Below are positions 1-64,000 of a stretch of DNA of 64,000 bases, piece after piece. The DNA comes from Verrucomicrobiota bacterium (GTDB lineage: Bacteria > Verrucomicrobiota > Verrucomicrobiia > Opitutales > Opitutaceae). Position numbers and translations under genes: made by a program. Each line of letters opens with the position of its first letter. Position 1 is the stretch's first letter. A model generated the notes under the pieces. That model had not been told where the DNA came from. It searched no databases and was given only the letters and a program-made list of their open reading frames with translations. The stretch covers positions 1 to 64,000 of the forward strand of contig CANIWJ010000001.1 of the NCBI GenBank assembly GCA_947471035.1. Reading direction: 5' to 3'.

Positions 1-97
1 CGGCCAAGGCGACCGAGGCGGAGGTGGCCCAGCGGGCCATGCCGCCGAGGGCAACGCGGGCCCAGCTTGGTTTCCGGTTCACCCGTAGGGCGCAGCA
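1..97. repeat. Partial diverged copy of the hairpin element at 467-645
   Basis: The stretch matches the core of the element that splits vapC, in the same orientation, including the blocks CGGCCAAGGCG, GGCGGAGGTGG, GGCCATGCCGCC and CGTAGGGC. The left end lies outside the window and the 20-bp terminal repeat is not visible, so completeness cannot be judged. Two copies within 650 bp suggest a genome-wide repeat family. Confidence 0.6.
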
Positions 98-232
98 GAG
101 CAACGGGGTATTTTGAAGACAGCGCCTAGGGCGGGATCGCGGCATCCGTGAAATGGAGAACCGCTGGCCTCAGATTTCCACCTTACAAACGTTCGCCTTA
201 ATAAACTATCGCCGTGATCACACAGTAATAAC

Positions 233-445
233 ATGGCCACCATCACCGCAAAAGTCTTCCGCGCTGGAAACTCCAAGGCGGTCCGTTTCCCCAGCTCGCT
301 AAACGTGAAGGCTAAATCTTTTGTCGTTACGGCGATGAACGGCGGGCTTTTTTTAAGCGATCCCGTGGAGCAAAGCCGCCGGGATAAAGCCCTGAAAAAA
401 CTCCTTGATCTGCCCCCTCTCGGTTTTGATTTAGAACGTCCATAA
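233..445 (+). CDS. VapB-type antitoxin (AbrB/SpoVT fold)
   Basis: This 70-residue protein has the layout of a VapB antitoxin. The N-terminal half (about residues 3-45) is a swapped-hairpin AbrB/SpoVT DNA-binding domain, seen in AKVFRAGNSKAVRFP, and the charged C-terminal tail is the part that would bind the toxin. VapB proteins neutralise a partner PIN-domain RNase and repress their own promoter as a complex. The partner gene starts 4 bp after the stop codon but is split by an inserted hairpin element, so this antitoxin is now probably an orphan. The ATG start follows an AT-rich stretch (191-232) that may hold the promoter. Assignment to the family is firm; binding partners are inferred. Confidence 0.85.
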   Translation: MATITAKVFRAGNSKAVRFPSSLNVKAKSFVVTAMNGGLFLSDPVEQSRRDKALKKLLDLPPLGFDLERP

Positions 446-449
446 GCTC

Positions 450-1045
450 GTGCCGCTTTATTTGTTAGGGCGTGTCTGGGTTTAAACTCCGTCCGGCGGG
501 AGCGTGGAGCATGGCTCGGCCAAGGCGCGAGAGGCGGAGGTGGGCCAGCGGCCCATGCCGCCTTTCGCAACGCCGGCCCAGCCTCGCTCCACGCTTTCCC
601 CGTAGGGCCTTGGCGACGGGCGGAATTTAAACCCAGACACGCCCTGGATACCAACGCGCTTTCGCGCTGCATTGGAAACCGGCATGCCGGGCTGGCTGAA
701 AAGGTTTACCAACACCGCACCGAGTGCGTGCTTTCGTGTATCTCTTGGTTTGAGCTGGAATACGGCAGACAACGCAGCCCGGACCCCGTGCGCACCGGTG
801 TCAGACTTTCGCTTTTACGGGCGTTTTTCGTCGATGCCTTGCCCTTTGGCGAACGCGAGGCGGAGCGGGCAGCATGGGTGCGTAGCCACCTTGCCGTCAC
901 GAAACCCTCTCCCCTGCACATCGGCCCTTACGATGTCTTGCTTGCGGGTCATGCTTTGTCACTGGGCGCGATTCTCATAACAAACAATACCCGTGAATTC
1001 TCCCGCGTGCCCGGCCTGGAAATCGAAGACTGGCAAGTCACTTAA
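450..1045 (+). pseudogene. vapC PIN-domain toxin gene split by a 179-bp element
   Basis: Joining 450-466 to 646-1045 restores a 138-residue PIN-domain protein that starts with GTG and reads MPLYLLDTNALS across the join, which is the expected first motif of VapC. Further PIN signatures follow: WFELEYG, the DVLLAGHAL stretch and ITNNTREF near the end, with VPGLEIEDW as the usual C-terminus. VapC toxins are Mg-dependent RNases that cut tRNA or rRNA. The insert adds 179 bp, which shifts the frame and brings in stops, and a GTG at 728 could only start a fragment lacking the first catalytic Asp. The rest of the gene has no other damage, so the insertion looks recent. Loss of toxin activity is inferred. 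Confidence 0.85.
467..645. mobile_element. MITE-like hairpin element inserted in vapC
   Basis: The ends are a perfect 20-bp inverted repeat, AGGGCGTGTCTGGGTTTAAA and its complement. Inside it, further paired blocks (for example AGCGTGGAGC at about 500 and its complement at about 588-597, and GGCGGAGGTGGGCC against GGCCCATGCCGCC in the middle) let the whole element fold as one long hairpin. It encodes nothing convincing. Removing exactly these 179 bp restores the vapC frame with no target duplication evident. A related copy lies at 1-97. Confidence 0.8.
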
Positions 1046-1066
1046 GCCTAAATCCGGCAGTCCAAA

Positions 1067-1206
1067 CCAACTGCGGATTGCGCGAATAGCGCGGATAAAA
1101 CAGGATACGGAAAAACCACGAACCCAAGGGAATCCCCCACCAGGTGCTAGCCTGATTTTTTGTAATCTTCTGGTATCCGCGTTCATCCGCGCAATCCGCG
1201 GTTTCC
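1067..1206. repeat. Inverted-repeat element downstream of vapC
   Basis: The left arm (1067-1097) contains GCGGATTGCGCGAATAGCG and the right arm (1174-1206) is its imperfect complement, ending in GCGCAATCCGCGGTTTCC. The arms are about 31-33 bp with a 76-bp centre that has no reading frame of note. It starts 22 bp after the vapC stop. Confidence 0.65.
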
Positions 1207-1228
1207 AATGCCGTTTTTAGATTAAGGT

Positions 1229-1383
1229 CTGTAATTAAAATAAGTGTAACAAGATGACGCCGAGATTTTGGTCGCGAACAAGGAACGAGTGAGGGCGCAT
1301 CCTCGGGGAGGCTGTAACCGAGCGCGCAACGCAGCTCCCGGCATATAGATCAAGGCAGGTGGTAACAGTTATTTTTATTACAG
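1229..1383. mobile_element. MITE-like element with 22-bp terminal inverted repeats
   Basis: The ends are CTGTAATTAAAATAAGTGT at 1229 and the near-complement ending ATTTTTATTACAG at 1383, matching at 19 of 22 positions. The body is more GC-rich than the ends and has no credible coding sequence. No target duplication is obvious. It is unrelated in sequence to the element in vapC. Confidence 0.6.
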
Positions 1384-1440
1384 TCCCTTGGCCCGCACGT
1401 GGACGAGCATCCCCACCTACCATTTGATTTGTAATGTAAC

Positions 1441-1512
1441 ACCGGTCGCCGACCGGTGCGGTTTGATAAAACCCACCGTCAAAAGGAACCAGTCAGCGAC
1501 CGGTTCCTTTTG
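1441..1512. repeat. CGGTCG-type palindromic repeat
   Basis: It carries ACCGGTCGCCGACCGGTGCG followed about 40 bp later by CAGTCAGCGACCGGTTCC. The same composite, reversed, lies at 10176-10251, so this is a dispersed repeat, not a unique regulatory site. Confidence 0.55.
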
Positions 1513-1525
1513 ATACACCGAGCAC

Positions 1526-1560
1526 AAAAAAAGAGCGCCGCGTCTTTCGACGCGGCGCTC
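1526..1560 (-). terminator. Rho-independent terminator of the TonB-dependent receptor gene
   Basis: On the minus strand a perfect 12-bp GC-rich stem (GAGCGCCGCGTC with its complement, 4-nt loop) is followed directly by seven T residues. It lies 36 bp after the receptor stop codon, in the correct orientation. Confidence 0.9.
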
Positions 1561-1596
1561 AGACTTACTATAATTCCAGACGGTTTTATATAAACC

Positions 1597-4509
1597 TTAG
1601 AACTTTACCGAAGCAGTCAGGACGAAGTTGCGGCCGTAATCAGGCGTAACCGAGCCACCGAAGGCAGTAACCGAGACCGGCGAGCTGCCGCCAGCGGTGC
1701 TGTACAAAATGTCCTTGTCGAACAAGTTGGTGATACCGCCGCTGATGGTCAGGTGCTCCATCGTGGTGCCCTTGTTGCCGCGCCACGAAACATTCAGGCT
1801 GTTCGTGATGTAGGAAGGAATGCTCTCAGTATTGAAGGCATTCAAGAACACGGAGTCACGATATTCGGTGCCGAAGTTCGTGCTCCAGTTGCGCCAAGAA
1901 TAGCTCAGGTCAACACGTCCGGCAAACTCGGGCGCATTGATCTGGGTCTTACCCTTGATAAGGGCCGTGGCGTATACAGCATCACCCGCAGTAGAACCGG
2001 TGGTAATCTTTTGAGTGGACACGGTGTAAAGCTTACGGAAGTCGGCCAGTGCCGCTTTTTCAGCCGCAGTGGTGGCAGTGCCTTCGCGCTGATCCATCCA
2101 CTTTGCATAAGCAACGCGCACATCATCACCGAATTCAGAACTTAGGTAAGAACCCGAAACAGCGATCTTGAAGCCTTCAAGCGGAGTCTTCCACTCGGCA
2201 CCGATTTCAGCACCCTTGGAGGCGATGGCGCCAGCGTTGGTGAAGTAAGAAGAACCCACCGTGTTCTGCACATTGCGTGCAATCTGCTCGGCGGTGGTAA
2301 GGCTCAAGGTGCCTACACGATTTTCATAATCGTTCTTAAACACCGCGAAGTTAGCCCCGAAGTTCTTGCCCGTGTAACGGATACCGGCCTCATAATTCTT
2401 GGAGGTCTCACCCGCAATATCAGGATCGATTCCAGGATTGTTCAGACCGAGCAAAACGTCCGCCGTTGGCATAGCGAAGGCTTCTGCATAATTGGCAAAC
2501 ACTTCGTAGTGATCGCTCAACTTGTAGGCGGCACCAACCTGCGGCAGAAAGTTATCCTTGTAGGTAGCTTCCTTGTTTTGATTGGTCTGGGTGCGCCAAT
2601 CGGCGGTGGTAAGATAACCCGTAGCTTGGCGCTTACCATAAAGCAACTTGCTGCCAAAGTTAAGGTTAAGCTTGTTGTCCATCAGACTGATACGATCCTC
2701 GACGAACAGATTAATGATCGAAGTATCAAGCTCACGATCATAATTATTGAAGAGTACCTGATTAGTGAATGAACCCTCATAAGCACCGCCGGTCAAGTTA
2801 AACTGTGGACGGACCGCAGTATAAGTATCAGACTCATACCACATACCAGCAGTGATTTTGTTAGCACCCAAGTCAAGATTGCCTTTCAACACGCCGCCGA
2901 TACGATCACCACCGAAGGTCTCATAACGAGAAGTGTGACCGGGAATACCAGGCAAAACTTGGGCGGTAGTTGAATCCTTGCCGACGAGAGCATGCGTGCT
3001 ACCGTAAGCAGTCGGAGTAGTGCCGTAGTTAAGTGTCTCTCCGTAGTCGAAAAATCCGTTACCGTTGGTATCATTCCAACCAGCAGGAGTTGCACCAGCC
3101 GTACCATACGGAACTAGAGCACCCGCCAGTTTATAAGCATAGACTGGATAAATGTCCGTGCGGGTAGGATTACCACCAGAAGCGGGATTATAAGCACCCG
3201 TGATCTGGCTCAACGCAGAGGACCGAGGCACAGTGGCAGTGCCGTAGTAATTACGATCCTGATAATAGCCGACAGCGGTGACCTTAAGATCATCCGTGAC
3301 ATCCAGCTCGCCCTTGCCGCGCATGAAATGGTCCTGACGACCGTTCTTACCCCACTGGTAATAACGGGCATTCACGCCATCGCCAGCATTGAGGTTAGGG
3401 TCTATGACCGTGGGAAGACCCAGATCACGCAATTTGTTTGAGTAGTTACCTAAAGAACCAGCGATGCCGGTATTAAGTTTTTGGGAGGTGGTAAGCGCTG
3501 CATACTCCGGAGTGCTGGCATTGTATTTAGCAAAACCATACTTGGCATACATCGGAAGAATGATATTGGTATCATTTGTTCCGTTGCCTAGAATACCGGC
3601 TTTGTAAACGGCATCCGAATAGACCTCATTTTTATTCCCGGACTCCATGGTCTTATAATAGTCATAGCGAAGGCTGGAAGTATCGTAGTCATCGCGATTA
3701 TTATAGGTATAGGCAAACATACCTTTAAACTTATCCTTGGTATAGGTGACCTTGCTCTCAAATTTCTGACCCCGGCTATCCTTAGGAAGACCTGCGGTCT
3801 TGAGCTTAATCTCGGAACCAGATACCCATGCAGCCCAACCAGGAGCGAATTCGCCAACGTTAACCTTAACAAACTGGCGGGAAAGGTCGAAAGAACCAAT
3901 CGTAGCTTTGAGCTCAGCACCGGCTTCCTTGGTGGGTTCGGCCGTGGAGTATTTGATCGCACCGCCAAGGGCTTCGTAGGCGGGGGTGGTCACGTCACCC
4001 GCGCCTTGGGAGACGATGATGTTGGCCATGTTTTCGCTATCGGTCACGCGACCGGCAGGAAGACCGAAACGTGGGCTGTTGCTGCCCATCGGAACGTCGT
4101 CGATGGTCACGGCAACCTGATTGATACCGAAGGAACGGACACGAATGTCGTTACCGAACTCGTAAAAACCAAATGGATCGCGAGTGGTGATATTAATACC
4201 CGGAACTTGGCTAAGGAGTTTCTCCACCGAAGCACCAGGGATCGCAAGCTTGGCGTCAGATGCCGAGATGCTGTTGGTGGCGCGGGAAGAGCCTTCCGCT
4301 GTGGTGGTGAGGGCTTCGAGCTCGTAAACGGGCTCGGCCGCGGGAGCGGCGGCGGGGGTCTGGGCAAAAGCCGTAGAGGCCGCGAAGGCACCTGCGACGA
4401 AGACCGAGTTACGGAACACACGAGACTTTCCGGCTTTCGCCGAAGACAGTCCGCTTGTCAGGGAGAGCGCCCGCTCAATGAGGGCGATGCGGTTTTTTTT
4501 AGACATCAT
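1597..4509 (-). CDS. TonB-dependent outer-membrane receptor
   Basis: This 970-residue protein is a TonB-dependent receptor that would import a ligand across the outer membrane using TonB/ExbBD energy. A long N-terminus (residues 1-50) ends in a signal-peptide-like hydrophobic run and an AFA-Q cleavage site. A plug domain covers roughly residues 75-200 (VEKLLSQVPGINI, IRVRSFGINQVAVTIDDVP), and the rest is a beta-barrel rich in aromatic strands, closing with the terminal Phe of VLTASVKF. The ATG at 4509 is preferred because 22 further in-frame residues upstream precede any plausible signal peptide. It is a lone gene with its own terminator, without a SusD partner or sigma/anti-sigma pair beside it. 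The substrate cannot be told from sequence; siderophores, sugars or vitamins are all possible. Confidence 0.93.
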   Translation of the reverse strand: MMSKKNRIALIERALSLTSGLSSAKAGKSRVFRNSVFVAGAFAASTAFAQTPAAAPAAEPVYELEALTTTAEGSSRATNSISASDAKLAIPGASVEKLLSQVPGINITTRDPFGFYEFGNDIRVRSFGINQVAVTIDDVPMGSNSPRFGLPAGRVTDSENMANIIVSQGAGDVTTPAYEALGGAIKYSTAEPTKEAGAELKATIGSFDLSRQFVKVNVGEFAPGWAAWVSGSEIKLKTAGLPKDSRGQKFESKVTYTKDKFKGMFAYTYNNRDDYDTSSLRYDYYKTMESGNKNEVYSDAVYKAGILGNGTNDTNIILPMYAKYGFAKYNASTPEYAALTTSQKLNTGIAGSLGNYSNKLRDLGLPTVIDPNLNAGDGVNARYYQWGKNGRQDHFMRGKGELDVTDDLKVTAVGYYQDRNYYGTATVPRSSALSQITGAYNPASGGNPTRTDIYPVYAYKLAGALVPYGTAGATPAGWNDTNGNGFFDYGETLNYGTTPTAYGSTHALVGKDSTTAQVLPGIPGHTSRYETFGGDRIGGVLKGNLDLGANKITAGMWYESDTYTAVRPQFNLTGGAYEGSFTNQVLFNNYDRELDTSIINLFVEDRISLMDNKLNLNFGSKLLYGKRQATGYLTTADWRTQTNQNKEATYKDNFLPQVGAAYKLSDHYEVFANYAEAFAMPTADVLLGLNNPGIDPDIAGETSKNYEAGIRYTGKNFGANFAVFKNDYENRVGTLSLTTAEQIARNVQNTVGSSYFTNAGAIASKGAEIGAEWKTPLEGFKIAVSGSYLSSEFGDDVRVAYAKWMDQREGTATTAAEKAALADFRKLYTVSTQKITTGSTAGDAVYATALIKGKTQINAPEFAGRVDLSYSWRNWSTNFGTEYRDSVFLNAFNTESIPSYITNSLNVSWRGNKGTTMEHLTISGGITNLFDKDILYSTAGGSSPVSVTAFGGSVTPDYGRNFVLTASVKF

Positions 4510-4714
4510 AGTTGGCCGGTTAGAGCCCGCAGTGAGCGCGGGCATTAAAGCCACTTTTAGCAGTTTCGCTGCCACCTGAAAAATTCTGGGAACTTTTTTT
4601 GAACAGAGCCCGGAACCGGACGCCGTAACCTCGATTTTACCTCTGAAAGCGCCGAAGTATTTAAATGATTAATACCCCATAGAAGCCGGTCGAAAACCGC
4701 CGGAATCGGAGGTT
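4510..4714. promoter_or_regulatory. Upstream region of the receptor gene
   Basis: This stretch should hold the receptor promoter and leader. A short hairpin (GCCCGC and GCGGGC, about 4525-4540) lies just upstream of the start codon. No convincing -35/-10 pair, Fur box or riboswitch could be made out. Confidence 0.3.
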
Positions 4715-4952
4715 TTGAACCGCTAAAGTTCGCTAAAGACCGCTAAAGCAAACCTCAGGCATCAGACTTATTTTAACGCAGAGTCGCAAAGTCGCGAAGT
4801 TCGCAGTGGCACGGAAAAGAAAGGTTTCTTTGCGCTTCTCTGCGTCCTTGCGCCTTTGCGTTAAAGTCTGAATTAGAGAGATAGTTGTGACATTAACTAA
4901 ATCGTCCTCAAACTTCTTCTTTAGCGAGGTTTAGCGAAATTTAGCGGTTTAA
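4715..4952. mobile_element. Nested double inverted-repeat element
   Basis: Two inverted repeats sit inside one another. The outer arms (4715-4748 and 4919-4952) are built from repeats of CGCTAAAG or CGCTAAA and match at about 29 of 34 positions. The inner arms (about 4763-4799 and 4830-4871) are built from AACGCAGAGTCGCAAAG-like and CTTTGCGTTAAAGTCTGA-like sequence. The right end supplies the stop codon of the aminotransferase gene at 4949. No protein is encoded. Confidence 0.65.
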
Positions 4953-6169
4953 CCCAAGCTCGCCAGTGCCCGGTCGATCCGGGACAGGGCTTCGTCGATC
5001 TCGGCGTCAGTGTGCGCCGTGCCCAAAAACCAATTATGGTGCGGGTGCAGGTAAACCCCTTCCCGCGCGACGGCGGCGCAGAGCTCCTGCATGCGCTGGA
5101 ACCCCGGATCCTCCGCCACCCGCACATAAGGCATGGCCGGTGGTCCGCTCGCGACCAAGGGTATGCCGTGTTTTTGACCAAGGGCGAGAAACCCCGCCAC
5201 GAAGCGCTGGCCCGCTCGCGCCAGCACCTCCGGCACCGCGTCGCGCGCGCTGATTTCCAAGACTTTTAAGGCCGCCGCCATCGGCACCGGGTCGTTCCAG
5301 TAGCTGCCGGTTAAAAACACTTTGCTCGCCGCCACCTGATAGTCACCGCGACCGGCGCAGGCCGCGATCGGGTGGCCGTTGCCCAGCGCTTTGCAATACA
5401 CCGCGAGGTCAGGCCGCCAGCCATAGGCCCGATGCGAACCACCCACGTGCAAACGAGGAAAACAACGCACGTCATCCAGCACTAACAGCACACCATGCGC
5501 GGCACAGAGCCGGTTGACCGCCGCCACGAACTCCGGCGTCGGCAAAACGCTGTCAGCATAGGCTGGATGGTGAAAGGGCGTGACGATCACCGCCGCGACA
5601 TCGCCCGCCAGGCCGGCGAAGAGGGCTTCGAGACTCGCAACGTCGTTCCAGAGAAATTCGTGCACATGGGCCCGGTCTTCCGCGATCAGTCCGCCATGGC
5701 CGGGCGAGCACCACGCGTGAGTGCCGTGGTAAGCGCCGCGCGCCTTCAAGACCTTGCGCCGCCCAGTGGCTTCGCGCGCCACCTGCACCGCCCAGGTGGT
5801 GAGATCGGAACCGTTTTTGGCAAACACCGCCCAGTCGGCGAAATCAATGCGAGCCACCAAGGCTTCCGCAAGCTCGACCATTAGGCTGGTGGGGTGGTTA
5901 AAACAGGTGCCGCGCGCCCGGGCCGTATCTGCCGCCGCTTCCACTTCAGGGTGGTGATAACCGAGCAGCAGGGGGCCGTAGCCGCACATGAAGTCGATAA
6001 ACTCGTGCCCATCCAAATCCCGGTAACGCGCACCGTGCCCCGCCTCCGCATACGAGGGCAGCGCGCCAGGCACCGTGGCCGCCGGGGTCACGTGACCGTA
6101 GATGCCGCCAGGAATGACACGGCGGGCACGGTCGAAAAGAGCGGCGGAGCGAGGGTAGCTAAGAGGCAT
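4949..6169 (-). CDS. Glutamate-1-semialdehyde aminotransferase-like class III aminotransferase
   Basis: The 406-residue protein is a PLP-dependent class III aminotransferase of the glutamate-1-semialdehyde 2,1-aminomutase type. The N-terminal substrate-side motif IPGGIYGHV, the AYHGTHAW segment, the PLP-contacting LDDVRC (Asp232) and the Schiff-base lysine in YCKALGNGHPIAA (Lys260) are all in place. It is somewhat shorter than typical HemL (about 430) and the PLP loop reads DDVRC, where HemL has DEVMTGFR, so it is more likely a paralogue acting on another amino sugar or amino acid than the tetrapyrrole enzyme. It stands alone between repeats: one overlaps its stop, another begins 1 bp upstream of its start codon. 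Enzyme class is firm, substrate unknown. Confidence 0.8.
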   Translation of the reverse strand: MPLSYPRSAALFDRARRVIPGGIYGHVTPAATVPGALPSYAEAGHGARYRDLDGHEFIDFMCGYGPLLLGYHHPEVEAAADTARARGTCFNHPTSLMVELAEALVARIDFADWAVFAKNGSDLTTWAVQVAREATGRRKVLKARGAYHGTHAWCSPGHGGLIAEDRAHVHEFLWNDVASLEALFAGLAGDVAAVIVTPFHHPAYADSVLPTPEFVAAVNRLCAAHGVLLVLDDVRCFPRLHVGGSHRAYGWRPDLAVYCKALGNGHPIAACAGRGDYQVAASKVFLTGSYWNDPVPMAAALKVLEISARDAVPEVLARAGQRFVAGFLALGQKHGIPLVASGPPAMPYVRVAEDPGFQRMQELCAAVAREGVYLHPHHNWFLGTAHTDAEIDEALSRIDRALASLG

Positions 6170-6197
6170 GAGCTGGTAGAGCTAGTAAGCTAGTAGG
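6170..6197. repeat. AGCT-phased repeat, single arm
   Basis: A run of 8-9 bp units of the type AGCTGGTAG-AGCTAGTA-AGCTAGTAGG lies directly upstream of the aminotransferase start codon. Related arrays occur at 8386-8494, 40486-40545, 42503-42627, 43876-43903 and 44291-44336. Confidence 0.65.
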
Positions 6198-6262
6198 GCG
6201 TAATTCTAGCTCGCCTTCAAGTTGAGCTGCATTGGCATAGTTTACTCACATCTGATTATTTG

Positions 6263-6289
6263 TGTAGCGTTGGCCGTCCCCGGCCAATT
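6263..6289. repeat. TGTAGCG/GGCCGTCCCCGGCC repeat, single arm
   Basis: TGTAGCGTTGGCCGTCCCCG and the following GCCAATT are identical to the right arm of the inverted pair at 45482-45559. Here only one arm is present, in a 170-bp gap between two minus-strand genes. Confidence 0.6.
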
Positions 6290-6339
6290 CCGACTTTCGG
6301 CTCATCTTAACCGCGAATTGGTAAAATAACGGAGGGGAA

Positions 6340-7137
6340 TTACGGTGCTTGTCGGGGTGGGGCGTTCGCTTGCGAATGCCGCGCTACATCGAGCGGACGA
6401 GGCGGGTTGAGCAGACGCGACACCTCGTTCAAAACCAGCCCCAGCCCCTCGGCCACGGGCAGATGGCCCCGGATGCGCAGCTCGCCGCCCCCGAGCGCCG
6501 CCAGCGCGTCCAAGCGATGCTCCAGCTCGGCCATCAGCGTGGGCAAATCGGCGAATATCACCTCCGACACCGGCGGACGCGGCACGGGACCGATCCCGCT
6601 GGTGAGCGAGCGCAAATCGAGCCATAGCGGGGCAGGCAAGGCCGGACAGGCAAACGTGACCACGCCCTCGCCCAAGCGGACCCGCCGCTCCGCTCCGGCG
6701 GGATGCAAACGCAACCAGACCGCCACTGCCGCCAACCCGACCGCCAGATTGCCGTAGGCGAACAAGGCCGGATTTTCGCGCGGCTCGCGCAAGAGTTGGT
6801 CCAAGCGCCGCCCGGCGGCGGCAAAGCGCCCGACCTGCCCCAGAGAACCCCAGCCGCCGAGCGGCAGCAGCAGCGCAGACTGTTGGTTGACCACGCGCAG
6901 GAACTGAGCGGCGGTGGGGAACCACAGCCGTAAATCGCCAGGCTCCACGACGCTCGCCGTGCTGATGCCGCCCTCGGCCGTGAAGGACAACCGGCGCGGC
7001 GCGGCGGCCCCTCGCACCGTCAGCGCGACCGCGAAGGCCCGTGATCCAGCGGCGACGCGGCGCAACTCGGCGTCGTGCGGCGCGAGCAAGGCCAGCGCGG
7101 GCAGGACAGCTTCGAGATGGAGGGCGGCAAGCAGCAT
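6340..7137 (-). CDS. Unknown protein, partner of the MGDG-synthase-like gene
   Basis: The 265-residue protein is not recognised. It is rich in Leu, Ala and Arg, with no signal peptide, no clear membrane helix and few Cys or His. It contains a stretch with the feel of a small lipid- or substrate-binding domain (LRLWFPTAAQFLRVVNQQ), but that is only an impression. It follows the glycosyltransferase gene closely, so the two are probably co-transcribed and may act together in glycolipid formation. The ATG at 7137 was chosen; a TTG at 7158, 5 bp after the upstream stop, would add seven residues. The last codons overlap a 26-bp repeat (GTTCGCTTGCGAAT core) that is also found at 42535-42560, so the C-terminus may have been altered by that repeat. 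Confidence 0.6.
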   Translation of the reverse strand: MLLAALHLEAVLPALALLAPHDAELRRVAAGSRAFAVALTVRGAAAPRRLSFTAEGGISTASVVEPGDLRLWFPTAAQFLRVVNQQSALLLPLGGWGSLGQVGRFAAAGRRLDQLLREPRENPALFAYGNLAVGLAAVAVWLRLHPAGAERRVRLGEGVVTFACPALPAPLWLDLRSLTSGIGPVPRPPVSEVIFADLPTLMAELEHRLDALAALGGGELRIRGHLPVAEGLGLVLNEVSRLLNPPRPLDVARHSQANAPPRQAP

Positions 7138-7163
7138 ACGAAGGGGCGAATCAGCCAATGTTA

Positions 7164-8381
7164 TTAAGCCCCTTCGGCGGGCGGCACCCCAAACGGATGC
7201 GCGGTATTGGGCGGTCCCACTGGTTGGCGGCGGGCGATCCAGTTCACGATCTGCGCCGGGCGTCCCGGCGGGCGGGCCAGCGCGAGCCGCTGGCGGAGCG
7301 CATCGGCCAGGCCGGGCTCACGTTTGATGCGCAGCGCGGCGGCGGCGACCTCCGCCGGATTGCGGGCGGTCAGAGCGCAGGCGTGCTGCTTGCAATACTG
7401 CACGGTGATCAACTCCTGCGGCATGATGCCGCCGATGCCGTTGTGAATGAGCGGCACCCCGAGCTGGATGGCCTCGCTGGTCGCCCCCGTGCCGGGCCGC
7501 GCCAGCACGGCGGAGGCAAAGTATTTGAGCGTGGCCATGCGCGCCGGATCCGCCGGGCCGAGCGCGCGGATGCGCAGCCGGGGCGCGACCGACGCCAGCC
7601 GCTCCAAGCTGGCGGCGGTATCCGCCCGCCGGGCACACAGGGCGATGACCTGCATTTCCCCATCGGAACGCGCCAACTGCTCGACGATGGCCGCGTGGTT
7701 GTTGGCCCCGGCCTGCCCGGTGCTGAGCAACAGGGTGAAGCGGTCGCGACGCAGATCGAGCTCGCGCGCCAGGGCGTCGGCGGCGGGTTCCAGCTCGGCG
7801 GGGCTTTGATAAAAGGGCGAACGCAGCAAAAACCCGCCGTGCACGATGCGTTCGGGCGGGGTGCCGACGGCGCGCGCAGCCGCGCAAACCTCCTCGGTGG
7901 CGCCGATGAAGCCGTCGGCCCGGGGATTGGTCCAGTGGCGGGAAAAGCCGTAGCCGGCGAACAATTCGCCGCAGTAGGTCACGCAAGTCGGGGAGATCAG
8001 CCCGTCCTCGGCCGCGACCTGGCGGGCGAGGTCAAAAAAGCCGTGGTTGGTGTGGGCGTGCACGCTCACGATCCGATCCGGACGGTACTCGCGCAACAGG
8101 GTACGAAAACGCTGCCGCCCGAGGATGCGCCCGGCGTTGCGATGCATGCCCGCGATTTCGAGGTAGTTGAAATAAACGTGGTGCAGCCAGGGCGCCCGAC
8201 GCTGGATAAAATTATAGAGCCCGACTCCGAAGCGGTAAACCCGATGGGTATCCTCCAGCACCTGTTGGGTATGAAACTGCACCGCCTTTTCACCCAAGGT
8301 CGCGCGGGCCCAGTGGGTGAGGGAATCGGCCCGCATGTTGTGGCCGGTGCCGGTCGAGGAAGTGAGCAGGAGCCAACGCAT
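7164..8381 (-). CDS. MGDG-synthase-like glycosyltransferase (GT28 type)
   Basis: The 405-residue protein resembles monogalactosyl- or glucosyl-diacylglycerol synthases, which move a sugar from UDP-sugar onto diacylglycerol at the membrane. The N-terminus SSTGTGHNMRADSL corresponds to the glycine-rich acceptor motif of that family (GGGHxxAAxAL). It is followed by an N-terminal region of about 170 residues and a C-terminal nucleotide-sugar fold ending in the conserved donor loop ARPGTGATSEAIQLGVPLI near residue 295. No membrane helices are seen, as usual for these peripheral enzymes. It is followed after a short gap by a co-oriented unknown gene. The sugar and the lipid acceptor are not determined by the sequence. 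Confidence 0.75.
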   Translation of the reverse strand: MRWLLLTSSTGTGHNMRADSLTHWARATLGEKAVQFHTQQVLEDTHRVYRFGVGLYNFIQRRAPWLHHVYFNYLEIAGMHRNAGRILGRQRFRTLLREYRPDRIVSVHAHTNHGFFDLARQVAAEDGLISPTCVTYCGELFAGYGFSRHWTNPRADGFIGATEEVCAAARAVGTPPERIVHGGFLLRSPFYQSPAELEPAADALARELDLRRDRFTLLLSTGQAGANNHAAIVEQLARSDGEMQVIALCARRADTAASLERLASVAPRLRIRALGPADPARMATLKYFASAVLARPGTGATSEAIQLGVPLIHNGIGGIMPQELITVQYCKQHACALTARNPAEVAAAALRIKREPGLADALRQRLALARPPGRPAQIVNWIARRQPVGPPNTAHPFGVPPAEGA

Positions 8382-8385
8382 GTAG

Positions 8386-8494
8386 AAAAAGCTAGCAGAG
8401 CTAGTAAGCTGGTAGGGCTAGTAGGGGGAAGGAGGAGGACTAAATGGTTCGAGCCTTACCAGCTTACTAGCTCTACTAGCTTACTAGCTTTTTT
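8386..8494. repeat. AGCT-phased repeat, two inverted arms
   Basis: Left arm (8386-8424) and right arm (8454-8494) are arrays of AGCTAGTA-type units in opposite orientation around a 29-bp centre, giving a stem of about 30 bp. The right arm runs into the end of the downstream-labelled gene and supplies its TAG stop at 8484-8486. As a hairpin ending in a T-run on the plus strand and an A-run on the minus strand, it may also affect transcript ends between the two minus-strand genes. Confidence 0.7.
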
Positions 8495-10049
8495 CCCCCT
8501 CAAGCGCAGCTTGGATAGCGCGGCAGGCGGTGCGGAGGACTTGCAGGCGGGCGTAGCGTTTGTCGTTGGCGGGGATGAGATGCCAAGGGGCGGAGGCCGT
8601 GTCGGTCAGGGCAAGCATGTCACCAACCGCGATTTCGTAGCCGTCCCATTTGCGCCGGTTGCGCCAATCCTCGGCGTTGATCTTGTGGTTTTTGAACGCG
8701 GTGGTCTCCCGTGCCCGAAAGCGGGCGAGCTGCTCATCTCGGCTGATGTGCAGCCAGAATTTGATTACAATCTGGCCGCGCTCGGTAAGCTGGCGCTCGA
8801 AGTCATTTATCTCGGTAAACGCGCGCTGGTATTCATCGGGTCGGCAAAAGCCTTCCAAGCGCTCGACCAGCACGCGGCCGTACCAACTGCGGTCGTAGAT
8901 CGCGATCTGGCCGTCGCGCGGCACGTGCCGCCAAAAACGCCAGAGGTAGTGATGCGACTTTTCCTCTTCAGTCGGCTTGGCGATGGAGTAAACCCGGTAA
9001 TCGCGCACGTCGATGGCACTGGTGAGGCGGCGAATGGCTCCGCCTTTGCCGGCGGCGTCCGAGCCCTCGAAAACGAAGGTGATGGCGCGCCCGGCGGCCT
9101 TGGCGGCGGTCACGGCGGTGTTGAGCCGACTTAACCACTTGTCGCGCTTTTCCTCGTATTCCTCGGGCGTGATCAACTGATCGAGCGGCAAACCCTGCAA
9201 GCGGCGCGCGCCATAGGCCCGAAGAGGCTTGGGTTTAGGATCGGGCACGGCCTTGGGACGGGTGCGGGCGAGGCGGGCGAGCAAGGCCTGGTGGGCGGTG
9301 AGGCGGTTAACCAGCAACTCGCCCACGGCGAGATTGCGGGCCCGTTCATCCTCGGAATCCACCACCGTCCAAGGTGCGGCGGGAGACTGGGTGGCTTGCA
9401 GAATATGCACTGCGGTACGCTCCAAACGGTCGTAGATGCGATGGTGGCGCCAGTCGTCGGCCGTCACGCGCCAGGCGGTGTTGGCATCGGACTCGTATTT
9501 TTTAAACCGTGCGCGCTGAGCGTCTTTGGAGAGGTTGAGCCAGACCTTGATGATAAGCGTATCGTTATCGACCATGGCCTTCTCGAAGGAGCGGATGCGG
9601 GCGAGGTCGTGGTCGAGGGAGGCGAGCTCCTTCTTGCTGCGGGCCTCTTCGGCGAGGGTCTCGGTGTACCACGAGCCGGCGTAGATGCCGATCTTGCCCA
9701 GGGGCGGGAGGCTGCGCCAGAAGCGCCAAAGGAAGGGGCGGGTGCGCTCCTCGTCAGTCGGTTGATCGAAGGAAAACGTCTCAACACCACGCGGATCGAG
9801 CCAGCTACCGAGGGTGTTCAAAACTTCTCCGCGTCCGGCACCGGCCACGCCGGCCACGATGAAGAGCACTTGGAACGGTTGCGCCTTGAGCTCGACTTGG
9901 AGCTGAACCAGACGCTCGCGCAGCTGGGCAGTGCGCGTCTCGTAGGTTTTTTTCGGCAGGCGGGTGGGCGTAGACGCTTTTTTACCCGAAGCGGCGGCGG
10001 TGCGAGGTTTTACCAAGGAGGAAGGGTTCGGCTTTTTCGCAGTGGGCAT
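8484..10049 (-). CDS. pap: Polyphosphate:AMP phosphotransferase, two-domain PPK2
   Basis: The 521-residue protein contains two tandem PPK2 domains, the layout of class II PPK2 (PAP), which phosphorylates AMP to ADP with polyphosphate. The C-terminal domain has an intact Walker A motif (GSDAAGKGGAIRR, about residues 329-341) and the lid motif IYDRSWYGRVLVER. The N-terminal domain has degenerate counterparts (AGVAGAGRGEV and IYAGSWYTET), as is usual in PAP, where only the second domain is catalytic. A basic, Ala/Pro/Lys-rich tail precedes the first domain. The ATG at 10049 is chosen because the in-frame sequence further upstream runs through a repeat (10128-10308). Role: adenylate balance and polyphosphate use under stress. 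Confidence 0.9.
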   Translation of the reverse strand: MPTAKKPNPSSLVKPRTAAASGKKASTPTRLPKKTYETRTAQLRERLVQLQVELKAQPFQVLFIVAGVAGAGRGEVLNTLGSWLDPRGVETFSFDQPTDEERTRPFLWRFWRSLPPLGKIGIYAGSWYTETLAEEARSKKELASLDHDLARIRSFEKAMVDNDTLIIKVWLNLSKDAQRARFKKYESDANTAWRVTADDWRHHRIYDRLERTAVHILQATQSPAAPWTVVDSEDERARNLAVGELLVNRLTAHQALLARLARTRPKAVPDPKPKPLRAYGARRLQGLPLDQLITPEEYEEKRDKWLSRLNTAVTAAKAAGRAITFVFEGSDAAGKGGAIRRLTSAIDVRDYRVYSIAKPTEEEKSHHYLWRFWRHVPRDGQIAIYDRSWYGRVLVERLEGFCRPDEYQRAFTEINDFERQLTERGQIVIKFWLHISRDEQLARFRARETTAFKNHKINAEDWRNRRKWDGYEIAVGDMLALTDTASAPWHLIPANDKRYARLQVLRTACRAIQAALEGEKS

Positions 10050-10127
10050 GGTGGCGCGGTTGGGAGGCGTCCAGCGAAACGAGGTTTGCAGGCGGGCGAA
10101 AGGCTGAAATTCCCGCAGGGCAAATCC

Positions 10128-10308
10128 CTTGTAGGGCGAGGTCACCGCACCCCGCCGTGGCGAGACCGGGTTTGGTGTAGAATCGGTCGCTGACCGGTTC
10201 CGCTGGTGCCGGTTTTGAAACAAACCGCACCGGTCGGCGACCGATGCTACAGGGTGATGCGAGACCGGGTTTGCGAGCGGCGGGGTGCGGAGACCCCCGC
10301 CCTACAAG
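10128..10308. repeat. Composite inverted-repeat element upstream of pap
   Basis: Outer arms (10128-10157 and 10278-10308) pair over TTGTAGGGCG and CACCCCGCCG blocks. Between them GCGAGACCGGGTTTG occurs twice as a direct repeat (near 10160 and 10260). The centre (10176-10251) is a CGGTCG-type palindrome with arms that begin TGTAG, related to the copy at 1441-1512. The arrangement suggests one palindromic repeat inserted into another. Confidence 0.6.
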
Positions 10309-10340
10309 CAAACCCAAGATTCGGCAATCAAGCACTAGTC

Positions 10341-13300
10341 TCAGTTCTTGGCGGGCTCGGGCGCGGCACCCAAAACCGGAGCGGCCGCAGTGACGGGAAG
10401 GCGGCGGGCAACGATGATGTAAATCGCCGGAATGACGAAAAGCGTCAGCACCGTGCCCGCGAGCAGGCCGCCAATGACACCCAGGCCCATCGACACACGA
10501 CTTTCGGCACCCGCGCCCAAGGCCAAGGCGATGGGCAGCGTGCCCAAAACCGTGCAGAGCGAGGTCATCAAAATCGGACGGAATCGCGCCGCCGCCGCTT
10601 CCTTGATAGCCTCGAAGGCGCTCAAGCCGGCGTTCTGGCGCTGGGTGGCAAACTCGACCAGAAGAATACCGTTTTTCGTCACCAAACCGATCAACATGAT
10701 CAGGCCGATCTGAGAGTAAATGTTGAGCGTCTGCTTGAAGGCCCAGAGGGTCAGGAGCGCGCCCGCCAAGGCCAGCGGCACCGTGAGCATGATGGTGAAG
10801 GGATCTTTGAAGCTCTCGAACTGAGCAGCGAGAATCAGGTAAACGAACAACAGCGCCAACGCGAAGACGTAGAGGAGGCTGGAGGAGCTGTCTTCGAAGT
10901 CGCGGGCCGCACCGGTCAAGCTGGTGGTGTAGCGGTCGTCGAGCGTCTCCTTGGCGATGGCGCGCATGGCATCCACGCCCTGACCGAGGGTGAAGCCGGG
11001 ATTGAGTGTACCGGAGATAGTGGCGGCCACGTAGCGGTTGTAGCGGAAAAGCTGAGGTGGGCCGCTGGTCTCGTTAACCGTGATCAAGTTATCCAGCGGC
11101 ACCATTTCGCCGCTGGTGGTGCGGACATTGATCGCGCCGAGGTCACTGGTCTTGGAGCGGTCTTCACGCAGCAGCTGGCCGATCACATCGTATTGTTTGC
11201 CCTCGCGGATAAAGTAGCCGAAGCGCTGGCCGCTGAGCGCGGCTTGTAGGGTTGAGGAGATGTCGCCGGCGGTGACTCCGAGGGTTTGCGCCTTGTCGCG
11301 CTGGATGGAGACGCGAAGCTCGGGGCGGTTAAACTTGAGGTCGGAATCCACGAAACTGAAAGCCGGGTTCTTGCGCGCCTTTTCAATGAAGGGATCCACC
11401 ACCTTTTGCAGGTCGCTGAGCTCGGCGGCCTGGATAACGAGCTGGGCAGACAACCCGCCACCACGGCGCTCGCCGATGGAGGGGTCTTGAGAAACCACCG
11501 TGCGGAGGCCGCTGATGGAACGTACCGCACCCTGAAGCCGGGCGGCCAACTCTTGTTGAGAGAGCCGCTTATCCTTGTCCTTTAGAAACATGCGGATGCT
11601 GCCGGTGTTGACGGTGCCACCGCCAAAACCCACCGGAGTCTGAGCAATGGAGATGCTCACGGCATCCCCAACGGTGGAGTTCACCACTTTGATCATGTCG
11701 TCCATGTTGGCGACCATGTAGTCGTAGGAAGCGCCTTCGGGACCGGTGGCGCGCACGGTCAAACGACCGCGGTCTTCCAACGGGCTGAGTTCGCGCTGGA
11801 GTTTGCCCGGCACGTAAGCGCAGGTGGCAATAGCGGCGACCAGCAGGATGGGCGCGAGCCACGGCATCTTAAGAAAGCCAGCGAGGGATTTTTCGTAAAA
11901 CCGGCTGAGGCCGACAAAGAAGGGTTCGGTCACGCGGTAGAACCAGTTGTGGTGGGTGTGAGCCCGCAACAACTTCACGCTCAACATCGGCGTCAGGGTC
12001 AACGCCACGAACGCGGAAATAAGCACGGAACCGGCGATCACGACGCCGAATTCGCGGAAGAGGCGTCCGGTGACACCACCCAGGAACATCACCGGCAGAA
12101 ACACCGCCGCGAGCGCCACCGTGGTGGAAACAATGGCGACAAAAATTTCCTTGGTGCCTTCGATACCGGCTTCGACCGGGGCGACGCCTTTTTCGATTTT
12201 GGCGTAGATGTTTTCCAAGACCACAATGGCGTCGTCCACCACCAGGCCGATGGCGAGCACCAGGCCGAGAAGGGTCAGCACGTTGATCGAGAACCCGGCC
12301 AAGTCCATGATCAGGAAGGTGCCGATGATGGAGACCGGAATGGCGATGACCGGGATGAGTGTGCTGCGCCAGTCGCGCAGAAACAAAAAGATAACCACCA
12401 AAACCAACACGAAGGCGATGCCCATGGTCTCCGTAACCTCGAGGATGGCCTTGCGCACGAAATCCGTGTTGTCGAAAGCGGCTTCGAGCTCGACGTCGGC
12501 TGGGCGCTCCTTGCGCAGGCGTTCGATGCGCTTGGCCACCTGGTCGGCGATCTCGATCTGATTGGCGCCAGGCTGGGGAGTGACGTAAAGCGAGATCAGC
12601 GGATCGTCTTTAACCTTAACGGTATTGCGCAGGTTTTGCGGCCCGAGCTCGGCGTAGCCGACGTCGGAGAAACGCACGACCTGGTCGCCGTTACGTTTGA
12701 TCACGACGTTGTTAAACTGCTCCGGCGTGGCGAGGCGGCTCAGGGTGCGCACGCTCAACTCGACTTGGCCGCCTTCGATGCGACCGGAGGGCAACTCCAG
12801 ATTTTCGCGTTGCAGAGCCTGGCGAACATCGAGCGGGGTGAGGTTGTAGGCGGCGAGACGGGCGGGCTCCATCCAGAGGCGCATGGAGTAGCGCTTGTCG
12901 CCGATCATGTTGATATTACTAACGCCGGGGATGGTCTGGAGCTGCTCCAAAATGGTGTCGGCGTAGGCGGTCAGCGACATCATGTCGCGAGTCTTGCTGG
13001 AGATAAACACGCCGAAGATCGGTTGGGCGTCGGCGTCGGCCTTGTTCACCACCGGCGGGTTGGCATCAACGGGAAGATTGCGCACGGCGGCACCGAGCTT
13101 GTCGCGGATGTCGTTGGCAGCGGTTTCGAGGTCGGTGGAAATGTCGAAATCGACCGTGATCGTGCTGGAGCCCTCGCGGCTGCTGGAGGTGATGGCACGG
13201 ATACCAGCCACGGCATTAACCGCCGCCTCGATGGGCTCGGTGATTTGCGACTCGATAACGTCGGCGCTCGCACCCGGATAAGAGGCGCTGATGGACACGA

Positions 13301-13430
13301 CGGGCGAGTCCACTTTGGGGAACTCACGCACGCCGAGGCGTGAGATCGAGAGCGTGCCGAGGATGACGATGGCCAGCGACGAGACGATCGTCAGAACCGG
13401 CCGCTGAATACTGAGGGAAGCGATAGACAC
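10341..13430 (-). CDS. RND-family efflux transporter, inner-membrane pump
   Basis: At 1029 residues this is a full-length HAE1-type RND pump, the proton-driven inner-membrane part of a tripartite efflux system. The first membrane helix follows RPVLTIVSSLAIVILG, the first porter loop starts at REFPKVDSPVVSISASYPGA, the paired aspartates of helix 4 are in IGLVVDDAIVVLE, and the helix-10 lysine is in LVTKNGILLVEFA. It starts at GTG, 24 bp after the adaptor gene, so both are one operon. No outer-membrane factor gene follows; a TolC-like protein would have to be supplied from elsewhere. Drugs, dyes or lipids are possible substrates. Confidence 0.93.
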   Translation of the reverse strand: MSIASLSIQRPVLTIVSSLAIVILGTLSISRLGVREFPKVDSPVVSISASYPGASADVIESQITEPIEAAVNAVAGIRAITSSSREGSSTITVDFDISTDLETAANDIRDKLGAAVRNLPVDANPPVVNKADADAQPIFGVFISSKTRDMMSLTAYADTILEQLQTIPGVSNINMIGDKRYSMRLWMEPARLAAYNLTPLDVRQALQRENLELPSGRIEGGQVELSVRTLSRLATPEQFNNVVIKRNGDQVVRFSDVGYAELGPQNLRNTVKVKDDPLISLYVTPQPGANQIEIADQVAKRIERLRKERPADVELEAAFDNTDFVRKAILEVTETMGIAFVLVLVVIFLFLRDWRSTLIPVIAIPVSIIGTFLIMDLAGFSINVLTLLGLVLAIGLVVDDAIVVLENIYAKIEKGVAPVEAGIEGTKEIFVAIVSTTVALAAVFLPVMFLGGVTGRLFREFGVVIAGSVLISAFVALTLTPMLSVKLLRAHTHHNWFYRVTEPFFVGLSRFYEKSLAGFLKMPWLAPILLVAAIATCAYVPGKLQRELSPLEDRGRLTVRATGPEGASYDYMVANMDDMIKVVNSTVGDAVSISIAQTPVGFGGGTVNTGSIRMFLKDKDKRLSQQELAARLQGAVRSISGLRTVVSQDPSIGERRGGGLSAQLVIQAAELSDLQKVVDPFIEKARKNPAFSFVDSDLKFNRPELRVSIQRDKAQTLGVTAGDISSTLQAALSGQRFGYFIREGKQYDVIGQLLREDRSKTSDLGAINVRTTSGEMVPLDNLITVNETSGPPQLFRYNRYVAATISGTLNPGFTLGQGVDAMRAIAKETLDDRYTTSLTGAARDFEDSSSSLLYVFALALLFVYLILAAQFESFKDPFTIMLTVPLALAGALLTLWAFKQTLNIYSQIGLIMLIGLVTKNGILLVEFATQRQNAGLSAFEAIKEAAAARFRPILMTSLCTVLGTLPIALALGAGAESRVSMGLGVIGGLLAGTVLTLFVIPAIYIIVARRLPVTAAAPVLGAAPEPAKN

Positions 13431-13454
13431 GGCGAAAAAGGGGGACGGAGAAAC

Positions 13455-14657
13455 TTACTTGGCGAGATCGACTTTGACCGCGAGACCGGGGCGAAGCTGC
13501 TGCACGCCAGTGGTGAGTACGACGTCGCCGGGATTGAGGCCCTTGATGATTTGCACCTGAGTCGAAGTGCGTGGCCCGGTGGTTACGCGGACGCGTTGGG
13601 CTTTACCCTCCTTGGCGATAAAGACAAAGCGTTCATCGAGGCCGGAAATCACCGAGATCGCGGGCACGAGTAGGGCGTTTTCAGCCTGGGAAACCGTAAA
13701 CTCGATATCGGCGAAAATACCCGGAATGAGCGCGAGGTCGGGATTGGTGCACTTGGCGCGGAGCAGAAGCGTGCGGGTGCCTACATCGATGCGTGGCTCC
13801 ACCGCGTAAACCTCGCCGGTGAAAACGCGAGGGCTGCCCGCAACCTTGAAGGATACCGGCGCACCCGCATGAATTCGCGTGGCATAACGCTCAGGTACGG
13901 AGAAATCCACTTTGAGGTTCGCAACCCGTTGCAAGGTAGCAATGCGCGTGGTCGGATTGACGTAGGCTCCAAGACTGACAAAGCGCAGACCAACAACGCC
14001 TTCAAAAGGCGCGCGGATTTCGGTTTTGCGAATATCGGCGAGAATCAACGCGCACTCGGCTTCCTGCACGGCCAGTTCGCTGCGGGAGGCGTCGTAGTCG
14101 AATTTACTCACGCCACCCTCATCAACCAGCTTGGCCAAGCGCTGCTCGCGGAAACGAGCAAGCTCGCGGCGCGCCTCGGCGCGACGCAAACTGGCAACCA
14201 GACTGGAATCATCGATTTTCACCAAAACATCCCCGGCCTTCACCGGAGTGCCTTCGCTGAAATTCAAAGCCACGATCTTTCCGTTCACTTCCGTCTGAAG
14301 TTCAACGCTTTCTTCGGCGCGGAGCGTGCCGTTGGCCGCAATCGTTTCGGCAAACAAGACCGGCTGCACCTTCACCCCGGTGACCGAGATCGGGGCACCA
14401 CCACCGCCTGCGCCGCCACCGCCGCCCCCACCCGGAGGACGTGCTCCGCCGCCCGCTCCGCCAGGGGCTCCGCCGGGAGCCTTGGCCCCGCCACCCGCAC
14501 CTGGGCCTGAAGGCGCGCCCGCCGTAGCCGCCGCAGCTGGTGCAGAATCAGGAGCTTTGGCCAACTCGGCTGGAGCCTTGGGCTTTAATAAAAAATAGGA
14601 GGAGCCAGCAGCCAGCACGATTAACGCGATGACTGCGATGCGAACGGGATGTTTCAT
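13455..14657 (-). CDS. RND efflux adaptor (membrane fusion protein)
   Basis: The 400-residue protein is the periplasmic adaptor of the RND pump encoded next. A single N-terminal membrane anchor (residues 7-25) is followed by an unusual linker of about 65 residues made largely of Gly, Pro and Ala (residues 28-92). After it come a barrel-sandwich half (VELQTEVNGKIVALNF), an alpha-hairpin around residues 155-210, the second lipoyl half (IRAPFEGVVGL), a beta-barrel and the membrane-proximal domain (GLNPGDVVLTTGVQQLRPGL). The low-complexity linker is longer than in MdtA-like adaptors. First gene of the operon. Confidence 0.9.
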   Translation of the reverse strand: MKHPVRIAVIALIVLAAGSSYFLLKPKAPAELAKAPDSAPAAAATAGAPSGPGAGGGAKAPGGAPGGAGGGARPPGGGGGGGAGGGGAPISVTGVKVQPVLFAETIAANGTLRAEESVELQTEVNGKIVALNFSEGTPVKAGDVLVKIDDSSLVASLRRAEARRELARFREQRLAKLVDEGGVSKFDYDASRSELAVQEAECALILADIRKTEIRAPFEGVVGLRFVSLGAYVNPTTRIATLQRVANLKVDFSVPERYATRIHAGAPVSFKVAGSPRVFTGEVYAVEPRIDVGTRTLLLRAKCTNPDLALIPGIFADIEFTVSQAENALLVPAISVISGLDERFVFIAKEGKAQRVRVTTGPRTSTQVQIIKGLNPGDVVLTTGVQQLRPGLAVKVDLAK

Positions 14658-14829
14658 TTTAACTGCAAGAAATTGATATTTAGTAACTTAAAAAAAGCCA
14701 AACCGGGCTTGAAGTCAAAGACGCTCAAAACCAGAAGGGGTTTCACCATCCAGCGAAAAAGCCGGAAGGGGAGGCAAACGTTCAGCACGGACCGTGCCTT
14801 ACTATGAAAAAATTTCCCGGTAACTAAGC

Positions 14830-15975
14830 CTACGTCTTTGGGACGGTCATACAGCTTTCTCCGCGCAGCCGGACAAACAAGGCTAGGTAATCACGCGCCC
14901 GCTCGACCGGCGCAAACGCGGTCCGGGCAAACTTCGCGGCAGCAGCACCAGCAGCGGTCCGAGCATACGAATCAACGAGATAGCGTGTCAGCGCGCCGGC
15001 GAACGCCCCCGTATCATCAGCCGGAACCAAGGTGCCCGACACGCCTTCATGGATGCACTCATCCACTCCGGTGGCCCGCGCGGCGACCACCGGCAAACCA
15101 TGGGCCTGCGCTTCGATCAGGAAATTCGACAACGACTCGGCCCGTGAAGCCAGAATCGCCAAATCTGCCGCCGCATAAAAAGGCCGCGGGTCAGCTTGAA
15201 ACCCGAAAAACCGAATCCGTTCCGCCAAACCCAGCCTCTCCGCCAAAGCGCTACATGCAGCCCGCTCCGGCCCCTCCCCCACAAACCAAAGTCGCCAATC
15301 CACTCCGATCGCCGACAACCGAGCCGCCGCCTCAATCAGGGCGCGTTGGTTTTTTTCCGCCCGAAACATACCCACACATAACAATACCACCGCTCCGCCC
15401 CCCACGCCCTCTGACCGGCGCAAACTCTCCGCTGCCACAGATCGTCTCGGCTCCACTCCATCCCCACCTGCCTCGCCGACCGGCGGAAACACCAACGCGT
15501 TGTGAATCACACTCACCCGCTCCGCCGCCAGTCCATAGCGTTCCACTAAAACCCGCGCCGACTCCGCACTATTAGCCACCACATGAGCCACTTTGGGCAA
15601 ACTCCGCCGGAACCCACGCGGCAGTGTCTTGCCCGTGCGCATCGTGCCCACCACCACCGCTTCAGGCAGCGCGGCAACCAAATGCGCCCCGTGGCTGTTG
15701 GCCATCCGGCCCATAAGTAGCACCACATCAGCCCGCTCGCGGCGCAAAGTCCGCACCAAGCCCGGTGCGAACCAATTCAAACCCAGATCAAAGGGTTGCA
15801 ACGCGATAGCCGACACTGGCGCGAGCGTCGGCGCGAGCACTCCACCCGGCCGAAAGGTCACCACGCCAACCTCATGGCCGGCAGCGCGAAACGCCTGCGC
15901 CAGCAAAACCGTCTGCCTTTCGGTTCCCCCGCTACGCAGCACGTCCTGCACGATTCGGATCCGCAACGCACTCAT
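14830..15975 (-). CDS. Glycosyltransferase family 4
   Basis: This 381-residue protein has two Rossmann-like domains of a GT-B retaining glycosyltransferase. The N-terminal domain opens with RIVQDVLRSGGTERQTVLL, the acceptor-side glycine loop of family 4, and the C-terminal donor domain carries the E-x7-E motif in RAESLSNFLIEAQA. The ATG at 15975 overlaps the TGA of the upstream gene (ATGA), indicating translational coupling with the preceding glycosyltransferase. It is cytoplasmic by prediction. With its partner it lies divergent from the ACP/ketosynthase genes, so it may decorate the same product. Donor and acceptor are unknown. Confidence 0.85.
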   Translation of the reverse strand: MSALRIRIVQDVLRSGGTERQTVLLAQAFRAAGHEVGVVTFRPGGVLAPTLAPVSAIALQPFDLGLNWFAPGLVRTLRRERADVVLLMGRMANSHGAHLVAALPEAVVVGTMRTGKTLPRGFRRSLPKVAHVVANSAESARVLVERYGLAAERVSVIHNALVFPPVGEAGGDGVEPRRSVAAESLRRSEGVGGGAVVLLCVGMFRAEKNQRALIEAAARLSAIGVDWRLWFVGEGPERAACSALAERLGLAERIRFFGFQADPRPFYAAADLAILASRAESLSNFLIEAQAHGLPVVAARATGVDECIHEGVSGTLVPADDTGAFAGALTRYLVDSYARTAAGAAAAKFARTAFAPVERARDYLALFVRLRGESCMTVPKT

Positions 15976-17135
15976 TCGCCCAAGGACAAGGCCGCCTCTT
16001 CGGTCGTGCCAAACAACAAACGCGCCGAGTGTTCCCAAGTATGCCGCCGGGCCCACTCCGGCCCAGCCGCCCCCAACCTCTCGCGTAACGCTTTATCCTC
16101 CAGCAAACGCGCAAAGGCCCCAGTCAGTTCCGCCCGCCGATGCGGCGCCACCAACAACCCGGTTACCTCGTCTTCCACCGCCTCCGGCACCCCGCCCACC
16201 CGGTGCGCCACCACCGGCAACCCGTGCGCCGAGGCCTCCAAATACACCAACCCAAACCCTTCCACACTATGGCCATGGTCGATACTCGTCAGCGCGAAGA
16301 TATCCGCCGCCGCATAAATCGACTCCAAATTTCCGTCGGAAACGTCCCCCAAAAAAACCACCGGGAAATCCGCCTGCGCCGCCGCTTCGCGCAAGCGCCG
16401 TTCATAACCCGGACGCGATGCCGTGCCGACCAATCTATACTCCACCCGCGCCCGCAACTCGGACGGCAGTGCCCGCAGCGCCTCCAAGGTATCCAATTGG
16501 CCCTTGCGCGGATGCAGCCGCCCTACCGTCAACACCACCAAACGCCGCCCTTCCGACGGAGCTCGCCCCTCCGCCGCCCGCGACCCAAAACCAGCCCGCA
16601 AGGCCCCGGGGGTGCGGAAAACCTTGGTCGCCGCTTCGGGAAACCGCTCCAGAAGAATTTTTTCCGTATAGCCGGTCAACACACTCACCCGCTCCGCATG
16701 GGCGATCAAGCGCCGCGTCATCACCCGCGCCAAGGGGTTGGCGTGCAGCCGCAAAATCTCCGAACCATGAAAGGTTAACGTAAGGTTACGCGGTCTAAAG
16801 GTGCGAAACGCCAACAAAGGCATCATCGCCAGCATCGGCCCCGGTTCACAAAGATACACCTGCGCACGGCGCAACTGCCGCCTCGCCCGCACCAACTGCC
16901 GCGCATGCGCCAAACAACACCGCCATCCGTGCGAGCCCCGAAGCTCCAAACGTCGAATCTTAAACGGCCACTCCATAATATCATCCGGGCGCGCCGTCTG
17001 CTGCGCCCAGACTTCTACTTCGTGCCCCAACTCCGCCGCCGCCCGCGCCATCTCCTCCGTAAACGTCGCGATTCCGCCCCGCTTGGGGTAGAACTCATGC
17101 GTTAAGATAAACAAAGGAAAACCAGTACGGGACAT
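15972..17135 (-). CDS. Glycosyltransferase family 4
   Basis: The 387-residue protein is a second GT-B enzyme of family 4. The start LFILTHEFYPKRGGIATFTE shows the usual acceptor-domain opening with the GGI loop; the donor domain starts at LTVGRLHPRKGQ and holds the E-x7-E motif in SVEGFGLVYLEASA, with the GGVPEAVEDEVTGLLV signature after it. The ATG at 17135 is used; an earlier in-frame start would add 11 residues without a better context. It is the first gene of a two-gene operon and is divergent from the ACP gene across a 144-bp gap, so the two transcripts may share control. Confidence 0.87.
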   Translation of the reverse strand: MSRTGFPLFILTHEFYPKRGGIATFTEEMARAAAELGHEVEVWAQQTARPDDIMEWPFKIRRLELRGSHGWRCCLAHARQLVRARRQLRRAQVYLCEPGPMLAMMPLLAFRTFRPRNLTLTFHGSEILRLHANPLARVMTRRLIAHAERVSVLTGYTEKILLERFPEAATKVFRTPGALRAGFGSRAAEGRAPSEGRRLVVLTVGRLHPRKGQLDTLEALRALPSELRARVEYRLVGTASRPGYERRLREAAAQADFPVVFLGDVSDGNLESIYAAADIFALTSIDHGHSVEGFGLVYLEASAHGLPVVAHRVGGVPEAVEDEVTGLLVAPHRRAELTGAFARLLEDKALRERLGAAGPEWARRHTWEHSARLLFGTTEEAALSLGE

Positions 17136-17279
17136 GGGCGAAGCCCCACAGAAACCGAAACCCGCCACGAAAGCCGCAAGCAGATAAACACACCCATCGC
17201 AAAAGTATGAATATTTGTCTTGGCCGGAATGAACCGTGCTTTCTTCTCTTAATTTTGCACACTAGCCGCTTTTACCGAG
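17136..17279. promoter_or_regulatory. Divergent intergenic region
   Basis: The 144-bp gap separates the two-glycosyltransferase operon (minus) from the ACP operon (plus) and must contain both promoters. It turns AT-rich near 17200-17260. No firm promoter hexamers or operator could be assigned. Confidence 0.35.
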
Positions 17280-17717
17280 ATGTCACAGCCTCCTGAAACC
17301 TCCTCCACCGCCCCCGATCAAGTTACCGAAGCGCAATTGCGCGACAGTTTGCGGCGTTGCTCCGAGCAGACCATTCAGGCCGCCTTGGCCTACCGGCAAA
17401 CCAAAGACCCCGCCCACACCTTGCCCGTCGTGGTCGGCATCATCGAGCGCTACGTCGATCCTGAACTCCGCGCCAAACTCACCGAGGGCGGCGAGAGTCT
17501 GCGCCTCATCGAAGACCTCGGGCTCGACTCCCTCACCATGATGGAAATCGTGATGTTGGTCGAAGAGGTCGTCGGCCTGACCATTTCCAACGACGAGCTG
17601 CGCGGCCTGCTCACCGTCGGCGACATCCGCACCTTCATCGACCGCAAGGCCGCCGGCCTGGATACCTCCCCCGCTTCCCCGGTCGGCGACCACCCACCCG
17701 CCGCCGCTCAAGCCTGA
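17280..17717 (+). CDS. Acyl carrier protein, long form
   Basis: The 145-residue protein carries an acyl carrier domain at about residues 48-125 with the phosphopantetheine attachment serine in DLGLDSLTMMEI (Ser84). A dedicated ACP shuttles growing acyl chains as thioesters between ketosynthase, reductase and dehydratase. It is almost twice the size of a normal ACP (about 80 residues): an extra N-terminal helix-forming part (residues 15-45) and a Pro/Ala-rich tail flank the domain. It is the first gene of a five-gene operon with FabZ-like, FabF-like and SDR genes and a glycosyltransferase, so it probably serves that pathway and not bulk fatty-acid synthesis. Confidence 0.9.
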   Translation: MSQPPETSSTAPDQVTEAQLRDSLRRCSEQTIQAALAYRQTKDPAHTLPVVVGIIERYVDPELRAKLTEGGESLRLIEDLGLDSLTMMEIVMLVEEVVGLTISNDELRGLLTVGDIRTFIDRKAAGLDTSPASPVGDHPPAAAQA

Positions 17718-17728
17718 GCGCCTGTTAC

Positions 17729-18202
17729 GTGGAGCCCGCCGCACCGGTTTTTTTTCCGACTGAAGCGATCTTGGCGCGCATGCCGATCGCGCCGCCGTTC
17801 ATGTTTTTGGACGAAGCCACCGTCGGCCCCTCCGGAGCCCAAGGCCGTTATACCATCACCGGCCAAGAGTTTTTCCTCGCCGGACATTTTAAGGGCAACC
17901 CCGTCATGCCCGCCTCCGTTATGCTGGAGGCCCTCGGTCAACTCGGCGTATTTTACCTGCTCACCGGCTTGCCCGAATCCGCCGCCACCGGCCCGATCGA
18001 CCCCACCACGATTTTCTTCGCCTCCTGCGACGGCGTGCGCTGCCACCGCGTCTGCCGCCCCGGCGACGTGTTGGAACTCTCGATCAAACCACGCCGCATC
18101 AAAGCCCCCCTTGCCGTACTAGAAGGCGTCATCCGCGTCGGCGGCCAGAAAGCCGTCGGCGCCGAAGAAATCACCCTCACCTTCGGCCCCGCCTCAACAT
18201 AA
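17729..18202 (+). CDS. FabZ-like 3-hydroxyacyl-ACP dehydratase
   Basis: This 157-residue hot-dog-fold protein matches FabZ. The opening PIAPPFMFLDEA corresponds to the FabZ substrate-tunnel motif, the catalytic histidine is in AGHFKGNPVMP (His53), and the second catalytic acid is in SVMLEALGQ (Glu67). It would dehydrate 3-hydroxyacyl-ACP to the enoyl form. The start is GTG, 11 bp after the ACP stop. FabZ paralogues in this kind of cluster usually serve a specialised chain such as a polyene or an unusual lipid. Confidence 0.88.
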   Translation: MEPAAPVFFPTEAILARMPIAPPFMFLDEATVGPSGAQGRYTITGQEFFLAGHFKGNPVMPASVMLEALGQLGVFYLLTGLPESAATGPIDPTTIFFASCDGVRCHRVCRPGDVLELSIKPRRIKAPLAVLEGVIRVGGQKAVGAEEITLTFGPAST

Positions 18203-18254
18203 GCCGCGAAAATGGGCTTCCCCGCCCCCCCACTTTGCCGCTCACTGCCCGCAA

Positions 18255-19517
18255 ATGGCCCGCGTTTTTGTTACCGGTTTAGGCTTCATCACCAGCATCG
18301 GCAACGACTCCGTCGCCGTAGAACAAAGCCTGCGCGAACTGCGTAACGGCATCGAGCCCTACTCGCCCTTCGCCGCCGCCGGCATCCCGGTCAAGGTCTC
18401 CGGCACGGTCAAAGGCTTCGACACCACCTCCAACGACCCCGAGGAATGGACCCTGCCCGCCGGCTACGCCTTCAAACGCGAACTCCTGCGCAGCATGAGC
18501 CCCCACGTGCTCTACGCTTCCTGCGCCCTTCAACAGGCCATCACGGACGCCCGCCTCGCGCCCGCCGACGTCTCCAACGACCAAACCGGTCTCTACGCCG
18601 CCTCCGCCGGTTCTCCCCGCCTGCTCGCCGCCAACATCCAGCGTATGCACCAGCACGGCGTCATGCGCTGCCCCCCGCTCGCCGTCGTCGCCAGCATCGC
18701 CGGCGCGGTACAGTTCAACCTCGTCGCCCACTGGAAAATCAAAGGCTCCTCCACCGGCTTCGCCTCCGCCTGCGCCTCCTCCGCCCACGCCCTAGGCTTC
18801 GCCGTCGATGACATCGCCCTCGGCCGCCAGGACCGCATGTTCGTGGTCGGCGCGGAGGACGGCAACGTGGAGACCATCCTGCCCTTCGCCTCCATGCGGG
18901 CCCTCTCCCTCAACCCCGACCCCGCCACCGCCTCCCGTCCCTTCGACGCCGCCCGCGACGGCTTCGTCGGCACCGGCGGCGGTGTGGTCCTCGTCCTCGA
19001 AAGCGAAGCCGAGGTTCTCCGCCGCGGCGTCCAGCCCTACTGCGAAATCCTCGGCTGGGGTCAGGCCTCCGACGGCCACAACGTCGCCATGTCCCACCCC
19101 GAAGGACTCGGCCTCGCCTCGGCCATGCGCCGCTGCCTCGCCGCCAGCCGCCTCACCCCCGCCGATCTCGACTACGTCAACGCCCACGCCACCTCCACCC
19201 CCATCGGCGACGCCTCCGAATGCCGCGCCCTCCACACCGTGCTCGGCCCCGAGGCCGCCCGCGTGGCGGTGAGCAGCACCAAAGCCCTCACCGGCCACGG
19301 CCTCTCCCTCGCCGGCGCGATGGAGAGCGCCTTCTGCGCCCTCGCCCTCAAACGCGGCTTCATCCCCGGCTCCGCGCACATCGCCAAAATCGACCCCGTC
19401 GCCGCCGGCCTGAATATCCCCCGCACCACCGAGCCCGCCACCCTGCGCGCCGTGCTCAACAACAGCAGCGGCTTCGGCGGAGCCAATGTCGCCGTGGCCT
19501 TCGGTCACGTCGCCTAG
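18255..19517 (+). CDS. FabF-like beta-ketoacyl-ACP synthase
   Basis: The 420-residue protein is a thiolase-fold condensing enzyme of the FabF/KAS II type. The Cys-His-His triad is complete: Cys173 in SACASSAHA, His311 in VNAHATSTPIGD and His348 in STKALTGHGLSLAG. It would add malonyl units to an ACP-bound chain. Length is normal for FabF. There is no partner chain-length factor, so it probably works as a homodimer. It lies between the dehydratase and the reductase, giving the operon condensation, ketoreduction and dehydration steps but no enoyl reductase, which would leave double bonds in the product. Confidence 0.9.
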   Translation: MARVFVTGLGFITSIGNDSVAVEQSLRELRNGIEPYSPFAAAGIPVKVSGTVKGFDTTSNDPEEWTLPAGYAFKRELLRSMSPHVLYASCALQQAITDARLAPADVSNDQTGLYAASAGSPRLLAANIQRMHQHGVMRCPPLAVVASIAGAVQFNLVAHWKIKGSSTGFASACASSAHALGFAVDDIALGRQDRMFVVGAEDGNVETILPFASMRALSLNPDPATASRPFDAARDGFVGTGGGVVLVLESEAEVLRRGVQPYCEILGWGQASDGHNVAMSHPEGLGLASAMRRCLAASRLTPADLDYVNAHATSTPIGDASECRALHTVLGPEAARVAVSSTKALTGHGLSLAGAMESAFCALALKRGFIPGSAHIAKIDPVAAGLNIPRTTEPATLRAVLNNSSGFGGANVAVAFGHVA

Positions 19518-19525
19518 GCCACACC

Positions 19526-20359
19526 ATGCCCGCCCGCCCTCTCTCCGAGCGTTACCCGCGCGCCTTCGTCACCGGCGCCAGCAGCGGCCTTGGCGCGGCC
19601 TTCACCACCCGCCTGCTCGCCGAGGGCGTGGAGGTCTGGGGCACCGCTCGCGACGCCTCCCGCCTGCCCGCCCGTCCCGGTTTTCACCCCGTCTCGCTCG
19701 ACCTCGCCCAGGGCGATGCCGCCGCCGCCGCCTTCAACCAAGCCCAGACCGAGGCCGGCGGCGGTTTCGATCTCTTGGTCAACAACGCCGGCTACGGCGT
19801 CTTCGGCCCGGTCGAAAGCCAGCCCTTCCCCGTCTGGGACGCCCAGCTCGACGCCCTGCTCACCCAAACCCTCCGCCTCTCCCTGCTCGCCCTGCCCGCC
19901 ATGCGCACCCGGGGCCGTGGCGCGATTGTCAACATCAGCTCACTCGCGGTCGAATTCCCCATCCCCGGCATGAGCGGTTACAACGCCGCCAAAGCCGGCC
20001 TCTCCGCCTGGAGCCTCAGTCTCGCCTACGAACTCGCCGGCACCGGCGTATCCGTGGTCGATTTTCGCCCCGGCGATTTCCGCACCCCCTTCAACACTGC
20101 CGTCGTGCAAAGCCCCGGCAGCACCCAACCGCCCGCCCCACGTTGGGCCCGCGTCTGGCGGCGCTTCGAGGCCATGCACGATGCCGCCCCCACCGTGGAC
20201 GTCGCCGCCGAAGACCTCGTTCGCGCCCTCCATCGCGGTCGCTCCGGCATCGTGCGCTCCGGCTCCTTTTTTCAAGCCCGCCTCGCCCCGCTGCTCGCCC
20301 GCCTCGGCTCCGAGCCCCTGCGCCGCGCCATCCAGGCCCGCTACTTCGACCTGCGATGA
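19526..20359 (+). CDS. Short-chain dehydrogenase/reductase, probable ketoreductase
   Basis: The 277-residue protein is a classical SDR. The cofactor motif is TGASSGLG (residues 16-23), NNAG follows at 86-89, and the catalytic Ser139, Tyr152 and Lys156 are in NISSLAVEF and SGYNAAKAG. In this operon it most likely reduces 3-ketoacyl-ACP with NADPH, the FabG role, although the C-terminal part (residues 190-277) is longer and more divergent than in FabG and could take a free or glycosylated substrate. The start codon lies 8 bp after the ketosynthase stop and the stop overlaps the next start by 4 bp. Confidence 0.82.
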   Translation: MPARPLSERYPRAFVTGASSGLGAAFTTRLLAEGVEVWGTARDASRLPARPGFHPVSLDLAQGDAAAAAFNQAQTEAGGGFDLLVNNAGYGVFGPVESQPFPVWDAQLDALLTQTLRLSLLALPAMRTRGRGAIVNISSLAVEFPIPGMSGYNAAKAGLSAWSLSLAYELAGTGVSVVDFRPGDFRTPFNTAVVQSPGSTQPPAPRWARVWRRFEAMHDAAPTVDVAAEDLVRALHRGRSGIVRSGSFFQARLAPLLARLGSEPLRRAIQARYFDLR

Positions 20360-21564
20360 GCCCCCCACCAGGCGCGCCGGTGATCGCGTATCTCTTCACC
20401 ACTTTCCCCAAAAACACCGAAACCTTCATCCAGCGCGAGGTCTCCGGCCTGCTCGCCCTCGGTCTCGACCTGCGTCTCTACTCCATCTGGGGTGGCGAAC
20501 CCACCTTCGAGGGCCGGCCGGTACGCCTCTTCCCCAAGTGGAAACTCGCCACTCTGCTCTGGTGGCTACCCTGGCTCGTCCTCTGCCGCCCCCGCGCGAC
20601 CGCCGAGCTGCTGCGCGGCGCGCTTCGCCGTCCGCCTTCCCTGCTCAACCTCGGCGAAAACCTCATCAGCCTCGGCTTCGCCCTCACCCACGCCGCCGAG
20701 TTTCGCCGCCTGCGTCCGGCCCACGTCCACGCCGTCTGGGGCGGCGGCCCCTCCGCCGCCGCCTGGCTGCTCTGGCGGCTCGACGGACACCCCTTCAGCG
20801 GCGCCGGGCACGCCTACGACTTGTATCGTCACGGCGGAGACGGCTGGCTGCGCGAAAAACTCGCCCCCGCCCTTTTTGTTCACACTTCCACCGAGATGGG
20901 CGCAGCCACCCTGCGCGCCAAAGGCGTGACCCCAGAAAAAATCCACGTCATCCGCCGCGGCCTCACCTCCCTGCCTGCGCTCAAACCCCTGCGCCCCGAC
21001 CGCGCCACAACCCCGCTGCGCCTGCTCTGCGTCGCCCGTCTCGTGCCCAAAAAAGGCTTCGAACACCAGGTCCGCATCTACGCCGCCCTGCGCGCCGCCG
21101 GTATCGCCTTTGAGGCCCGCATCGCGGGCGAAGGCCCCTTGCGCGCCGAACTGGAACACGCCCTGCGCGCCGCCAATCTCACCGACTGCGTGACTCTCCT
21201 CGGCCACCGCCCCCAAGCCGAAGTGGCCGAACTGCGCTCGTGGGCCGACGTGCTGCTCCACACCGGAGTCGTCGCCGCCGACGGCGACCGCGACGGCCTG
21301 CCCAACGTCATCCCCGAAGCCATGGCCGCCGGCGTGCTCGTCGTCACTTCCCCCGCCGCCGCCACCACCGAGGCCATTCGCGAAGGCGAAACCGGCCGCG
21401 TCGTGGCTCCCGAAGACGCCGACGCCTGGGTTAACATCCTCCGCGAGCTGCGTGACGACGACGCCCAAACCGAACGCCTGCGCATCGGCGCCCGCGCCTG
21501 GGTCGAGCGCGAATTCGACGCCCACCAAAACGCCGCCCGCCTCGCCGCCTTTTACTCAGTTTAA
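20356..21564 (+). CDS. Glycosyltransferase family 4
   Basis: The 402-residue protein is a GT-B glycosyltransferase. It opens with IAYLFTTFPKNTETFIQREV, typical of family 4 enzymes of polysaccharide loci, and has the donor domain at LLCVARLVPKKGF and the motif DGLPNVIPEAMA, where the first acidic residue of the E-x7-E pair is Asp. The ATG overlaps the TGA of the reductase gene (ATGA). As last gene of the ACP operon it suggests that the acyl or polyene product is glycosylated. The stop codon overlaps the convergent nadK stop by 4 bp. Confidence 0.87.
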   Translation: MSPPPGAPVIAYLFTTFPKNTETFIQREVSGLLALGLDLRLYSIWGGEPTFEGRPVRLFPKWKLATLLWWLPWLVLCRPRATAELLRGALRRPPSLLNLGENLISLGFALTHAAEFRRLRPAHVHAVWGGGPSAAAWLLWRLDGHPFSGAGHAYDLYRHGGDGWLREKLAPALFVHTSTEMGAATLRAKGVTPEKIHVIRRGLTSLPALKPLRPDRATTPLRLLCVARLVPKKGFEHQVRIYAALRAAGIAFEARIAGEGPLRAELEHALRAANLTDCVTLLGHRPQAEVAELRSWADVLLHTGVVAADGDRDGLPNVIPEAMAAGVLVVTSPAAATTEAIREGETGRVVAPEDADAWVNILRELRDDDAQTERLRIGARAWVEREFDAHQNAARLAAFYSV

Positions 21565-22406
21565 CGCTTATCAGCCGCCGCCCCGCCGCTCCACTTGAGC
21601 TTGGCCCGTACCACCGCGAAGTGGCTGTGATCGCGCCGTTCAATCAAGCGCAGGCGATACGGCGAAAGCGCGATTTCAATCGCCGCATCCGGCGCAGGAG
21701 CGGGCAACAAACGTCCATCCGCAGCCACAATTAAACCCGTCGCCGCATCGGATAAATTATGCACCCGTAACTTCACCCCGGCGCAAAAAATAATCGACCG
21801 GTTACTCAGGGTATGCGGACAGATCGGCGTCATCGCCAACACCTCCGCCGCCGGGTGAATCAAAGGCCCGCCGGCCGATAAGTTATACGCGGTCGAACCC
21901 GTCGGCGTGCTAAAAATAAGACCGTCGCAAAGGTAGTCCGTCACCAATTCGTCGTCAGCAAACACCTCCAGCCGCACCAAGCGCGAATTGGACGCATCCT
22001 TGATCAAAATATCGTTCAAGGCCGCCACCCGCTCGCCTTCGCCGCAACGACACGTCACCAACGCGCGTTCGGTCGTCACGTAGTCGCCCGCCAGCAAAGT
22101 CGTAAAACACTCCCGCGCCTCATCCGCCGCCCACGGCGTCAAAAAGCCCAAGCTACCGCGATTCACCCCGATAAGCGGAATTCCCGCCTCCGCCGCTGCC
22201 GGCGCCGCACCCAGCAAAGTGCCGTCGCCACCGATTACGCAGCACGCATTGACATCGCGCAGATGGGAAGTCGGCAATGGAAACGCATGCGTCACCCGCG
22301 TGTTCACCCCCGCGGCCTCGGCCAACGCCACCAGATCCGACGCCAAATCACACGCGCCGACTTTCTGTTCGTTAACCACAAAGGCGAGACGGCGGATGGG
22401 GGTCAT
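21561..22406 (-). CDS. nadK: NAD kinase
   Basis: The 281-residue protein is an NAD(+) kinase, which makes NADP(+) from NAD(+) and ATP or polyphosphate. The diagnostic GGDGT (residues 59-63) and the TPTGSTAYNLSAGGP segment are present, with the NDI motif (LNDILIKD) between them. The ATG at 22406 is preferred to an upstream TTG that would add four residues. It is a cytoplasmic housekeeping enzyme and overlaps the end of the convergent glycosyltransferase gene by 4 bp. Confidence 0.93.
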   Translation of the reverse strand: MTPIRRLAFVVNEQKVGACDLASDLVALAEAAGVNTRVTHAFPLPTSHLRDVNACCVIGGDGTLLGAAPAAAEAGIPLIGVNRGSLGFLTPWAADEARECFTTLLAGDYVTTERALVTCRCGEGERVAALNDILIKDASNSRLVRLEVFADDELVTDYLCDGLIFSTPTGSTAYNLSAGGPLIHPAAEVLAMTPICPHTLSNRSIIFCAGVKLRVHNLSDAATGLIVAADGRLLPAPAPDAAIEIALSPYRLRLIERRDHSHFAVVRAKLKWSGGAAADKR

Positions 22407-22457
22407 GCGTGAAGTCAACTTGCCTAACTCGCCGACGAATGTCCAACGGCCAATGCG

Positions 22458-23228
22458 TTACGTGTGCGCGACACCCGCTTTTTTTAATCCCAGCAAAAAC
22501 TCGCGATTACCATCGGTCCCGGTGATAGGACTGTCCATCGTGCCGACCAGCTCGGCCCCGGACAGTTGTGTGAGCGCGAAAGTCTGAATGTCGTCCAAAA
22601 CCCGTTGCTGCACCACCGGGTCGCGGATGATGCCCTGGCCCCTGTCCACCTCGGCTTTGCCCGCCTCGAACTGGGGCTTCACCAACGCCACCAGCGTGCC
22701 GCCCGCCCGCACCACCGGCCACACCGCCGGCAGCACGCTGCGCAGCGAAATGAACGATAAATCCATCACCACCGCATCAAACTCCGCCCGGGGCAAAATC
22801 GCCGGATCCAGCGTGCGCGCATTCACCTGCTCCAAATTAGTAACGCGCGGATCCGCCAGCAAACGCCCGTGCAACTGCGCCCGGCCGACGTCGATACAAA
22901 CCACATCCGCCGCCCCAGCCTGAAGCGCGCAGTCCGTAAAGCCACCCGTCGACGCCCCCACGTCCAGCACGTGCGCCCCGCGCAGATCGAGCCCGAAACG
23001 GTCCAGCCAGCCCTGGAGTTTTTCCCCACCGCGCGAAACGAAGCGCTCCGCCTGCACCAGTGTGAGCGGAAAATCCGACGGGTATTCGCGTCCCGGTTTG
23101 TCAAGCCGCTCGGTCCCGCTGCGCACCAACCCGGCCATCACGTAAGCCTTGGCCTTGGTGCGCGTCGGCGCGAGACCGCGCGCCACCAACAATTCATCAA
23201 GCCGGATTTTTCCGTGAGGGGCAGACAT
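22458..23228 (-). CDS. tlyA: TlyA-family rRNA 2'-O-methyltransferase
   Basis: The 256-residue protein has an N-terminal S4 RNA-binding domain ([12 protein letters not shown] to about residue 60) and a C-terminal FtsJ/Rossmann methyltransferase domain with the SAM-binding motif [16 protein letters not shown]. TlyA enzymes methylate rRNA ribose 2'-hydroxyls; some were annotated as haemolysins. The residues VMDLSFIS and VKPQFEAGK mark the active-site side. The ATG overlaps the TGA of the upstream esterase gene by one base (TGATG), so translation is probably coupled. Exact rRNA target is unknown. Confidence 0.9.
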
Positions 23229-23887
23229 CAGAGCGCGCCCCACTCAGCGAGAAAAGCCCGCGCCAGAATCATGTGCCCGGCCGGCTGCGGATGCACCCGA
23301 TCCCAAGCCAGACTGGCCGAATGCGTGTGCGCCAGCACCGCATCGAAGGCCGCCTGCGTATCCAGAAAACGCGTGCTGTAACGAGAGGCTAAACGCCGCA
23401 CAATCGCTCCGTATTCATCCATCCGCGCCCGCATGGCGTCAGCGCGATTGCCCTCGATAAAAAACGGCGTAGCCAGCAACAGCCGGTCCGGCCCGGCCAA
23501 CGCCGGCAAAGTGCGTTCCACTAATTCGCCGAGCGTGCGTTCATATTCGTCAGGCAGCACATGAGTCTCGGTGCGCAACGGGGTGTCGAACTGCCGCCAC
23601 ACGTCATTGATGCCGATCATGACCGCGACGCAATCGGGCTTCAGATCGAGCACGTCGGCCTGCCAGCGGGCGGCGAGATCGCGCACGGTGTGGCCGGAGG
23701 TGCCGCGGTTAAACACCCGCACACGCGCCGTCGGAAACGCCGCCGTGAGCCACGCTTCGACTAAAGCCACGTAACCCCGCCCCAAAGCCGCGCTACCCCA
23801 CGGCGAAGGCTCGCCCATCGGCTCACGACCGGCATCGGTGATGGAGTCACCGATGAAAAGGAGTTTTGAATAAGGATGCAGAAACAT
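23228..23887 (-). CDS. SGNH/GDSL-type esterase
   Basis: The 219-residue protein is an SGNH hydrolase with all four blocks: Ser in [10 protein letters not shown], Gly in NRGTSGHTV, Asn in IGINDVW and the Asp-His pair in [11 protein letters not shown]. Such enzymes remove acyl or acetyl groups from carbohydrates or lipids. No signal peptide is evident, so it is probably cytoplasmic. It heads a two-gene unit with tlyA. Substrate unknown. Confidence 0.88.
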
Positions 23888-24020
23888 GACGGGAAAGAGC
23901 TACAACTGTGTCGCACGGATCTCCCCCGGATCAACGGCGTTTCTTCCCAGTCGCCCCCAAGCTTCCCCCCGTCATCCCCCCGGCCATCGCCCCCCCAAAC
24001 TGAGTTCTCCGTATTCTTCG

Positions 24021-24065
24021 CCCTCCAGCCTCAAGTAACCTAATAGGTTACTTGAGGCTGGAGGG
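24021..24065. repeat. Perfect 20-bp hairpin with AAGTAACC core
   Basis: A perfect palindrome of two 20-bp arms around the loop TAATA, ending at the core AAGTAACC/GGTTACTT. It lies 27 bp after the fpg stop codon and could end that transcript, although there is no T-run. The same core hairpin occurs twice at 32892-32912 and 32990-33010. Confidence 0.8.
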
Positions 24066-24091
24066 CTGGCGTTTAAATGCTCGTGAATTAT

Positions 24092-24937
24092 TTAACGGCT
24101 AAGCTTTTGCCGGGCCGGACTCCAACAGGTCGTGCGTCCGCCAATTGTCGCGCGTTCGAGTGGTTTTTTCGTGCGCGGGCACCTCCCGCCCTCCGCCCAC
24201 CGATGCTGAAAAAGCCAGTCGTCCGGCGGATCGGGCCACTGCGGCGTGGACGGATCCGCCTCACCAATCAGCCGCAGCGCCTGCGCGGCCACCCACACCG
24301 TCTCGCGATGCAGTTTCTTGATTTCAGCCGGTGTAAGCTCGCCGCAACGCCGCGCCGGATGCAGCGCCGCCCGCCACAGAATCTCGTCGGCCATCCAATT
24401 ACCTATCCCGGGAAACCGTTCCTGCATGAGCAAAACCGCCTTGAGCGGCGCTCGCGCCCGTCGTCGCAAAAACTCCGCCACCGCCTCCACCGTAAACTCA
24501 ACCGAAGTCACCGCCGGTGCGATGCCCGCCCACCACCCGGGCGCTTCGGCCCCGGCGTGAAATTGCACCTGGCCAAACATACGAAAATCGGAAAACACCA
24601 ACGACTGCCGCGCCTCAGGCTGATCGAGAATCAAGTGCTCCGCCTTTTTGTCCGGCAAACCAGCCGGCCGCACCGTGAGTTCGCCCGTCATGCCCAAATG
24701 CACCCCCAGCCAAAGCGGCGTGCGCGCGGCATCGGCGGCGGTAAGGCGAAACACCATCTGCTTGGCCGCCGCAGCCGACGACTCTAACCTTGCGCCGGGC
24801 AGCCAGCGGGCGAGTTCGGTGGCATCGCAGGCTTTGAAAACTCCGGCGCGCGGATGCAGACGCACCGTCGCCACCAAGTGACCGATACCGGGATTCCAGC
24901 GGCGGCGCATGTATTCAACTTCGGCGAGTTCAGGCAT
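24092..24937 (-). CDS. Fpg/Nei-family DNA glycosylase with degenerate zinc finger
   Basis: The 281-residue protein is a formamidopyrimidine/endonuclease VIII-family glycosylase, which excises oxidised bases. The mature N-terminus PELAEVE provides the catalytic Pro and Glu, and the helix-two-turn-helix motif is in FPGIGNWMADEILWRAALHP. The C-terminal zinc finger is abnormal: the normal CPxC pairs read CPRT and SPAR, so three of the four Cys ligands are missing while the surrounding TIGGRTT loop is kept. A zincless finger can still bind DNA in some family members. It is co-transcribed with dsbD (21 bp spacing). Confidence 0.88.
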   Translation of the reverse strand: MPELAEVEYMRRRWNPGIGHLVATVRLHPRAGVFKACDATELARWLPGARLESSAAAAKQMVFRLTAADAARTPLWLGVHLGMTGELTVRPAGLPDKKAEHLILDQPEARQSLVFSDFRMFGQVQFHAGAEAPGWWAGIAPAVTSVEFTVEAVAEFLRRRARAPLKAVLLMQERFPGIGNWMADEILWRAALHPARRCGELTPAEIKKLHRETVWVAAQALRLIGEADPSTPQWPDPPDDWLFQHRWAEGGRCPRTKKPLERATIGGRTTCWSPARQKLSR

Positions 24938-24958
24938 GTTAGATAACGCCCTCGCGCC

Positions 24959-27106
24959 TCAATCGACCAAAGCCGTCCGCACCGTCGCGGCCGTTAACAG
25001 CTCTGGCAGCACCTTCGGCTCCGCCACGCCCGGCAGATAAACCAAGTTAAACGGCACCGCCGCCCGGTCCCAACGTTTCAACTCCGCCGTGATAAGCGGA
25101 TCGCGGTTGGTCCAGTCCCCGCGCAGTAGCGCCACGCGCCGCTCTCGCATCACCTTGCGCAACTCCTCCGAGCCCGGCCCGGCGAAGATCGCCTTTTTAT
25201 TCGTCTGGCAGGTGAAACACCACCGCGCGGTGAAATCAACGTAGATGGGCCGCCCCTCCGCCCGCAGCTCGGCCACCCGCTCCGCACTCCACGGCTCCCA
25301 TTTCAAGTCCCCCGCCGCCGCCGCGCGCGGCCAGCCGTAAACCACCGCCACTCCCGCCAGCACCAGCGCAAGCGCCAGCAAGCCCCGACGTGGCCGCACC
25401 GCCGGTGCCGTCGCCCGGCCATAAAGCCACAAGGCAAACGCCAGCCCGGTCAGCGCCAGCAACACCGCGAGCAGCCCGTCGCCCTCCAGTTGCCCGGCCA
25501 AAATCCAGACCATCAAACCCACCGTGCCGTAGAGCAAAAACGCCATGCCCTGCTTGAACGTTTCCATCCACGCGCCCGGTCGGGGCAGCACCCGCACCGC
25601 CGCCGGAAACGCCGCCAAAGCCAGATACGGCGCGGACAAGCCCAGCCCGATCGCGGTAAAGACCGCGAAACTAGAAGCCACCGGCAAGGCCAGCGCAGCC
25701 CCCAGGGCCGGGGCAAGGAAAGGCGCGCTGCACGGCGTCGCCACCACCGTCGCCAGCACCCCGGTGAAAAACGAACCCGCCAAACCCTGCTTCTGCTGCA
25801 AGCCGCCGCCTAAAGCGGTGGCACCAAGGCCGAATTCAAAAACGCCCGACAAATTCATCGCGAAAGCCAGCAATCCCGCCGCCAGCACGAATACGAACCC
25901 CGGCTCCTGGAGTTGAAATCCCCACCCGAGCTGCTCGCCCCCCGCCCGCAACAAGGCCAGCACACCGGCCAGCAACCAGAACGACAACAACACCCCTGAG
26001 GTGAAAACGAGCCCGTGCGCGGTGATTTTTTTGCGATCCGAGCCCGCCTGCTGCACGAAGCCCAGCACCTTCAGCCCCAGCACGGGAAACACGCACGGCA
26101 TCAGATTCAAAATCAGTCCCCCAAAAAACGCCGCCGCCAACACCCCACCGAGCGCCGCCGCACCCAGCGCCGCCCCCGCTTTCGTCGCGTTGCCCGCCAT
26201 CGCGCCCGCCGCCACGACCGGTAAATCCAGCGCATAGGCCGGCCCTTCGGCAAAGGTCAACACCCCGCGCAAACGCGGCGGTTCGGCCGGTTCCGCGTAA
26301 TCCGAAACCGGCAGATCTACGATAAACTCATGCGCATGCGGTGTCTCCTGCCGCACCTGCGGCTGATCGTAGGCGATGAACGCATCCTCGGCAAAAAACC
26401 ACGGGCCAGCCGGCACCGCTTGCCGCGCGTCGGCCGAGCGCAAGGTCAGCCGCACGATCTTGCCCTTGACCACCGCGCCTGCGCCGAGGCCTGTACTCGC
26501 TCCCGCCACCTCGGTCGCCGTCGCTTGCCAGATCGGCGGCAAGGGACGCGGCACCGCGCCGAGCGCCGCCAGCAAACCCTCGCCCTCAGCCGAATCGGTG
26601 ACGTTGGCCGTAGTCATCGCACCGGCCGGAGTGGGCGTTAACGTGAGCGCCACCGCCGCCTCGCCCGGCTTGCACACCTCTTTGCACATAAGCCACTCGG
26701 CCTTGACCCGCAGCGTCACCGGTACCCCGGCGGCCAGCCCGGCGGGCGGCTTCAACTCAACCGGCAAATAAACCACGCCCTCGTAACCGTTACCCGAGAG
26801 ATTGCCGCCGGTATCGTAAACCCGATGCGGTGCCGGCCAGAGAATCGGCCCCGCGCTCCAGCCCGGCGGCAATTCCCAAGTCAGACTGGTGGGCAAGCCC
26901 GTGCCCGGCGCGACCCAATAAGAATGCCACTTGGGTTGATGCGCCAGCCGCAGCCCGACCACGACTTTGCCCGCGTCGGCCGGAAAGGTCGCCTTGAGCG
27001 CCACCAACGAGGCCTCCACCTGCGCGCGCGACCAACTGGCCGGTGCCAAAGCGACGAACACCAAAAGCCAAAACCGGAGGAGAAAAGGACGCATAAAGGG
27101 ACGCAT
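24959..27106 (-). CDS. dsbD: Thiol:disulfide interchange protein DsbD
   Basis: The 715-residue protein passes electrons from cytoplasmic thioredoxin to the periplasm. It has a signal sequence, an N-terminal periplasmic domain (residues 25-290, with the CKEVC pair near residue 145), a polytopic membrane core with the essential cysteines in LNLMPCVFPVLG and VATPCSAPF, and a C-terminal thioredoxin-like domain with the active site RWCFTCQTNK. Overall order matches DsbD/ScsB. The ATG at 27106 gives a short signal peptide; 12 bp downstream another ATG is possible. It precedes the glycosylase gene in the same operon. Confidence 0.93.
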   Translation of the reverse strand: MRPFMRPFLLRFWLLVFVALAPASWSRAQVEASLVALKATFPADAGKVVVGLRLAHQPKWHSYWVAPGTGLPTSLTWELPPGWSAGPILWPAPHRVYDTGGNLSGNGYEGVVYLPVELKPPAGLAAGVPVTLRVKAEWLMCKEVCKPGEAAVALTLTPTPAGAMTTANVTDSAEGEGLLAALGAVPRPLPPIWQATATEVAGASTGLGAGAVVKGKIVRLTLRSADARQAVPAGPWFFAEDAFIAYDQPQVRQETPHAHEFIVDLPVSDYAEPAEPPRLRGVLTFAEGPAYALDLPVVAAGAMAGNATKAGAALGAAALGGVLAAAFFGGLILNLMPCVFPVLGLKVLGFVQQAGSDRKKITAHGLVFTSGVLLSFWLLAGVLALLRAGGEQLGWGFQLQEPGFVFVLAAGLLAFAMNLSGVFEFGLGATALGGGLQQKQGLAGSFFTGVLATVVATPCSAPFLAPALGAALALPVASSFAVFTAIGLGLSAPYLALAAFPAAVRVLPRPGAWMETFKQGMAFLLYGTVGLMVWILAGQLEGDGLLAVLLALTGLAFALWLYGRATAPAVRPRRGLLALALVLAGVAVVYGWPRAAAAGDLKWEPWSAERVAELRAEGRPIYVDFTARWCFTCQTNKKAIFAGPGSEELRKVMRERRVALLRGDWTNRDPLITAELKRWDRAAVPFNLVYLPGVAEPKVLPELLTAATVRTALVD

Positions 27107-27211
27107 GAAATTCAAAGTTGTCGGGACCCTACATGAGACCCGCCCGCAGGGCAAAAATTCCCGATAGTTTTCACGTTAGGCCTCTTAAAATACTACGCGA
27201 AAGTGCCCAAG

Positions 27212-27994
27212 TTATCGGGTGTAAGCCTGGCGGTATTCGGATGCAGAGCGTCCGAAAAACTTTCGGAATGCCCGGCAAAAGTTCTCCGCATTCGGATAGC
27301 CGACCTCGGCGGAGACGACTTTGATCGGAAGATCGCCCGTGGCCAGGGCGTGCCCGGCGATGCGCATGCGCTTCTGAATCAAATATTGGTGCGGACTTTC
27401 GCCGAGATGATCCCGGAACAACATATGCAAATGAGACACACTGATACCCGCCGCGTCAGCCACATCCTCCAGCGATAGGGATTGTGCATAGTGCTTGTTG
27501 ATAAAATCCGTCGCCAGACTCAGCTGAGGGTGAATGGCCTGGTTCCGTGCCTGCGAACGGGAACCTTCCAGCTCAAAGTCGAGGCGGGCCAAAATAAGGC
27601 TGCCTATCACCTCTCGGTCCAAGCCCGAGTAGTGAAATGCCCGAAGCATTTCCTCCGAGAAAACATGCAGCGCCTTGCGGTCTTTCCATGGAAAAGTCCT
27701 GGGCCAATCCAACGCAACGTCCGCCCGTTCACACTCGAACCTCACCACGAGGCAATTGTAGTAACTTTCAGGGGGAGAGATCGAAACCGATACCCGCGGA
27801 CCGACATGACAAAACACACTCCCTTCCCCGTGCAAAACCGGCACCTCCTCAAAGCCGTAAACCGTCCCCTCCAGGATGATCTCCACCAGCATTTGATTAC
27901 GCTCCACCAAGGCCGGTTTCCGCGATCCGCCCATCTGGCTGGTGTAGGTGCCGACTTGTGTCAGCCGCAGAGGTAGGTTTCGCCAGCTTTTCAT
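27212..27994 (-). CDS. AraC-family transcriptional regulator
   Basis: The 260-residue protein has an N-terminal cupin-like sensor region and a C-terminal double helix-turn-helix of the AraC type (about residues 160-258), recognisable from SLEDVADAAGISVSHLHMLF and EVGYPNAENFCRAFRKFFG. AraC regulators usually activate sugar-use genes on ligand binding. The gene is divergent from a sugar isomerase and a dehydrogenase, which are the likely targets. The ATG at 27994 is preferred to an upstream TTG. Confidence 0.9.
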   Translation of the reverse strand: MKSWRNLPLRLTQVGTYTSQMGGSRKPALVERNQMLVEIILEGTVYGFEEVPVLHGEGSVFCHVGPRVSVSISPPESYYNCLVVRFECERADVALDWPRTFPWKDRKALHVFSEEMLRAFHYSGLDREVIGSLILARLDFELEGSRSQARNQAIHPQLSLATDFINKHYAQSLSLEDVADAAGISVSHLHMLFRDHLGESPHQYLIQKRMRIAGHALATGDLPIKVVSAEVGYPNAENFCRAFRKFFGRSASEYRQAYTR

Positions 27995-28090
27995 AGTTTT
28001 AGTCAATATTCATACGGGATAACGTCTGCTATAGTCATAACCGTTACTTTTCCACGTAGTTTTTGACAAGCCAACCATCAAACCCCGTCC
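27995..28090. promoter_or_regulatory. Divergent promoter region of the AraC-controlled locus
   Basis: The 96-bp AT-rich gap carries both start regions. It contains TTTTAGTCAATATTCATA and TTTTTGACAAG, either of which could be part of a regulator site or promoter, but no repeat pair clear enough to be called an operator was seen. Confidence 0.35.
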
Positions 28091-28906
28091 ATGATACCGC
28101 ACATCACCGTTCAGCTGTACACTGTCCGCGACCTCGCAAAACAGGACTACGCTGGCACCCTTCGCGCCATTGCAGAAACCGGCTTCGGCCACGTCGAACC
28201 TGCCGGTTATCCCGGCACCACCGCGAAGGAGGCCCTGAAGCTTTTCCAGGAACTCGGCCTCAAAGCGCCCTCCGCCCACACCGGCCTTCCAGTAGGCGAC
28301 AACAAGAACGCCATCATCGAGGAAGCCCTCATGCTGGGGCACAAATACCTCATCACCGGCTGCCCTCCCAAATTTCAGGAGCACTACACCTCGCTGGACA
28401 ACGTGAAGGCCATGGCCGAGCTCTACTGCGAGGCCGCCGCCAACCTCAAGCCGCACGGTTTGCAGGTCGGCTACCACAACCACGACTGGGACCTCGCCGT
28501 CGTTGAGGGTCGCCGCGCCTACCAAGTCTTTCTGGATAACACACCCGAAACGGTCCTCTACGAAGCCGACGTATTCTGGGTCGCGCGAGCGGGTCTCGAT
28601 CCCGCCACCTTCATCCGAGAGATCGGCCCGCGCGGCAAAGTCCTGCATTTTAAAGACGGCATCGTCTCCAACCAGGCCACGTTCAAGGAGGCCGAGACCG
28701 AGAGCGGCAAGATCATGGTGAGCGACGCCATTCCCTTCCGCGTGGCCGGCTCCGGACAGGTGCCCCTCCTCGCCGCCGCGAAGGCCGCACTCCACGCCGA
28801 ATATATTGCGGTCGAGCTCGACAGCTTCGACGGCGACATCCTCCAAGCGGTCAAAGACAGCTACCGCTACCTCACCACCCATCAAATCGCCCAAGGCAAA
28901 AAATAA
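28091..28906 (+). CDS. Sugar phosphate isomerase/epimerase (AP-endonuclease-2 TIM barrel)
   Basis: The 271-residue protein is a xylose-isomerase-like TIM barrel. It starts with ITVQLYTVRDL, as typical members do, and has the metal-ligand segments HVEPAGYPG, VGYHNHDWDL and VLHFKDG plus VELDSFDG near the end. Members isomerise or dehydrate sugars or inositols with a divalent metal. It is cytoplasmic, lies divergent from an AraC regulator, and is followed 20 bp later by a Gfo/Idh/MocA dehydrogenase, a pair commonly seen in sugar-acid or inositol breakdown. Substrate unknown. Confidence 0.88.
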   Translation: MIPHITVQLYTVRDLAKQDYAGTLRAIAETGFGHVEPAGYPGTTAKEALKLFQELGLKAPSAHTGLPVGDNKNAIIEEALMLGHKYLITGCPPKFQEHYTSLDNVKAMAELYCEAAANLKPHGLQVGYHNHDWDLAVVEGRRAYQVFLDNTPETVLYEADVFWVARAGLDPATFIREIGPRGKVLHFKDGIVSNQATFKEAETESGKIMVSDAIPFRVAGSGQVPLLAAAKAALHAEYIAVELDSFDGDILQAVKDSYRYLTTHQIAQGKK

Positions 28907-28926
28907 GCTCCCAACCCATCCCTACC

Positions 28927-30030
28927 ATGCCTGGCAAAATCGGAATCGGAATCATCGGCTGCGGCAACATCTCGCAAGCCTACTTCAACGGAGCCAAACT
29001 CTTCGAGGTCCTGAAAGTCGTGTCCTGCGCGGATCTCAAGACCGAGCTAGCCGAGGCGAAAGCCTTGGAGAACGGCTGCAAGGCCCAGACCGTGGATGAA
29101 CTTCTCGCCAATCCCGAGGTTCAACTGGTTGTTAACCTGACCATCCCCGCCGTGCACGCGCAGATCAGCCTGGCCGCGCTTGCAGCCGGCAAACACGTCC
29201 ACAGCGAAAAGCCCCTCTCCGTCAGCCTCGAAGACGGCCAGAACATCAACCGCACCGCCGAAGCCAAGGGACTGCTCGTCGGCTGCGCGCCCGATACCTT
29301 TATGGGCGGCGGCTACCAGACCACGCGCAAGCTGATCGACGACGGCTGGCTGGGCCGGATCGTTGGCGGCACCGCCTTTATGATGAGTCGCGGCCCCGAA
29401 AGCTGGCACCCGAACCCCGCGTTTTTTTATCAGACCGGCGCCGGGCCCATGTTCGACATGGGGCCGTATTACATCACCGCGCTCGTGCATCTGCTCGGCC
29501 CCGTGAAACGCGTGAGCGCCATCACCAGCAAAGCCTTCGAGCAACGCGTCGCCACCTGCAAGGAACAGTTCGGCAAATTGCTTCCGGTCGAGATTCCCAC
29601 TCACTACGCGGGGGCGCTGGAGTTCCACTCCGGCGCGGTCATTAACGCGACCATCTCCTTCGACGTGTATGCGCACGGCCATAGCCCGATCGAAATCTAC
29701 GGCACCGAAGGTTCGCTCAAGGCCCCGGATCCAAACACCTTTGGCGGCCCCATTCAGCTCTGGACACCCGCAACCTCGGAATGGCAGCCGCAGGCCTTCA
29801 GCCACCGTTACCTGATGAACTCGCGCAGCATCGGTGCCGCCGACCTCGCGTATGCGATTCTCAGTAACGGCAAGCGCAAGCACCGTGCTAGCGGGGCGCT
29901 AGCCTACCATGCGCTCGAAGTCATGCACTCCTTCGAGAAGTCATCCAAAAGCGGCGTGAGCATCGAGATTCAGTCCCGCCCCGAGCAACCAGAAGCCCTC
30001 CCGCTCGGCCTGATCGAAGGCCGCCTCTGA
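28927..30030 (+). CDS. Gfo/Idh/MocA-family oxidoreductase
   Basis: The 367-residue protein has an N-terminal NAD(P) Rossmann domain (IGIGIIGCGNISQAY) followed by the conserved EKP motif (HVHSEKPLS) and an alpha/beta substrate domain with DMGPYYITALVHLLG. It would oxidise or reduce a sugar or cyclitol. Cytoplasmic, with no TAT signal. It ends the AraC-linked operon, with an inverted-repeat hairpin 10 bp after the stop. Confidence 0.9.
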   Translation: MPGKIGIGIIGCGNISQAYFNGAKLFEVLKVVSCADLKTELAEAKALENGCKAQTVDELLANPEVQLVVNLTIPAVHAQISLAALAAGKHVHSEKPLSVSLEDGQNINRTAEAKGLLVGCAPDTFMGGGYQTTRKLIDDGWLGRIVGGTAFMMSRGPESWHPNPAFFYQTGAGPMFDMGPYYITALVHLLGPVKRVSAITSKAFEQRVATCKEQFGKLLPVEIPTHYAGALEFHSGAVINATISFDVYAHGHSPIEIYGTEGSLKAPDPNTFGGPIQLWTPATSEWQPQAFSHRYLMNSRSIGAADLAYAILSNGKRKHRASGALAYHALEVMHSFEKSSKSGVSIEIQSRPEQPEALPLGLIEGRL

Positions 30031-30040
30031 AGATCACCCG

Positions 30041-30074
30041 GACCGGGCTATTAAACACCCATGATAGCCCGGTC
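30041..30074 (+). terminator. Hairpin after the sugar operon
   Basis: A perfect 11-bp stem (GACCGGGCTAT and its complement, 12-nt loop) lies 10 bp after the dehydrogenase stop. The following T-run is weak, so termination is probable but not certain; it may also serve the opposing gene. Confidence 0.6.
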
Positions 30075-30117
30075 TTCACAAGCACCGAACGGGTAAGGAT
30101 TGCCGTTAAGTTTTCGG

Positions 30118-30831
30118 CTATTTCGCGCCCGCCGGCTCCCGCTTCGTCATAAAAACCACCAGCAAGGTGAAGAAACACAGCACCACGTTTTGCAGAGGCA
30201 ACTGCAACGCCGTCGGCAGCACATAGATCAAGGCCACCGCCGGCACCCACACGCCCCAGGTCGCAACCAACAGCGGCAGCACACACCGCGCATACCAATC
30301 CGGCCGCCGCAACTCCGCCCACAGCGGCCCGACCTGAAACCCGTGCTCCACCCACGCATAAACCGCCCAGGTGCAAGGCACGGCAAAGAGCGGACAATAC
30401 ACAAACTGGTCCACGAAGGTCTTGAACGCGATGGTGGTAAAATCTCCGGCCTCGCCAAACACCCGCGCCTGCCACCCGTAGAAAACCGCCACCTCCAGCC
30501 CCTTGTAGCCCCAAAACGCGGTCAAGGCCGCCATCTGCGCCCCGGTGTAACGCCCGCGCGTCGCCGCCCGCAAACCCAGCACCAGAAACGGCACCACCGC
30601 CCCGAACACCGCCGTCGTTACCACCCCGAACAAGGGCCCGATCTCCACCCGCCACTGCGCCACCCGCTCCAACGCTACCCGCGCCGTCCCGGAAAAAAAA
30701 TACGCCGCCACCAAAGCTCCGGCAAACGCCTGCAAGATCAACCCGGGCACCAGATTCGCCCGCGCCGCGCGCAACGAAGCCTGCAAGGGCGAAACAGAAA
30801 CTACAGAAACAGCATCGGAAGCAGCGCGCAT
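30118..30831 (-). CDS. Small polytopic membrane protein, Mpv17-like
   Basis: The 237-residue protein has about four to five hydrophobic segments and motif-like residues (WGYKGLEVAVFYGWQ, FKTFVDQFVYCPLFAVP) that resemble the K-x3-DQ-x4-P region of Mpv17/PMP22 proteins. In eukaryotes these are inner mitochondrial or peroxisomal channel-like proteins; bacterial relatives are little known. The ATG at 30831 is used; an upstream start would add 30 residues without hydrophobic character. It shares its short upstream gap with the divergent flavin reductase gene. Confidence 0.6.
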   Translation of the reverse strand: MRAASDAVSVVSVSPLQASLRAARANLVPGLILQAFAGALVAAYFFSGTARVALERVAQWRVEIGPLFGVVTTAVFGAVVPFLVLGLRAATRGRYTGAQMAALTAFWGYKGLEVAVFYGWQARVFGEAGDFTTIAFKTFVDQFVYCPLFAVPCTWAVYAWVEHGFQVGPLWAELRRPDWYARCVLPLLVATWGVWVPAVALIYVLPTALQLPLQNVVLCFFTLLVVFMTKREPAGAK

Positions 30832-30947
30832 CGGTGAAAAAGGAGGCCCCACCCTTTCGCCCCGCCGCCCCGCGCACAATGTTTTCCAATTTTCGCGCAG
30901 CCCCCGCCATTGCCTCCCCACCCTTCGCCGGCACGAAATACCGGACC

Positions 30948-31565
30948 ATGGAAATCGATCTCAACACCATCCCAGCCCGCGACTCCTACGCCTGGCTCTC
31001 CAACCTCATCACCCCGCGCCCCATCGCCTGGGTCTCCACCATCGACGCCCAAGGCCGCAACAACCTCGCCCCCTTCTCCTTTTTCAACGGCGTCACCTCA
31101 AACCCGCCCACCCTCCTCTTCATCCCAGTAAACCTGCGCGACGGCGTTAAAAAAGACACCGTGCTCAATCTCGAAGAGGTGCCCGAGTGCGTCGTCCACA
31201 TCGTCTCCCGCGACCTGGCCGACGCCATGAATGCCTGCGCCGCCCGCCTCCCGCGCGGTGAGAGCGAATTCACCGCCTTCGGCATCGAGTCCACCCCCAG
31301 CACCCTCGTGCGCCCGCCCCGCGTCGCCCGCGCCCCCGCCGCCTTCGAGTGCCGCGTCCGCCAGATCGTGCCGGTCGGCGAAGGCGCGCTCGCCGCCCAC
31401 GTCGTCATCGCCGACATCCTCCGTGTCCACGTGCGCAACGACGTACTCGGGCCCGACGGAGCGGTCGATCCCGCCAAGCTCGACTCCATCGGACGCCTCG
31501 GCGGCGAAGACTATGCCACCACCCGCGAACGCTTCCAGCTTGAGCGCCCCGACCGCCGCCGCTGA
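30948..31565 (+). CDS. Flavin-reductase-like FMN-binding protein
   Basis: The 205-residue protein has the split-barrel FMN-binding fold of flavin reductases: LITPRPIAWVSTIDAQGRNN and LAPFSFFNGVTSNPPT form the flavin site. Such enzymes reduce FMN with NAD(P)H for a monooxygenase, or act as flavoredoxin-like electron carriers. The ATG at 30948 is chosen because it starts right at the domain; an upstream frame is open for 38 further residues of no family character. Confidence 0.85.
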   Translation: MEIDLNTIPARDSYAWLSNLITPRPIAWVSTIDAQGRNNLAPFSFFNGVTSNPPTLLFIPVNLRDGVKKDTVLNLEEVPECVVHIVSRDLADAMNACAARLPRGESEFTAFGIESTPSTLVRPPRVARAPAAFECRVRQIVPVGEGALAAHVVIADILRVHVRNDVLGPDGAVDPAKLDSIGRLGGEDYATTRERFQLERPDRRR

Positions 31566-31592
31566 ACTCCCGCCCGTGTTTTTACTCTAAAC

Positions 31593-32897
31593 ATGGGCCA
31601 ACCCTCACGACGCGGCGGTCCGATCTTCGCCGACTTTAAAACCGCCTACCTGCGCGGCACCCCGGGCTTCTTCCGCCTCGGCCGCACCCAAAGCAACTCC
31701 TGGTGGTTGCTCACCCCCGAGGACGAGCCCTGCCTGCTGCGCGCCGTGGCCGGGGTTAACCGCCACGGACGCGCCGGCCCCCCGCCCGTGCGCCGCAGCG
31801 CCTACGCCCAAACGGTGGAAAACCTCTACGGCACCACAGGGGCCGCCTGGGAAAAGAGCACTGTCGCCCGCCTCCACGCCTGGGGCGTGGACACCGTCGG
31901 CCCCTGGGCCGACCCCGGCCTCATGCACCGCGGCTTCTACTTCACCGCCCTGGCCAACTTCTGCCGCGCCGACACCCCGCTCCTCCATGGCCCCGGCCTG
32001 CGCCTGCCCGACGTGTTTGACCCGCGCTGGCCGCTCGCCGCCGAAGCCCACGCCGCCGCCGTCGCCGCCCCCTGGCTCGGCCGCCGCGAACTCGTGGGCT
32101 GGTTCACCGACGACGCCCTCGGCTGGGGCGACTCCCCCGGCGGCATCAGCCTGCTCCAATCCTGCCTCAGCCTCGAACCCGCCTACTCCGCCCACCACGC
32201 CGCCTGGGAATTCGTGCTCGCGGCCAACGGCGGCACCCACGACGCCCTCGGACGCGCCTGGGGCCTCTCCCTCGCCCACCGCGAAAACGTCCGCCAGCTC
32301 ACCCGCCTCGAACGCCCGCTCTCCGGCCCCGCCTTCGCCGAGGACGCGCAACGCTTCGCCCAGGAAGTCGCCCGCCGCTACTTCGCCACCACCGGCCGAG
32401 CCCTGCGCGAAGCCGATCCCGACCACCTCGTGCTCGGCTGCCGTTTCGCCTCCCGCCCCCCATCCGGCGTGCGCGAAGCCTGCATCTGGCCCGATATGGA
32501 CGCCGTCTCCTGGCGACATCACGCCCGCGACACCTTTTCCATCCAAGCCAGCGAAGCCAGCCACGACATGCCCCAATGGGTGACTGGCGGCGGTCTTAAC
32601 CACGGCGATTTCTGCCGCCTGCCCGTGCGTGACGGCACCGGCCCCACCCGCCTGGAGCGTCTACTCCGCTCGGGCCGCGAAGCCCTCATCGCTGCCTGCC
32701 GCGACCCCCGTACCGTAGGGGTGGAGTGGGCGCACTGGGCCGACGGCAGCGCCGACACCCCGCCCTTTGGCGCCGGCCTCGTCCACGCCGACGACCACGA
32801 AGCCGTCGAACACACCGAACTCCTCACCCACGTCCTCGCCCGCGCCCGCACCCTCCACGCCCAAGGCCCCACCAAAACCCACCCAAGCATCAAGTAA
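31593..32897 (+). CDS. Agarase-like glycoside-hydrolase-related protein
   Basis: The 434-residue protein resembles TIM-barrel glycoside hydrolases of the agarase group. The start FRLGRTQSNSWWLLTPEDEP, followed by GVNR and a WGVDTVGPWAD block, is the typical opening, and VGWFTDDALGWG is a likely catalytic strand. No signal peptide is seen, so the protein may be intracellular and act on oligosaccharides. It follows the flavin reductase gene by 27 bp but has no obvious functional link to it. The precise family and substrate need a profile search. Confidence 0.6.
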   Translation: MGQPSRRGGPIFADFKTAYLRGTPGFFRLGRTQSNSWWLLTPEDEPCLLRAVAGVNRHGRAGPPPVRRSAYAQTVENLYGTTGAAWEKSTVARLHAWGVDTVGPWADPGLMHRGFYFTALANFCRADTPLLHGPGLRLPDVFDPRWPLAAEAHAAAVAAPWLGRRELVGWFTDDALGWGDSPGGISLLQSCLSLEPAYSAHHAAWEFVLAANGGTHDALGRAWGLSLAHRENVRQLTRLERPLSGPAFAEDAQRFAQEVARRYFATTGRALREADPDHLVLGCRFASRPPSGVREACIWPDMDAVSWRHHARDTFSIQASEASHDMPQWVTGGGLNHGDFCRLPVRDGTGPTRLERLLRSGREALIAACRDPRTVGVEWAHWADGSADTPPFGAGLVHADDHEAVEHTELLTHVLARARTLHAQGPTKTHPSIK

Positions 32898-32920
32898 CCT
32901 ATTGGGTTACTTTGTCTTTC
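32892..32920 (+). terminator. AAGTAACC hairpin, first copy
   Basis: An 8-bp stem AAGTAACC/GGTTACTT with loop TATTG begins inside the last codons of the glycosyl-hydrolase-like gene and is followed by TTGTCTTTC. It may end that transcript. A second copy lies 98 bp downstream. Confidence 0.6.
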
Positions 32921-32989
32921 TACCCACTTCTGCAATTCACCCGCTTTCACTGGTAATTTCTCGCTCAACGCCCCGCCCGCTCAAACATC

Positions 32990-33020
32990 AAGTAACCTAT
33001 TAGGTTACTTTGTCTTTTCT
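32990..33020 (+). repeat. AAGTAACC hairpin, second copy
   Basis: The same stem with loop TATTA, followed by TTGTCTTTTC, lies 68 bp upstream of the apt start codon. It may be a second terminator or a duplicated regulatory hairpin; the flanks CATCAAGTAACC and TTTGTCTTT are also shared with the first copy. Confidence 0.55.
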
Positions 33021-33077
33021 CCCCGCTATCTTTCCGAACTCCTCGCTCCAAGCTTCTTGCTCCCCGCTCTTTCGCCC

Positions 33078-33629
33078 ATGTCCCACCTCGATCCCGCCGC
33101 CGAACTGAAATCCAAAATCCGCACCGTGCGGGACTGGCCCGCCCCCGGGGTAAATTTCCGCGACGTCACCACCCTTTTCCAAGACCCCGAAGCCTTCCGC
33201 ATCCTCGTGGAAACCATCGCATGGGACGCAACCCGCCTTGGCGTCAACCTCGTCGCCGCAGTGGACGCGCGCGGCTTCATCCTCGGCGGCGCGCTCGCCT
33301 ACCAACTCCACCGCCCCTTCATGCTGGTGCGCAAAAAAGGCAAACTCCCCCACCGCACCGTCGGCGCCGACTACGCCCTCGAATACGGCCGCGCCTCGAT
33401 CGAAATCCACGCCGACTCGTGCAAACCCGGCGACCGCGTGCTCATCGTGGACGATCTCATCGCCACCGGCGGCACCGTGCTCGCCGCCGCCAGCCTCATC
33501 CGCTCCCTCGGCGCCGAGGTCGTGGGCGTCGCTGCCATCATCGACCTGCCCGAGCTCGGCGGCTCCAGCAAACTTCGCGAAGCCGGCCTGCGCGTGCAGG
33601 CGGTGTGCAGCTTTACCGAGACCGAATAA
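33078..33629 (+). CDS. apt: Adenine phosphoribosyltransferase
   Basis: The 183-residue protein converts adenine and PRPP to AMP in purine salvage. The PRPP-binding motif VLIVDDLIATGGT is intact, and the N-terminal IRTVRDWPAPGVNFRDVTTL and the FMLVRKKGKLP segments are typical of APT. The ATG at 33078 gives the usual length; an in-frame upstream ATG would add seven residues. It is preceded by two hairpins. Confidence 0.93.
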   Translation: MSHLDPAAELKSKIRTVRDWPAPGVNFRDVTTLFQDPEAFRILVETIAWDATRLGVNLVAAVDARGFILGGALAYQLHRPFMLVRKKGKLPHRTVGADYALEYGRASIEIHADSCKPGDRVLIVDDLIATGGTVLAAASLIRSLGAEVVGVAAIIDLPELGGSSKLREAGLRVQAVCSFTETE

Positions 33630-33645
33630 ATTCCCTCCCGCCCCC

Positions 33646-34644
33646 GTGCCTTCGCCGCGCCCCCTCGTCATCTGGACCAACGCCGCACTAGAACCCGCCG
33701 CCCTCGCCCGGCTTGAAACCGCAATCGCCGCCGCCGGCCACCGTCTCGTCGTCTCTGCCCAAACCACCGCCTCCGTACTCGCCGCCGCCGCGCCCGACCC
33801 CATGCTGGCCGCCGCCGACATCGCCTTCGGCCAGCCCGACGCCGCCATCTGCCGCTCCAGCCCACGGCTAAAATGGATCGCCCTCACCTCCGCCGGCTAC
33901 ACCCGCTACGACAACGAGGAAACCCGCGAGGCCCTGCGCGCCCGGGGCGCGGTCCTCACCAACGCCTCCTCCGTCTTCGCTGAACCCTGCGCACAACACG
34001 CCCTCGCCATGATGCTCGGCCTCAGCCGCGCCTTGCCCGCTTCGGTGATCGAACAAAGCACCACCCGCGCCTGGAAATACTTCGAGCACCGCGCCGAATC
34101 CCGCCTGCTCAACGGCCAGACCGTGCTTCTCCTCAGCTACGGCACCATCGCCAAACGCCTGGTCGAGCTGCTAGCCCCCTTCGGCATGAAAATCTACGCC
34201 CTGCGCCGCCGCACCTACAGCGAGGCCGGGGTGCACATCATCGCCGAAGAAAAGCTCTCCGCCGTGCTCCCGCTTGCCGACCACATAATCAACGTGCTGC
34301 CGGAAAACGACGCCACCCACCGCTACATTAACGCCCGCCGCCTCGCCTTGGTGAAACCCGGCGCGTTTTTCTACAACATTGGCCGCGGCCCCACCGTGGA
34401 CGAACGCGCCCTGATCGAAGCCCTCGAAAGCGGCCGCCTCGGCGGTGCCTACCTCGACGTATTCGACACCGAACCCCTGCCCCCGAGCCATCCGCTCTGG
34501 ACCACGAAAAACTGCTGGCTCACCCCGCACTCCGCCGGTGGCCGCTCCGACCAAGACGCCGCCCTTGTCGCGCTATTCTTGGCCAACCTCGAAAATTTTT
34601 CCTCCGGATCGCTCGCCGGACTCCGAGACGTGGTTACCTCCTGA
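33646..34644 (+). CDS. D-2-hydroxyacid dehydrogenase-family protein
   Basis: The 332-residue protein is an NAD-dependent D-isomer 2-hydroxyacid dehydrogenase. The catalytic Arg lies in FYNIGRGPTVDERAL, the Glu in DVFDTEPLPPSHPLW and the His in LTPHSAGG. The nucleotide motif in the centre (LLLSYGTIAKRLVELLAPFG) has lost one of the usual glycines (GxGxxG reads YGTIAKR), so cofactor binding may be altered. The GTG at 33646, 16 bp after the apt stop, is the likely start; no ATG lies before the domain. Confidence 0.83.
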   Translation: MPSPRPLVIWTNAALEPAALARLETAIAAAGHRLVVSAQTTASVLAAAAPDPMLAAADIAFGQPDAAICRSSPRLKWIALTSAGYTRYDNEETREALRARGAVLTNASSVFAEPCAQHALAMMLGLSRALPASVIEQSTTRAWKYFEHRAESRLLNGQTVLLLSYGTIAKRLVELLAPFGMKIYALRRRTYSEAGVHIIAEEKLSAVLPLADHIINVLPENDATHRYINARRLALVKPGAFFYNIGRGPTVDERALIEALESGRLGGAYLDVFDTEPLPPSHPLWTTKNCWLTPHSAGGRSDQDAALVALFLANLENFSSGSLAGLRDVVTS

Positions 34645-34681
34645 AGTTCACTAAATCGACCCACGCCATCACCCGCGCAGC

Positions 34682-36940
34682 ATGCTCCGCCCCGCTCACC
34701 TAATCCTCATGCTTGGACTTCCCCTGATCTCGCCCGCCACACTTCCCCCCGTGAACGAAACCCAGGTCAACGACCTGCTCTCCCTCATGACCCAGGAGGA
34801 AAAAATCGGCCAGCTCTCCCAAGGCGTGATCAACACTCCCGAGGAGGTCGCCGCCGCCTCCATCTTGGTGCGCGAGGGCCGCCGCGGCTCCTTCATCCTC
34901 AGCGCCCACGACGAGCAAGCCGCCACCTTCCGCAACCAGCTCCAGAAAGTCGCCCTCGAAGAAAGCCGCCTGCGCGTGCCCTTAATCTTTGGATACGACG
35001 CCATCCACGGCTACCGCACCACCTTCCCCATTCCCCTCGGTCTCGCCGCCGCCTGGGACGCCGCGCTGGTCGAGCGCGCCCAGGCCGTCTCCGCCCGCGA
35101 GACCCGCGCCGCCGGCATCGACTGGACCTTCGCCCCCATGTGCGATCTCGCCCGCGACCCGCGCTGGGGCCGCGTGGCCGAGACCTTCGGCGAAGACCCC
35201 TACCTCGGTGCCCGTCTCGCCGCCGCCTCGGTACGCGGCTTTCAAGGCGACAACCCCGCCGCGCCCGACCGCGTGGCCGCCACCCTCAAGCACTACGTCG
35301 GCTACAGCGCCACCGTCGGCGGTCGCGATTACAACAGCACTGACGTCACCCCGTTCAGTCTGCGCAACGCCCACCTGCCCGCCTTCCAGGCCGGGGTCGC
35401 CGCCGGCGCGCTTAGCGTTATGAGCGGCTTCAACGCCACCGACGGCATACCTGCCGTGGCCGACCACCACGCCCTGACCAATATCCTGCGCGGCGAGTGG
35501 GGGTTTAACGGTTTCGTAGTCAGCGACTGGACCAGCGTTGAGGAAGCCGTCGCGTGGGGCTACGCCGCAGACCGCGCCGCCGCCGCGCGCCTCGCCCTCA
35601 GCGCCGGTAACGACATGGAAATGGTCAGCACCACCTTCGAGGAAACCCTGCCCGCCCAGCTCGCTCGCGGCGACGTTTCCCCCGCGGTGCTCGACGAGGC
35701 GGTGCGCCGCGTGCTCCGCGGTAAACTCCGCGCCGGTGTCTTTACCCAACCCTACGCCGACCCCGCCGCCCTCGACCGCGTGGCCCTCGCGCCCGACGCC
35801 CTCGCCACCGCCCGCGAAGCCGCCGCCCGCTCCATCGTGTTGCTGAAAAACACCGGCGCGCTCCCCCTCGCCACCACCGCCCGCCGCATCGCTCTCATCG
35901 GCCCCCTCGCCGACGACGCCGGCGAGATGCTCGGCACCTGGCCCGGCCACGGCCGTCCGAGCGATGTCGTCACCCTCGCCGCCGCTCTCCGCCAGCGCCT
36001 GCCCGCCACCACCCGCCTCGACGTGGCCCTCGGCTGTGAACTCCTCGAAACCGGCCCGCGCACCCGCGCCCTCACCGACGGCACCCTCGTGAGCGATCCC
36101 GCCGCCGAGGTAGACGCCGCCAAGGCGAAAAAACGCTGGTCCGAAGCCCTCGCCGCCTCCCGCCGCGCGGACGTGATTATCGCCGCCGTGGGCGAGCCCC
36201 GCGGCTGGTCGGGGGAAAACGCCTCCCGCGCCGCCCTCGATCTGACCGGCCGCCAGGCCGAACTGCTCGCCGCCCTCGCAACCACTGGAAAACCGCTCGT
36301 CGTGGTGGTTTTCAGCGGACGCCCGCTCGTGCTCACCACCGTCGCAGCCCAGGCCCACGCCCTGCTCCAAGCCTGGCACCCCGGCCTGCAAGGCGGACCC
36401 GCGCTGGCCGCCCTGCTCTGCGGCGACCTGGAGCCGACCGGCCGCCTGCCCATTTCCTTCCCCCGCGCCAGCGGCCAGGTGCCGATTTACTACAACCACG
36501 CCATGACCGGCCGCCCCACCATGGTCGATTACCGCGACCTCACCCGCGCACCCCTCTTCCCCTTTGGCTTCGGCCTAGGCTACACCGAATTTGCCTACGG
36601 CGCGGCGGAAATTTCCACCCCGCCGGACGGCCCTGCGGTGGTGCGCGCCACCATCACCAACACCGGCAAACGCCCCGGCCAGACCGTGGCGCAATTTTAC
36701 GTCCGCGACGTGGCCTGCAGTGTCGGCGCCCGCCCGGTGCAAGAGCTTCGCGGCTGGGAAACGCTCACGCTCGCGCCGGGCGAAAGCCGCAAGGTGAGTT
36801 TCCCGCTCGATGCCGCCGCGCTCGGCTTCACCGACCGCCAAGGACGTTGGTTGGTGGAACCGGGCGATTTCCAAATCTGGATCGCGCCCCACGCCGGCAC
36901 CGGCGGTCCCCTTCCCTACCGCCTGGAAAAAGCGTTGTAG
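34682..36940 (+). CDS. Glycoside hydrolase family 3 beta-glucosidase-type enzyme
   Basis: The 752-residue protein is a GH3 enzyme of the BglX layout. A short signal peptide (residues 1-20) is followed by the (beta/alpha)8 domain with the nucleophile Asp282 in FVVSDWTS, the substrate segments KHYVGY and DPRWGRVAETFGEDP, the alpha/beta sandwich with the general acid region, and a C-terminal fibronectin-III-like domain from about residue 650. It would cleave beta-linked glucose or xylose from oligosaccharide ends in the periplasm or outside. It follows the dehydrogenase gene by 37 bp but seems independent. Confidence 0.93.
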   Translation: MLRPAHLILMLGLPLISPATLPPVNETQVNDLLSLMTQEEKIGQLSQGVINTPEEVAAASILVREGRRGSFILSAHDEQAATFRNQLQKVALEESRLRVPLIFGYDAIHGYRTTFPIPLGLAAAWDAALVERAQAVSARETRAAGIDWTFAPMCDLARDPRWGRVAETFGEDPYLGARLAAASVRGFQGDNPAAPDRVAATLKHYVGYSATVGGRDYNSTDVTPFSLRNAHLPAFQAGVAAGALSVMSGFNATDGIPAVADHHALTNILRGEWGFNGFVVSDWTSVEEAVAWGYAADRAAAARLALSAGNDMEMVSTTFEETLPAQLARGDVSPAVLDEAVRRVLRGKLRAGVFTQPYADPAALDRVALAPDALATAREAAARSIVLLKNTGALPLATTARRIALIGPLADDAGEMLGTWPGHGRPSDVVTLAAALRQRLPATTRLDVALGCELLETGPRTRALTDGTLVSDPAAEVDAAKAKKRWSEALAASRRADVIIAAVGEPRGWSGENASRAALDLTGRQAELLAALATTGKPLVVVVFSGRPLVLTTVAAQAHALLQAWHPGLQGGPALAALLCGDLEPTGRLPISFPRASGQVPIYYNHAMTGRPTMVDYRDLTRAPLFPFGFGLGYTEFAYGAAEISTPPDGPAVVRATITNTGKRPGQTVAQFYVRDVACSVGARPVQELRGWETLTLAPGESRKVSFPLDAAALGFTDRQGRWLVEPGDFQIWIAPHAGTGGPLPYRLEKAL

Positions 36941-36970
36941 AGCGGAGTCGACGCACCCCGTAACACCGCC

Positions 36971-38086
36971 TCAATCCTCGCGGTGGTGCTGATGGCGAAA
37001 GGGCTTCGCGGTGCGCTCCTCGGCCTTTTTTTTCCAGCTCGGTTTGCTCGCGACCGCACTCGGCTTGCGCAAGGTCGGCGCCTTGGCCGCCTGCTCCGCT
37101 TTCAGCTTACGATAACTCGCGAGCCGTTCCGGAGGTAGCGTGCCTTCGGCCAACGCGGTGCGCACCGCGCAGCCCGGCTCGTCCTCGTGCAGACAACTCG
37201 TGAAACGGCACTTTAACGCGATCTCGCCGATGTCGGAATAAGCCTCTTCGAGTGCCTCGTCGGCATCCCAAAGCTGAAGCTCGCGCATACCGGGCGTGTC
37301 GATGATCAGCGCCCCGCTGGGTGCGAGCACCAGCTCGCGCCGCGTGGTGGTGTGGCGACCCTTGGCGTCTTTCTCCCGAACCTCGGCGGTGGGCAACTCG
37401 GCATCGCGCGCGAGGCGGTTGATCAAGCTGGATTTGCCCACGCCGGAACTGCCGACAAAAGCCAGCGTGCGCCCCGGCGTGGCGTGGCCGCCCAAAAGTT
37501 TTAAACCCCGCCGGGTATGGCTGCTGGTGATGACCACCGGCACACCCGGCACGAGGCGCTCGATCTCGGTGCGCACTGCCTCGGGGTCGGGATGCAAGTC
37601 GGCTTTGTTGAGCACGATCACTGGCTGCGCCCCGGAATCGCGCGCCGCCACCAGGAAACGCTGGATGCGCTTCGGGTTGTAGTTTCGGTCCAGCCCGCTA
37701 ACCAAAAACACGATGTCGATGTTGGCCGCGATGATCTGCTGCGATTGCTCGCCTCCCGCCGACTGACGCGAGAACCGGCTGCGACGCGGCAAAAGCGCGT
37801 GCAACTGAGCCCGTCCTTCCGCCCCCGGACTGGGCAACACCGCCACCCAGTCGCCGACCGCCGGATACAGATTCGGGTCGCGCCGCGCTTCGTGGTGAAA
37901 CTTGCCCGTACACTCGGCCAGCAATTCGCCAGCGGCGGTCACCACCGCGTAGTAATGCCGCCGCAGCTCCACCACCACGCGCGCCGGCTCGGCCCCGGCG
38001 GCGGCATGCGGGGCGAAGACCTCGGCCCACGCCGCATCCCAGCCATAAGGCGCGAGCGGATGGGTTACTAAAGCAAGAGCGTCCAC
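36971..38086 (-). CDS. rsgA: Small ribosomal subunit biogenesis GTPase RsgA
   Basis: The 371-residue protein is a circularly permuted GTPase that helps mature the 30S subunit. Motifs appear in the permuted order: VLNKADLH (G4), FVGSSGVGKSSLINRL (G1) and IDTPGMREL (G3). An N-terminal OB-fold domain precedes them, and the C-terminal zinc motif is in CRFTSCLHEDEPGC. The C-terminus is very basic. The GTG at 38086 follows the upstream YhbY-type stop by 19 bp and is the best start visible, but other GTG codons are possible. Both genes relate to ribosome assembly and probably form one unit. Confidence 0.92.
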   Translation of the reverse strand: MDALALVTHPLAPYGWDAAWAEVFAPHAAAGAEPARVVVELRRHYYAVVTAAGELLAECTGKFHHEARRDPNLYPAVGDWVAVLPSPGAEGRAQLHALLPRRSRFSRQSAGGEQSQQIIAANIDIVFLVSGLDRNYNPKRIQRFLVAARDSGAQPVIVLNKADLHPDPEAVRTEIERLVPGVPVVITSSHTRRGLKLLGGHATPGRTLAFVGSSGVGKSSLINRLARDAELPTAEVREKDAKGRHTTTRRELVLAPSGALIIDTPGMRELQLWDADEALEEAYSDIGEIALKCRFTSCLHEDEPGCAVRTALAEGTLPPERLASYRKLKAEQAAKAPTLRKPSAVASKPSWKKKAEERTAKPFRHQHHRED

Positions 38087-38105
38087 GGCAACCAGACCGA
38101 TGGAA

Positions 38106-38411
38106 TCAGAGCGTGACCACGCGTTTGGCGGGCTCGGCGTTTTGGCGATAAAACAAGGCGGTATGGCCAACCGCTCCGACGCAGGGGACGGTGGTCTCGG
38201 TTTCGATTTGTGCGATGAGCGCGGCGCGGGCGTGGCGGTCGGCTCCGTCGAAGCGAAGTTTTACCAGCTCGCGGGCGTCGAGCATGCGGGCGAACTCGCG
38301 AAAAAACGCCGGAGTGAGCCCGGCCTTGCCGATTTTGAGCGAAGCTTCGAGCGTCTGGCCGAGGCCGCGCAGGCGGGTTTTTTGAGCGCCGGTGAGAGAG
38401 GTGTTTTCCAT
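38106..38411 (-). CDS. yhbY: YhbY-type CRM-domain RNA-binding protein
   Basis: The 101-residue protein is a single CRM domain. The LGQTLEASLKIGKAGLTPAF segment includes the GxxG loop (GKAG) and LDARELVKLRF follows. YhbY associates with pre-50S particles. It precedes rsgA, another ribosome-assembly gene, so co-regulation is likely. Confidence 0.9.
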   Translation of the reverse strand: MENTSLTGAQKTRLRGLGQTLEASLKIGKAGLTPAFFREFARMLDARELVKLRFDGADRHARAALIAQIETETTVPCVGAVGHTALFYRQNAEPAKRVVTL

Positions 38412-38486
38412 GAAGTCGCCGCATCAAGGCCGAAACCAGCCCCGGCGGGAACGACGAAAATGAAATTCCTCTCCAAGCGACTTAAC

Positions 38487-40226
38487 TCAGGGGGCTTCGG
38501 GTTCCACTACGAAGCTTTGCGTACCGGCTTGGATCCGTACCCGGCCCTCGGGTGTCAGCTCAGCGGTAAACCCGGACTCGTTGGCTGCTCCAGCGGGTCG
38601 AAACACCCAGACGTTCACCTGCGGACCGCGCAGCGTCTGCACGTAGTCGGTCTGCGTGGCCGGTTCACGAAGGTTAAAGCGGTCGCTGTGCCAGCCGCGC
38701 ACCTTGGCCAGGGGCTCCACCCCGCGAAAGGTTTGCCAACTGCCGCCGCCAGGTGGCGCGACGGCGAGTACTGACGCGCCAGCCTGGGCGCGAACGTTAC
38801 CCTGATCGGTTGGCTGGGCCACCGTGACTCCCGGCGCCCAATGCCACTGCGTAGTTATGGTAGCCGCGCCGAAGGTAATAACGCGGTCTATCACCACCCA
38901 GCCGGCGCCGGGGGCGTAAACCACCACGCGCCGCCAGTCGCCGGCGCGGGCGTTCGTGGCGGAGGAGAAAACCGCGTCGCCCCACGCCAACTCAAACCCA
39001 TCGACGCGCCGAAAACGCAGAGCATCCGGAGCCACCGAAACTCGGGGCGGCCGCTTATCCGCACCCCGGCCTTCGAGGAGAACAACGTTGTGCCCGGTCG
39101 GTCCGGCAAAGTAGTCACGCCACGGGCCGGGAGCGTAGGTGTAACGGCCGTTATCCACCAGGAATTCGTCCGCGCCGAGCGCGAGATTGAACTGCAGATG
39201 GTCGGCGTGGTCGTGATCCGTGCCGCGCGGACCGGCCTCGAAAAACGCCCACTGCGCGGCCTCCGGGCCGCCGCGAAACACGGTTTGGCCGGCGTAGGGA
39301 AAATGCACGGTCTGCGACGGGCGGGTGAGTAGGGCCGGAGCGTGACTGGCGAGCAGGCCGCGGTAGTCCTCGCGGTCGGAGTCGTTGTTGAGCGGATTGG
39401 CTCCGGCCGGAGTCATGACGGCGGCGACGTACAGCCAAAGTCGCTCGACTCGCGGGCCCCAAGCGGCGGCGAGTTCGTCTCGTTGATATTGGCGGAGGGA
39501 GATTAGCAGCTCCTGATAGTTTAAGGCAATGACACGTTGATAATGGGTGGAGAGCTCGGTGTGCGCGCCGTCGGGATAGATTTGTTCGTCGTAGGCGCGG
39601 GCCAATTGATCGAGCCCATAGGCGAGCCAGTCGGCGGCGCCGGGCAAATCGGGGAACTGGAGTGCGAGCCGGGTAAGCGCCAGCATCTCGGTGACGAGAT
39701 GGTTGCCGCCAAACGCGTGGTGGGAGCGCAGATGCTCGCCGTGATCGACCAGACTGGCGCGAAACCGCGCCGCCCGCTCCGGCGTAAGCTCCGGCAGAGC
39801 GACGAGGGCAGGCGCGATGGGCAGCCAGCTCTCCGTCAGGCGGCGCGCCGCCTCCAGCGGACGCCAGGCGGGGGAAAACGTGATGCGGCCGGGTGCGGGG
39901 TGTTTGACGATCCAATCGTCAAGCGTGGCGAGCAAGGCATCACGGTAGCGGACGTCGCCGGTGTCTTGATACGCCGCCAGCAAATCGGGAAACCAACCGT
40001 GCCGGTTAAAAAACCAGGCCCACTCAGGATCGTCGCGCGGGCCGCGCCAATCCCAATCATAACCCCCGCCGGAATCGACCGGCTGCGTGCCGGTGACGCC
40101 CTGGAGGGTAAATGTGCGGGTCAAAGCGGCCTCGGCCTCTGGATGCGGCGCGCCATATGCGGCGATGACGGCAAGCCCGAGGCCGAAACAGCAGACCGCG
40201 ATCAGCCTTAATCGCGCGCGAGCCAT
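38487..40226 (-). CDS. Heparinase II/III-family polysaccharide lyase
   Basis: The 579-residue protein has a signal peptide, an alpha/alpha-toroid domain (residues 60-350) and a beta-sandwich with the heparinase II/III signature (GTDHDHADHLQFNLALGADE, near residue 365). Active-site-like residues are in DGAHTELSTHYQ. Enzymes of the family cleave uronic-acid-containing polysaccharides such as heparin or alginate by beta-elimination. The ATG at 40226 overlaps the stop of a small membrane-protein gene by 19 bp. Substrate cannot be told. Confidence 0.85.
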   Translation of the reverse strand: MARARLRLIAVCCFGLGLAVIAAYGAPHPEAEAALTRTFTLQGVTGTQPVDSGGGYDWDWRGPRDDPEWAWFFNRHGWFPDLLAAYQDTGDVRYRDALLATLDDWIVKHPAPGRITFSPAWRPLEAARRLTESWLPIAPALVALPELTPERAARFRASLVDHGEHLRSHHAFGGNHLVTEMLALTRLALQFPDLPGAADWLAYGLDQLARAYDEQIYPDGAHTELSTHYQRVIALNYQELLISLRQYQRDELAAAWGPRVERLWLYVAAVMTPAGANPLNNDSDREDYRGLLASHAPALLTRPSQTVHFPYAGQTVFRGGPEAAQWAFFEAGPRGTDHDHADHLQFNLALGADEFLVDNGRYTYAPGPWRDYFAGPTGHNVVLLEGRGADKRPPRVSVAPDALRFRRVDGFELAWGDAVFSSATNARAGDWRRVVVYAPGAGWVVIDRVITFGAATITTQWHWAPGVTVAQPTDQGNVRAQAGASVLAVAPPGGGSWQTFRGVEPLAKVRGWHSDRFNLREPATQTDYVQTLRGPQVNVWVFRPAGAANESGFTAELTPEGRVRIQAGTQSFVVEPEAP

Positions 40227-40429
40227 CGGGCGAGCGGACGGGCCAAGGCCAAGACCAAGAACGCGAGACCGAGGCCGACCAAGGGACGCGCGAGTTGTTG
40301 TTGCACGTAATGGCCGACGTAGGCCGGCGCAAAGGTGTCCCACGTCTGGACGATATTAGCCGCCAGCGCACCGAAGCTTAGCAGCAGCCCGACCAAGGCG
40401 AAAAGACGAAGGACGGCGAGGGGCGTCAT
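40208..40429 (-). CDS. Small two-helix membrane protein
   Basis: The 73-residue protein has two hydrophobic segments (residues 5-25 and 50-66) separated by a polar loop (VQTWDTFAPAYVGHYV) and ends in a basic tail. It overlaps the start of the lyase gene by 19 bp, so it is likely co-translated with it. No family was recognised; it could be a small membrane partner or an unrelated reading frame. Confidence 0.5.
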   Translation of the reverse strand: MTPLAVLRLFALVGLLLSFGALAANIVQTWDTFAPAYVGHYVQQQLARPLVGLGLAFLVLALARPLARWLARD

Positions 40430-40485
40430 AGTTTTGGCGGCGGTTTGGTTGAGACGGCGGGTCAGATCGATTCGGAGGTTTGGTC

Positions 40486-40545
40486 CTTACCAGCTATACT
40501 AGCTTATCAGCTTACCAGCTCTTCAAGCTTACTAGCTTTAAAAGC
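40486..40545. repeat. AGCT-phased repeat array
   Basis: About seven units of the CTTACCAGCT/TACTAGCTT type directly follow the end of the oxoamine synthase gene (its stop at 40546 abuts the array). Only one orientation is present here. Confidence 0.7.
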
Positions 40546-41745
40546 TCAGAGAGCCTTTTTCTTCGCGTAGGCGAAGGCGTCGGCGATCTGTTCTAGTTGC
40601 GCATCGGTGTGGCCGGCGGAAATGGCGGTGCGGATCAGATCCTTGCCCGGCGGCACGGCGGGGGCGATGGACATTACGGTAAAAACCCCTTTCTCCATGA
40701 GCGCATGCCAGAAAGTGTAGGCTTTATGTTTATCTCCGATCACGACCGGGATGGCGGGGGTCGCACTGCCCCAAGTGTCGAAACCGAGATCGACCAAAAT
40801 CTGGCGGTAACGGCGGGTGTTTTCCTGTAAACGGGCCAAGTGTTCGGGTTCGGTCTGGATGATGTCGAGCGCGGCGGACGCGGCGGCGGCTTGGGCGGGC
40901 GGCAGGGCGGCGCTAAAGATGGTGTGTTTGCCGTGGGTGCGAAGGTATTCGATCAGCTCGCGATCTCCGGCCACGAAACCGCCGACCGAGCCGAGCGATT
41001 TGGACATGCTGCCGCAGATGATGTCGATCTGGTTGGCTACGCCAAAGTGGTCGGCGGTGCCGCGTCCTTGACGGCCGAGCACGCCGAAGCCGTGTGCGTC
41101 GTCGAGCACGGTGAACATCTTGTGCTCGGCGGCGGTGGCGAGCAGTTCGGGCAAGCGGGCGATGTGGCCCTCCATCGAGTAAACGCCTTCGACGGCGAGC
41201 ATCTTGGGCGCGTCGGCCGGCAAGGCGGCGGCGACGGCTCGCAGATCGTCGGGGTTGTTGTGCGCGAAGCGTTCGAGCGTGGCGGTGGAGAGGCGGGCGC
41301 CGTCCCACATGCAAGAGTGGATGTTTTTATCGGCGACGATGATGTCGCCCTTCTGCGCAAAGGCGGCGAGGGCCGAGAGGCAGGAAAGGTAACCGGCGGA
41401 GTGGACTTGGCAGGCCTCTTTACCGAGAAAGGCGGCGAGTTTTTCCTCCAAGGCGACGTGGTAGGAACGGGAGCCGTTGGAAACGCGCGCGCCGGTGGTG
41501 CTCGTGCCCCACTGGAGCAGGGCGGCGCGGGCGGCCTCGATGGTCTTGGGGTGGAAGGAAAGCCCGAGATAATCGTTGCTCGCCAACATGATCATATCGC
41601 GCCCGCCGAGCCGGATGCGGGTGCCGTCCTGCCACTCGGGAGCGTGATAATAAGGCGCGTAACGCAGGCGCAACTTGGTGGCCGAGTCATCGCGGCAACG
41701 CGAACGGATGGAAGGGGGCGTTTTGGAGAAAAAGGACAGGGCCAT
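40546..41745 (-). CDS. Alpha-oxoamine synthase family (KBL/BioF/serine palmitoyltransferase-like)
   Basis: The 399-residue PLP enzyme condenses an acyl-CoA or acyl-ACP with an amino acid. The Schiff-base Lys249 lies in CGSMSKSLGSVGGF and the PLP-contacting Asp/His are in VLDDAHGFGVLG. The motif GTSTTGARVSNGSRSYHVALE resembles the serine-palmitoyltransferase group more than BioF, but KBL cannot be excluded. If it is SPT-like it would start sphingo- or sulfonolipid synthesis. It follows the lolD gene on the same strand with a 73-bp gap. Family firm, substrate inferred. Confidence 0.82.
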   Translation of the reverse strand: MALSFFSKTPPSIRSRCRDDSATKLRLRYAPYYHAPEWQDGTRIRLGGRDMIMLASNDYLGLSFHPKTIEAARAALLQWGTSTTGARVSNGSRSYHVALEEKLAAFLGKEACQVHSAGYLSCLSALAAFAQKGDIIVADKNIHSCMWDGARLSTATLERFAHNNPDDLRAVAAALPADAPKMLAVEGVYSMEGHIARLPELLATAAEHKMFTVLDDAHGFGVLGRQGRGTADHFGVANQIDIICGSMSKSLGSVGGFVAGDRELIEYLRTHGKHTIFSAALPPAQAAAASAALDIIQTEPEHLARLQENTRRYRQILVDLGFDTWGSATPAIPVVIGDKHKAYTFWHALMEKGVFTVMSIAPAVPPGKDLIRTAISAGHTDAQLEQIADAFAYAKKKAL

Positions 41746-41818
41746 TGGCGATATTGAAAAACGTTACGCGGCGGCTATCTAAGTAAGCAAGACGCGGACA
41801 CTACTGCTTTGCCAAAAC

Positions 41819-42493
<675 letters not shown>

Positions 42494-42502
42494 AAAGCGA
42501 GG

Positions 42503-42627
42503 GGAGCTGATAAGCTGGTAGAGCTAGTAATGCTAGGGTGTTCGCTTGCGAATACTGCTCTGCGTGGGCGTGAGTTCATGGGTTATATGGGCAGCTTACT
42601 AGCTCTACTAGCTCATCGGCTTACCAA
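42503..42627. repeat. AGCT-phased repeat, two inverted arms
   Basis: Arrays at 42503-42535 and 42590-42627 face each other around a centre that holds the 26-bp unit with the GTTCGCTTGCGAAT core, also present at 6360-6385. The element fills the gap between the permease stop and the ATPase start. Confidence 0.7.
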
Positions 42628-43866
42628 CTACGAAGAACTCCCCCGGATAATCGATCCCGGCTCCAAGCGTGCGGCGCGCCGGGAAGGGAAATAACTCGCG
42701 ATCAACACCACGATAACCGCGATGACCGCAGCACCCACATAGTGCCAAGGATCCCAAAGCACCACGAAGTGGTCGCTGGCAAAAATACCCCGGATGCGAA
42801 TCGGAATATGCGAAAGTGCATACGTGCCAGCGGCGGCGGCAAGACAGCCGAAGACCACGCCGCAAGCCACCACAATGCCGCCTTGAAGCATGAAGATGCG
42901 GCTGATGTCCGCCCGCGTATAGCCCATGGAGCGTAGAATCGCGATCTCCCGTGTCTTATCGACGACGATCATCACCAGCGTGTTAAACATGCCCAAGCCG
43001 GAGATGAAAATGATGGTTGAAATGGTCAGCGCCGAAGAGATGCGCAATACACTGAAAACCTGCAGCCAGGTTTTCTCCCGCTCTTGCCACGCCAAAGTAG
43101 AATGGCCTACGGCCTCTTCGATGCGCTTGGCCAGAGCCGGCGCGAGCTCGGGCGCCACGACATTGGCTTGGATAAACGATGCCCCCACCGGTTTGTTGAG
43201 CAGGCTACGGCCGGCGGGCAGATGCAGGTAAACCCGCTCGCGATCTACTTGGTCGATGCCGGTTTCGTAAATGGCGTTGATGCGGAAACGCTGCGGTTCG
43301 CCGGCCGCGTCGAGCAATACGGAGTCGCCAATCTGAAGATTCATGCGCTTGGCGATACGTACACCGAGAATCAGCCCGTACGGGTTTTCCGAAAAGGCGC
43401 TCAAAGAGCCGTCGATAATCTGCGTATCGAGATCCGACACGTTCACAAACGACGCCAACTCGATGCCGTAGGGTTTAACGTCATACTCACGAAAATTCGC
43501 GATCAGCGTGGCGTTGCCGCGAATGACTGGCGAAGCGGCGGTAACCTCGGGGAAACGCTTGAGCGCGCCGAGCAAATCGTTCGGGTATTGAACGCCCGGT
43601 ATGTATTTCACCGAACCCTCAACCGCGATGGAGAAGTCGCTGCCTTGGGTGGCGGCTAGCGAGCGGGTGGATTGGATGCGATCCTCGATACGCACCATGC
43701 CATTAACGCCAAGGATGGTCTTGATAAAATAACTCTCAAAGCCGGCGGTCTGAGCCTGGGTGACTACGAAGAAGGCCACGCCAAACACGATGCCAGCCAG
43801 ACTCATCAGCATCGCGCGTTTGCGCGCACTGAGGAACCGTAACGCGATGAGGAGAGCGGGTGACAT
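42628..43866 (-). CDS. ABC transporter permease, LolC/E or MacB-like
   Basis: The 412-residue protein has one N-terminal membrane helix, a large periplasmic domain (about residues 45-270) and three C-terminal helices, the FtsX-like layout of LolC/E and MacB permeases. The conserved region before the last helices (MVDKTREIAILRSMGYTR type, here VVDKTREIAILRSMGYTRAD) contacts the ATPase. It is fed by the adaptor gene upstream and ends in a repeat. The transported substrate is unknown. Confidence 0.9.
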   Translation of the reverse strand: MSPALLIALRFLSARKRAMLMSLAGIVFGVAFFVVTQAQTAGFESYFIKTILGVNGMVRIEDRIQSTRSLAATQGSDFSIAVEGSVKYIPGVQYPNDLLGALKRFPEVTAASPVIRGNATLIANFREYDVKPYGIELASFVNVSDLDTQIIDGSLSAFSENPYGLILGVRIAKRMNLQIGDSVLLDAAGEPQRFRINAIYETGIDQVDRERVYLHLPAGRSLLNKPVGASFIQANVVAPELAPALAKRIEEAVGHSTLAWQEREKTWLQVFSVLRISSALTISTIIFISGLGMFNTLVMIVVDKTREIAILRSMGYTRADISRIFMLQGGIVVACGVVFGCLAAAAGTYALSHIPIRIRGIFASDHFVVLWDPWHYVGAAVIAVIVVLIASYFPSRRAARLEPGSIIRGSSS

Positions 43867-43875
43867 TGGGTAGAA

Positions 43876-43903
43876 GGCTGGTAAGCTGGTAGAGCTGGTA
43901 AGG
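43876..43903. repeat. AGCT-phased repeat, left arm beside the S23-type gene
   Basis: GGCTGGTAAGCTGGTAGAGC and following units face the opposite array at 44291-44336, so the two bracket the four-helix-bundle gene in inverted orientation. The left arm lacks one 8-9 bp unit relative to the right. Confidence 0.65.
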
Positions 43904-43916
43904 GTGGGCGGGCGCG

Positions 43917-44276
43917 TTAGCCGAGGGACCGAATGAGGGCGTTGAGCATGCGGGAGATTTCAGTATAGTTGGACTCTAGTTGTATGTAGTCGGGATCGCT
44001 CAGATAACTAAGATCACGCGAGAGTAGCAGATGGTAGCGCGTTTCTTCCAGTGAACCACGCCCAATGATAAGAAAATGGCGGTAATCGTTATTGGTGGCG
44101 CGGCCTTTACCTTCGGCAATGTTGGTGGGGAGCGAGCGCGCGGAGCCGCGTAGTTGCGCTGTAAGGCCAAATCGTTCTTCGGGCGGAAATGAAGCCGTAT
44201 GCCGGTAGATGCTCAGGCAAGCGGCGTGGGACTTTTGCCACACCTGGAGTTCGCGCCATGAATCGTTGCCTGCCAT
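43917..44276 (-). CDS. Four-helix-bundle protein (S23/IVP type)
   Basis: The 119-residue protein belongs to the four-helix-bundle family first seen inside 23S rRNA intervening sequences. Diagnostic features are LQVWQKSHAACLSIYRHT, FPPEERFGLTAQLRGSARSLPTNIAEG and FLIIGRGSLEETRYHLLLS. Its function is not established; in other settings relatives act as small structural or nucleic-acid-associated proteins. It interrupts a tripartite export operon between the adaptor and the permease gene and is bracketed by inverted AGCT-phased repeats. No functional tie to the pump is expected; it looks like an inserted cargo gene. Confidence 0.9.
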   Translation of the reverse strand: MAGNDSWRELQVWQKSHAACLSIYRHTASFPPEERFGLTAQLRGSARSLPTNIAEGKGRATNNDYRHFLIIGRGSLEETRYHLLLSRDLSYLSDPDYIQLESNYTEISRMLNALIRSLG

Positions 44277-44290
44277 GTGGTGTTTAGAAA

Positions 44291-44336
44291 CTTACTAGCT
44301 CTACTAGCTTATTAGCTTACCAGCTTTGCAGCTTAC
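44291..44336. repeat. AGCT-phased repeat, right arm beside the S23-type gene
   Basis: CTTACTAGCTCTACTAGCTT and further units run into the stop codon of the adaptor gene (44333-44335). It is the inverted counterpart of 43876-43903. Confidence 0.65.
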
Positions 44337-45436
44337 TTCCGCACCTGCACACGTTGCCCGTCGCGCAGGCCATCCAGCCCCGTCAGCGCGACCAAATCGC
44401 CCTCTTTTACGCCCTTGAGAATTTCGACGGCGGTAAGACTACGAAAGCCGATTTCCACCGGCTGCCGACGCACGATGTCGTTTTCAACCACGAAGACCGC
44501 GCCGTTGAGCAAAGCAGCGCGCGGTGCGACGAGCGTATTGGTTCGCCGGTTGCGCAAGATGCTGGCTTCGCCGCTCAAGCCGGGAATGAGCCGGTCGGCG
44601 GCGATTTCGACCTCAAGGTAAGCGCGATACTGCTGATTCTGCGGATCCGCGTTGGGCAACACCTTCACCACCTTGGCGGTGTAAAGCTCAGGTCCGTAAG
44701 CGAGGAAACGCACCGAAGCATCCAAGCCCGGGCGAATCCCCGAAAAATCCTCCTCATTGATTCGTGCTTCAACCAGCAAAGCATCACTGTAAAGCCGAAC
44801 CAAGGGAGCGCGAACCTCGATAACCTCACCCGGTTGCGCAAAGATTTCCGTAATGGTTCCAGCGGCCGGAGAGCGCAGCGAGCAATCGTCGATGTCTTTT
44901 TGCTTTAACTTAATCGCGTGGGCCATGTTGGTGAGTTGCTGTTCGCGACCCAGTCGCTCGCGCGACTGTCCTTCCTGAAACATCGCAAACTCCTCCGTGC
45001 GACGCTTGAGTTCGATTTCGGGGTATTCGCCTGATGCGGTGCGCTTGGCGAAGTTCTCCAAATCCTCCTTGCGGCGCTCCAAAGCGGTTCGTTGATCGAG
45101 ATTCAGTGCGAACTGCTGGCGGGTGTTTTCGAGCTGCAGCTTCATCTGCTCCAACTCCAACGCGTATTTCGACGAATCGATCTCGAAAAGCATGTCACCC
45201 TCTTTAACTCGCTGCCCGCGTTTCACGCTGGATTTGCGCACTAAGCCGGCCACATCGCTGGTGATCGTAACCTGAAACTCCGGGTCCACTTTGACTGCCG
45301 CCGGCACGGCATCGATCGCCACATCGCGCCTTACCACAGCAGCCTCGATCTGCGTGTTGGAACCGAAAAAATACCAGGCACCCGCCATCAAGGCCAGCAC
45401 CGCTAAAACCGTGAAACTTCGTTTGAGAGCAGACAT
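44333..45436 (-). CDS. Periplasmic adaptor (HlyD/MacA-like) of an ABC exporter
   Basis: The 367-residue protein has an N-terminal membrane anchor (residues 8-25), a barrel-sandwich domain, a long coiled-coil hairpin (about residues 105-195), a second lipoyl half and a beta-barrel. It connects the inner-membrane ABC permease to the TolC-like channel encoded upstream. Similar adaptors serve MacB. The order on the minus strand is TolC-like, adaptor, S23-type, permease, ATPase. Confidence 0.9.
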   Translation of the reverse strand: MSALKRSFTVLAVLALMAGAWYFFGSNTQIEAAVVRRDVAIDAVPAAVKVDPEFQVTITSDVAGLVRKSSVKRGQRVKEGDMLFEIDSSKYALELEQMKLQLENTRQQFALNLDQRTALERRKEDLENFAKRTASGEYPEIELKRRTEEFAMFQEGQSRERLGREQQLTNMAHAIKLKQKDIDDCSLRSPAAGTITEIFAQPGEVIEVRAPLVRLYSDALLVEARINEEDFSGIRPGLDASVRFLAYGPELYTAKVVKVLPNADPQNQQYRAYLEVEIAADRLIPGLSGEASILRNRRTNTLVAPRAALLNGAVFVVENDIVRRQPVEIGFRSLTAVEILKGVKEGDLVALTGLDGLRDGQRVQVRK

Positions 45437-45481
45437 GAAGGAAGGAGGTGGTTAATTCTAGGACGCGTTGACGTTTGGCTG

Positions 45482-45559
45482 AATTGGCCGGTGACGGCCA
45501 ACCCTACATGAGTTTGAAATGAATTGATGGGGTGTAGCGTTGGCCGTCCCCGGCCAATT
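45482..45559. repeat. Inverted pair of GGCCGTCCCCGGCC repeats
   Basis: Arms of 27 bp (45482-45508 and 45533-45559, 25 of 27 matching) lie 24 bp apart between the TolC-like and adaptor genes. The right arm is identical to the single copy at 6263-6289. The hairpin could modulate the TolC/adaptor transcript. Confidence 0.65.
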
Positions 45560-45583
45560 TCCTAAATAATGCCATCTAGAAAG

Positions 45584-46933
45584 CTATTTAGAATAATCTA
45601 CTTGGGCATCCACCACCGCCGGAAGCGTGAGGTCGAGGTAGTCATTCAGAGCCAGGAGCAGCCGGACACGCATGCGTAACTCCGCCAACCGGCTCTCCTG
45701 CACCGCGACCTGCTGTTGACGAAATACCGGAGCCGATACGCGACCCTCATCCATTTCGCGCTTTTGAATCGAAAAAGTCTGTTCGGCCAAGGCCGCGCGC
45801 CGCTCGTCCAGTTGATACTGACGCGCCAAAAATCCGATTTGCACGACCACGTTCACCGCCTGGGCACGCAACTCCGAGCGATAGGCCTCCAACTGGCGCT
45901 CCAACCGACGCTGACGCAGCTGCGACTCGCGCTTGCGGGCGGAAGTCTCGAAGCCGTCGAAAATATTCCAGCTGGCATCGATACCGATAAAAGTACTCAA
46001 GGTAGATACATTATTAGCAGCCGAAGTATTGCGCTGCCCCTGCCCGATACTGGCGGTGAAGTTTAATAAAGGCCGTTGGGCAGCTTTAATACGAATGAGT
46101 TCTGCCCGCTCACGCTTGATGAGATTTTCACGGCGCTTGACCTCCGCATGGTCGGCCAGCCAAGCGTCGAGCCCTTGCGCACGCGTCTGCTCTGCCCAGG
46201 CGATAAGAGCGACGGAATCAGGACGCGGCGGCGGCACATCGATACGCAGCGGAACATCCCATCCCAAATTTCGTTTAAAATCGGCTACGATACGCGTCTG
46301 GTCTGAATCGACCTGCTCTAAGTTTAAAACATCTTGGGCTAGATTGATTTCTGCCTGCTCGGAAGCCATGGAGGACAAAGCACCCTGCTGCCGGTCCGAA
46401 GCGGTGCGGGTAGCGTTGTCCGCCGTGATCTGGCGACGCAGGCGAAGGATTTCCAAAGACGTTTGATTGAGCAAAAGAGTGAGGTAATCCGCTCGCAGCC
46501 CGCGCTTAATCTGACGGAGGATAAACACGCGCTGAAGTGACTCATTGTTAAAATCGAGCCTTGCTTGGCGGATCTTGGCCTCGATGGCACCCCAGTGGTA
46601 AATCGGACGCGTGACGCGAGCGTTAAAAGCGATGCCCGTCGTTTGTTCATCGGGGTAATTACCATCTAAATAACTGCTCTGGGTTACGCCAAAATTCCCC
46701 CCGAAATCCAAACGCGGGTAATAAGCAGCCTTTGCTGCGTCGAGTCGTGCAGTAGCCTCCTGCTGCGCGATGGCCTGCGCGACCAAAGCTGGTGCCCGCT
46801 CCCGGGCTTGGTCCAAAATCTGATCCAGCTCAGGCAGGAAAACTTCAGGATAAGTAGGCGACGATTGTGCCAGCAAGCCCGAGGTCGAACCAATCCCGAA
46901 TAGCAATACTGCGATGAAGCGTTGAGCGAACAT
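45584..46933 (-). CDS. TolC-like outer-membrane efflux protein
   Basis: The 449-residue protein is an outer-membrane factor: a signal peptide ending near LLAQ (residue 23), then two repeats of long amphipathic helices with the TolC pattern (residues 30-230 and 240-440). Such trimers form the channel of tripartite efflux. It starts the export operon. The RND system at 10-14 kb has no outer-membrane factor of its own and could share this one, which is an inference. Confidence 0.9.
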   Translation of the reverse strand: MFAQRFIAVLLFGIGSTSGLLAQSSPTYPEVFLPELDQILDQARERAPALVAQAIAQQEATARLDAAKAAYYPRLDFGGNFGVTQSSYLDGNYPDEQTTGIAFNARVTRPIYHWGAIEAKIRQARLDFNNESLQRVFILRQIKRGLRADYLTLLLNQTSLEILRLRRQITADNATRTASDRQQGALSSMASEQAEINLAQDVLNLEQVDSDQTRIVADFKRNLGWDVPLRIDVPPPRPDSVALIAWAEQTRAQGLDAWLADHAEVKRRENLIKRERAELIRIKAAQRPLLNFTASIGQGQRNTSAANNVSTLSTFIGIDASWNIFDGFETSARKRESQLRQRRLERQLEAYRSELRAQAVNVVVQIGFLARQYQLDERRAALAEQTFSIQKREMDEGRVSAPVFRQQQVAVQESRLAELRMRVRLLLALNDYLDLTLPAVVDAQVDYSK

Positions 46934-47008
46934 TCCTTCAAAGCAGATTACCGTAGCCAAGAGGCCAAGCGAAAAGCTGGTGGAAATAGCCTCTAAAAAT
47001 AAATTTGC

Positions 47009-48199
47009 TCACAAAACGCGCTTTCCCAACGTAATACCACACCCATCACGAACTGCAGCGTTAAACTTATCCGTAGTATAATGGTGCTCAATGGCATGCC
47101 GCGCCGCAGTCCCCATTCTAAGGGCTAGGTCAGGATCGCGAATTAACCGGAGACACGGTCTAACCATTTCAGAAATACGCTCTGCTTTCAAACACGCCTC
47201 ACCGTCAGGCAGCGTTTGCTCAAAACCGCGATGTGCCACACGACTTACCACACAAGGCCGCCCATAGGCACTGGATTCAAGAACCTTAATGTTGGTGCCA
47301 CCACCGGCAAGAATAGGTGCCAATGTTGCTGTGCACCGTGCATAAGATTCGGCCAAAGATTCAACAAAGCCGATCGGCTTAACGCCCGGAAAACTCGACC
47401 AACGTTTACGCTGACTTACGCTCATACCCTGGCCAACAATATGTAATTCAACATTGGGTGCTTGAGCGCGCAGTGAGAGCCACGCCACGCGAAGGAAGGC
47501 ATCAATCCCATCCGAATTAGCGCTGTAACTCAAAGTGCCAACAATTAAAAACACAAGCGGGTGGCTTGCAGATGGAAGCGGGGAAAGCTCTGGTAATCCG
47601 TGAGGAAAGTACGGAATATTTGGCAAAACCGTCGCGCGCGATAGCCCGGGATGTCGACAATCTGATGGGTTAGAAACCCAACAATGCGCAGTACGAGGTA
47701 GCAAATTCCGATGTGCCTCTTCCGAATAACGCAAACACCGCTTAAGCGTCAGCCGTTTAAACCAGCCAGCAGTCGAAATGCGCTGGCGAAGTCGGTCAGG
47801 ATCATAATCATCAACATCAATTAACAGTCGGGGATGACGGAAGAGATTAAGAATGCACGCAGGGCTAAGGTAGCGGGAAACCACTAAATCGTAGCGTGAA
47901 AGGTCGCCTACTTGTTTGTTCGCAGGAGAAAAGGGCTCCCATCGCCAACGCCCAGCATTTAACCATGCGGTAACCACTCCATTACTGGCATTAGAAATTT
48001 GGGATGTGGGGACAATAAAATGCTTACCTGATTTGGCGTGAATTTCATCTAATATGGCTTGCTGTGGATTTTCAGGCGGCAAAAAAAAACAATCAACCCC
48101 TCCCATACGTCGCAATTGATCCAGCATCAGTACAGTGCGTTGCACACCACCACTACTTGGTCGTGTATCTAAATTGGGCGATACAAACAAAATGCGCAT
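47009..48199 (-). CDS. Glycosyltransferase family 4/1
   Basis: The 396-residue GT-B protein starts MRILFVSPNLDTRPSSGGVQ with the usual acceptor loop and ends its donor domain with ILAGGGTNIKVLESSAYG, the common sugar-phosphate binding turn. It would add a sugar to a lipid-linked O-unit. The ATG at 48199 is chosen as the domain begins there. It is the last gene of the dideoxyhexose/polysaccharide block. Confidence 0.85.
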   Translation of the reverse strand: MRILFVSPNLDTRPSSGGVQRTVLMLDQLRRMGGVDCFFLPPENPQQAILDEIHAKSGKHFIVPTSQISNASNGVVTAWLNAGRWRWEPFSPANKQVGDLSRYDLVVSRYLSPACILNLFRHPRLLIDVDDYDPDRLRQRISTAGWFKRLTLKRCLRYSEEAHRNLLPRTAHCWVSNPSDCRHPGLSRATVLPNIPYFPHGLPELSPLPSASHPLVFLIVGTLSYSANSDGIDAFLRVAWLSLRAQAPNVELHIVGQGMSVSQRKRWSSFPGVKPIGFVESLAESYARCTATLAPILAGGGTNIKVLESSAYGRPCVVSRVAHRGFEQTLPDGEACLKAERISEMVRPCLRLIRDPDLALRMGTAARHAIEHHYTTDKFNAAVRDGCGITLGKRVL

Positions 48200-48246
48200 A
48201 GGCTTGTGAATTATCACCCTTAGGCAAGCTAACCGTCAGCGCCCAA

Positions 48247-48651
48247 TCATAATTGGTCCACATTATTAAATGTGAAGCGAGACTGAAGCAAATAGCCAAT
48301 CAAGGCCATTACGGGGATTAATACTAAGCCGCCCAAATAGGCGCTCATGCCACATGTGATTAATACCTTGAGTAAAATAATGTTTAAAAAGAATAAAATC
48401 ACATAAACCAGGGTAAAACCGAAGATATGCTTTTTATCCATGGAGCGAAAAACGAGTTTTCCCGTGGTGAAGAAATTGAAAACCACGCCAATTATTGTGC
48501 CAAGCAACGTAGCCAGCGTATAATGTAATCCAAAAAACAGGAATGAGGAAAATACAAAGTACCCAAACGCACTGTTTAATGCACCGACCAAGACATATCT
48601 GATAATACGTTCGTGTTTATTAAAAATCTCATTTTGAAAACCTAAATTCAT
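48247..48651 (-). CDS. GtrA-family membrane protein
   Basis: The 134-residue protein has four predicted membrane helices and the GtrA features RYVLVGALNSAFGYFVF and FNFFTTGKLVFR. GtrA proteins are thought to flip lipid-linked sugars made by a GtrB partner. A GtrB-like glycosyltransferase lies 7 kb upstream in the same block, so the two probably work together. AT-rich, as are the neighbours. Confidence 0.9.
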   Translation of the reverse strand: MNLGFQNEIFNKHERIIRYVLVGALNSAFGYFVFSSFLFFGLHYTLATLLGTIIGVVFNFFTTGKLVFRSMDKKHIFGFTLVYVILFFLNIILLKVLITCGMSAYLGGLVLIPVMALIGYLLQSRFTFNNVDQL

Positions 48652-48687
48652 GTTTTTAAAAAACCATTTGTACGCACTTAATTTTGC

Positions 48688-49518
48688 TTAAACCATTAAT
48701 GGAGCGAAACGCATAACTTCGTTTTTCCTGTAAGGAAGTCGACCAATCAACAACTGTCCCGCAGCCTGATTATCACGCCAGATGGCCGCTGCGAACTCCG
48801 CAACAGTTTGCGGCTTGCCTGTACCTACGTGTGTAACGACAGGTTCTCCAGGCGGGGCGCAGTGCGTAAGATTTTTGATAAAATGTCTCGCAACCTCTTC
48901 CACAGAAATAAAATCACGCACCTGTTCGCCTGCAGTCATTTCATAGTCTTTCCCAGAAAGCGCTGCTGCACGTATACTTGGCCAGAGACGACCTTCAGGC
49001 TCGCCTTCGCCATATACTTGAAAGATTCGCAGTATAGAAACAGATGTGTGTTTTTCTCGAGCAAAACCAGACCAAGCAACGGAGGCGGCGGCTTTGGAAA
49101 TCGGATAGCTCTGAGTGGGTTCGAGCGGAGCGTCCGTAGGAATCAAATCATATCTTTCACCGGAGCGTCCGTATTCGAAACACGATCCCGCTATCAAAAA
49201 GGTATTCACGCCAGCCTCGTAAGCCTTGGCAGCCATACGCATCGGGACCGTTACGTTCCAGTGGAGACAGTTTTCAAGTGTGTCATAGGGCACATTGGCG
49301 GAATGTGCCGCGAGATGAACTAGCACCTCTTGCCCTGAAAAATGCTTCGCCTCAAGTTGATCCATTGGCAGATCCAGCCATAAAGGCTCTACCCGAAGAG
49401 GGAGTCGGGGCTGACTGCCAGGCCTGCGGACCGCAGTCACTTCGTGTCCCTCGGCTAGCGCTTGCCTCAGGAAATGGGTTCCGACAAATCCGGTGCCGCC
49501 TGTAACAAACAGTTTCAT
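48688..49518 (-). CDS. NAD-dependent epimerase/dehydratase-family protein, probable 4-ketosugar reductase
   Basis: The 276-residue extended SDR starts MKLFVTGGTGFVGTHFLRQA with the GxxGxxG cofactor motif and has the active-site Ser (AGSCFEYG) and YPISK tyrosine-lysine pair. Position directly after an RfbC-like epimerase and RfbH suggests that it reduces the 4-keto group of the CDP-3,6-dideoxyhexulose, the role of AscF, Abe or Prt in other O-antigen clusters. Its ATG overlaps the epimerase stop by 4 bp. Assignment is from context. Confidence 0.8.
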   Translation of the reverse strand: MKLFVTGGTGFVGTHFLRQALAEGHEVTAVRRPGSQPRLPLRVEPLWLDLPMDQLEAKHFSGQEVLVHLAAHSANVPYDTLENCLHWNVTVPMRMAAKAYEAGVNTFLIAGSCFEYGRSGERYDLIPTDAPLEPTQSYPISKAAASVAWSGFAREKHTSVSILRIFQVYGEGEPEGRLWPSIRAAALSGKDYEMTAGEQVRDFISVEEVARHFIKNLTHCAPPGEPVVTHVGTGKPQTVAEFAAAIWRDNQAAGQLLIGRLPYRKNEVMRFAPLMV

Positions 49519-50060
49519 AGGAATGGTGTTTGGAATTCGTCAAGTGCCGGAAACTGACGGTCACGAGCAGAAATCAATGAGGTCTCGGTCAATGTTGGCC
49601 AGACAAAGCCAAACGTATTCCAATGCACACCAATATCATGGCTGGGAGCGTGTGTGGTCGTTGTTTTATATACCAACACGGAATCTTCTTCCAACGAAAC
49701 AAAGCCATGGGCCACTCCTTTCGGGATAAAAAAAATCAATTGGTTTTGAGCGGAGATCTCATTTCCATAGCTCTGGCCATAGGTTTTTGATGATTTCCTA
49801 AGGTCGAGCACTACGTCCAAGACTCGACCCCGAATACAATAAACCAGCTTATCATGCTCGTGTGGAGGAACTTGAAAATGCATTCCCCTCAAAACTCCCT
49901 TGCGTGAGGTTGAATAGAACTCTTCGACTGGATTAAAACCAATCCCCAATTCGGCAAAAACGCCTGAATGAAAGGTTTTAACAAAGTTACCTCGATTATC
50001 CTCAAAACACTTTGGTTTGAGTAAATGAGTGCCCGGAAAGGGTTGGTTAATTGAAATCAC
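49515..50060 (-). CDS. RfbC-like nucleotide-sugar 3,5-epimerase (cupin)
   Basis: The 181-residue protein is a cupin of the dTDP-4-dehydrorhamnose 3,5-epimerase family. The catalytic His lies in KGVLRGMHFQVPP, and DNRGNFVKTF, KLVYCIRGRVLDVVLDLR and PKGVAHGFVSLEED are typical. In a CDP-sugar locus with RfbH it would act as a C5 epimerase on the CDP-3,6-dideoxy-4-keto sugar, as AscE does in ascarylose synthesis. Start is GTG. dTDP-rhamnose genes (rmlABD) are absent in the window, which supports the CDP role. Confidence 0.85.
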   Translation of the reverse strand: MISINQPFPGTHLLKPKCFEDNRGNFVKTFHSGVFAELGIGFNPVEEFYSTSRKGVLRGMHFQVPPHEHDKLVYCIRGRVLDVVLDLRKSSKTYGQSYGNEISAQNQLIFFIPKGVAHGFVSLEEDSVLVYKTTTTHAPSHDIGVHWNTFGFVWPTLTETSLISARDRQFPALDEFQTPFL

Positions 50061-50122
50061 GGGTTGTTATCGGTTAATGTAATAAATGTCGGATATAATG
50101 CGACGAAGCATGGGGATTAGAC

Positions 50123-51712
50123 TCAGATGCGTTTGGATTTCACAAAGTCGGCGATGACCTGAATCTCGAAGGCGAGCATTTCGGCGGTGAGGCCAGGATA
50201 GGTGCCGAGGAAGATCGCCTCGTTCATGATGGCATCGGCTCCAGTGAATGCTTTGGCGATGGTCTCGCTGGTGACAGGTGCGACGGTCGCACCGTGGGAG
50301 CCAACCAAGCGGATGGCATCGGGACGGTCTCTGCGGAGTTGCACGAAGACGGGCTGGCGAAGGAGATTGCCGCCGAAGAACATACGGTTGCCGATTTTCT
50401 TTTCGTCGAGGGCGCGGGCCAGATCGGTATGGCTAAAGGGTGCGCCGGGTTTGACACGGAGCATGAAACCGAACCAAGAGGTATCGACGCGGCAACCCGT
50501 GGAGTCCCAAGCGAAACAGGATTCGAAGTCGAAAGATGCCGTGTCGGCTGACTTTTTGCGCTCAGTGGGCGGCAACCACCGCACGGCATGTGCGGGCAGG
50601 GTGAAATCAAGGACGTCGGACACGCAGTCGAGTCCTGCGCGGAGGGTCTCCCAGTTCTTCTTTCGCGCTTCGATAAATGCAGGGAGTTTCTTGAGCTGCT
50701 TGCGGCCGATGGCGGCCTGTGGGTCGAGCGGCTTCAGGTTGTAGCCGAGGTGGCTGTAAATGTATTTGTGATCGTAACCCTTGGGGAGTTCGCCGAGCTG
50801 CCAGCCGAAGCGTTTGTTGCAGGTGTCGTCTTTGCCCGAAGCACACCAGCAGTCACGGCCCCAGTCGCGGAAGCTTTCAGCGTAGGTCTTGAGCGGGGGT
50901 TTGCTAATGATGTTAACCGCGCCACCTTCGCCCATCGTGAGGTGGTGGGGCGGGTAGAAGGACTGCGTGGAGATGTCGCCCCAGGTGCCGGTGAAGCGGG
51001 TAATGTGGGTGCCGTTGGATAGGATACCAGGGGAGTTTTCCGTGATGCCAAGGGCTTTGGCGCGAGCGATGGGCATCGAGTACGTGCAGCCAAGAGCGTC
51101 ACAGTTGTCCTCGATGAGCCATAGGTCGTGTTTACGGCAGAACTCGAGCACGGCGCCGAGATCGAAGGGGTTGCCGAGGGCGTGGGCGATCATTACGGCC
51201 TTGGTCTTGCCGGCGACGAAGGCGGACTCGAGTTGCTCGGGCCGGATGTTGCCGGTAGTCGGGTCGTTGTCGATGAAGACGGCCACGGCGCCGGACTGAA
51301 TGATGGGGGCGACGGTAGTCGGGAAGCCGGCGGCGACCGTGATGACTTCGTCGCCAGGCTGGATGCGCTTGTGCGACGGGAGCTTATGGGTGGTTAGCGC
51401 GGCAAAGGCGACAAGGTTAGCCGAGGAGCCGGAGTTGACGAGCAGGCTCTGCTTCACGCCGAGCAGGGCGGCGAGTTCCTTCTCGAAGGCTTCGCCCTCG
51501 GGTCCCAGCGTTAGCCAAAAATCGAGGGTGGCCCCGACGGCGGCCTCGACCTCGTCTTGGTCGAAAACACGACCTGCGTAGGGTATGGTCTGACCGGGGG
51601 ACCAGGGGGCGTGTGCGGCGTTTTCGCCGGGGAGCTGGCCCTTGTGCATGAGGGCGGAGTAGTCGCGGGTGAGTTTGAGGATCTGGGCTTTGAGTTCGGC
51701 GGGCGAGGACAT
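50123..51712 (-). CDS. rfbH: CDP-6-deoxyhexulose 3-dehydratase (RfbH/E1)
   Basis: The 529-residue protein matches the [2Fe-2S], PMP-dependent E1 enzyme that removes the C3 hydroxyl of CDP-4-keto-6-deoxyglucose. The Lys of normal aminotransferases is replaced by His in SFYPPHHLTMGEGG (His256/257), the hallmark of the family. Cluster ligands are recognisable as Cys204 in EDNCDALG and Cys288, Cys290 and Cys298 in RDCWCASGKDDTC. It is about 90 residues longer than the usual 437: one insert of about 26 residues lies between Cys204 and the active-site His, another near residue 390. The E3 reductase partner is not in the window. Confidence 0.9.
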   Translation of the reverse strand: MSSPAELKAQILKLTRDYSALMHKGQLPGENAAHAPWSPGQTIPYAGRVFDQDEVEAAVGATLDFWLTLGPEGEAFEKELAALLGVKQSLLVNSGSSANLVAFAALTTHKLPSHKRIQPGDEVITVAAGFPTTVAPIIQSGAVAVFIDNDPTTGNIRPEQLESAFVAGKTKAVMIAHALGNPFDLGAVLEFCRKHDLWLIEDNCDALGCTYSMPIARAKALGITENSPGILSNGTHITRFTGTWGDISTQSFYPPHHLTMGEGGAVNIISKPPLKTYAESFRDWGRDCWCASGKDDTCNKRFGWQLGELPKGYDHKYIYSHLGYNLKPLDPQAAIGRKQLKKLPAFIEARKKNWETLRAGLDCVSDVLDFTLPAHAVRWLPPTERKKSADTASFDFESCFAWDSTGCRVDTSWFGFMLRVKPGAPFSHTDLARALDEKKIGNRMFFGGNLLRQPVFVQLRRDRPDAIRLVGSHGATVAPVTSETIAKAFTGADAIMNEAIFLGTYPGLTAEMLAFEIQVIADFVKSKRI

Positions 51713-51748
51713 GGAAATTTGTGATCTTGTGGTTTGGCAGAGGGATTT

Positions 51749-52855
51749 TTAAGCAGCCCAAGCAATGCCGGCTTTTTGGGCCGATGCTTCATAGGCTTGG
51801 ATCTGACCCAGAGTGAGGGCGGGAATGTCCGTGCTGGTTTCGGAAGCTCGGCGATACCAAGCGACGGTTTGCTGAATAGTCTCGGCGAAAGGCCAGGCCG
51901 ACGACCAGCCAAGGAAATGATGGGCTTTGTCGGTGGCTAGGTTAAGGAGCTTGGCCTCATGGACGGCTTTGGGATCGCTCTTGTCCACCCACTTGCCCGG
52001 CCAGTGCTTAAGTATTTCCTGAACGAGTTCGGCAACGGTGCGGTTCGAAGCCAAAGCGGGGCCAAAATTGAAACTGGAGGATAGTTGTGATCTGAAGGGC
52101 GAGTGCTTCGGGTTAGCAAGGCAGGCACCGAGCCAGAGATATCCAGAAAGGGGCTCCAAGACGTGCTGCCAGGGACGCGTAGCGATTTTGTTACGCACAG
52201 GGATAATCTCGCCGTCGGACAGCGCGCGCATGCAGTCGGGCACAATGCGGTCCAGCGCCCAGTCTCCGCCACCGATGACGTTGCCGGCGCGGGCGGAAGC
52301 GAGCTTAACCGTCGAATCCGACGAGGAGAAATAGGAGCGGCGGTAGGAGGCGATCACCAGTTCGGCGGCACCTTTGGAGGAACTGTAGGGATCGTATCCC
52401 CCCATCGGGTCTTCTTCGCGGTAGCTGTGCACCCACTCTTTGTTTTCGTAGCACTTGTCGGTGGTGATCAATACGACGGTGCAGGGGAGGCCGCTCAGAC
52501 GGACGGCCTCTAACACATTAACCGTGCCCATTACGTTGGTCGAGTAGGTCTCGACCGGCTGGTCGTAGGACAGGCGCACCAGGGGCTGCGCGGCCAAATG
52601 GAAAACGAAGTCGGGCTTGGCTGCATCCACGGCAGACCGAACGGCAGAGAGATCGCGCACATCGCCAATTATGTGACGCAGGCGCGAGCCAAGTTTAAGC
52701 TGGTCGAACAGGGACGGCAAAGTGGGCGAGGGTAGTGAGAAGCCAGTGACGTCGGCCCCCAGGAATAACAACCACTCGGCCATCCATGCTCCCTTGAAGC
52801 CGGTGTGGCCAGTGAGTAATACTCGCTTGCCGCTGTAGGTATTGGCGAAGGACAT
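51749..52855 (-). CDS. rfbG: CDP-glucose 4,6-dehydratase
   Basis: The 368-residue extended SDR carries out the first committed step, CDP-glucose to CDP-4-keto-6-deoxyglucose. It has GHTGFKGAW as cofactor motif and the SDR active site in ITTDKCYENKEW with YDPYSSSKGAAE. The ATG at 52855 follows the RfbF stop by 8 bp; a TTG upstream would overlap that gene. Between rfbF and rfbH, as in Salmonella and Yersinia O-antigen clusters. Confidence 0.93.
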   Translation of the reverse strand: MSFANTYSGKRVLLTGHTGFKGAWMAEWLLFLGADVTGFSLPSPTLPSLFDQLKLGSRLRHIIGDVRDLSAVRSAVDAAKPDFVFHLAAQPLVRLSYDQPVETYSTNVMGTVNVLEAVRLSGLPCTVVLITTDKCYENKEWVHSYREEDPMGGYDPYSSSKGAAELVIASYRRSYFSSSDSTVKLASARAGNVIGGGDWALDRIVPDCMRALSDGEIIPVRNKIATRPWQHVLEPLSGYLWLGACLANPKHSPFRSQLSSSFNFGPALASNRTVAELVQEILKHWPGKWVDKSDPKAVHEAKLLNLATDKAHHFLGWSSAWPFAETIQQTVAWYRRASETSTDIPALTLGQIQAYEASAQKAGIAWAA

Positions 52856-52863
52856 CGGGAGGC

Positions 52864-53634
52864 TTATTTCCAAGTTTTCCAAGGTGCATTATTTGCAGCC
52901 CAAAGCTCTTCCAGTAATATTTTCTCGCGTAGGGTGTCCATAGGCTGCCAGAAGCCGGTGTGTTTATAAACCGAAAGCTGGTCTGACTTCGCCAAGATAT
53001 CCAATGGCTGACGCTCCCAGATGGTCGAGTCTGACTCAATCAGATCTATAACGGAGGGTTCCAGCACGAAGAAGCCGCCATTGATCCAACCGCCGTCGCC
53101 CATTGGCTTTTCTTGGAAGTTGGTGATTTTGTGCCCTTCGATACCTAGTGCACCGTAGCGACCAGGAGGCTGCACACCGGTCAAGGTCGCCTTGCGGCCC
53201 TCCTTTCTATGAAAGGCGATAAGCTCGGTTATGTTTACATCACCGACGCCGTCACCGTAGGTGAAGCAGAAGGATTCATCGTTAAGATATTCGCGGACCC
53301 GCTTAAGGCGCCCACCCGTCATGGTGGCTTCACCGGTGTCAGCAATCGTTACGCGCCAAGGCTCGGATCGCCGGTGGTGCACTTCCATGTGGTTGTCCTT
53401 CATATCGAAAGTCACGTCTGACATGTGCAGGAAGTAATTGGCAAAATACTCTTTGATCACATAGCCCTTGTAACCTGCACAGATCACGAAGTCGTTGATG
53501 CCATGGGAGGAATAGATTTTCATCACATGCCACAGCAAAGGCTTACCTCCGACCTCCACCATGGGTTTGGGCTTCAAGTGAGTCTCTTCACTGATGCGGG
53601 TTCCGAGTCCTCCGGCTAGTAATACGGCCTTCAT
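52864..53634 (-). CDS. rfbF: Glucose-1-phosphate cytidylyltransferase
   Basis: The 256-residue protein starts MKAVLLAGGLGTRISEETHL, the nucleotidyltransferase signature, and has KPMVEVGGKPLLWH with the family length. It makes CDP-glucose from CTP and glucose-1-phosphate. First of the rfbFGH run on this strand. Confidence 0.95.
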   Translation of the reverse strand: MKAVLLAGGLGTRISEETHLKPKPMVEVGGKPLLWHVMKIYSSHGINDFVICAGYKGYVIKEYFANYFLHMSDVTFDMKDNHMEVHHRRSEPWRVTIADTGEATMTGGRLKRVREYLNDESFCFTYGDGVGDVNITELIAFHRKEGRKATLTGVQPPGRYGALGIEGHKITNFQEKPMGDGGWINGGFFVLEPSVIDLIESDSTIWERQPLDILAKSDQLSVYKHTGFWQPMDTLREKILLEELWAANNAPWKTWK

Positions 53635-53655
53635 TTTATGATTTTAAAATGTTTG

Positions 53656-55824
53656 TTAATCTAATTGTGGGACGTGTCGAACCACGATTCTAGGGTTTTC
53701 AAAATATGCCCAGTCTGATGTATGATCTGCCTTTTTGGAAACTCTAAATATGACGTCAACTACTGCTCCGCGGTAGTTAGCTAGAGGAATATTTAGCATA
53801 AATGGCTTGGCGTTTATGAGTTCCTGAAAGGCCACTTCTTCGCCGTTGATCAATACTGAAAACGCTACACCATCACCTGCGATGCCAGTGTATTTTATTC
53901 CTGTATTTAGCACTGCGTCTATACGGGTTGGTATATTGGTGTAGTGAATACTCGCCCATTCAAATTCAGGGGCGTGCAGGTATATACTCCCTTGTTTTTT
54001 TGATATATCGGGGTCAAGAAGATTATGAGTTGTGGCGTCCTTTATGTGATCAGTAAAACTGTAGATCGGGGTGTCGTATCGAATGTAATCAGTTGCCGCA
54101 GGAAGAAGGCTTGCGTCGGCTGTTGAAACAATTACGTGTCTCTGTGTGTATTCATCTAGCCAATCGTTCGGCACAACGATTAATTCGATGGGGAGTTTAT
54201 TATCTTCAATATAGTCCCTGAGTTGAGCATATGAAGTTGTCGGATATACTGACGGATCAAATTCTTTTGTAAAGCTAACCGGGGAGGCGCGATAGAATTT
54301 TGCATGAGTGTAACAAGCCAGGTGTGGGGAATCTGCAATTGTAGGGTGGACAAAAACGTATCCATCCTTCGGCTTGTGATCGTCAATTATTGCTGCCCAT
54401 TTTTTTACATTACTATCTATAGAATAGGAATTTACCTGCTGTAGTGGCAGCGATATTAGTGTTCCTTTGTAGATACCCGTCACCACTCCGGAGGAAATAG
54501 CCAAGATGGTAATATATGAGATGATGCGCCAATATGATTTTTTTTCAGATATAGCTTTGCAATAATACTTTAATCCAATCGCTGCGGATATAACTAGTGC
54601 TGGAAAGGAGTAAACTATAAATCTATATGGATGGTTGTTGTATCCGAGTAAGTCGTTATTAACCATAGCTGCTGAACATATCAGCAACACTACAGCTGAC
54701 TTTTGAGAAAAGTCTCGGATGCGTGTTGTGAATAGTAGTAATGCAGCGATAATTAGCGGCCAAAACGCCTCAATTTGTATTAACAGAGGTATCGACAGGT
54801 CAGTTGCTCGCACCCTGTTATCATAACTCATTGAGTTTAAATTTGCGTCAGCTAAAACTTTTAGATTAAAAACAATCAATACTGCAGGCACAGACAGCGG
54901 GACTAGGAGTGTCGCAATGCGCCAAAGATTACGCTCAATGATTGTGTAGCCCACGAAAACGATAACGCCAACTAGCGCCAGCAAGCTGAGGGGCGGGCGC
55001 ATCGAATACATTAATCCGATGATAGCCCACAAAATAAGTGCTGTAATAAGTAACGCCCATACTTTTTTAAGTTTTGATTGGGCACCTGCTGTCTTTACAT
55101 GGTCGTCATATGCATATGTTAGGCATAGCATTGCCATAGTAACAATAAAAAATAGGGCGGAAAGATAATGTATTGCATAGCATGCAGTCAGTGAGAGCAG
55201 CGATAGTATTAATGTGCCTTTGCTTGGATTTGAGATATTTTTTTCATGCGCCTTAATAAATGCAAATAGTCCGATATAACCAAAGACGGTTGAGGCCACA
55301 TCAGTATATAATCCTAATGTGCCTCGATAAAATGCGAGGATCACGGCATGCGCTCCGAAACCAGCTTCAGGGTATGCTGCTATTAATGGATGGAACGAGA
55401 AGACTGTAATACATACACACAGTGCCCACCATTTGTTTTTAATCAGGGTATATGAGCAACTGATGATTCCGGCGGCAAGGAAAGGTATGAGTAGTAAGTA
55501 AAGAAAATTTGCAATTGCCCATGGGTGTAGCCCAGTCAAATTTGATATTGCACCAAGAAACCACGACCATGTAAATTGATAGAAAATGGGGGTAGTATGG
55601 TTAAATGGGTCGAGATGATTAATCCCTTGGTTGCTGGCGGCGAATGCCATCGCGAAATTTATATACCGATCGTCCTGAAATTCGCCATTCTCAAAATTAA
55701 GACTTTTAAAACGTATTATTGCATTGGCTATGTGACCTATTGACAGGTAACTACATGAAATTACCACTAATGACGCGGTTATAGCGTAAATCCATTTTGA
55801 TGTGGCTTCAAATATTATTTTCAT
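53656..55824 (-). CDS. Large polytopic membrane protein, GT-C-like, unknown
   Basis: The 722-residue protein has about a dozen hydrophobic helices in its first 460 residues and a soluble C-terminal region (about 470-722) with beta-rich sequence ending TSDWAYFENPRIVVRHV. The layout, many helices with acidic residues after the first (ENGEFQDDRY), suits a GT-C-type enzyme using a polyprenyl-phosphate sugar, but no family was identified. It is markedly AT-richer than most of the window. The C-terminal motif DWAY-x-E-x-P recurs in the 79-residue protein at 60858. Placed next to GtrB-like and rfb genes it may transfer the lipid-linked sugar. Confidence 0.75.
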   Translation of the reverse strand: MKIIFEATSKWIYAITASLVVISCSYLSIGHIANAIIRFKSLNFENGEFQDDRYINFAMAFAASNQGINHLDPFNHTTPIFYQFTWSWFLGAISNLTGLHPWAIANFLYLLLIPFLAAGIISCSYTLIKNKWWALCVCITVFSFHPLIAAYPEAGFGAHAVILAFYRGTLGLYTDVASTVFGYIGLFAFIKAHEKNISNPSKGTLILSLLSLTACYAIHYLSALFFIVTMAMLCLTYAYDDHVKTAGAQSKLKKVWALLITALILWAIIGLMYSMRPPLSLLALVGVIVFVGYTIIERNLWRIATLLVPLSVPAVLIVFNLKVLADANLNSMSYDNRVRATDLSIPLLIQIEAFWPLIIAALLLFTTRIRDFSQKSAVVLLICSAAMVNNDLLGYNNHPYRFIVYSFPALVISAAIGLKYYCKAISEKKSYWRIISYITILAISSGVVTGIYKGTLISLPLQQVNSYSIDSNVKKWAAIIDDHKPKDGYVFVHPTIADSPHLACYTHAKFYRASPVSFTKEFDPSVYPTTSYAQLRDYIEDNKLPIELIVVPNDWLDEYTQRHVIVSTADASLLPAATDYIRYDTPIYSFTDHIKDATTHNLLDPDISKKQGSIYLHAPEFEWASIHYTNIPTRIDAVLNTGIKYTGIAGDGVAFSVLINGEEVAFQELINAKPFMLNIPLANYRGAVVDVIFRVSKKADHTSDWAYFENPRIVVRHVPQLD

Positions 55825-55892
55825 TTTAAAATATTTATTTACACTTACTTCTTTTAGAGTAAAACTTTTGACATTAGCAGCTAATGGAGACT

Positions 55893-56849
55893 TTACTGCT
55901 TGTCTTTACTGTTGCTGCTAGCGGTTATCTTCTTAATGACATATTGGGGAGAGCCGTTTATGGTAAGTAATGCCCTACCTAGGTATTCTCCGACCATGCC
56001 GATCGCAAGTAACTGCAGGCCACCTATAACTAATAACGTAACAATTATAGACGACCAACCGGAAGGCAGGTTGTCATTCATTATTCTTTGTATTATGAGA
56101 AAGATCGCGTAGGCGAATCCAAGCCCGGCGGTTATGAAGCCCGCAAATGAAGTAAGTCGAAGGGGGTAGATGGAAAAGTTGGTCGCCATCTTCATCCAAA
56201 GGGAAATGGATTTTTTTAGCGAGTATCCGCTGTCGCCAGCATACCTATCATGATGGGCCACATCTACCGATCCGACATTAGTGGTAACAGTGAGTATCAA
56301 TCCATCTAAATATACAAAGGGACCTTTGTAACGAAGAACGGCATCCTTGATCTCGGATCGCATGGCACGAAATGGAGAAAGATAAAGCCCCTTTGGTTTT
56401 TTGAGCAGAAGCTGAGCTGCCTTATCGTTTAGCTTGCTGCCCAGCACTTTCCATAATGCGTGATTTCGATTTTTGAAATGGGCAAATACTATGTCGTGGC
56501 CTTCATCTAGTTTATTCAAGAGCAGCGGAATGTCAGATGGATTGTGCTGCAGGTCGTCGTCCATGGTGACTATCACCTGGCCCAAAGCGCACCCCAAGCC
56601 CGCCATGATTGCATTATGTTGCCCAACGTTCTTACGCAGAAGGACGCCGCGGATGGATGAATACTTGAGTGACGCCTCTTCAATGGCCTGCCAGCTCTTG
56701 TCTGGTGAGTTATCGCACACCAATATAATTTCAAAGGACCGACCGGTGCTTTCTATCGTTTCGGTCAAAAGTTCGGAGAGTTTTGGTATTACGCCTGCAC
56801 TCCCATACACAGGAATTACCACGGATACTTGTGGGGTGTTATTGGCCAT
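55893..56849 (-). CDS. GtrB/DPM1-like glycosyltransferase family 2
   Basis: The 318-residue protein has a GT-A catalytic domain (VSVVIPVYGSAG, DDDLQHNPSD metal motif) and two C-terminal membrane helices (residues 225-290), the layout of bactoprenol sugar transferases such as GtrB and ArnC. It would load a sugar onto undecaprenyl phosphate at the cytoplasmic face, for flipping by GtrA. The ATG at 56849 is used; an ATG at 56876 would add nine residues. Its start overlaps the stop of the preceding gene. Confidence 0.88.
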   Translation of the reverse strand: MANNTPQVSVVIPVYGSAGVIPKLSELLTETIESTGRSFEIILVCDNSPDKSWQAIEEASLKYSSIRGVLLRKNVGQHNAIMAGLGCALGQVIVTMDDDLQHNPSDIPLLLNKLDEGHDIVFAHFKNRNHALWKVLGSKLNDKAAQLLLKKPKGLYLSPFRAMRSEIKDAVLRYKGPFVYLDGLILTVTTNVGSVDVAHHDRYAGDSGYSLKKSISLWMKMATNFSIYPLRLTSFAGFITAGLGFAYAIFLIIQRIMNDNLPSGWSSIIVTLLVIGGLQLLAIGMVGEYLGRALLTINGSPQYVIKKITASSNSKDKQ

Positions 56850-57522
56850 AATATTTTTGGATGCAGCGTTTTGCATAGGATGACTTAAGGTCTAAATTTA
56901 AACAGGAGGCAGCCAATAGGCATTGTTCGACATCGATGTCATAGTTGCCGCCTGAGTCCACAAGTGCGTATTTTGATTTTTTTCCAAGCACATCTTCGAA
57001 TATACGTACCAGTTCTAGGCTGCTGACAGGATCGGCCGAGGCGATGTTGATGGGTTTGGTGGGAGAGGTTATGGTTCCGCAAAAATGGTCCGCAATTTTT
57101 ACAACATGTTCTACATCAATAAGATTTCTGCGAGCTTGGCTCCACACAGAGAAAGATTCTTCTCGGCTTATTTTGTTGAATAGAAAGTTCGTGAGGAGTT
57201 TTAAATTAGAGCTTTTACCTACAACTTGAGCCAAACGCAGGATCAGTGTATCTGATCTTTGGCCCAGCAACTTTTCCATCGCGAGTTTATGGACTACATA
57301 GGGGTTGTCGGTTTTGGTGGGATCCAGAACTGAGCAACTCGAGAAATAGACAATGCGTGTATTTTTACTGAGGCAGTCACGGATGAGTTTCTCCTCTCGT
57401 AGGAACTCAGCCGGCGATTTTTCTGCGGAATCTGACACTCCCGCAGCCAAGTATATAATGTTGCCATTGGGTATATCGTGTCGCTTAAGCGCGGTAGCCA
57501 GAAGGCCGTTTCCTATAATCAT
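56839..57522 (-). CDS. Short NAD-dependent epimerase/dehydratase-like protein
   Basis: The 227-residue protein starts MIIGNGLLATALKR with a shortened nucleotide motif and has FSSCSVLD and the YVVHKLAMEKLL tyrosine/lysine pair of extended SDRs. It is about 70 residues shorter than typical relatives, so part of the substrate domain is reduced. It could be a sugar-nucleotide epimerase or reductase of the O-unit pathway. The ATG at 57522 leaves a 10-bp gap after the upstream gene. Confidence 0.7.
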   Translation of the reverse strand: MIIGNGLLATALKRHDIPNGNIIYLAAGVSDSAEKSPAEFLREEKLIRDCLSKNTRIVYFSSCSVLDPTKTDNPYVVHKLAMEKLLGQRSDTLILRLAQVVGKSSNLKLLTNFLFNKISREESFSVWSQARRNLIDVEHVVKIADHFCGTITSPTKPINIASADPVSSLELVRIFEDVLGKKSKYALVDSGGNYDIDVEQCLLAASCLNLDLKSSYAKRCIQKYYGQ

Positions 57523-57532
57523 GATGCGAGAA

Positions 57533-58396
57533 TCAGCTCTTGGCAATGGACTGCCGATGGCCACGGGCCAACAGATAGTTTATAACCATACTGCGGGCCC
57601 AGCCGGTAAATCTTGCGCCCAATACAAGCCATCTCTTGCGCAGGTTAGACAGATGGAAGTCGCCGGCATATAGTTCGAGAAAGCGTATATATTCGGCGGT
57701 GAATAAATCTCGGCTCCGACGGGTGGTTCCATTACCATGAATACGGAATTCGTAAAGGGGCTGCGCGATAAAGCGCGCCGGCGCTTGTTTCATAATGCGG
57801 AACCAAAATTCTATATCCGTGTAATACTTGAACGAGCCATCGTAAGCGCCGACCAGAGAAACAAGCTCACGCTTGAACAATCCGCCGCCGGGTTCGCCAA
57901 ACAAATTTTTACCGTATGCCGTAAGGCATTTGCGTCCATGGATTACGTAGTTGATTTCCTGATCGGCAAACGCTATACGAGAAAAAAACATGCGTCCGGT
58001 CGCATCGATGATGGTTTTGCCGCTTAGGGCTAACCCGCAGTTGGAATGTTTCTCTAGCGCTTCGGCTTGAAGCTGCAAACAATCGGGTCGGAGGTTGTCG
58101 TCACAGGGCAACACCTTAATGTATTTGCCGGTGGCCTGCTCCATGGTCCGATTCCAATTTTCGGCCATGCCGCAGACCTCGGTATAAGGGATGACGCGGA
58201 TGTTTTTGTGGCTATTTTTAGCGGCCAAGTCCCGCGCCACGGTCAAACTTTCGTCTGTGGAGCCGTTATCACAAATTATCAACTCCCAGTTTTGGTATGT
58301 CTGATTAATGACGGATTCTATGGCTTGCTGGATATAGGGCATGCCATTGCGCACTGGCATACAGACGGAAACCATGATTTGAGATGATGCGGACAT
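57533..58396 (-). CDS. Glycosyltransferase family 2
   Basis: The 287-residue protein has the GT-A opening VSVCMPVRNGMPYIQQAIES, the nucleotide-sugar part CDNGSTDESL, a DxD-like CDDNLRPD and the later acidic region (YTDIEFWFRIMKQ). No membrane helix. It is expected to add one sugar of the O-unit. Start ATG lies 14 bp after the preceding large membrane protein. Confidence 0.88.
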   Translation of the reverse strand: MSASSQIMVSVCMPVRNGMPYIQQAIESVINQTYQNWELIICDNGSTDESLTVARDLAAKNSHKNIRVIPYTEVCGMAENWNRTMEQATGKYIKVLPCDDNLRPDCLQLQAEALEKHSNCGLALSGKTIIDATGRMFFSRIAFADQEINYVIHGRKCLTAYGKNLFGEPGGGLFKRELVSLVGAYDGSFKYYTDIEFWFRIMKQAPARFIAQPLYEFRIHGNGTTRRSRDLFTAEYIRFLELYAGDFHLSNLRKRWLVLGARFTGWARSMVINYLLARGHRQSIAKS

Positions 58397-58410
58397 TAGT
58401 ATAAATTAAT

Positions 58411-60861
58411 TTAGTTGGTTTGCAGGTTAATAACCCGGAACAGCAGCGACCGGCTATCGCCTTTCGGGATGGTTGCTTGCGCGTTGCTGGAGAAGACTAA
58501 AATAGCGAAGCCAGGCTTGGCCTTGAACTCTAATTTGGTGCGCCCGCCGGGTTTTAATTCTACCTCCCGAGATTCGCCCGCGTAGTTTATTTTCATAACT
58601 TGCTCATTAATGCCTTCTATTTGAAAACTTAACACGCTGCTGCTGAAGGGGGCGTGTATTTCCAATGTAGAGTCCTTGCTGGCGCACCACCGGTAAGTGT
58701 CCGTACCGTTGATTTCTTGCTCGTACCAGTTTGTCGGATAAAATACAGCCGCTCTATTGGTAGCGAATGCAGTTACGTTGAAGTTATATAGTGCGTAAGC
58801 CAGATGGCGTTCATCACCGGGGACGCGCGCTGGCGGCGCGTCAGTAAATAGTTTTAGGAGATTAACGCCCTTCTGCGCTAGTACATGCAATGCAAGGGTC
58901 TGTCGGCTTCCCGGCTGCAGATCTATAGCGTGTATTTGTTTGCCGTTAAGCTGTAACTTTATGTTTCGATTTACCAGGCTCTGAAGGCTCATGGAGAGTT
59001 CAATAGGACCCTCGTTTGTGATTTGAAACCGTAGCTCAGCGGTTGAGCCGTCGCTCCAAGCCCAGCTATCGTCTCCGGCCTTCTCTTCGGGATACCAGCC
59101 TCGCGAGTAACCGGTTGGTAGGATTGGCAATTCCGGCGTTTTAGATGGCTTGAAAGTATAGATTATCCAATCGTTGATCGCGTGCCGAGGTAGGGATAGG
59201 GCTTGGAGTTCTTGGTCCAGTTGGGCTCCCTCATCTTCAAAACCTAGCTTATTTATCATCAACGCCGAGAATCCGTATGTGGATAGCGCGGATATGAGCT
59301 TTTCGGGAGGTAATTTGGCAGTGTCTTTAAGCCACTTGTCCGTTTCACGGCCTTTGTTATTACCGTAACTAAACCGCAGGTTGCTGGATGCCAAATAGGG
59401 TCGCAGCAGTTCGTAGTCGTGCAGTTGGTTAATAGGTGGGCTTTCAGGGCTTTCCATCACCGGTAGCTGAAAAACCGCAGACTGTGCCGGAAGCAGTCCT
59501 TCTAGTAAGGATGAAACTTCTTTGTCGCTCTCGACCGTGGCGCGGGTCTGTTCTTTCACTTCAGGCAGACGAAGGACCTTGGGATATTGGTCTAGCAGGC
59601 ATATTGGAATCAACAGCCATAAAGCTATCGTCGCCACCCGGCGGAAACGTCCAAGCCGGTTTACACGCACAGCTATAAACAACAAAGCAAGCGTTAGTAT
59701 GAGGATTGAGAACCGCGTTGTCGCTCTAAACGCGTAAAATCGGGTAAAGTAGGCAAAGATAATGTTTATACCGCCCAGGCACGAGAAGAGCAGGATCCAG
59801 ACTGTGGCCCAAAAATACCCGCTTGGACACTGATTCCTCGCTGCCGAGATAGTCGCTGACGTTATAATCCAGACCAAGCCTAACACACCTATGAATCCAA
59901 TGTAGGGTGAATAAGGCTCACTATTTAACATGCGTTCCGTGTAGTATTGAGCGGTAAGATCGCCAATCAGGGGGACTTTTTGAGGCGGGAGCAGCATCTC
60001 AAGTGGCTTAAGACTGTATATCTCCATGCCCTGATAATTGCGCTGGGTGGCACCAAGGTTTGGTCCGTATTCCCGTGCGTAGGAGAAGGTATCCATATTC
60101 ATCGCTGTGAACCCGCAGATCACCACCAACAGCATGCCTGTAAAGGGCAGTAGGTTGCGCAATTCCTTCTCCCGGATAGTTGAGGCAAATGAAGCCATCG
60201 CCCAAAACTGAACCAGGATAAAGGTGTAATAGATATTTGATATGGACGTGATAACAGCGATCAGCAGCAGGAACACCCAATCGAATCGACCTAGCCCTTT
60301 TCCTTGTCGAAACAGGATTATAGAGGCGACTATTCCCAACGGCAGATGCCAAAGGAAGCTGAAGCCTAGATGCCCTAAGCCCTTAATGGCGAGATAGGTA
60401 TTACCTGAATATATAATAGCCAGAGGGAGGCTGATCGAGTCACTGACGCTGAGGCGACGGCAGGCGGCGAACAAGCCTATGCCTGCGAGTATGTGGGCCA
60501 GGCAGACTGTCAGATTGCTGGCTGCCATGAGACCGAAAAACTTAGATAGCTGACCGCCAGTCCAGAAAGTGTATTCTTCGGTGATGGGGAAGTCGTTGTA
60601 ATTGGCCCCGAACGGTGCCCCCAGCCGGCTGGCGTTGTCTTGTCCCCAAAGTTGTAGGTCGCCCTCTTGGCCCATTTTCATCAACGCAAGCACTGCGAGG
60701 TGATCCCCATGATAACCTTGGGGGGTTTTCCAGTCTGCTCGTTTCCAGCAATTGTTAGCCCAACACCAACTCAGCCCTATAGCTACGGCGAGTCCGAGAT
60801 AGAGCGCTATCGAACGAAGCAGAAGAGATTTAGATGAGGCTGAAGAAACGGCGACGTTCAT
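58411..60861 (-). CDS. Very large polytopic membrane protein, unknown
   Basis: The 816-residue protein has about ten membrane helices in the first 430 residues and a long periplasmic C-terminal part (430-816) that includes two beta-sandwich-like halves. The N-terminal region (HGDHLAVLALMKMGQEGD and the loop with NDFPITEEYTFW) contains acidic residues at the first periplasmic loop, as expected in a GT-C enzyme. No specific family was recognised. It overlaps the 79-residue gene upstream by 4 bp, so translation is probably coupled. A role as lipid-linked sugar transferase is suggested by context only. Confidence 0.75.
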   Translation of the reverse strand: MNVAVSSASSKSLLLRSIALYLGLAVAIGLSWCWANNCWKRADWKTPQGYHGDHLAVLALMKMGQEGDLQLWGQDNASRLGAPFGANYNDFPITEEYTFWTGGQLSKFFGLMAASNLTVCLAHILAGIGLFAACRRLSVSDSISLPLAIIYSGNTYLAIKGLGHLGFSFLWHLPLGIVASIILFRQGKGLGRFDWVFLLLIAVITSISNIYYTFILVQFWAMASFASTIREKELRNLLPFTGMLLVVICGFTAMNMDTFSYAREYGPNLGATQRNYQGMEIYSLKPLEMLLPPQKVPLIGDLTAQYYTERMLNSEPYSPYIGFIGVLGLVWIITSATISAARNQCPSGYFWATVWILLFSCLGGINIIFAYFTRFYAFRATTRFSILILTLALLFIAVRVNRLGRFRRVATIALWLLIPICLLDQYPKVLRLPEVKEQTRATVESDKEVSSLLEGLLPAQSAVFQLPVMESPESPPINQLHDYELLRPYLASSNLRFSYGNNKGRETDKWLKDTAKLPPEKLISALSTYGFSALMINKLGFEDEGAQLDQELQALSLPRHAINDWIIYTFKPSKTPELPILPTGYSRGWYPEEKAGDDSWAWSDGSTAELRFQITNEGPIELSMSLQSLVNRNIKLQLNGKQIHAIDLQPGSRQTLALHVLAQKGVNLLKLFTDAPPARVPGDERHLAYALYNFNVTAFATNRAAVFYPTNWYEQEINGTDTYRWCASKDSTLEIHAPFSSSVLSFQIEGINEQVMKINYAGESREVELKPGGRTKLEFKAKPGFAILVFSSNAQATIPKGDSRSLLFRVINLQTN

Positions 60862-61097
60862 TTTTGAGCACGAAGGTTAACCAACGCGGGACGTTCGACG
60901 TAGGCCCAGTCGTAGGATTTCTTTTCCCCTTTGTTTACTAATATTATCAAGCTGGAGCCGGAGAACGCGTGCCATGCGTCATCAGCATAGGCTATGTGCA
61001 CGCCTGCCAACGGAGCGAGTGCGTGGACCCCCAGTAAGCCAAGCAGTAGCAGCGTGAGCAGTGTTTTTATTCTTAGCTTCAGCGGGTCTGGCCTCAT
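60858..61097 (-). CDS. Small membrane-anchored protein with DWAY motif
   Basis: The 79-residue protein has an N-terminal hydrophobic segment (KTLLTLLLLGLLGVHALAP) and a short polar C-terminal part ending KKSYDWAYVERPALVNLRAQ. That tail resembles the C-terminus of the 722-residue membrane protein (KADHTSDWAYFENPRIVVR). It may be an internal-deletion remnant that kept both ends, or a genuine small protein. Its stop overlaps the next start (ATGA). Confidence 0.65.
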   Translation of the reverse strand: MRPDPLKLRIKTLLTLLLLGLLGVHALAPLAGVHIAYADDAWHAFSGSSLIILVNKGEKKSYDWAYVERPALVNLRAQK

Positions 61098-61112
61098 TAA
61101 TATAGATTGGAG

Positions 61113-62930
61113 TTATGTTGATATACTAATCACTTGAAGCAGGCGCCGTGCACTTTCACCCCAAGTTTTGTAAATGAGACCGGTGGAGTCGGGTTGGTTG
61201 CCTTGGCCGTGCAGTTCGACCCACTGCGTCAGCGCAGTAGCTAAGCCGTCCGCGCTCGTGGTGTTGAAGTAATAGGCGTTTTCACCGGCTACTTCTCTGA
61301 AGATCGGGATGTCCCGGGCGATGATCGGCAGTTTGTGCATGGCCGCCTCGATCAACGGTAACCCAAAGCCCTCGTCGATGGAAGCGGCGATCAAACAGGT
61401 CGAGGAGGCGTAGATTTTTTCGAGAAACTCGTCGCTGACGTTGGAAGGCCAGAACAGCATCTGGTTGAGATGGGGGCTGTTTTGCAGCTCCTCGGCGAAC
61501 TCCTCCATGTGCCAGCCTTGTTTGCCAACAATGATCAGGTTGAATTTATTGCCGGTTTTCCAAAGGAGCTCAAAGGCGCGCAGCACTTGTTGGTAGCCTT
61601 TGCGCGGCTCGACGGTTCCGACCATCACGAAGGTGGGGTGGGCCTCCCAGCGCTTTACCAGCTCGGCTATGTCGGGAGGCAGACCGTAGGTGGGGGCGGC
61701 ATTTTTGAGGTCTGCCGCATTATGGGAATGGGCGATTTTGTAGGGCTTCCCTAGAAGTTGAGGCACATTTTGAGCGCGCCAGGCGGCGAATTTGTCGGCT
61801 ACGGTTTTGGAAACGCAGACTGCGCCGGTGAAGTGCGAGATGATCGCGAGCCATTTGCTGTGCCCCTCATGGACGCCGGGTGGGAACCAGTCAGGGTTGG
61901 TCACGGGGAGCAGGTCGTGCACTAGGAACCAGACCTGCAAGCCGTGGAGGTGAAGGTAGCGCAAATAGGCCTCTTGCACCCGTGTAATGTGCACATCGAA
62001 GTCCACCACCATAAAAACGTCACCCGGGACAGGGGCGATGGGGGTATTAATGGCGGTGGAGAGGGTATGATTAAAGAGGCGGGCGACATGGTCGCCGGCA
62101 TGTTTGTAGCCGAGCTCGTAGTCGTTGGCGAAGACGGGCTGGATATCGTGGGTGGGCAGGGTGAGTTTGAGCAGTTCGCTGACTAGACCGCGGGTGACGC
62201 GCTCAATGCCGGTGCGGACGTCGCGCCGGACGATGCCGGAGATGTCGAGGTAAAGGATGGGTCTGCGAGCGGAGCGATGGTTGTTGGCGATGCTCCACGC
62301 GGCCTCGAGCATCAAGGAGCTCTCACATTTGGCGAGGTGGGCGCAGGTTTCGGCGAGTAGGGTTGCCGCGGCGGAGGATTGGAGCGCGTTGGAAACGGGG
62401 CGCGGGTGCAGCAAGGCGGCGAGAGCCTCTATCGACGCGTGACGCGACGGCAGCGTGTACTGGTGCGGGCGTCGGAGGGAGGATTGCAGCGGGCAAGTCT
62501 CCGTCGGGGTGTTGCCGCCAGACACCGACAAGAGATAAGCGGAGGTCTTTGCGTCGACGGGCAAATCCTCCTCGAAACTTTGATCGCAGGGTGTATCTTC
62601 GTGGATTGGATACAGGATGACGTCAGGCGCTTGGTGCGCCTGAAAGCAGTGGCGGATCCGACGATTAATGTCGTTCAGCTCGGGGTCGAGGGGATCTCCG
62701 GCAATCTGCCAACGGGTCAGGATAGCCGCAGGGGGCAGGAGGTCCGCGAAGGTTGTCCGGAGCAATGTAGCGGAGGCGGGCCGGGAGGCGTCGAGCGCGA
62801 GCAAGACGGGGGAGGTTTCAACGGCGTGCAAGGCCGTCACCAGTCCACGCAGCTGGGCGAGCGCGGCATACACGGGGGCATCCGCAGGCTGGGTTTGCTG
62901 CCATAAGGAGAAATCAAGGAGGACTTTCAT
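61113..62930 (-). CDS. Two-part glycosyltransferase, family 4 C-terminal domain
   Basis: The 605-residue protein has an N-terminal part (1-215) of unknown fold with few hydrophobic segments and a C-terminal GT-B glycosyltransferase (about 220-605) opening LYLDISGIVRRDVRTGIERV, with the donor motif DEGFGLPLIEAAM (E-x7-E). Such glycosyltransferases occur in O-antigen and S-layer loci. The N-terminal part is Ala- and Pro-rich. It is GC-richer than the genes on either side of the AT-rich block, at its right edge. Confidence 0.85.
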   Translation of the reverse strand: MKVLLDFSLWQQTQPADAPVYAALAQLRGLVTALHAVETSPVLLALDASRPASATLLRTTFADLLPPAAILTRWQIAGDPLDPELNDINRRIRHCFQAHQAPDVILYPIHEDTPCDQSFEEDLPVDAKTSAYLLSVSGGNTPTETCPLQSSLRRPHQYTLPSRHASIEALAALLHPRPVSNALQSSAAATLLAETCAHLAKCESSLMLEAAWSIANNHRSARRPILYLDISGIVRRDVRTGIERVTRGLVSELLKLTLPTHDIQPVFANDYELGYKHAGDHVARLFNHTLSTAINTPIAPVPGDVFMVVDFDVHITRVQEAYLRYLHLHGLQVWFLVHDLLPVTNPDWFPPGVHEGHSKWLAIISHFTGAVCVSKTVADKFAAWRAQNVPQLLGKPYKIAHSHNAADLKNAAPTYGLPPDIAELVKRWEAHPTFVMVGTVEPRKGYQQVLRAFELLWKTGNKFNLIIVGKQGWHMEEFAEELQNSPHLNQMLFWPSNVSDEFLEKIYASSTCLIAASIDEGFGLPLIEAAMHKLPIIARDIPIFREVAGENAYYFNTTSADGLATALTQWVELHGQGNQPDSTGLIYKTWGESARRLLQVISIST

Positions 62931-62936
62931 GGCCCG

Positions 62937-64000
62937 TTATTTGCGCTTGGACTCCATTCGCTGGAGCAGCGTCTCGGCGTCGGGAGGAAGGAGAATTTTG
63001 CGATGAGTTTGGTCGGGGGAGAAGAGGATGCGCTGGATGTCATGACCGGGAGTGAGGCCGCGGGGGGCGCGAAGGGTGCGATAGCGACGATGCCCGGTGA
63101 GTGAGTGGAAGGCGCGCGCGCCGTGGGTGTGCCAGCTAACCTGGCCGTCATAGCGCAGGCACAGGAGCATGCGATAGAGGTGGGTATGCCAGGGGGCGTT
63201 GAGGGTTTGGTAGTTTTTGGCGCAGCGCTTTACGGCAAAGCGGCGATAGGCCGGACGACGCAAAATAACCAAGAGCGCGCGATAGAGATGTTTGCCCGCA
63301 GAGACGCCGTAGAGTTTGCGTTCGAGCTGACGGATGTAGACGTCGCGTTGGTTGAGCTCCTCATCAAGCTCCTGGATGCGTGCGTTTTTGATGCCGATGG
63401 CCTGCTCCATGTTGTTTATATGGGCATCTTGGCCCCGGCGGGCCGAGTCCGCCTCGGCGCGCACTGATTGAAGTTCGTCCGAAAGGCGCCGGGTTTCCGC
63501 CCAGAGTGAGATCTGAAGATTGGATTGAGCGTGGATCTGTCGGAGTTCTTCGGATACGTCGTGGAGGGCTTTTTCGTAGCGATCTTCGGTTTTTTGCGAG
63601 TAGGTGGTGCAGAGCTCGTGAAACGAGAAACCCGGAGTCACCGGAATATCGAGGATAGAGCCGCCTTCGGGGACGCCCCCCGATTTCTGGGCCACGATCG
63701 CATAGTCTGCGCTAGAGCCTGTGATCACGTCGAATATGGTGGGCTGGGCTCCTTCGATGAGGTGGGGGGCCGTCTGCAGCCGCAGAATGCGTACGTGCTC
63801 GAACCCGGTGTGATCGCAGAGGAAAGACAGGAGTTCGGGGGGGATGGGCTTGTCGTGAGTGGGATCACGAAAGAAAGTGGTCGCGCCGACATTGGGGTTC
63901 TCGGGGTTGGGGGTTTCGAGGATGAGAATACCGCCAGGCTGGAGCGCCCGCAGGGCATCGGCCACGAGGTTGCCCAAGGCATCGAAACCGATGTGTTCGA
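62937..64000 (-). CDS. Methyltransferase with coiled-coil tail, 5' end outside window
   Basis: The visible part, about 354 residues, is in frame to the right edge and lacks its start. It begins EHIGFDALGNLV, the end of a class I methyltransferase motif, then PGGILILETPNPENP. After about 95 residues it continues as a coiled coil (about 145-225, from the ALHDVSEELRQIHA region through QLERKLYG) and a basic C-terminal part. Such fusions in O-antigen clusters cap the chain by methylation and measure its length (WbdD-like idea). The GC content is high. Edge truncation is certain; chain-terminating role is inference. Confidence 0.78.
   Translation of the reverse strand, partial: EHIGFDALGNLVADALRALQPGGILILETPNPENPNVGATTFFRDPTHDKPIPPELLSFLCDHTGFEHVRILRLQTAPHLIEGAQPTIFDVITGSSADYAIVAQKSGGVPEGGSILDIPVTPGFSFHELCTTYSQKTEDRYEKALHDVSEELRQIHAQSNLQISLWAETRRLSDELQSVRAEADSARRGQDAHINNMEQAIGIKNARIQELDEELNQRDVYIRQLERKLYGVSAGKHLYRALLVILRRPAYRRFAVKRCAKNYQTLNAPWHTHLYRMLLCLRYDGQVSWHTHGARAFHSLTGHRRYRTLRAPRGLTPGHDIQRILFSPDQTHRKILLPPDAETLLQRMESKRK

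Follow-up and report, generated by a model that had tools for sequence, protein, structure and literature searches.

Inverted short-period arms around S23 genes at operon junctions suggest a small, probably mobile type of hairpin element not recognised before

The S23 family is so far known chiefly from insertions within ribosomal RNA genes. To our knowledge, S23/IVP and GxxExxY are both widespread bacterial families that lack an agreed function, and we know of no catalytic motif in S23. The closest described systems include the 23S rRNA IVSs of Coxiella and Leptospira, in which stem-forming complementary ends surround an S23p ORF and no ORF of a known transposase is present (PMC4990558), and the REPtrons, in which a TnpA-REP/RAYT gene is edged by inverted hairpin repeats that also occur as many dispersed gene-less copies (REPs/REPINs; PMC8266576, PMC3116915). 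Insertion sequences in CPR rRNA genes contain either homing endonuclease or IVP ORFs (PMC11270868), and homology between PF05635 and Avd has been noted (PMC10053308). In Beggiatoaceae, TAACTGA heptanucleotide repeats are abundant as intergenic 7 nt tandem arrays, for which a mobile element or a binding protein has been suggested (PMC4679880). We found no report in the open-access literature of inverted short-period arrays around S23 or GxxExxY genes. A survey of CRISPR-linked proteins names IVP in the legend of one of its figures (PMC10910872), and our guess is that surveys of this kind might mistake short-period arrays beside S23 for CRISPR arrays.

We analyzed a 64,000 nt stretch of an Opitutaceae genome (the window; its genome is G000), in which an earlier note had described an S23-type gene bracketed by inverted AGCT arms inside an export operon at 43876-44336. 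The feature is real, but the listed end, 44336, overlaps the adaptor stop codon. It consists of an S23/IVP ORF between inverted AGCTGGTA arrays, which lies between the genes for an HlyD/MacA-type membrane-fusion adaptor (44333..45436; PF16576, PF13437) and a MacB/FtsX-type permease (42628..43866; PF02687, PF12704). The operon also includes genes for an ABC transporter ATPase (41819..42493; PF00005) and an outer-membrane efflux protein (OEP; 45584..46960; PF02321), and all of these genes, as well as the S23 ORF, are on the minus strand. The ORF (43917..44276) encodes a 119 aa S23, or 23S rRNA IVP/four helix bundle, protein and is the only ORF of at least 80 aa between the arms. It scored 125.4 bits against the PF05635 profile (cut-off 33.8), covering model positions 1-106 of 106, and 117.7 bits against TIGR02436 (cut-off 24); its best relative in the PDB is XCC0516 (2gsc, E=1.6e-18). 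The PF05635 and 2gsc matches are enough to establish the fold of the protein. The dN/dS values of 0.02-0.09 among three congeners indicate that the gene is under purifying selection there.

The upstream arm (X; about 44285..44336, minus strand) is an array of the AGCTGGTA type that starts at the adaptor stop codon, and its coding-strand sequence from this codon onward is TAAGCTGCAAAGCTGGTAAGCTAATAAGCTAGTAGAGCTAGTAAG. The downstream arm (about 43869..43905, minus strand) is the reverse complement of X and stops just short of the permease start; its coding-strand sequence is CTTACCAGCTCTACCAGCTTACCAGCCTTC, also written CTTACCAGCTCTACCAGCTTACCAGCC. The inverted match between the two arms scored 16, compared with a maximum of 13.5 in 2,000 shuffles, and in the predicted RNA fold the arms pair with each other around the S23 ORF, forming the base of the element. 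The fold of the whole element was no more stable than those of shuffled sequences (z -0.54), and its stability was dropped as evidence. Because the spacing of the AGCT arrays alternates between 8 and 9, detection by strict period missed them, and inverted-repeat detection was used instead. Upstream of the adaptor gene, at 45482-45559, lies a different hairpin composed of AATTGGCCGGTGACGGCCAACCCTACA and its inverse, which is shared by G004 (L152 7224-7301) and was not found in the stretch from G007. Further strong inverted repeats, which have no short-period structure, are located at 24020-24066 and 10128-10308.

The element shares with the 23S rRNA IVS its protein family, the complementary ends predicted to form a stem around the ORF and the absence of a known-transposase ORF. 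Unlike the IVS, it lies between the protein-coding genes of an operon rather than in an rRNA helix, its arms are short-period arrays with locus-specific units, and there are cargo-less copies as well as an alternative cargo, GxxExxY. Its neighbors are the adaptor and permease genes, and a conserved 23S motif was found in none of the S23 loci collected by the time of that search. The element resembles the REPtron in being a gene edged by inverted hairpin repeats with many dispersed gene-less copies, but no HuH Y1 transposase gene is present, the 7-9 nt array units vary by locus, and a genome may contain several S23 genes with different units. Thus, it lacks one defining feature of each system, the HuH transposase of the REPtron and the rRNA location of the IVS. 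The ORF is related in sequence to the S23-family structure XCC0516 (2gsc) and to Avd of the diversity-generating retroelements, although the match to the Avd model is weak (22.4 bits against a cut-off of 80, E=1.2e-4). The neighboring genes tested by profile search were export genes and an aminotransferase gene, and no reverse transcriptase, template or variable repeat was found among them. In the CPR insertions, too, the cargo is either an IVP gene or a nuclease gene, but these insertions lie in rRNA, their nucleases are of the LAGLIDADG/GIY-YIG types, and the text of that paper does not mention inverted repeats (PMC11270868). The heptanucleotide repeats of Beggiatoaceae are almost all direct and no cargo is described for them (PMC4679880), whereas the arrays studied here are inverted and bracket S23.

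We compared the export operon among relatives, most of which are represented by draft bins (the estimated contamination of G000 itself is 6.6%). G004 and G007, whose adaptors are 93-94% identical to that of the window, carry S23 with AGCT arms at the same adaptor-permease junction. In G002 and G010 (adaptor identity 65% and 54%), this junction is short and contains neither S23 nor an array; such operons in relatives bear out the proposal in the earlier note that the gene interrupts an adaptor and a permease gene that otherwise adjoin. The AGCT repeat also occurs without cargo, as had been claimed. Inverted-repeat detection revealed a cargo-less inverted element with a spacer of 65 at the permease-ATPase junction (42505..42621) and another with a spacer of 32 at 8389..8482, and single-arm arrays were found at 6157..6195 and, adjoining the aminotransferase gene, at 40492..40546. 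The permease-ATPase junction holds the cargo-less element in G000 and G004, while the stop and start codons overlap there as ATGA in G007 and G002. These differences among congeners imply that the cargo-bearing and cargo-less forms are both polymorphic. No target-site duplication was visible in the one clean junction, that between permease and ATPase, when G000 and G004 were compared with G007 and G002. The AGCT unit is present in 124 copies in G000, where the reversed pattern occurs only 9 times, and in 66 and 143 copies in G004 and G007, respectively. The other twelve members of the genus contain 2-9 copies each, never above the reversed-pattern control, so that the dispersed family was found only in the three species having this S23 copy. 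Elsewhere in the window, the loop of a cargo-less inverted array hairpin at 4715-4952 holds a second one (4772-4865), a hint that hairpin loops can serve as insertion sites for such elements.

Arms of this kind surround S23 genes in general. Defining strong arms by an inverted-flank score of at least 15, we found them at 47 of 90 S23 loci in Opitutales (52%), compared with 1% of mismatched pairs. Of 849 control genes drawn from five genomes, not one had such arms (Fisher p about 1e-54). Among 79 S23 loci from other phyla (Cyanobacteria, Acidobacteria, Planctomycetes, Bacteroidetes, Nitrospirae, Chloroflexi, Omnitrophota, CPR and others), 40.5% were strongly armed versus 2.7% of mismatched pairs, and the corresponding values were 56% and 3.3% for 18 loci on viral contigs, some of which are near-identical to one another. 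The scan for S23 used a narrower alignment in place of a diverse one. Weak or absent arms (score <10) were seen at about 20% of the Opitutales loci and 38% of the other loci. The period of the S23 arms is 7 or, less often, 8, and the repeat unit is specific to nearly every locus (AAAGGCAC, AGCTAGG, TCAGCTT, AGTTGAA, GTAGCGA, GGAGTCA and others). Even within G000, a second and more distant S23 gene (L002; G000:C65) has inverted arms built from a unit of their own (AATGACN), which score 19.5 where shuffles reach at most 14. The expectation that S23 genes elsewhere would be flanked by the same AGCT arrays was not borne out: since almost every locus has a unit of its own, S23 genes without AGCT arrays are the rule, which, taken literally, is the observation that the earlier note had named as contrary to its claim. 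What stays constant is not the repeat family but the gene families, together with an architecture of inverted short-period arms. The occurrence of this arrangement across bacteria with nearly all units different suggests that a small, probably mobile type of hairpin element has so far escaped recognition.

Cargo alternates at a single site. At the pheS-pheT junction of about 50 Opitutaceae genomes, 18 of the loci scored are bare, 13 have a cargo-less hairpin, that of G000 among them, 8 have S23 with arms and 4 have GxxExxY with arms; two further GxxExxY/PDDEXK_3 cases, in G019 and G025, were recognized by coordinates. The junction (L271-L300, L331-L350) is a hotspot across Opitutaceae for array elements, both cargo-bearing and cargo-less. 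GxxExxY genes (L279, L297, L300, L344, L301-L329) are enclosed by inverted arrays of about 9 nt, e.g. AACCACGGAGAACACGGAG; the arm score was at least 15 for 18 of 28 such genes (64%) versus 7% of mismatched pairs, and the mean autocorrelation of their arms peaks at lag 9. This association of GxxExxY with inverted arrays is likewise one for which we found no description in the open-access literature.

Several observations bear on movement. G043 contains two S23 copies with 94.6% identity across 467 nt; their match stops in or near the arrays, and their flanks are different. The CACAAAGG unit that forms the arms of these genes occurs in 464 copies and only in this genome. Cargo-bearing and cargo-less copies agree in polarity, 23 of the 24 pairs among the matches listed being arranged as X...rcX (p=3e-6). 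These results, together with the alternation at pheS-pheT and the polymorphic permease-ATPase junction, uphold in broad terms the idea of cargo-bearing and empty forms of one element, but not the tying of the arms to one repeat family. S23 and dispersed arrays dissociate in both directions: GTAGCGAG arrays are plentiful in G018 and G011, neither of which has a PF05635 match, and G031 carries S23 with GTAGCGAG arms but has no copies of GTAGCGAG beyond them. A strict model in which each helper serves one repeat was rejected because of this dissociation. At the genome level, no arrays were found in 316 kb of five genomes that lack both S23 and GxxExxY, compared with 39 across 784 kb from seven genomes that carry S23, GxxExxY or both, although relatedness confounds this co-occurrence of cargo and arrays.

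The arrays might alternatively be independent of S23, as products of slippage during replication and of inverted-repeat correction; S23 would then be a selfish IVS-type gene that enters the loops of pre-existing hairpins, whether rRNA helices or intergenic array hairpins, and plays no part in array spread. In 23S helices, IVSs do take the place of small tetraloops (PMC4990558), array hairpins without cargo are frequent, arrays are present in genomes without S23, and the nested pair at 4715-4952 and 4772-4865 fits loop insertion. However, for S23 genes at different sites, protein identity and arm similarity are correlated (Mantel r 0.28; 1,000 permutations gave at most 0.137), and this co-variation, the dependence of the arm period on the cargo, the common arms of the near-identical pair in G043 and the absence of the array as well as of S23 from the bare junctions of G002 and G010 make such an independent origin rather unlikely.

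In 83-89% of cases, versus 56% of controls, S23 has the same direction as the gene upstream of it, and sites such as pheS-pheT hold it in several genera. Both facts would suit a vertically inherited resident operon gene whose arms are ordinary regulatory or mRNA-stabilising hairpins. We regard this reading, already disfavored, as improbable, as such arms flank none of the 849 control genes, the sites of relatives are bare or hold other cargo, and the arms show period 7-9 structure and have dispersed copies. An association produced by chance or by the composition of repeat-rich genomes is scarcely credible and already refuted for the association itself. In its favor, some short matches give high scores in cross pairs (1-7%) where the flanks are AT-rich or rich in tandem repeats, but the signal stood out against mismatched pairs, shuffles and the 849 control genes and was replicated in other phyla and viral contigs.

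The explanation that we favor, and consider reasonably probable, is a REPtron-like or IVS-like hairpin-armed element with optional cargo, which is probably mobile and whose cargo protein most likely acts on its own arms. Located between co-transcribed genes, the element would comprise two inverted arms of degenerate short repeats (X ... rcX) and a loop of either about 20-130 nt in the cargo-less form or one gene, which seems to have no promoter of its own and mostly runs in the same direction as its neighbors. The cargo would be matched to the arm class, S23 to mostly period 7-8 and GxxExxY (PD-(D/E)XK_3) to period about 9. Gene and arms may enter operon junctions as one unit, by insertion or by copying. 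The unit sequence presumably drifts fast while the two arms remain complementary, so that related S23 genes at different sites would still have more-alike arms. By analogy with TnpA-REP and REPs, the cargo protein most likely acts on its own arm class as RNA or DNA hairpins and may thereby help the element and its cargo-less copies spread. In the transcript, the arms would form a stem around the ORF and might be processed by RNase III, the enzyme that cuts the precursor in the case of ribosomal IVS elements. The analysis itself demonstrates the arms and their specificity, the alternation of cargo at one site, the polarity, the co-variation between arms and gene and the purifying selection on S23. 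From the patterns in the sequences, we infer the binding of S23 to the arms, this processing, the copying step, the movement itself and the function of S23. The GTAGCGAG dissociation, the low-scoring S23 loci, the lack of a visible target-site duplication and of an S23 catalytic motif, the RNA fold z of -0.54, the phylogenetic confounding and the draft bins count against this explanation.

More tentatively, and short of an even chance in our estimation, the S23 pentamers (period 7/8) and the GxxExxY nucleases (period 9), which are non-transposases, may form a pan-bacterial class of helpers plus hairpins that spread inverted arrays through operon junctions. If this is true, many dispersed short intergenic repeats would be explained, and S23 and GxxExxY would gain their first biological role. 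The placement of these proteins inside inverted array elements, with the period matched to the family and the cargo alternating, suggests a testable role, the recognition of arm hairpins. The elements also offer a candidate spreading mechanism for short tandem intergenic repeats, which are common and unexplained, and may widen the ribosomal IVS into a general operon-borne element.
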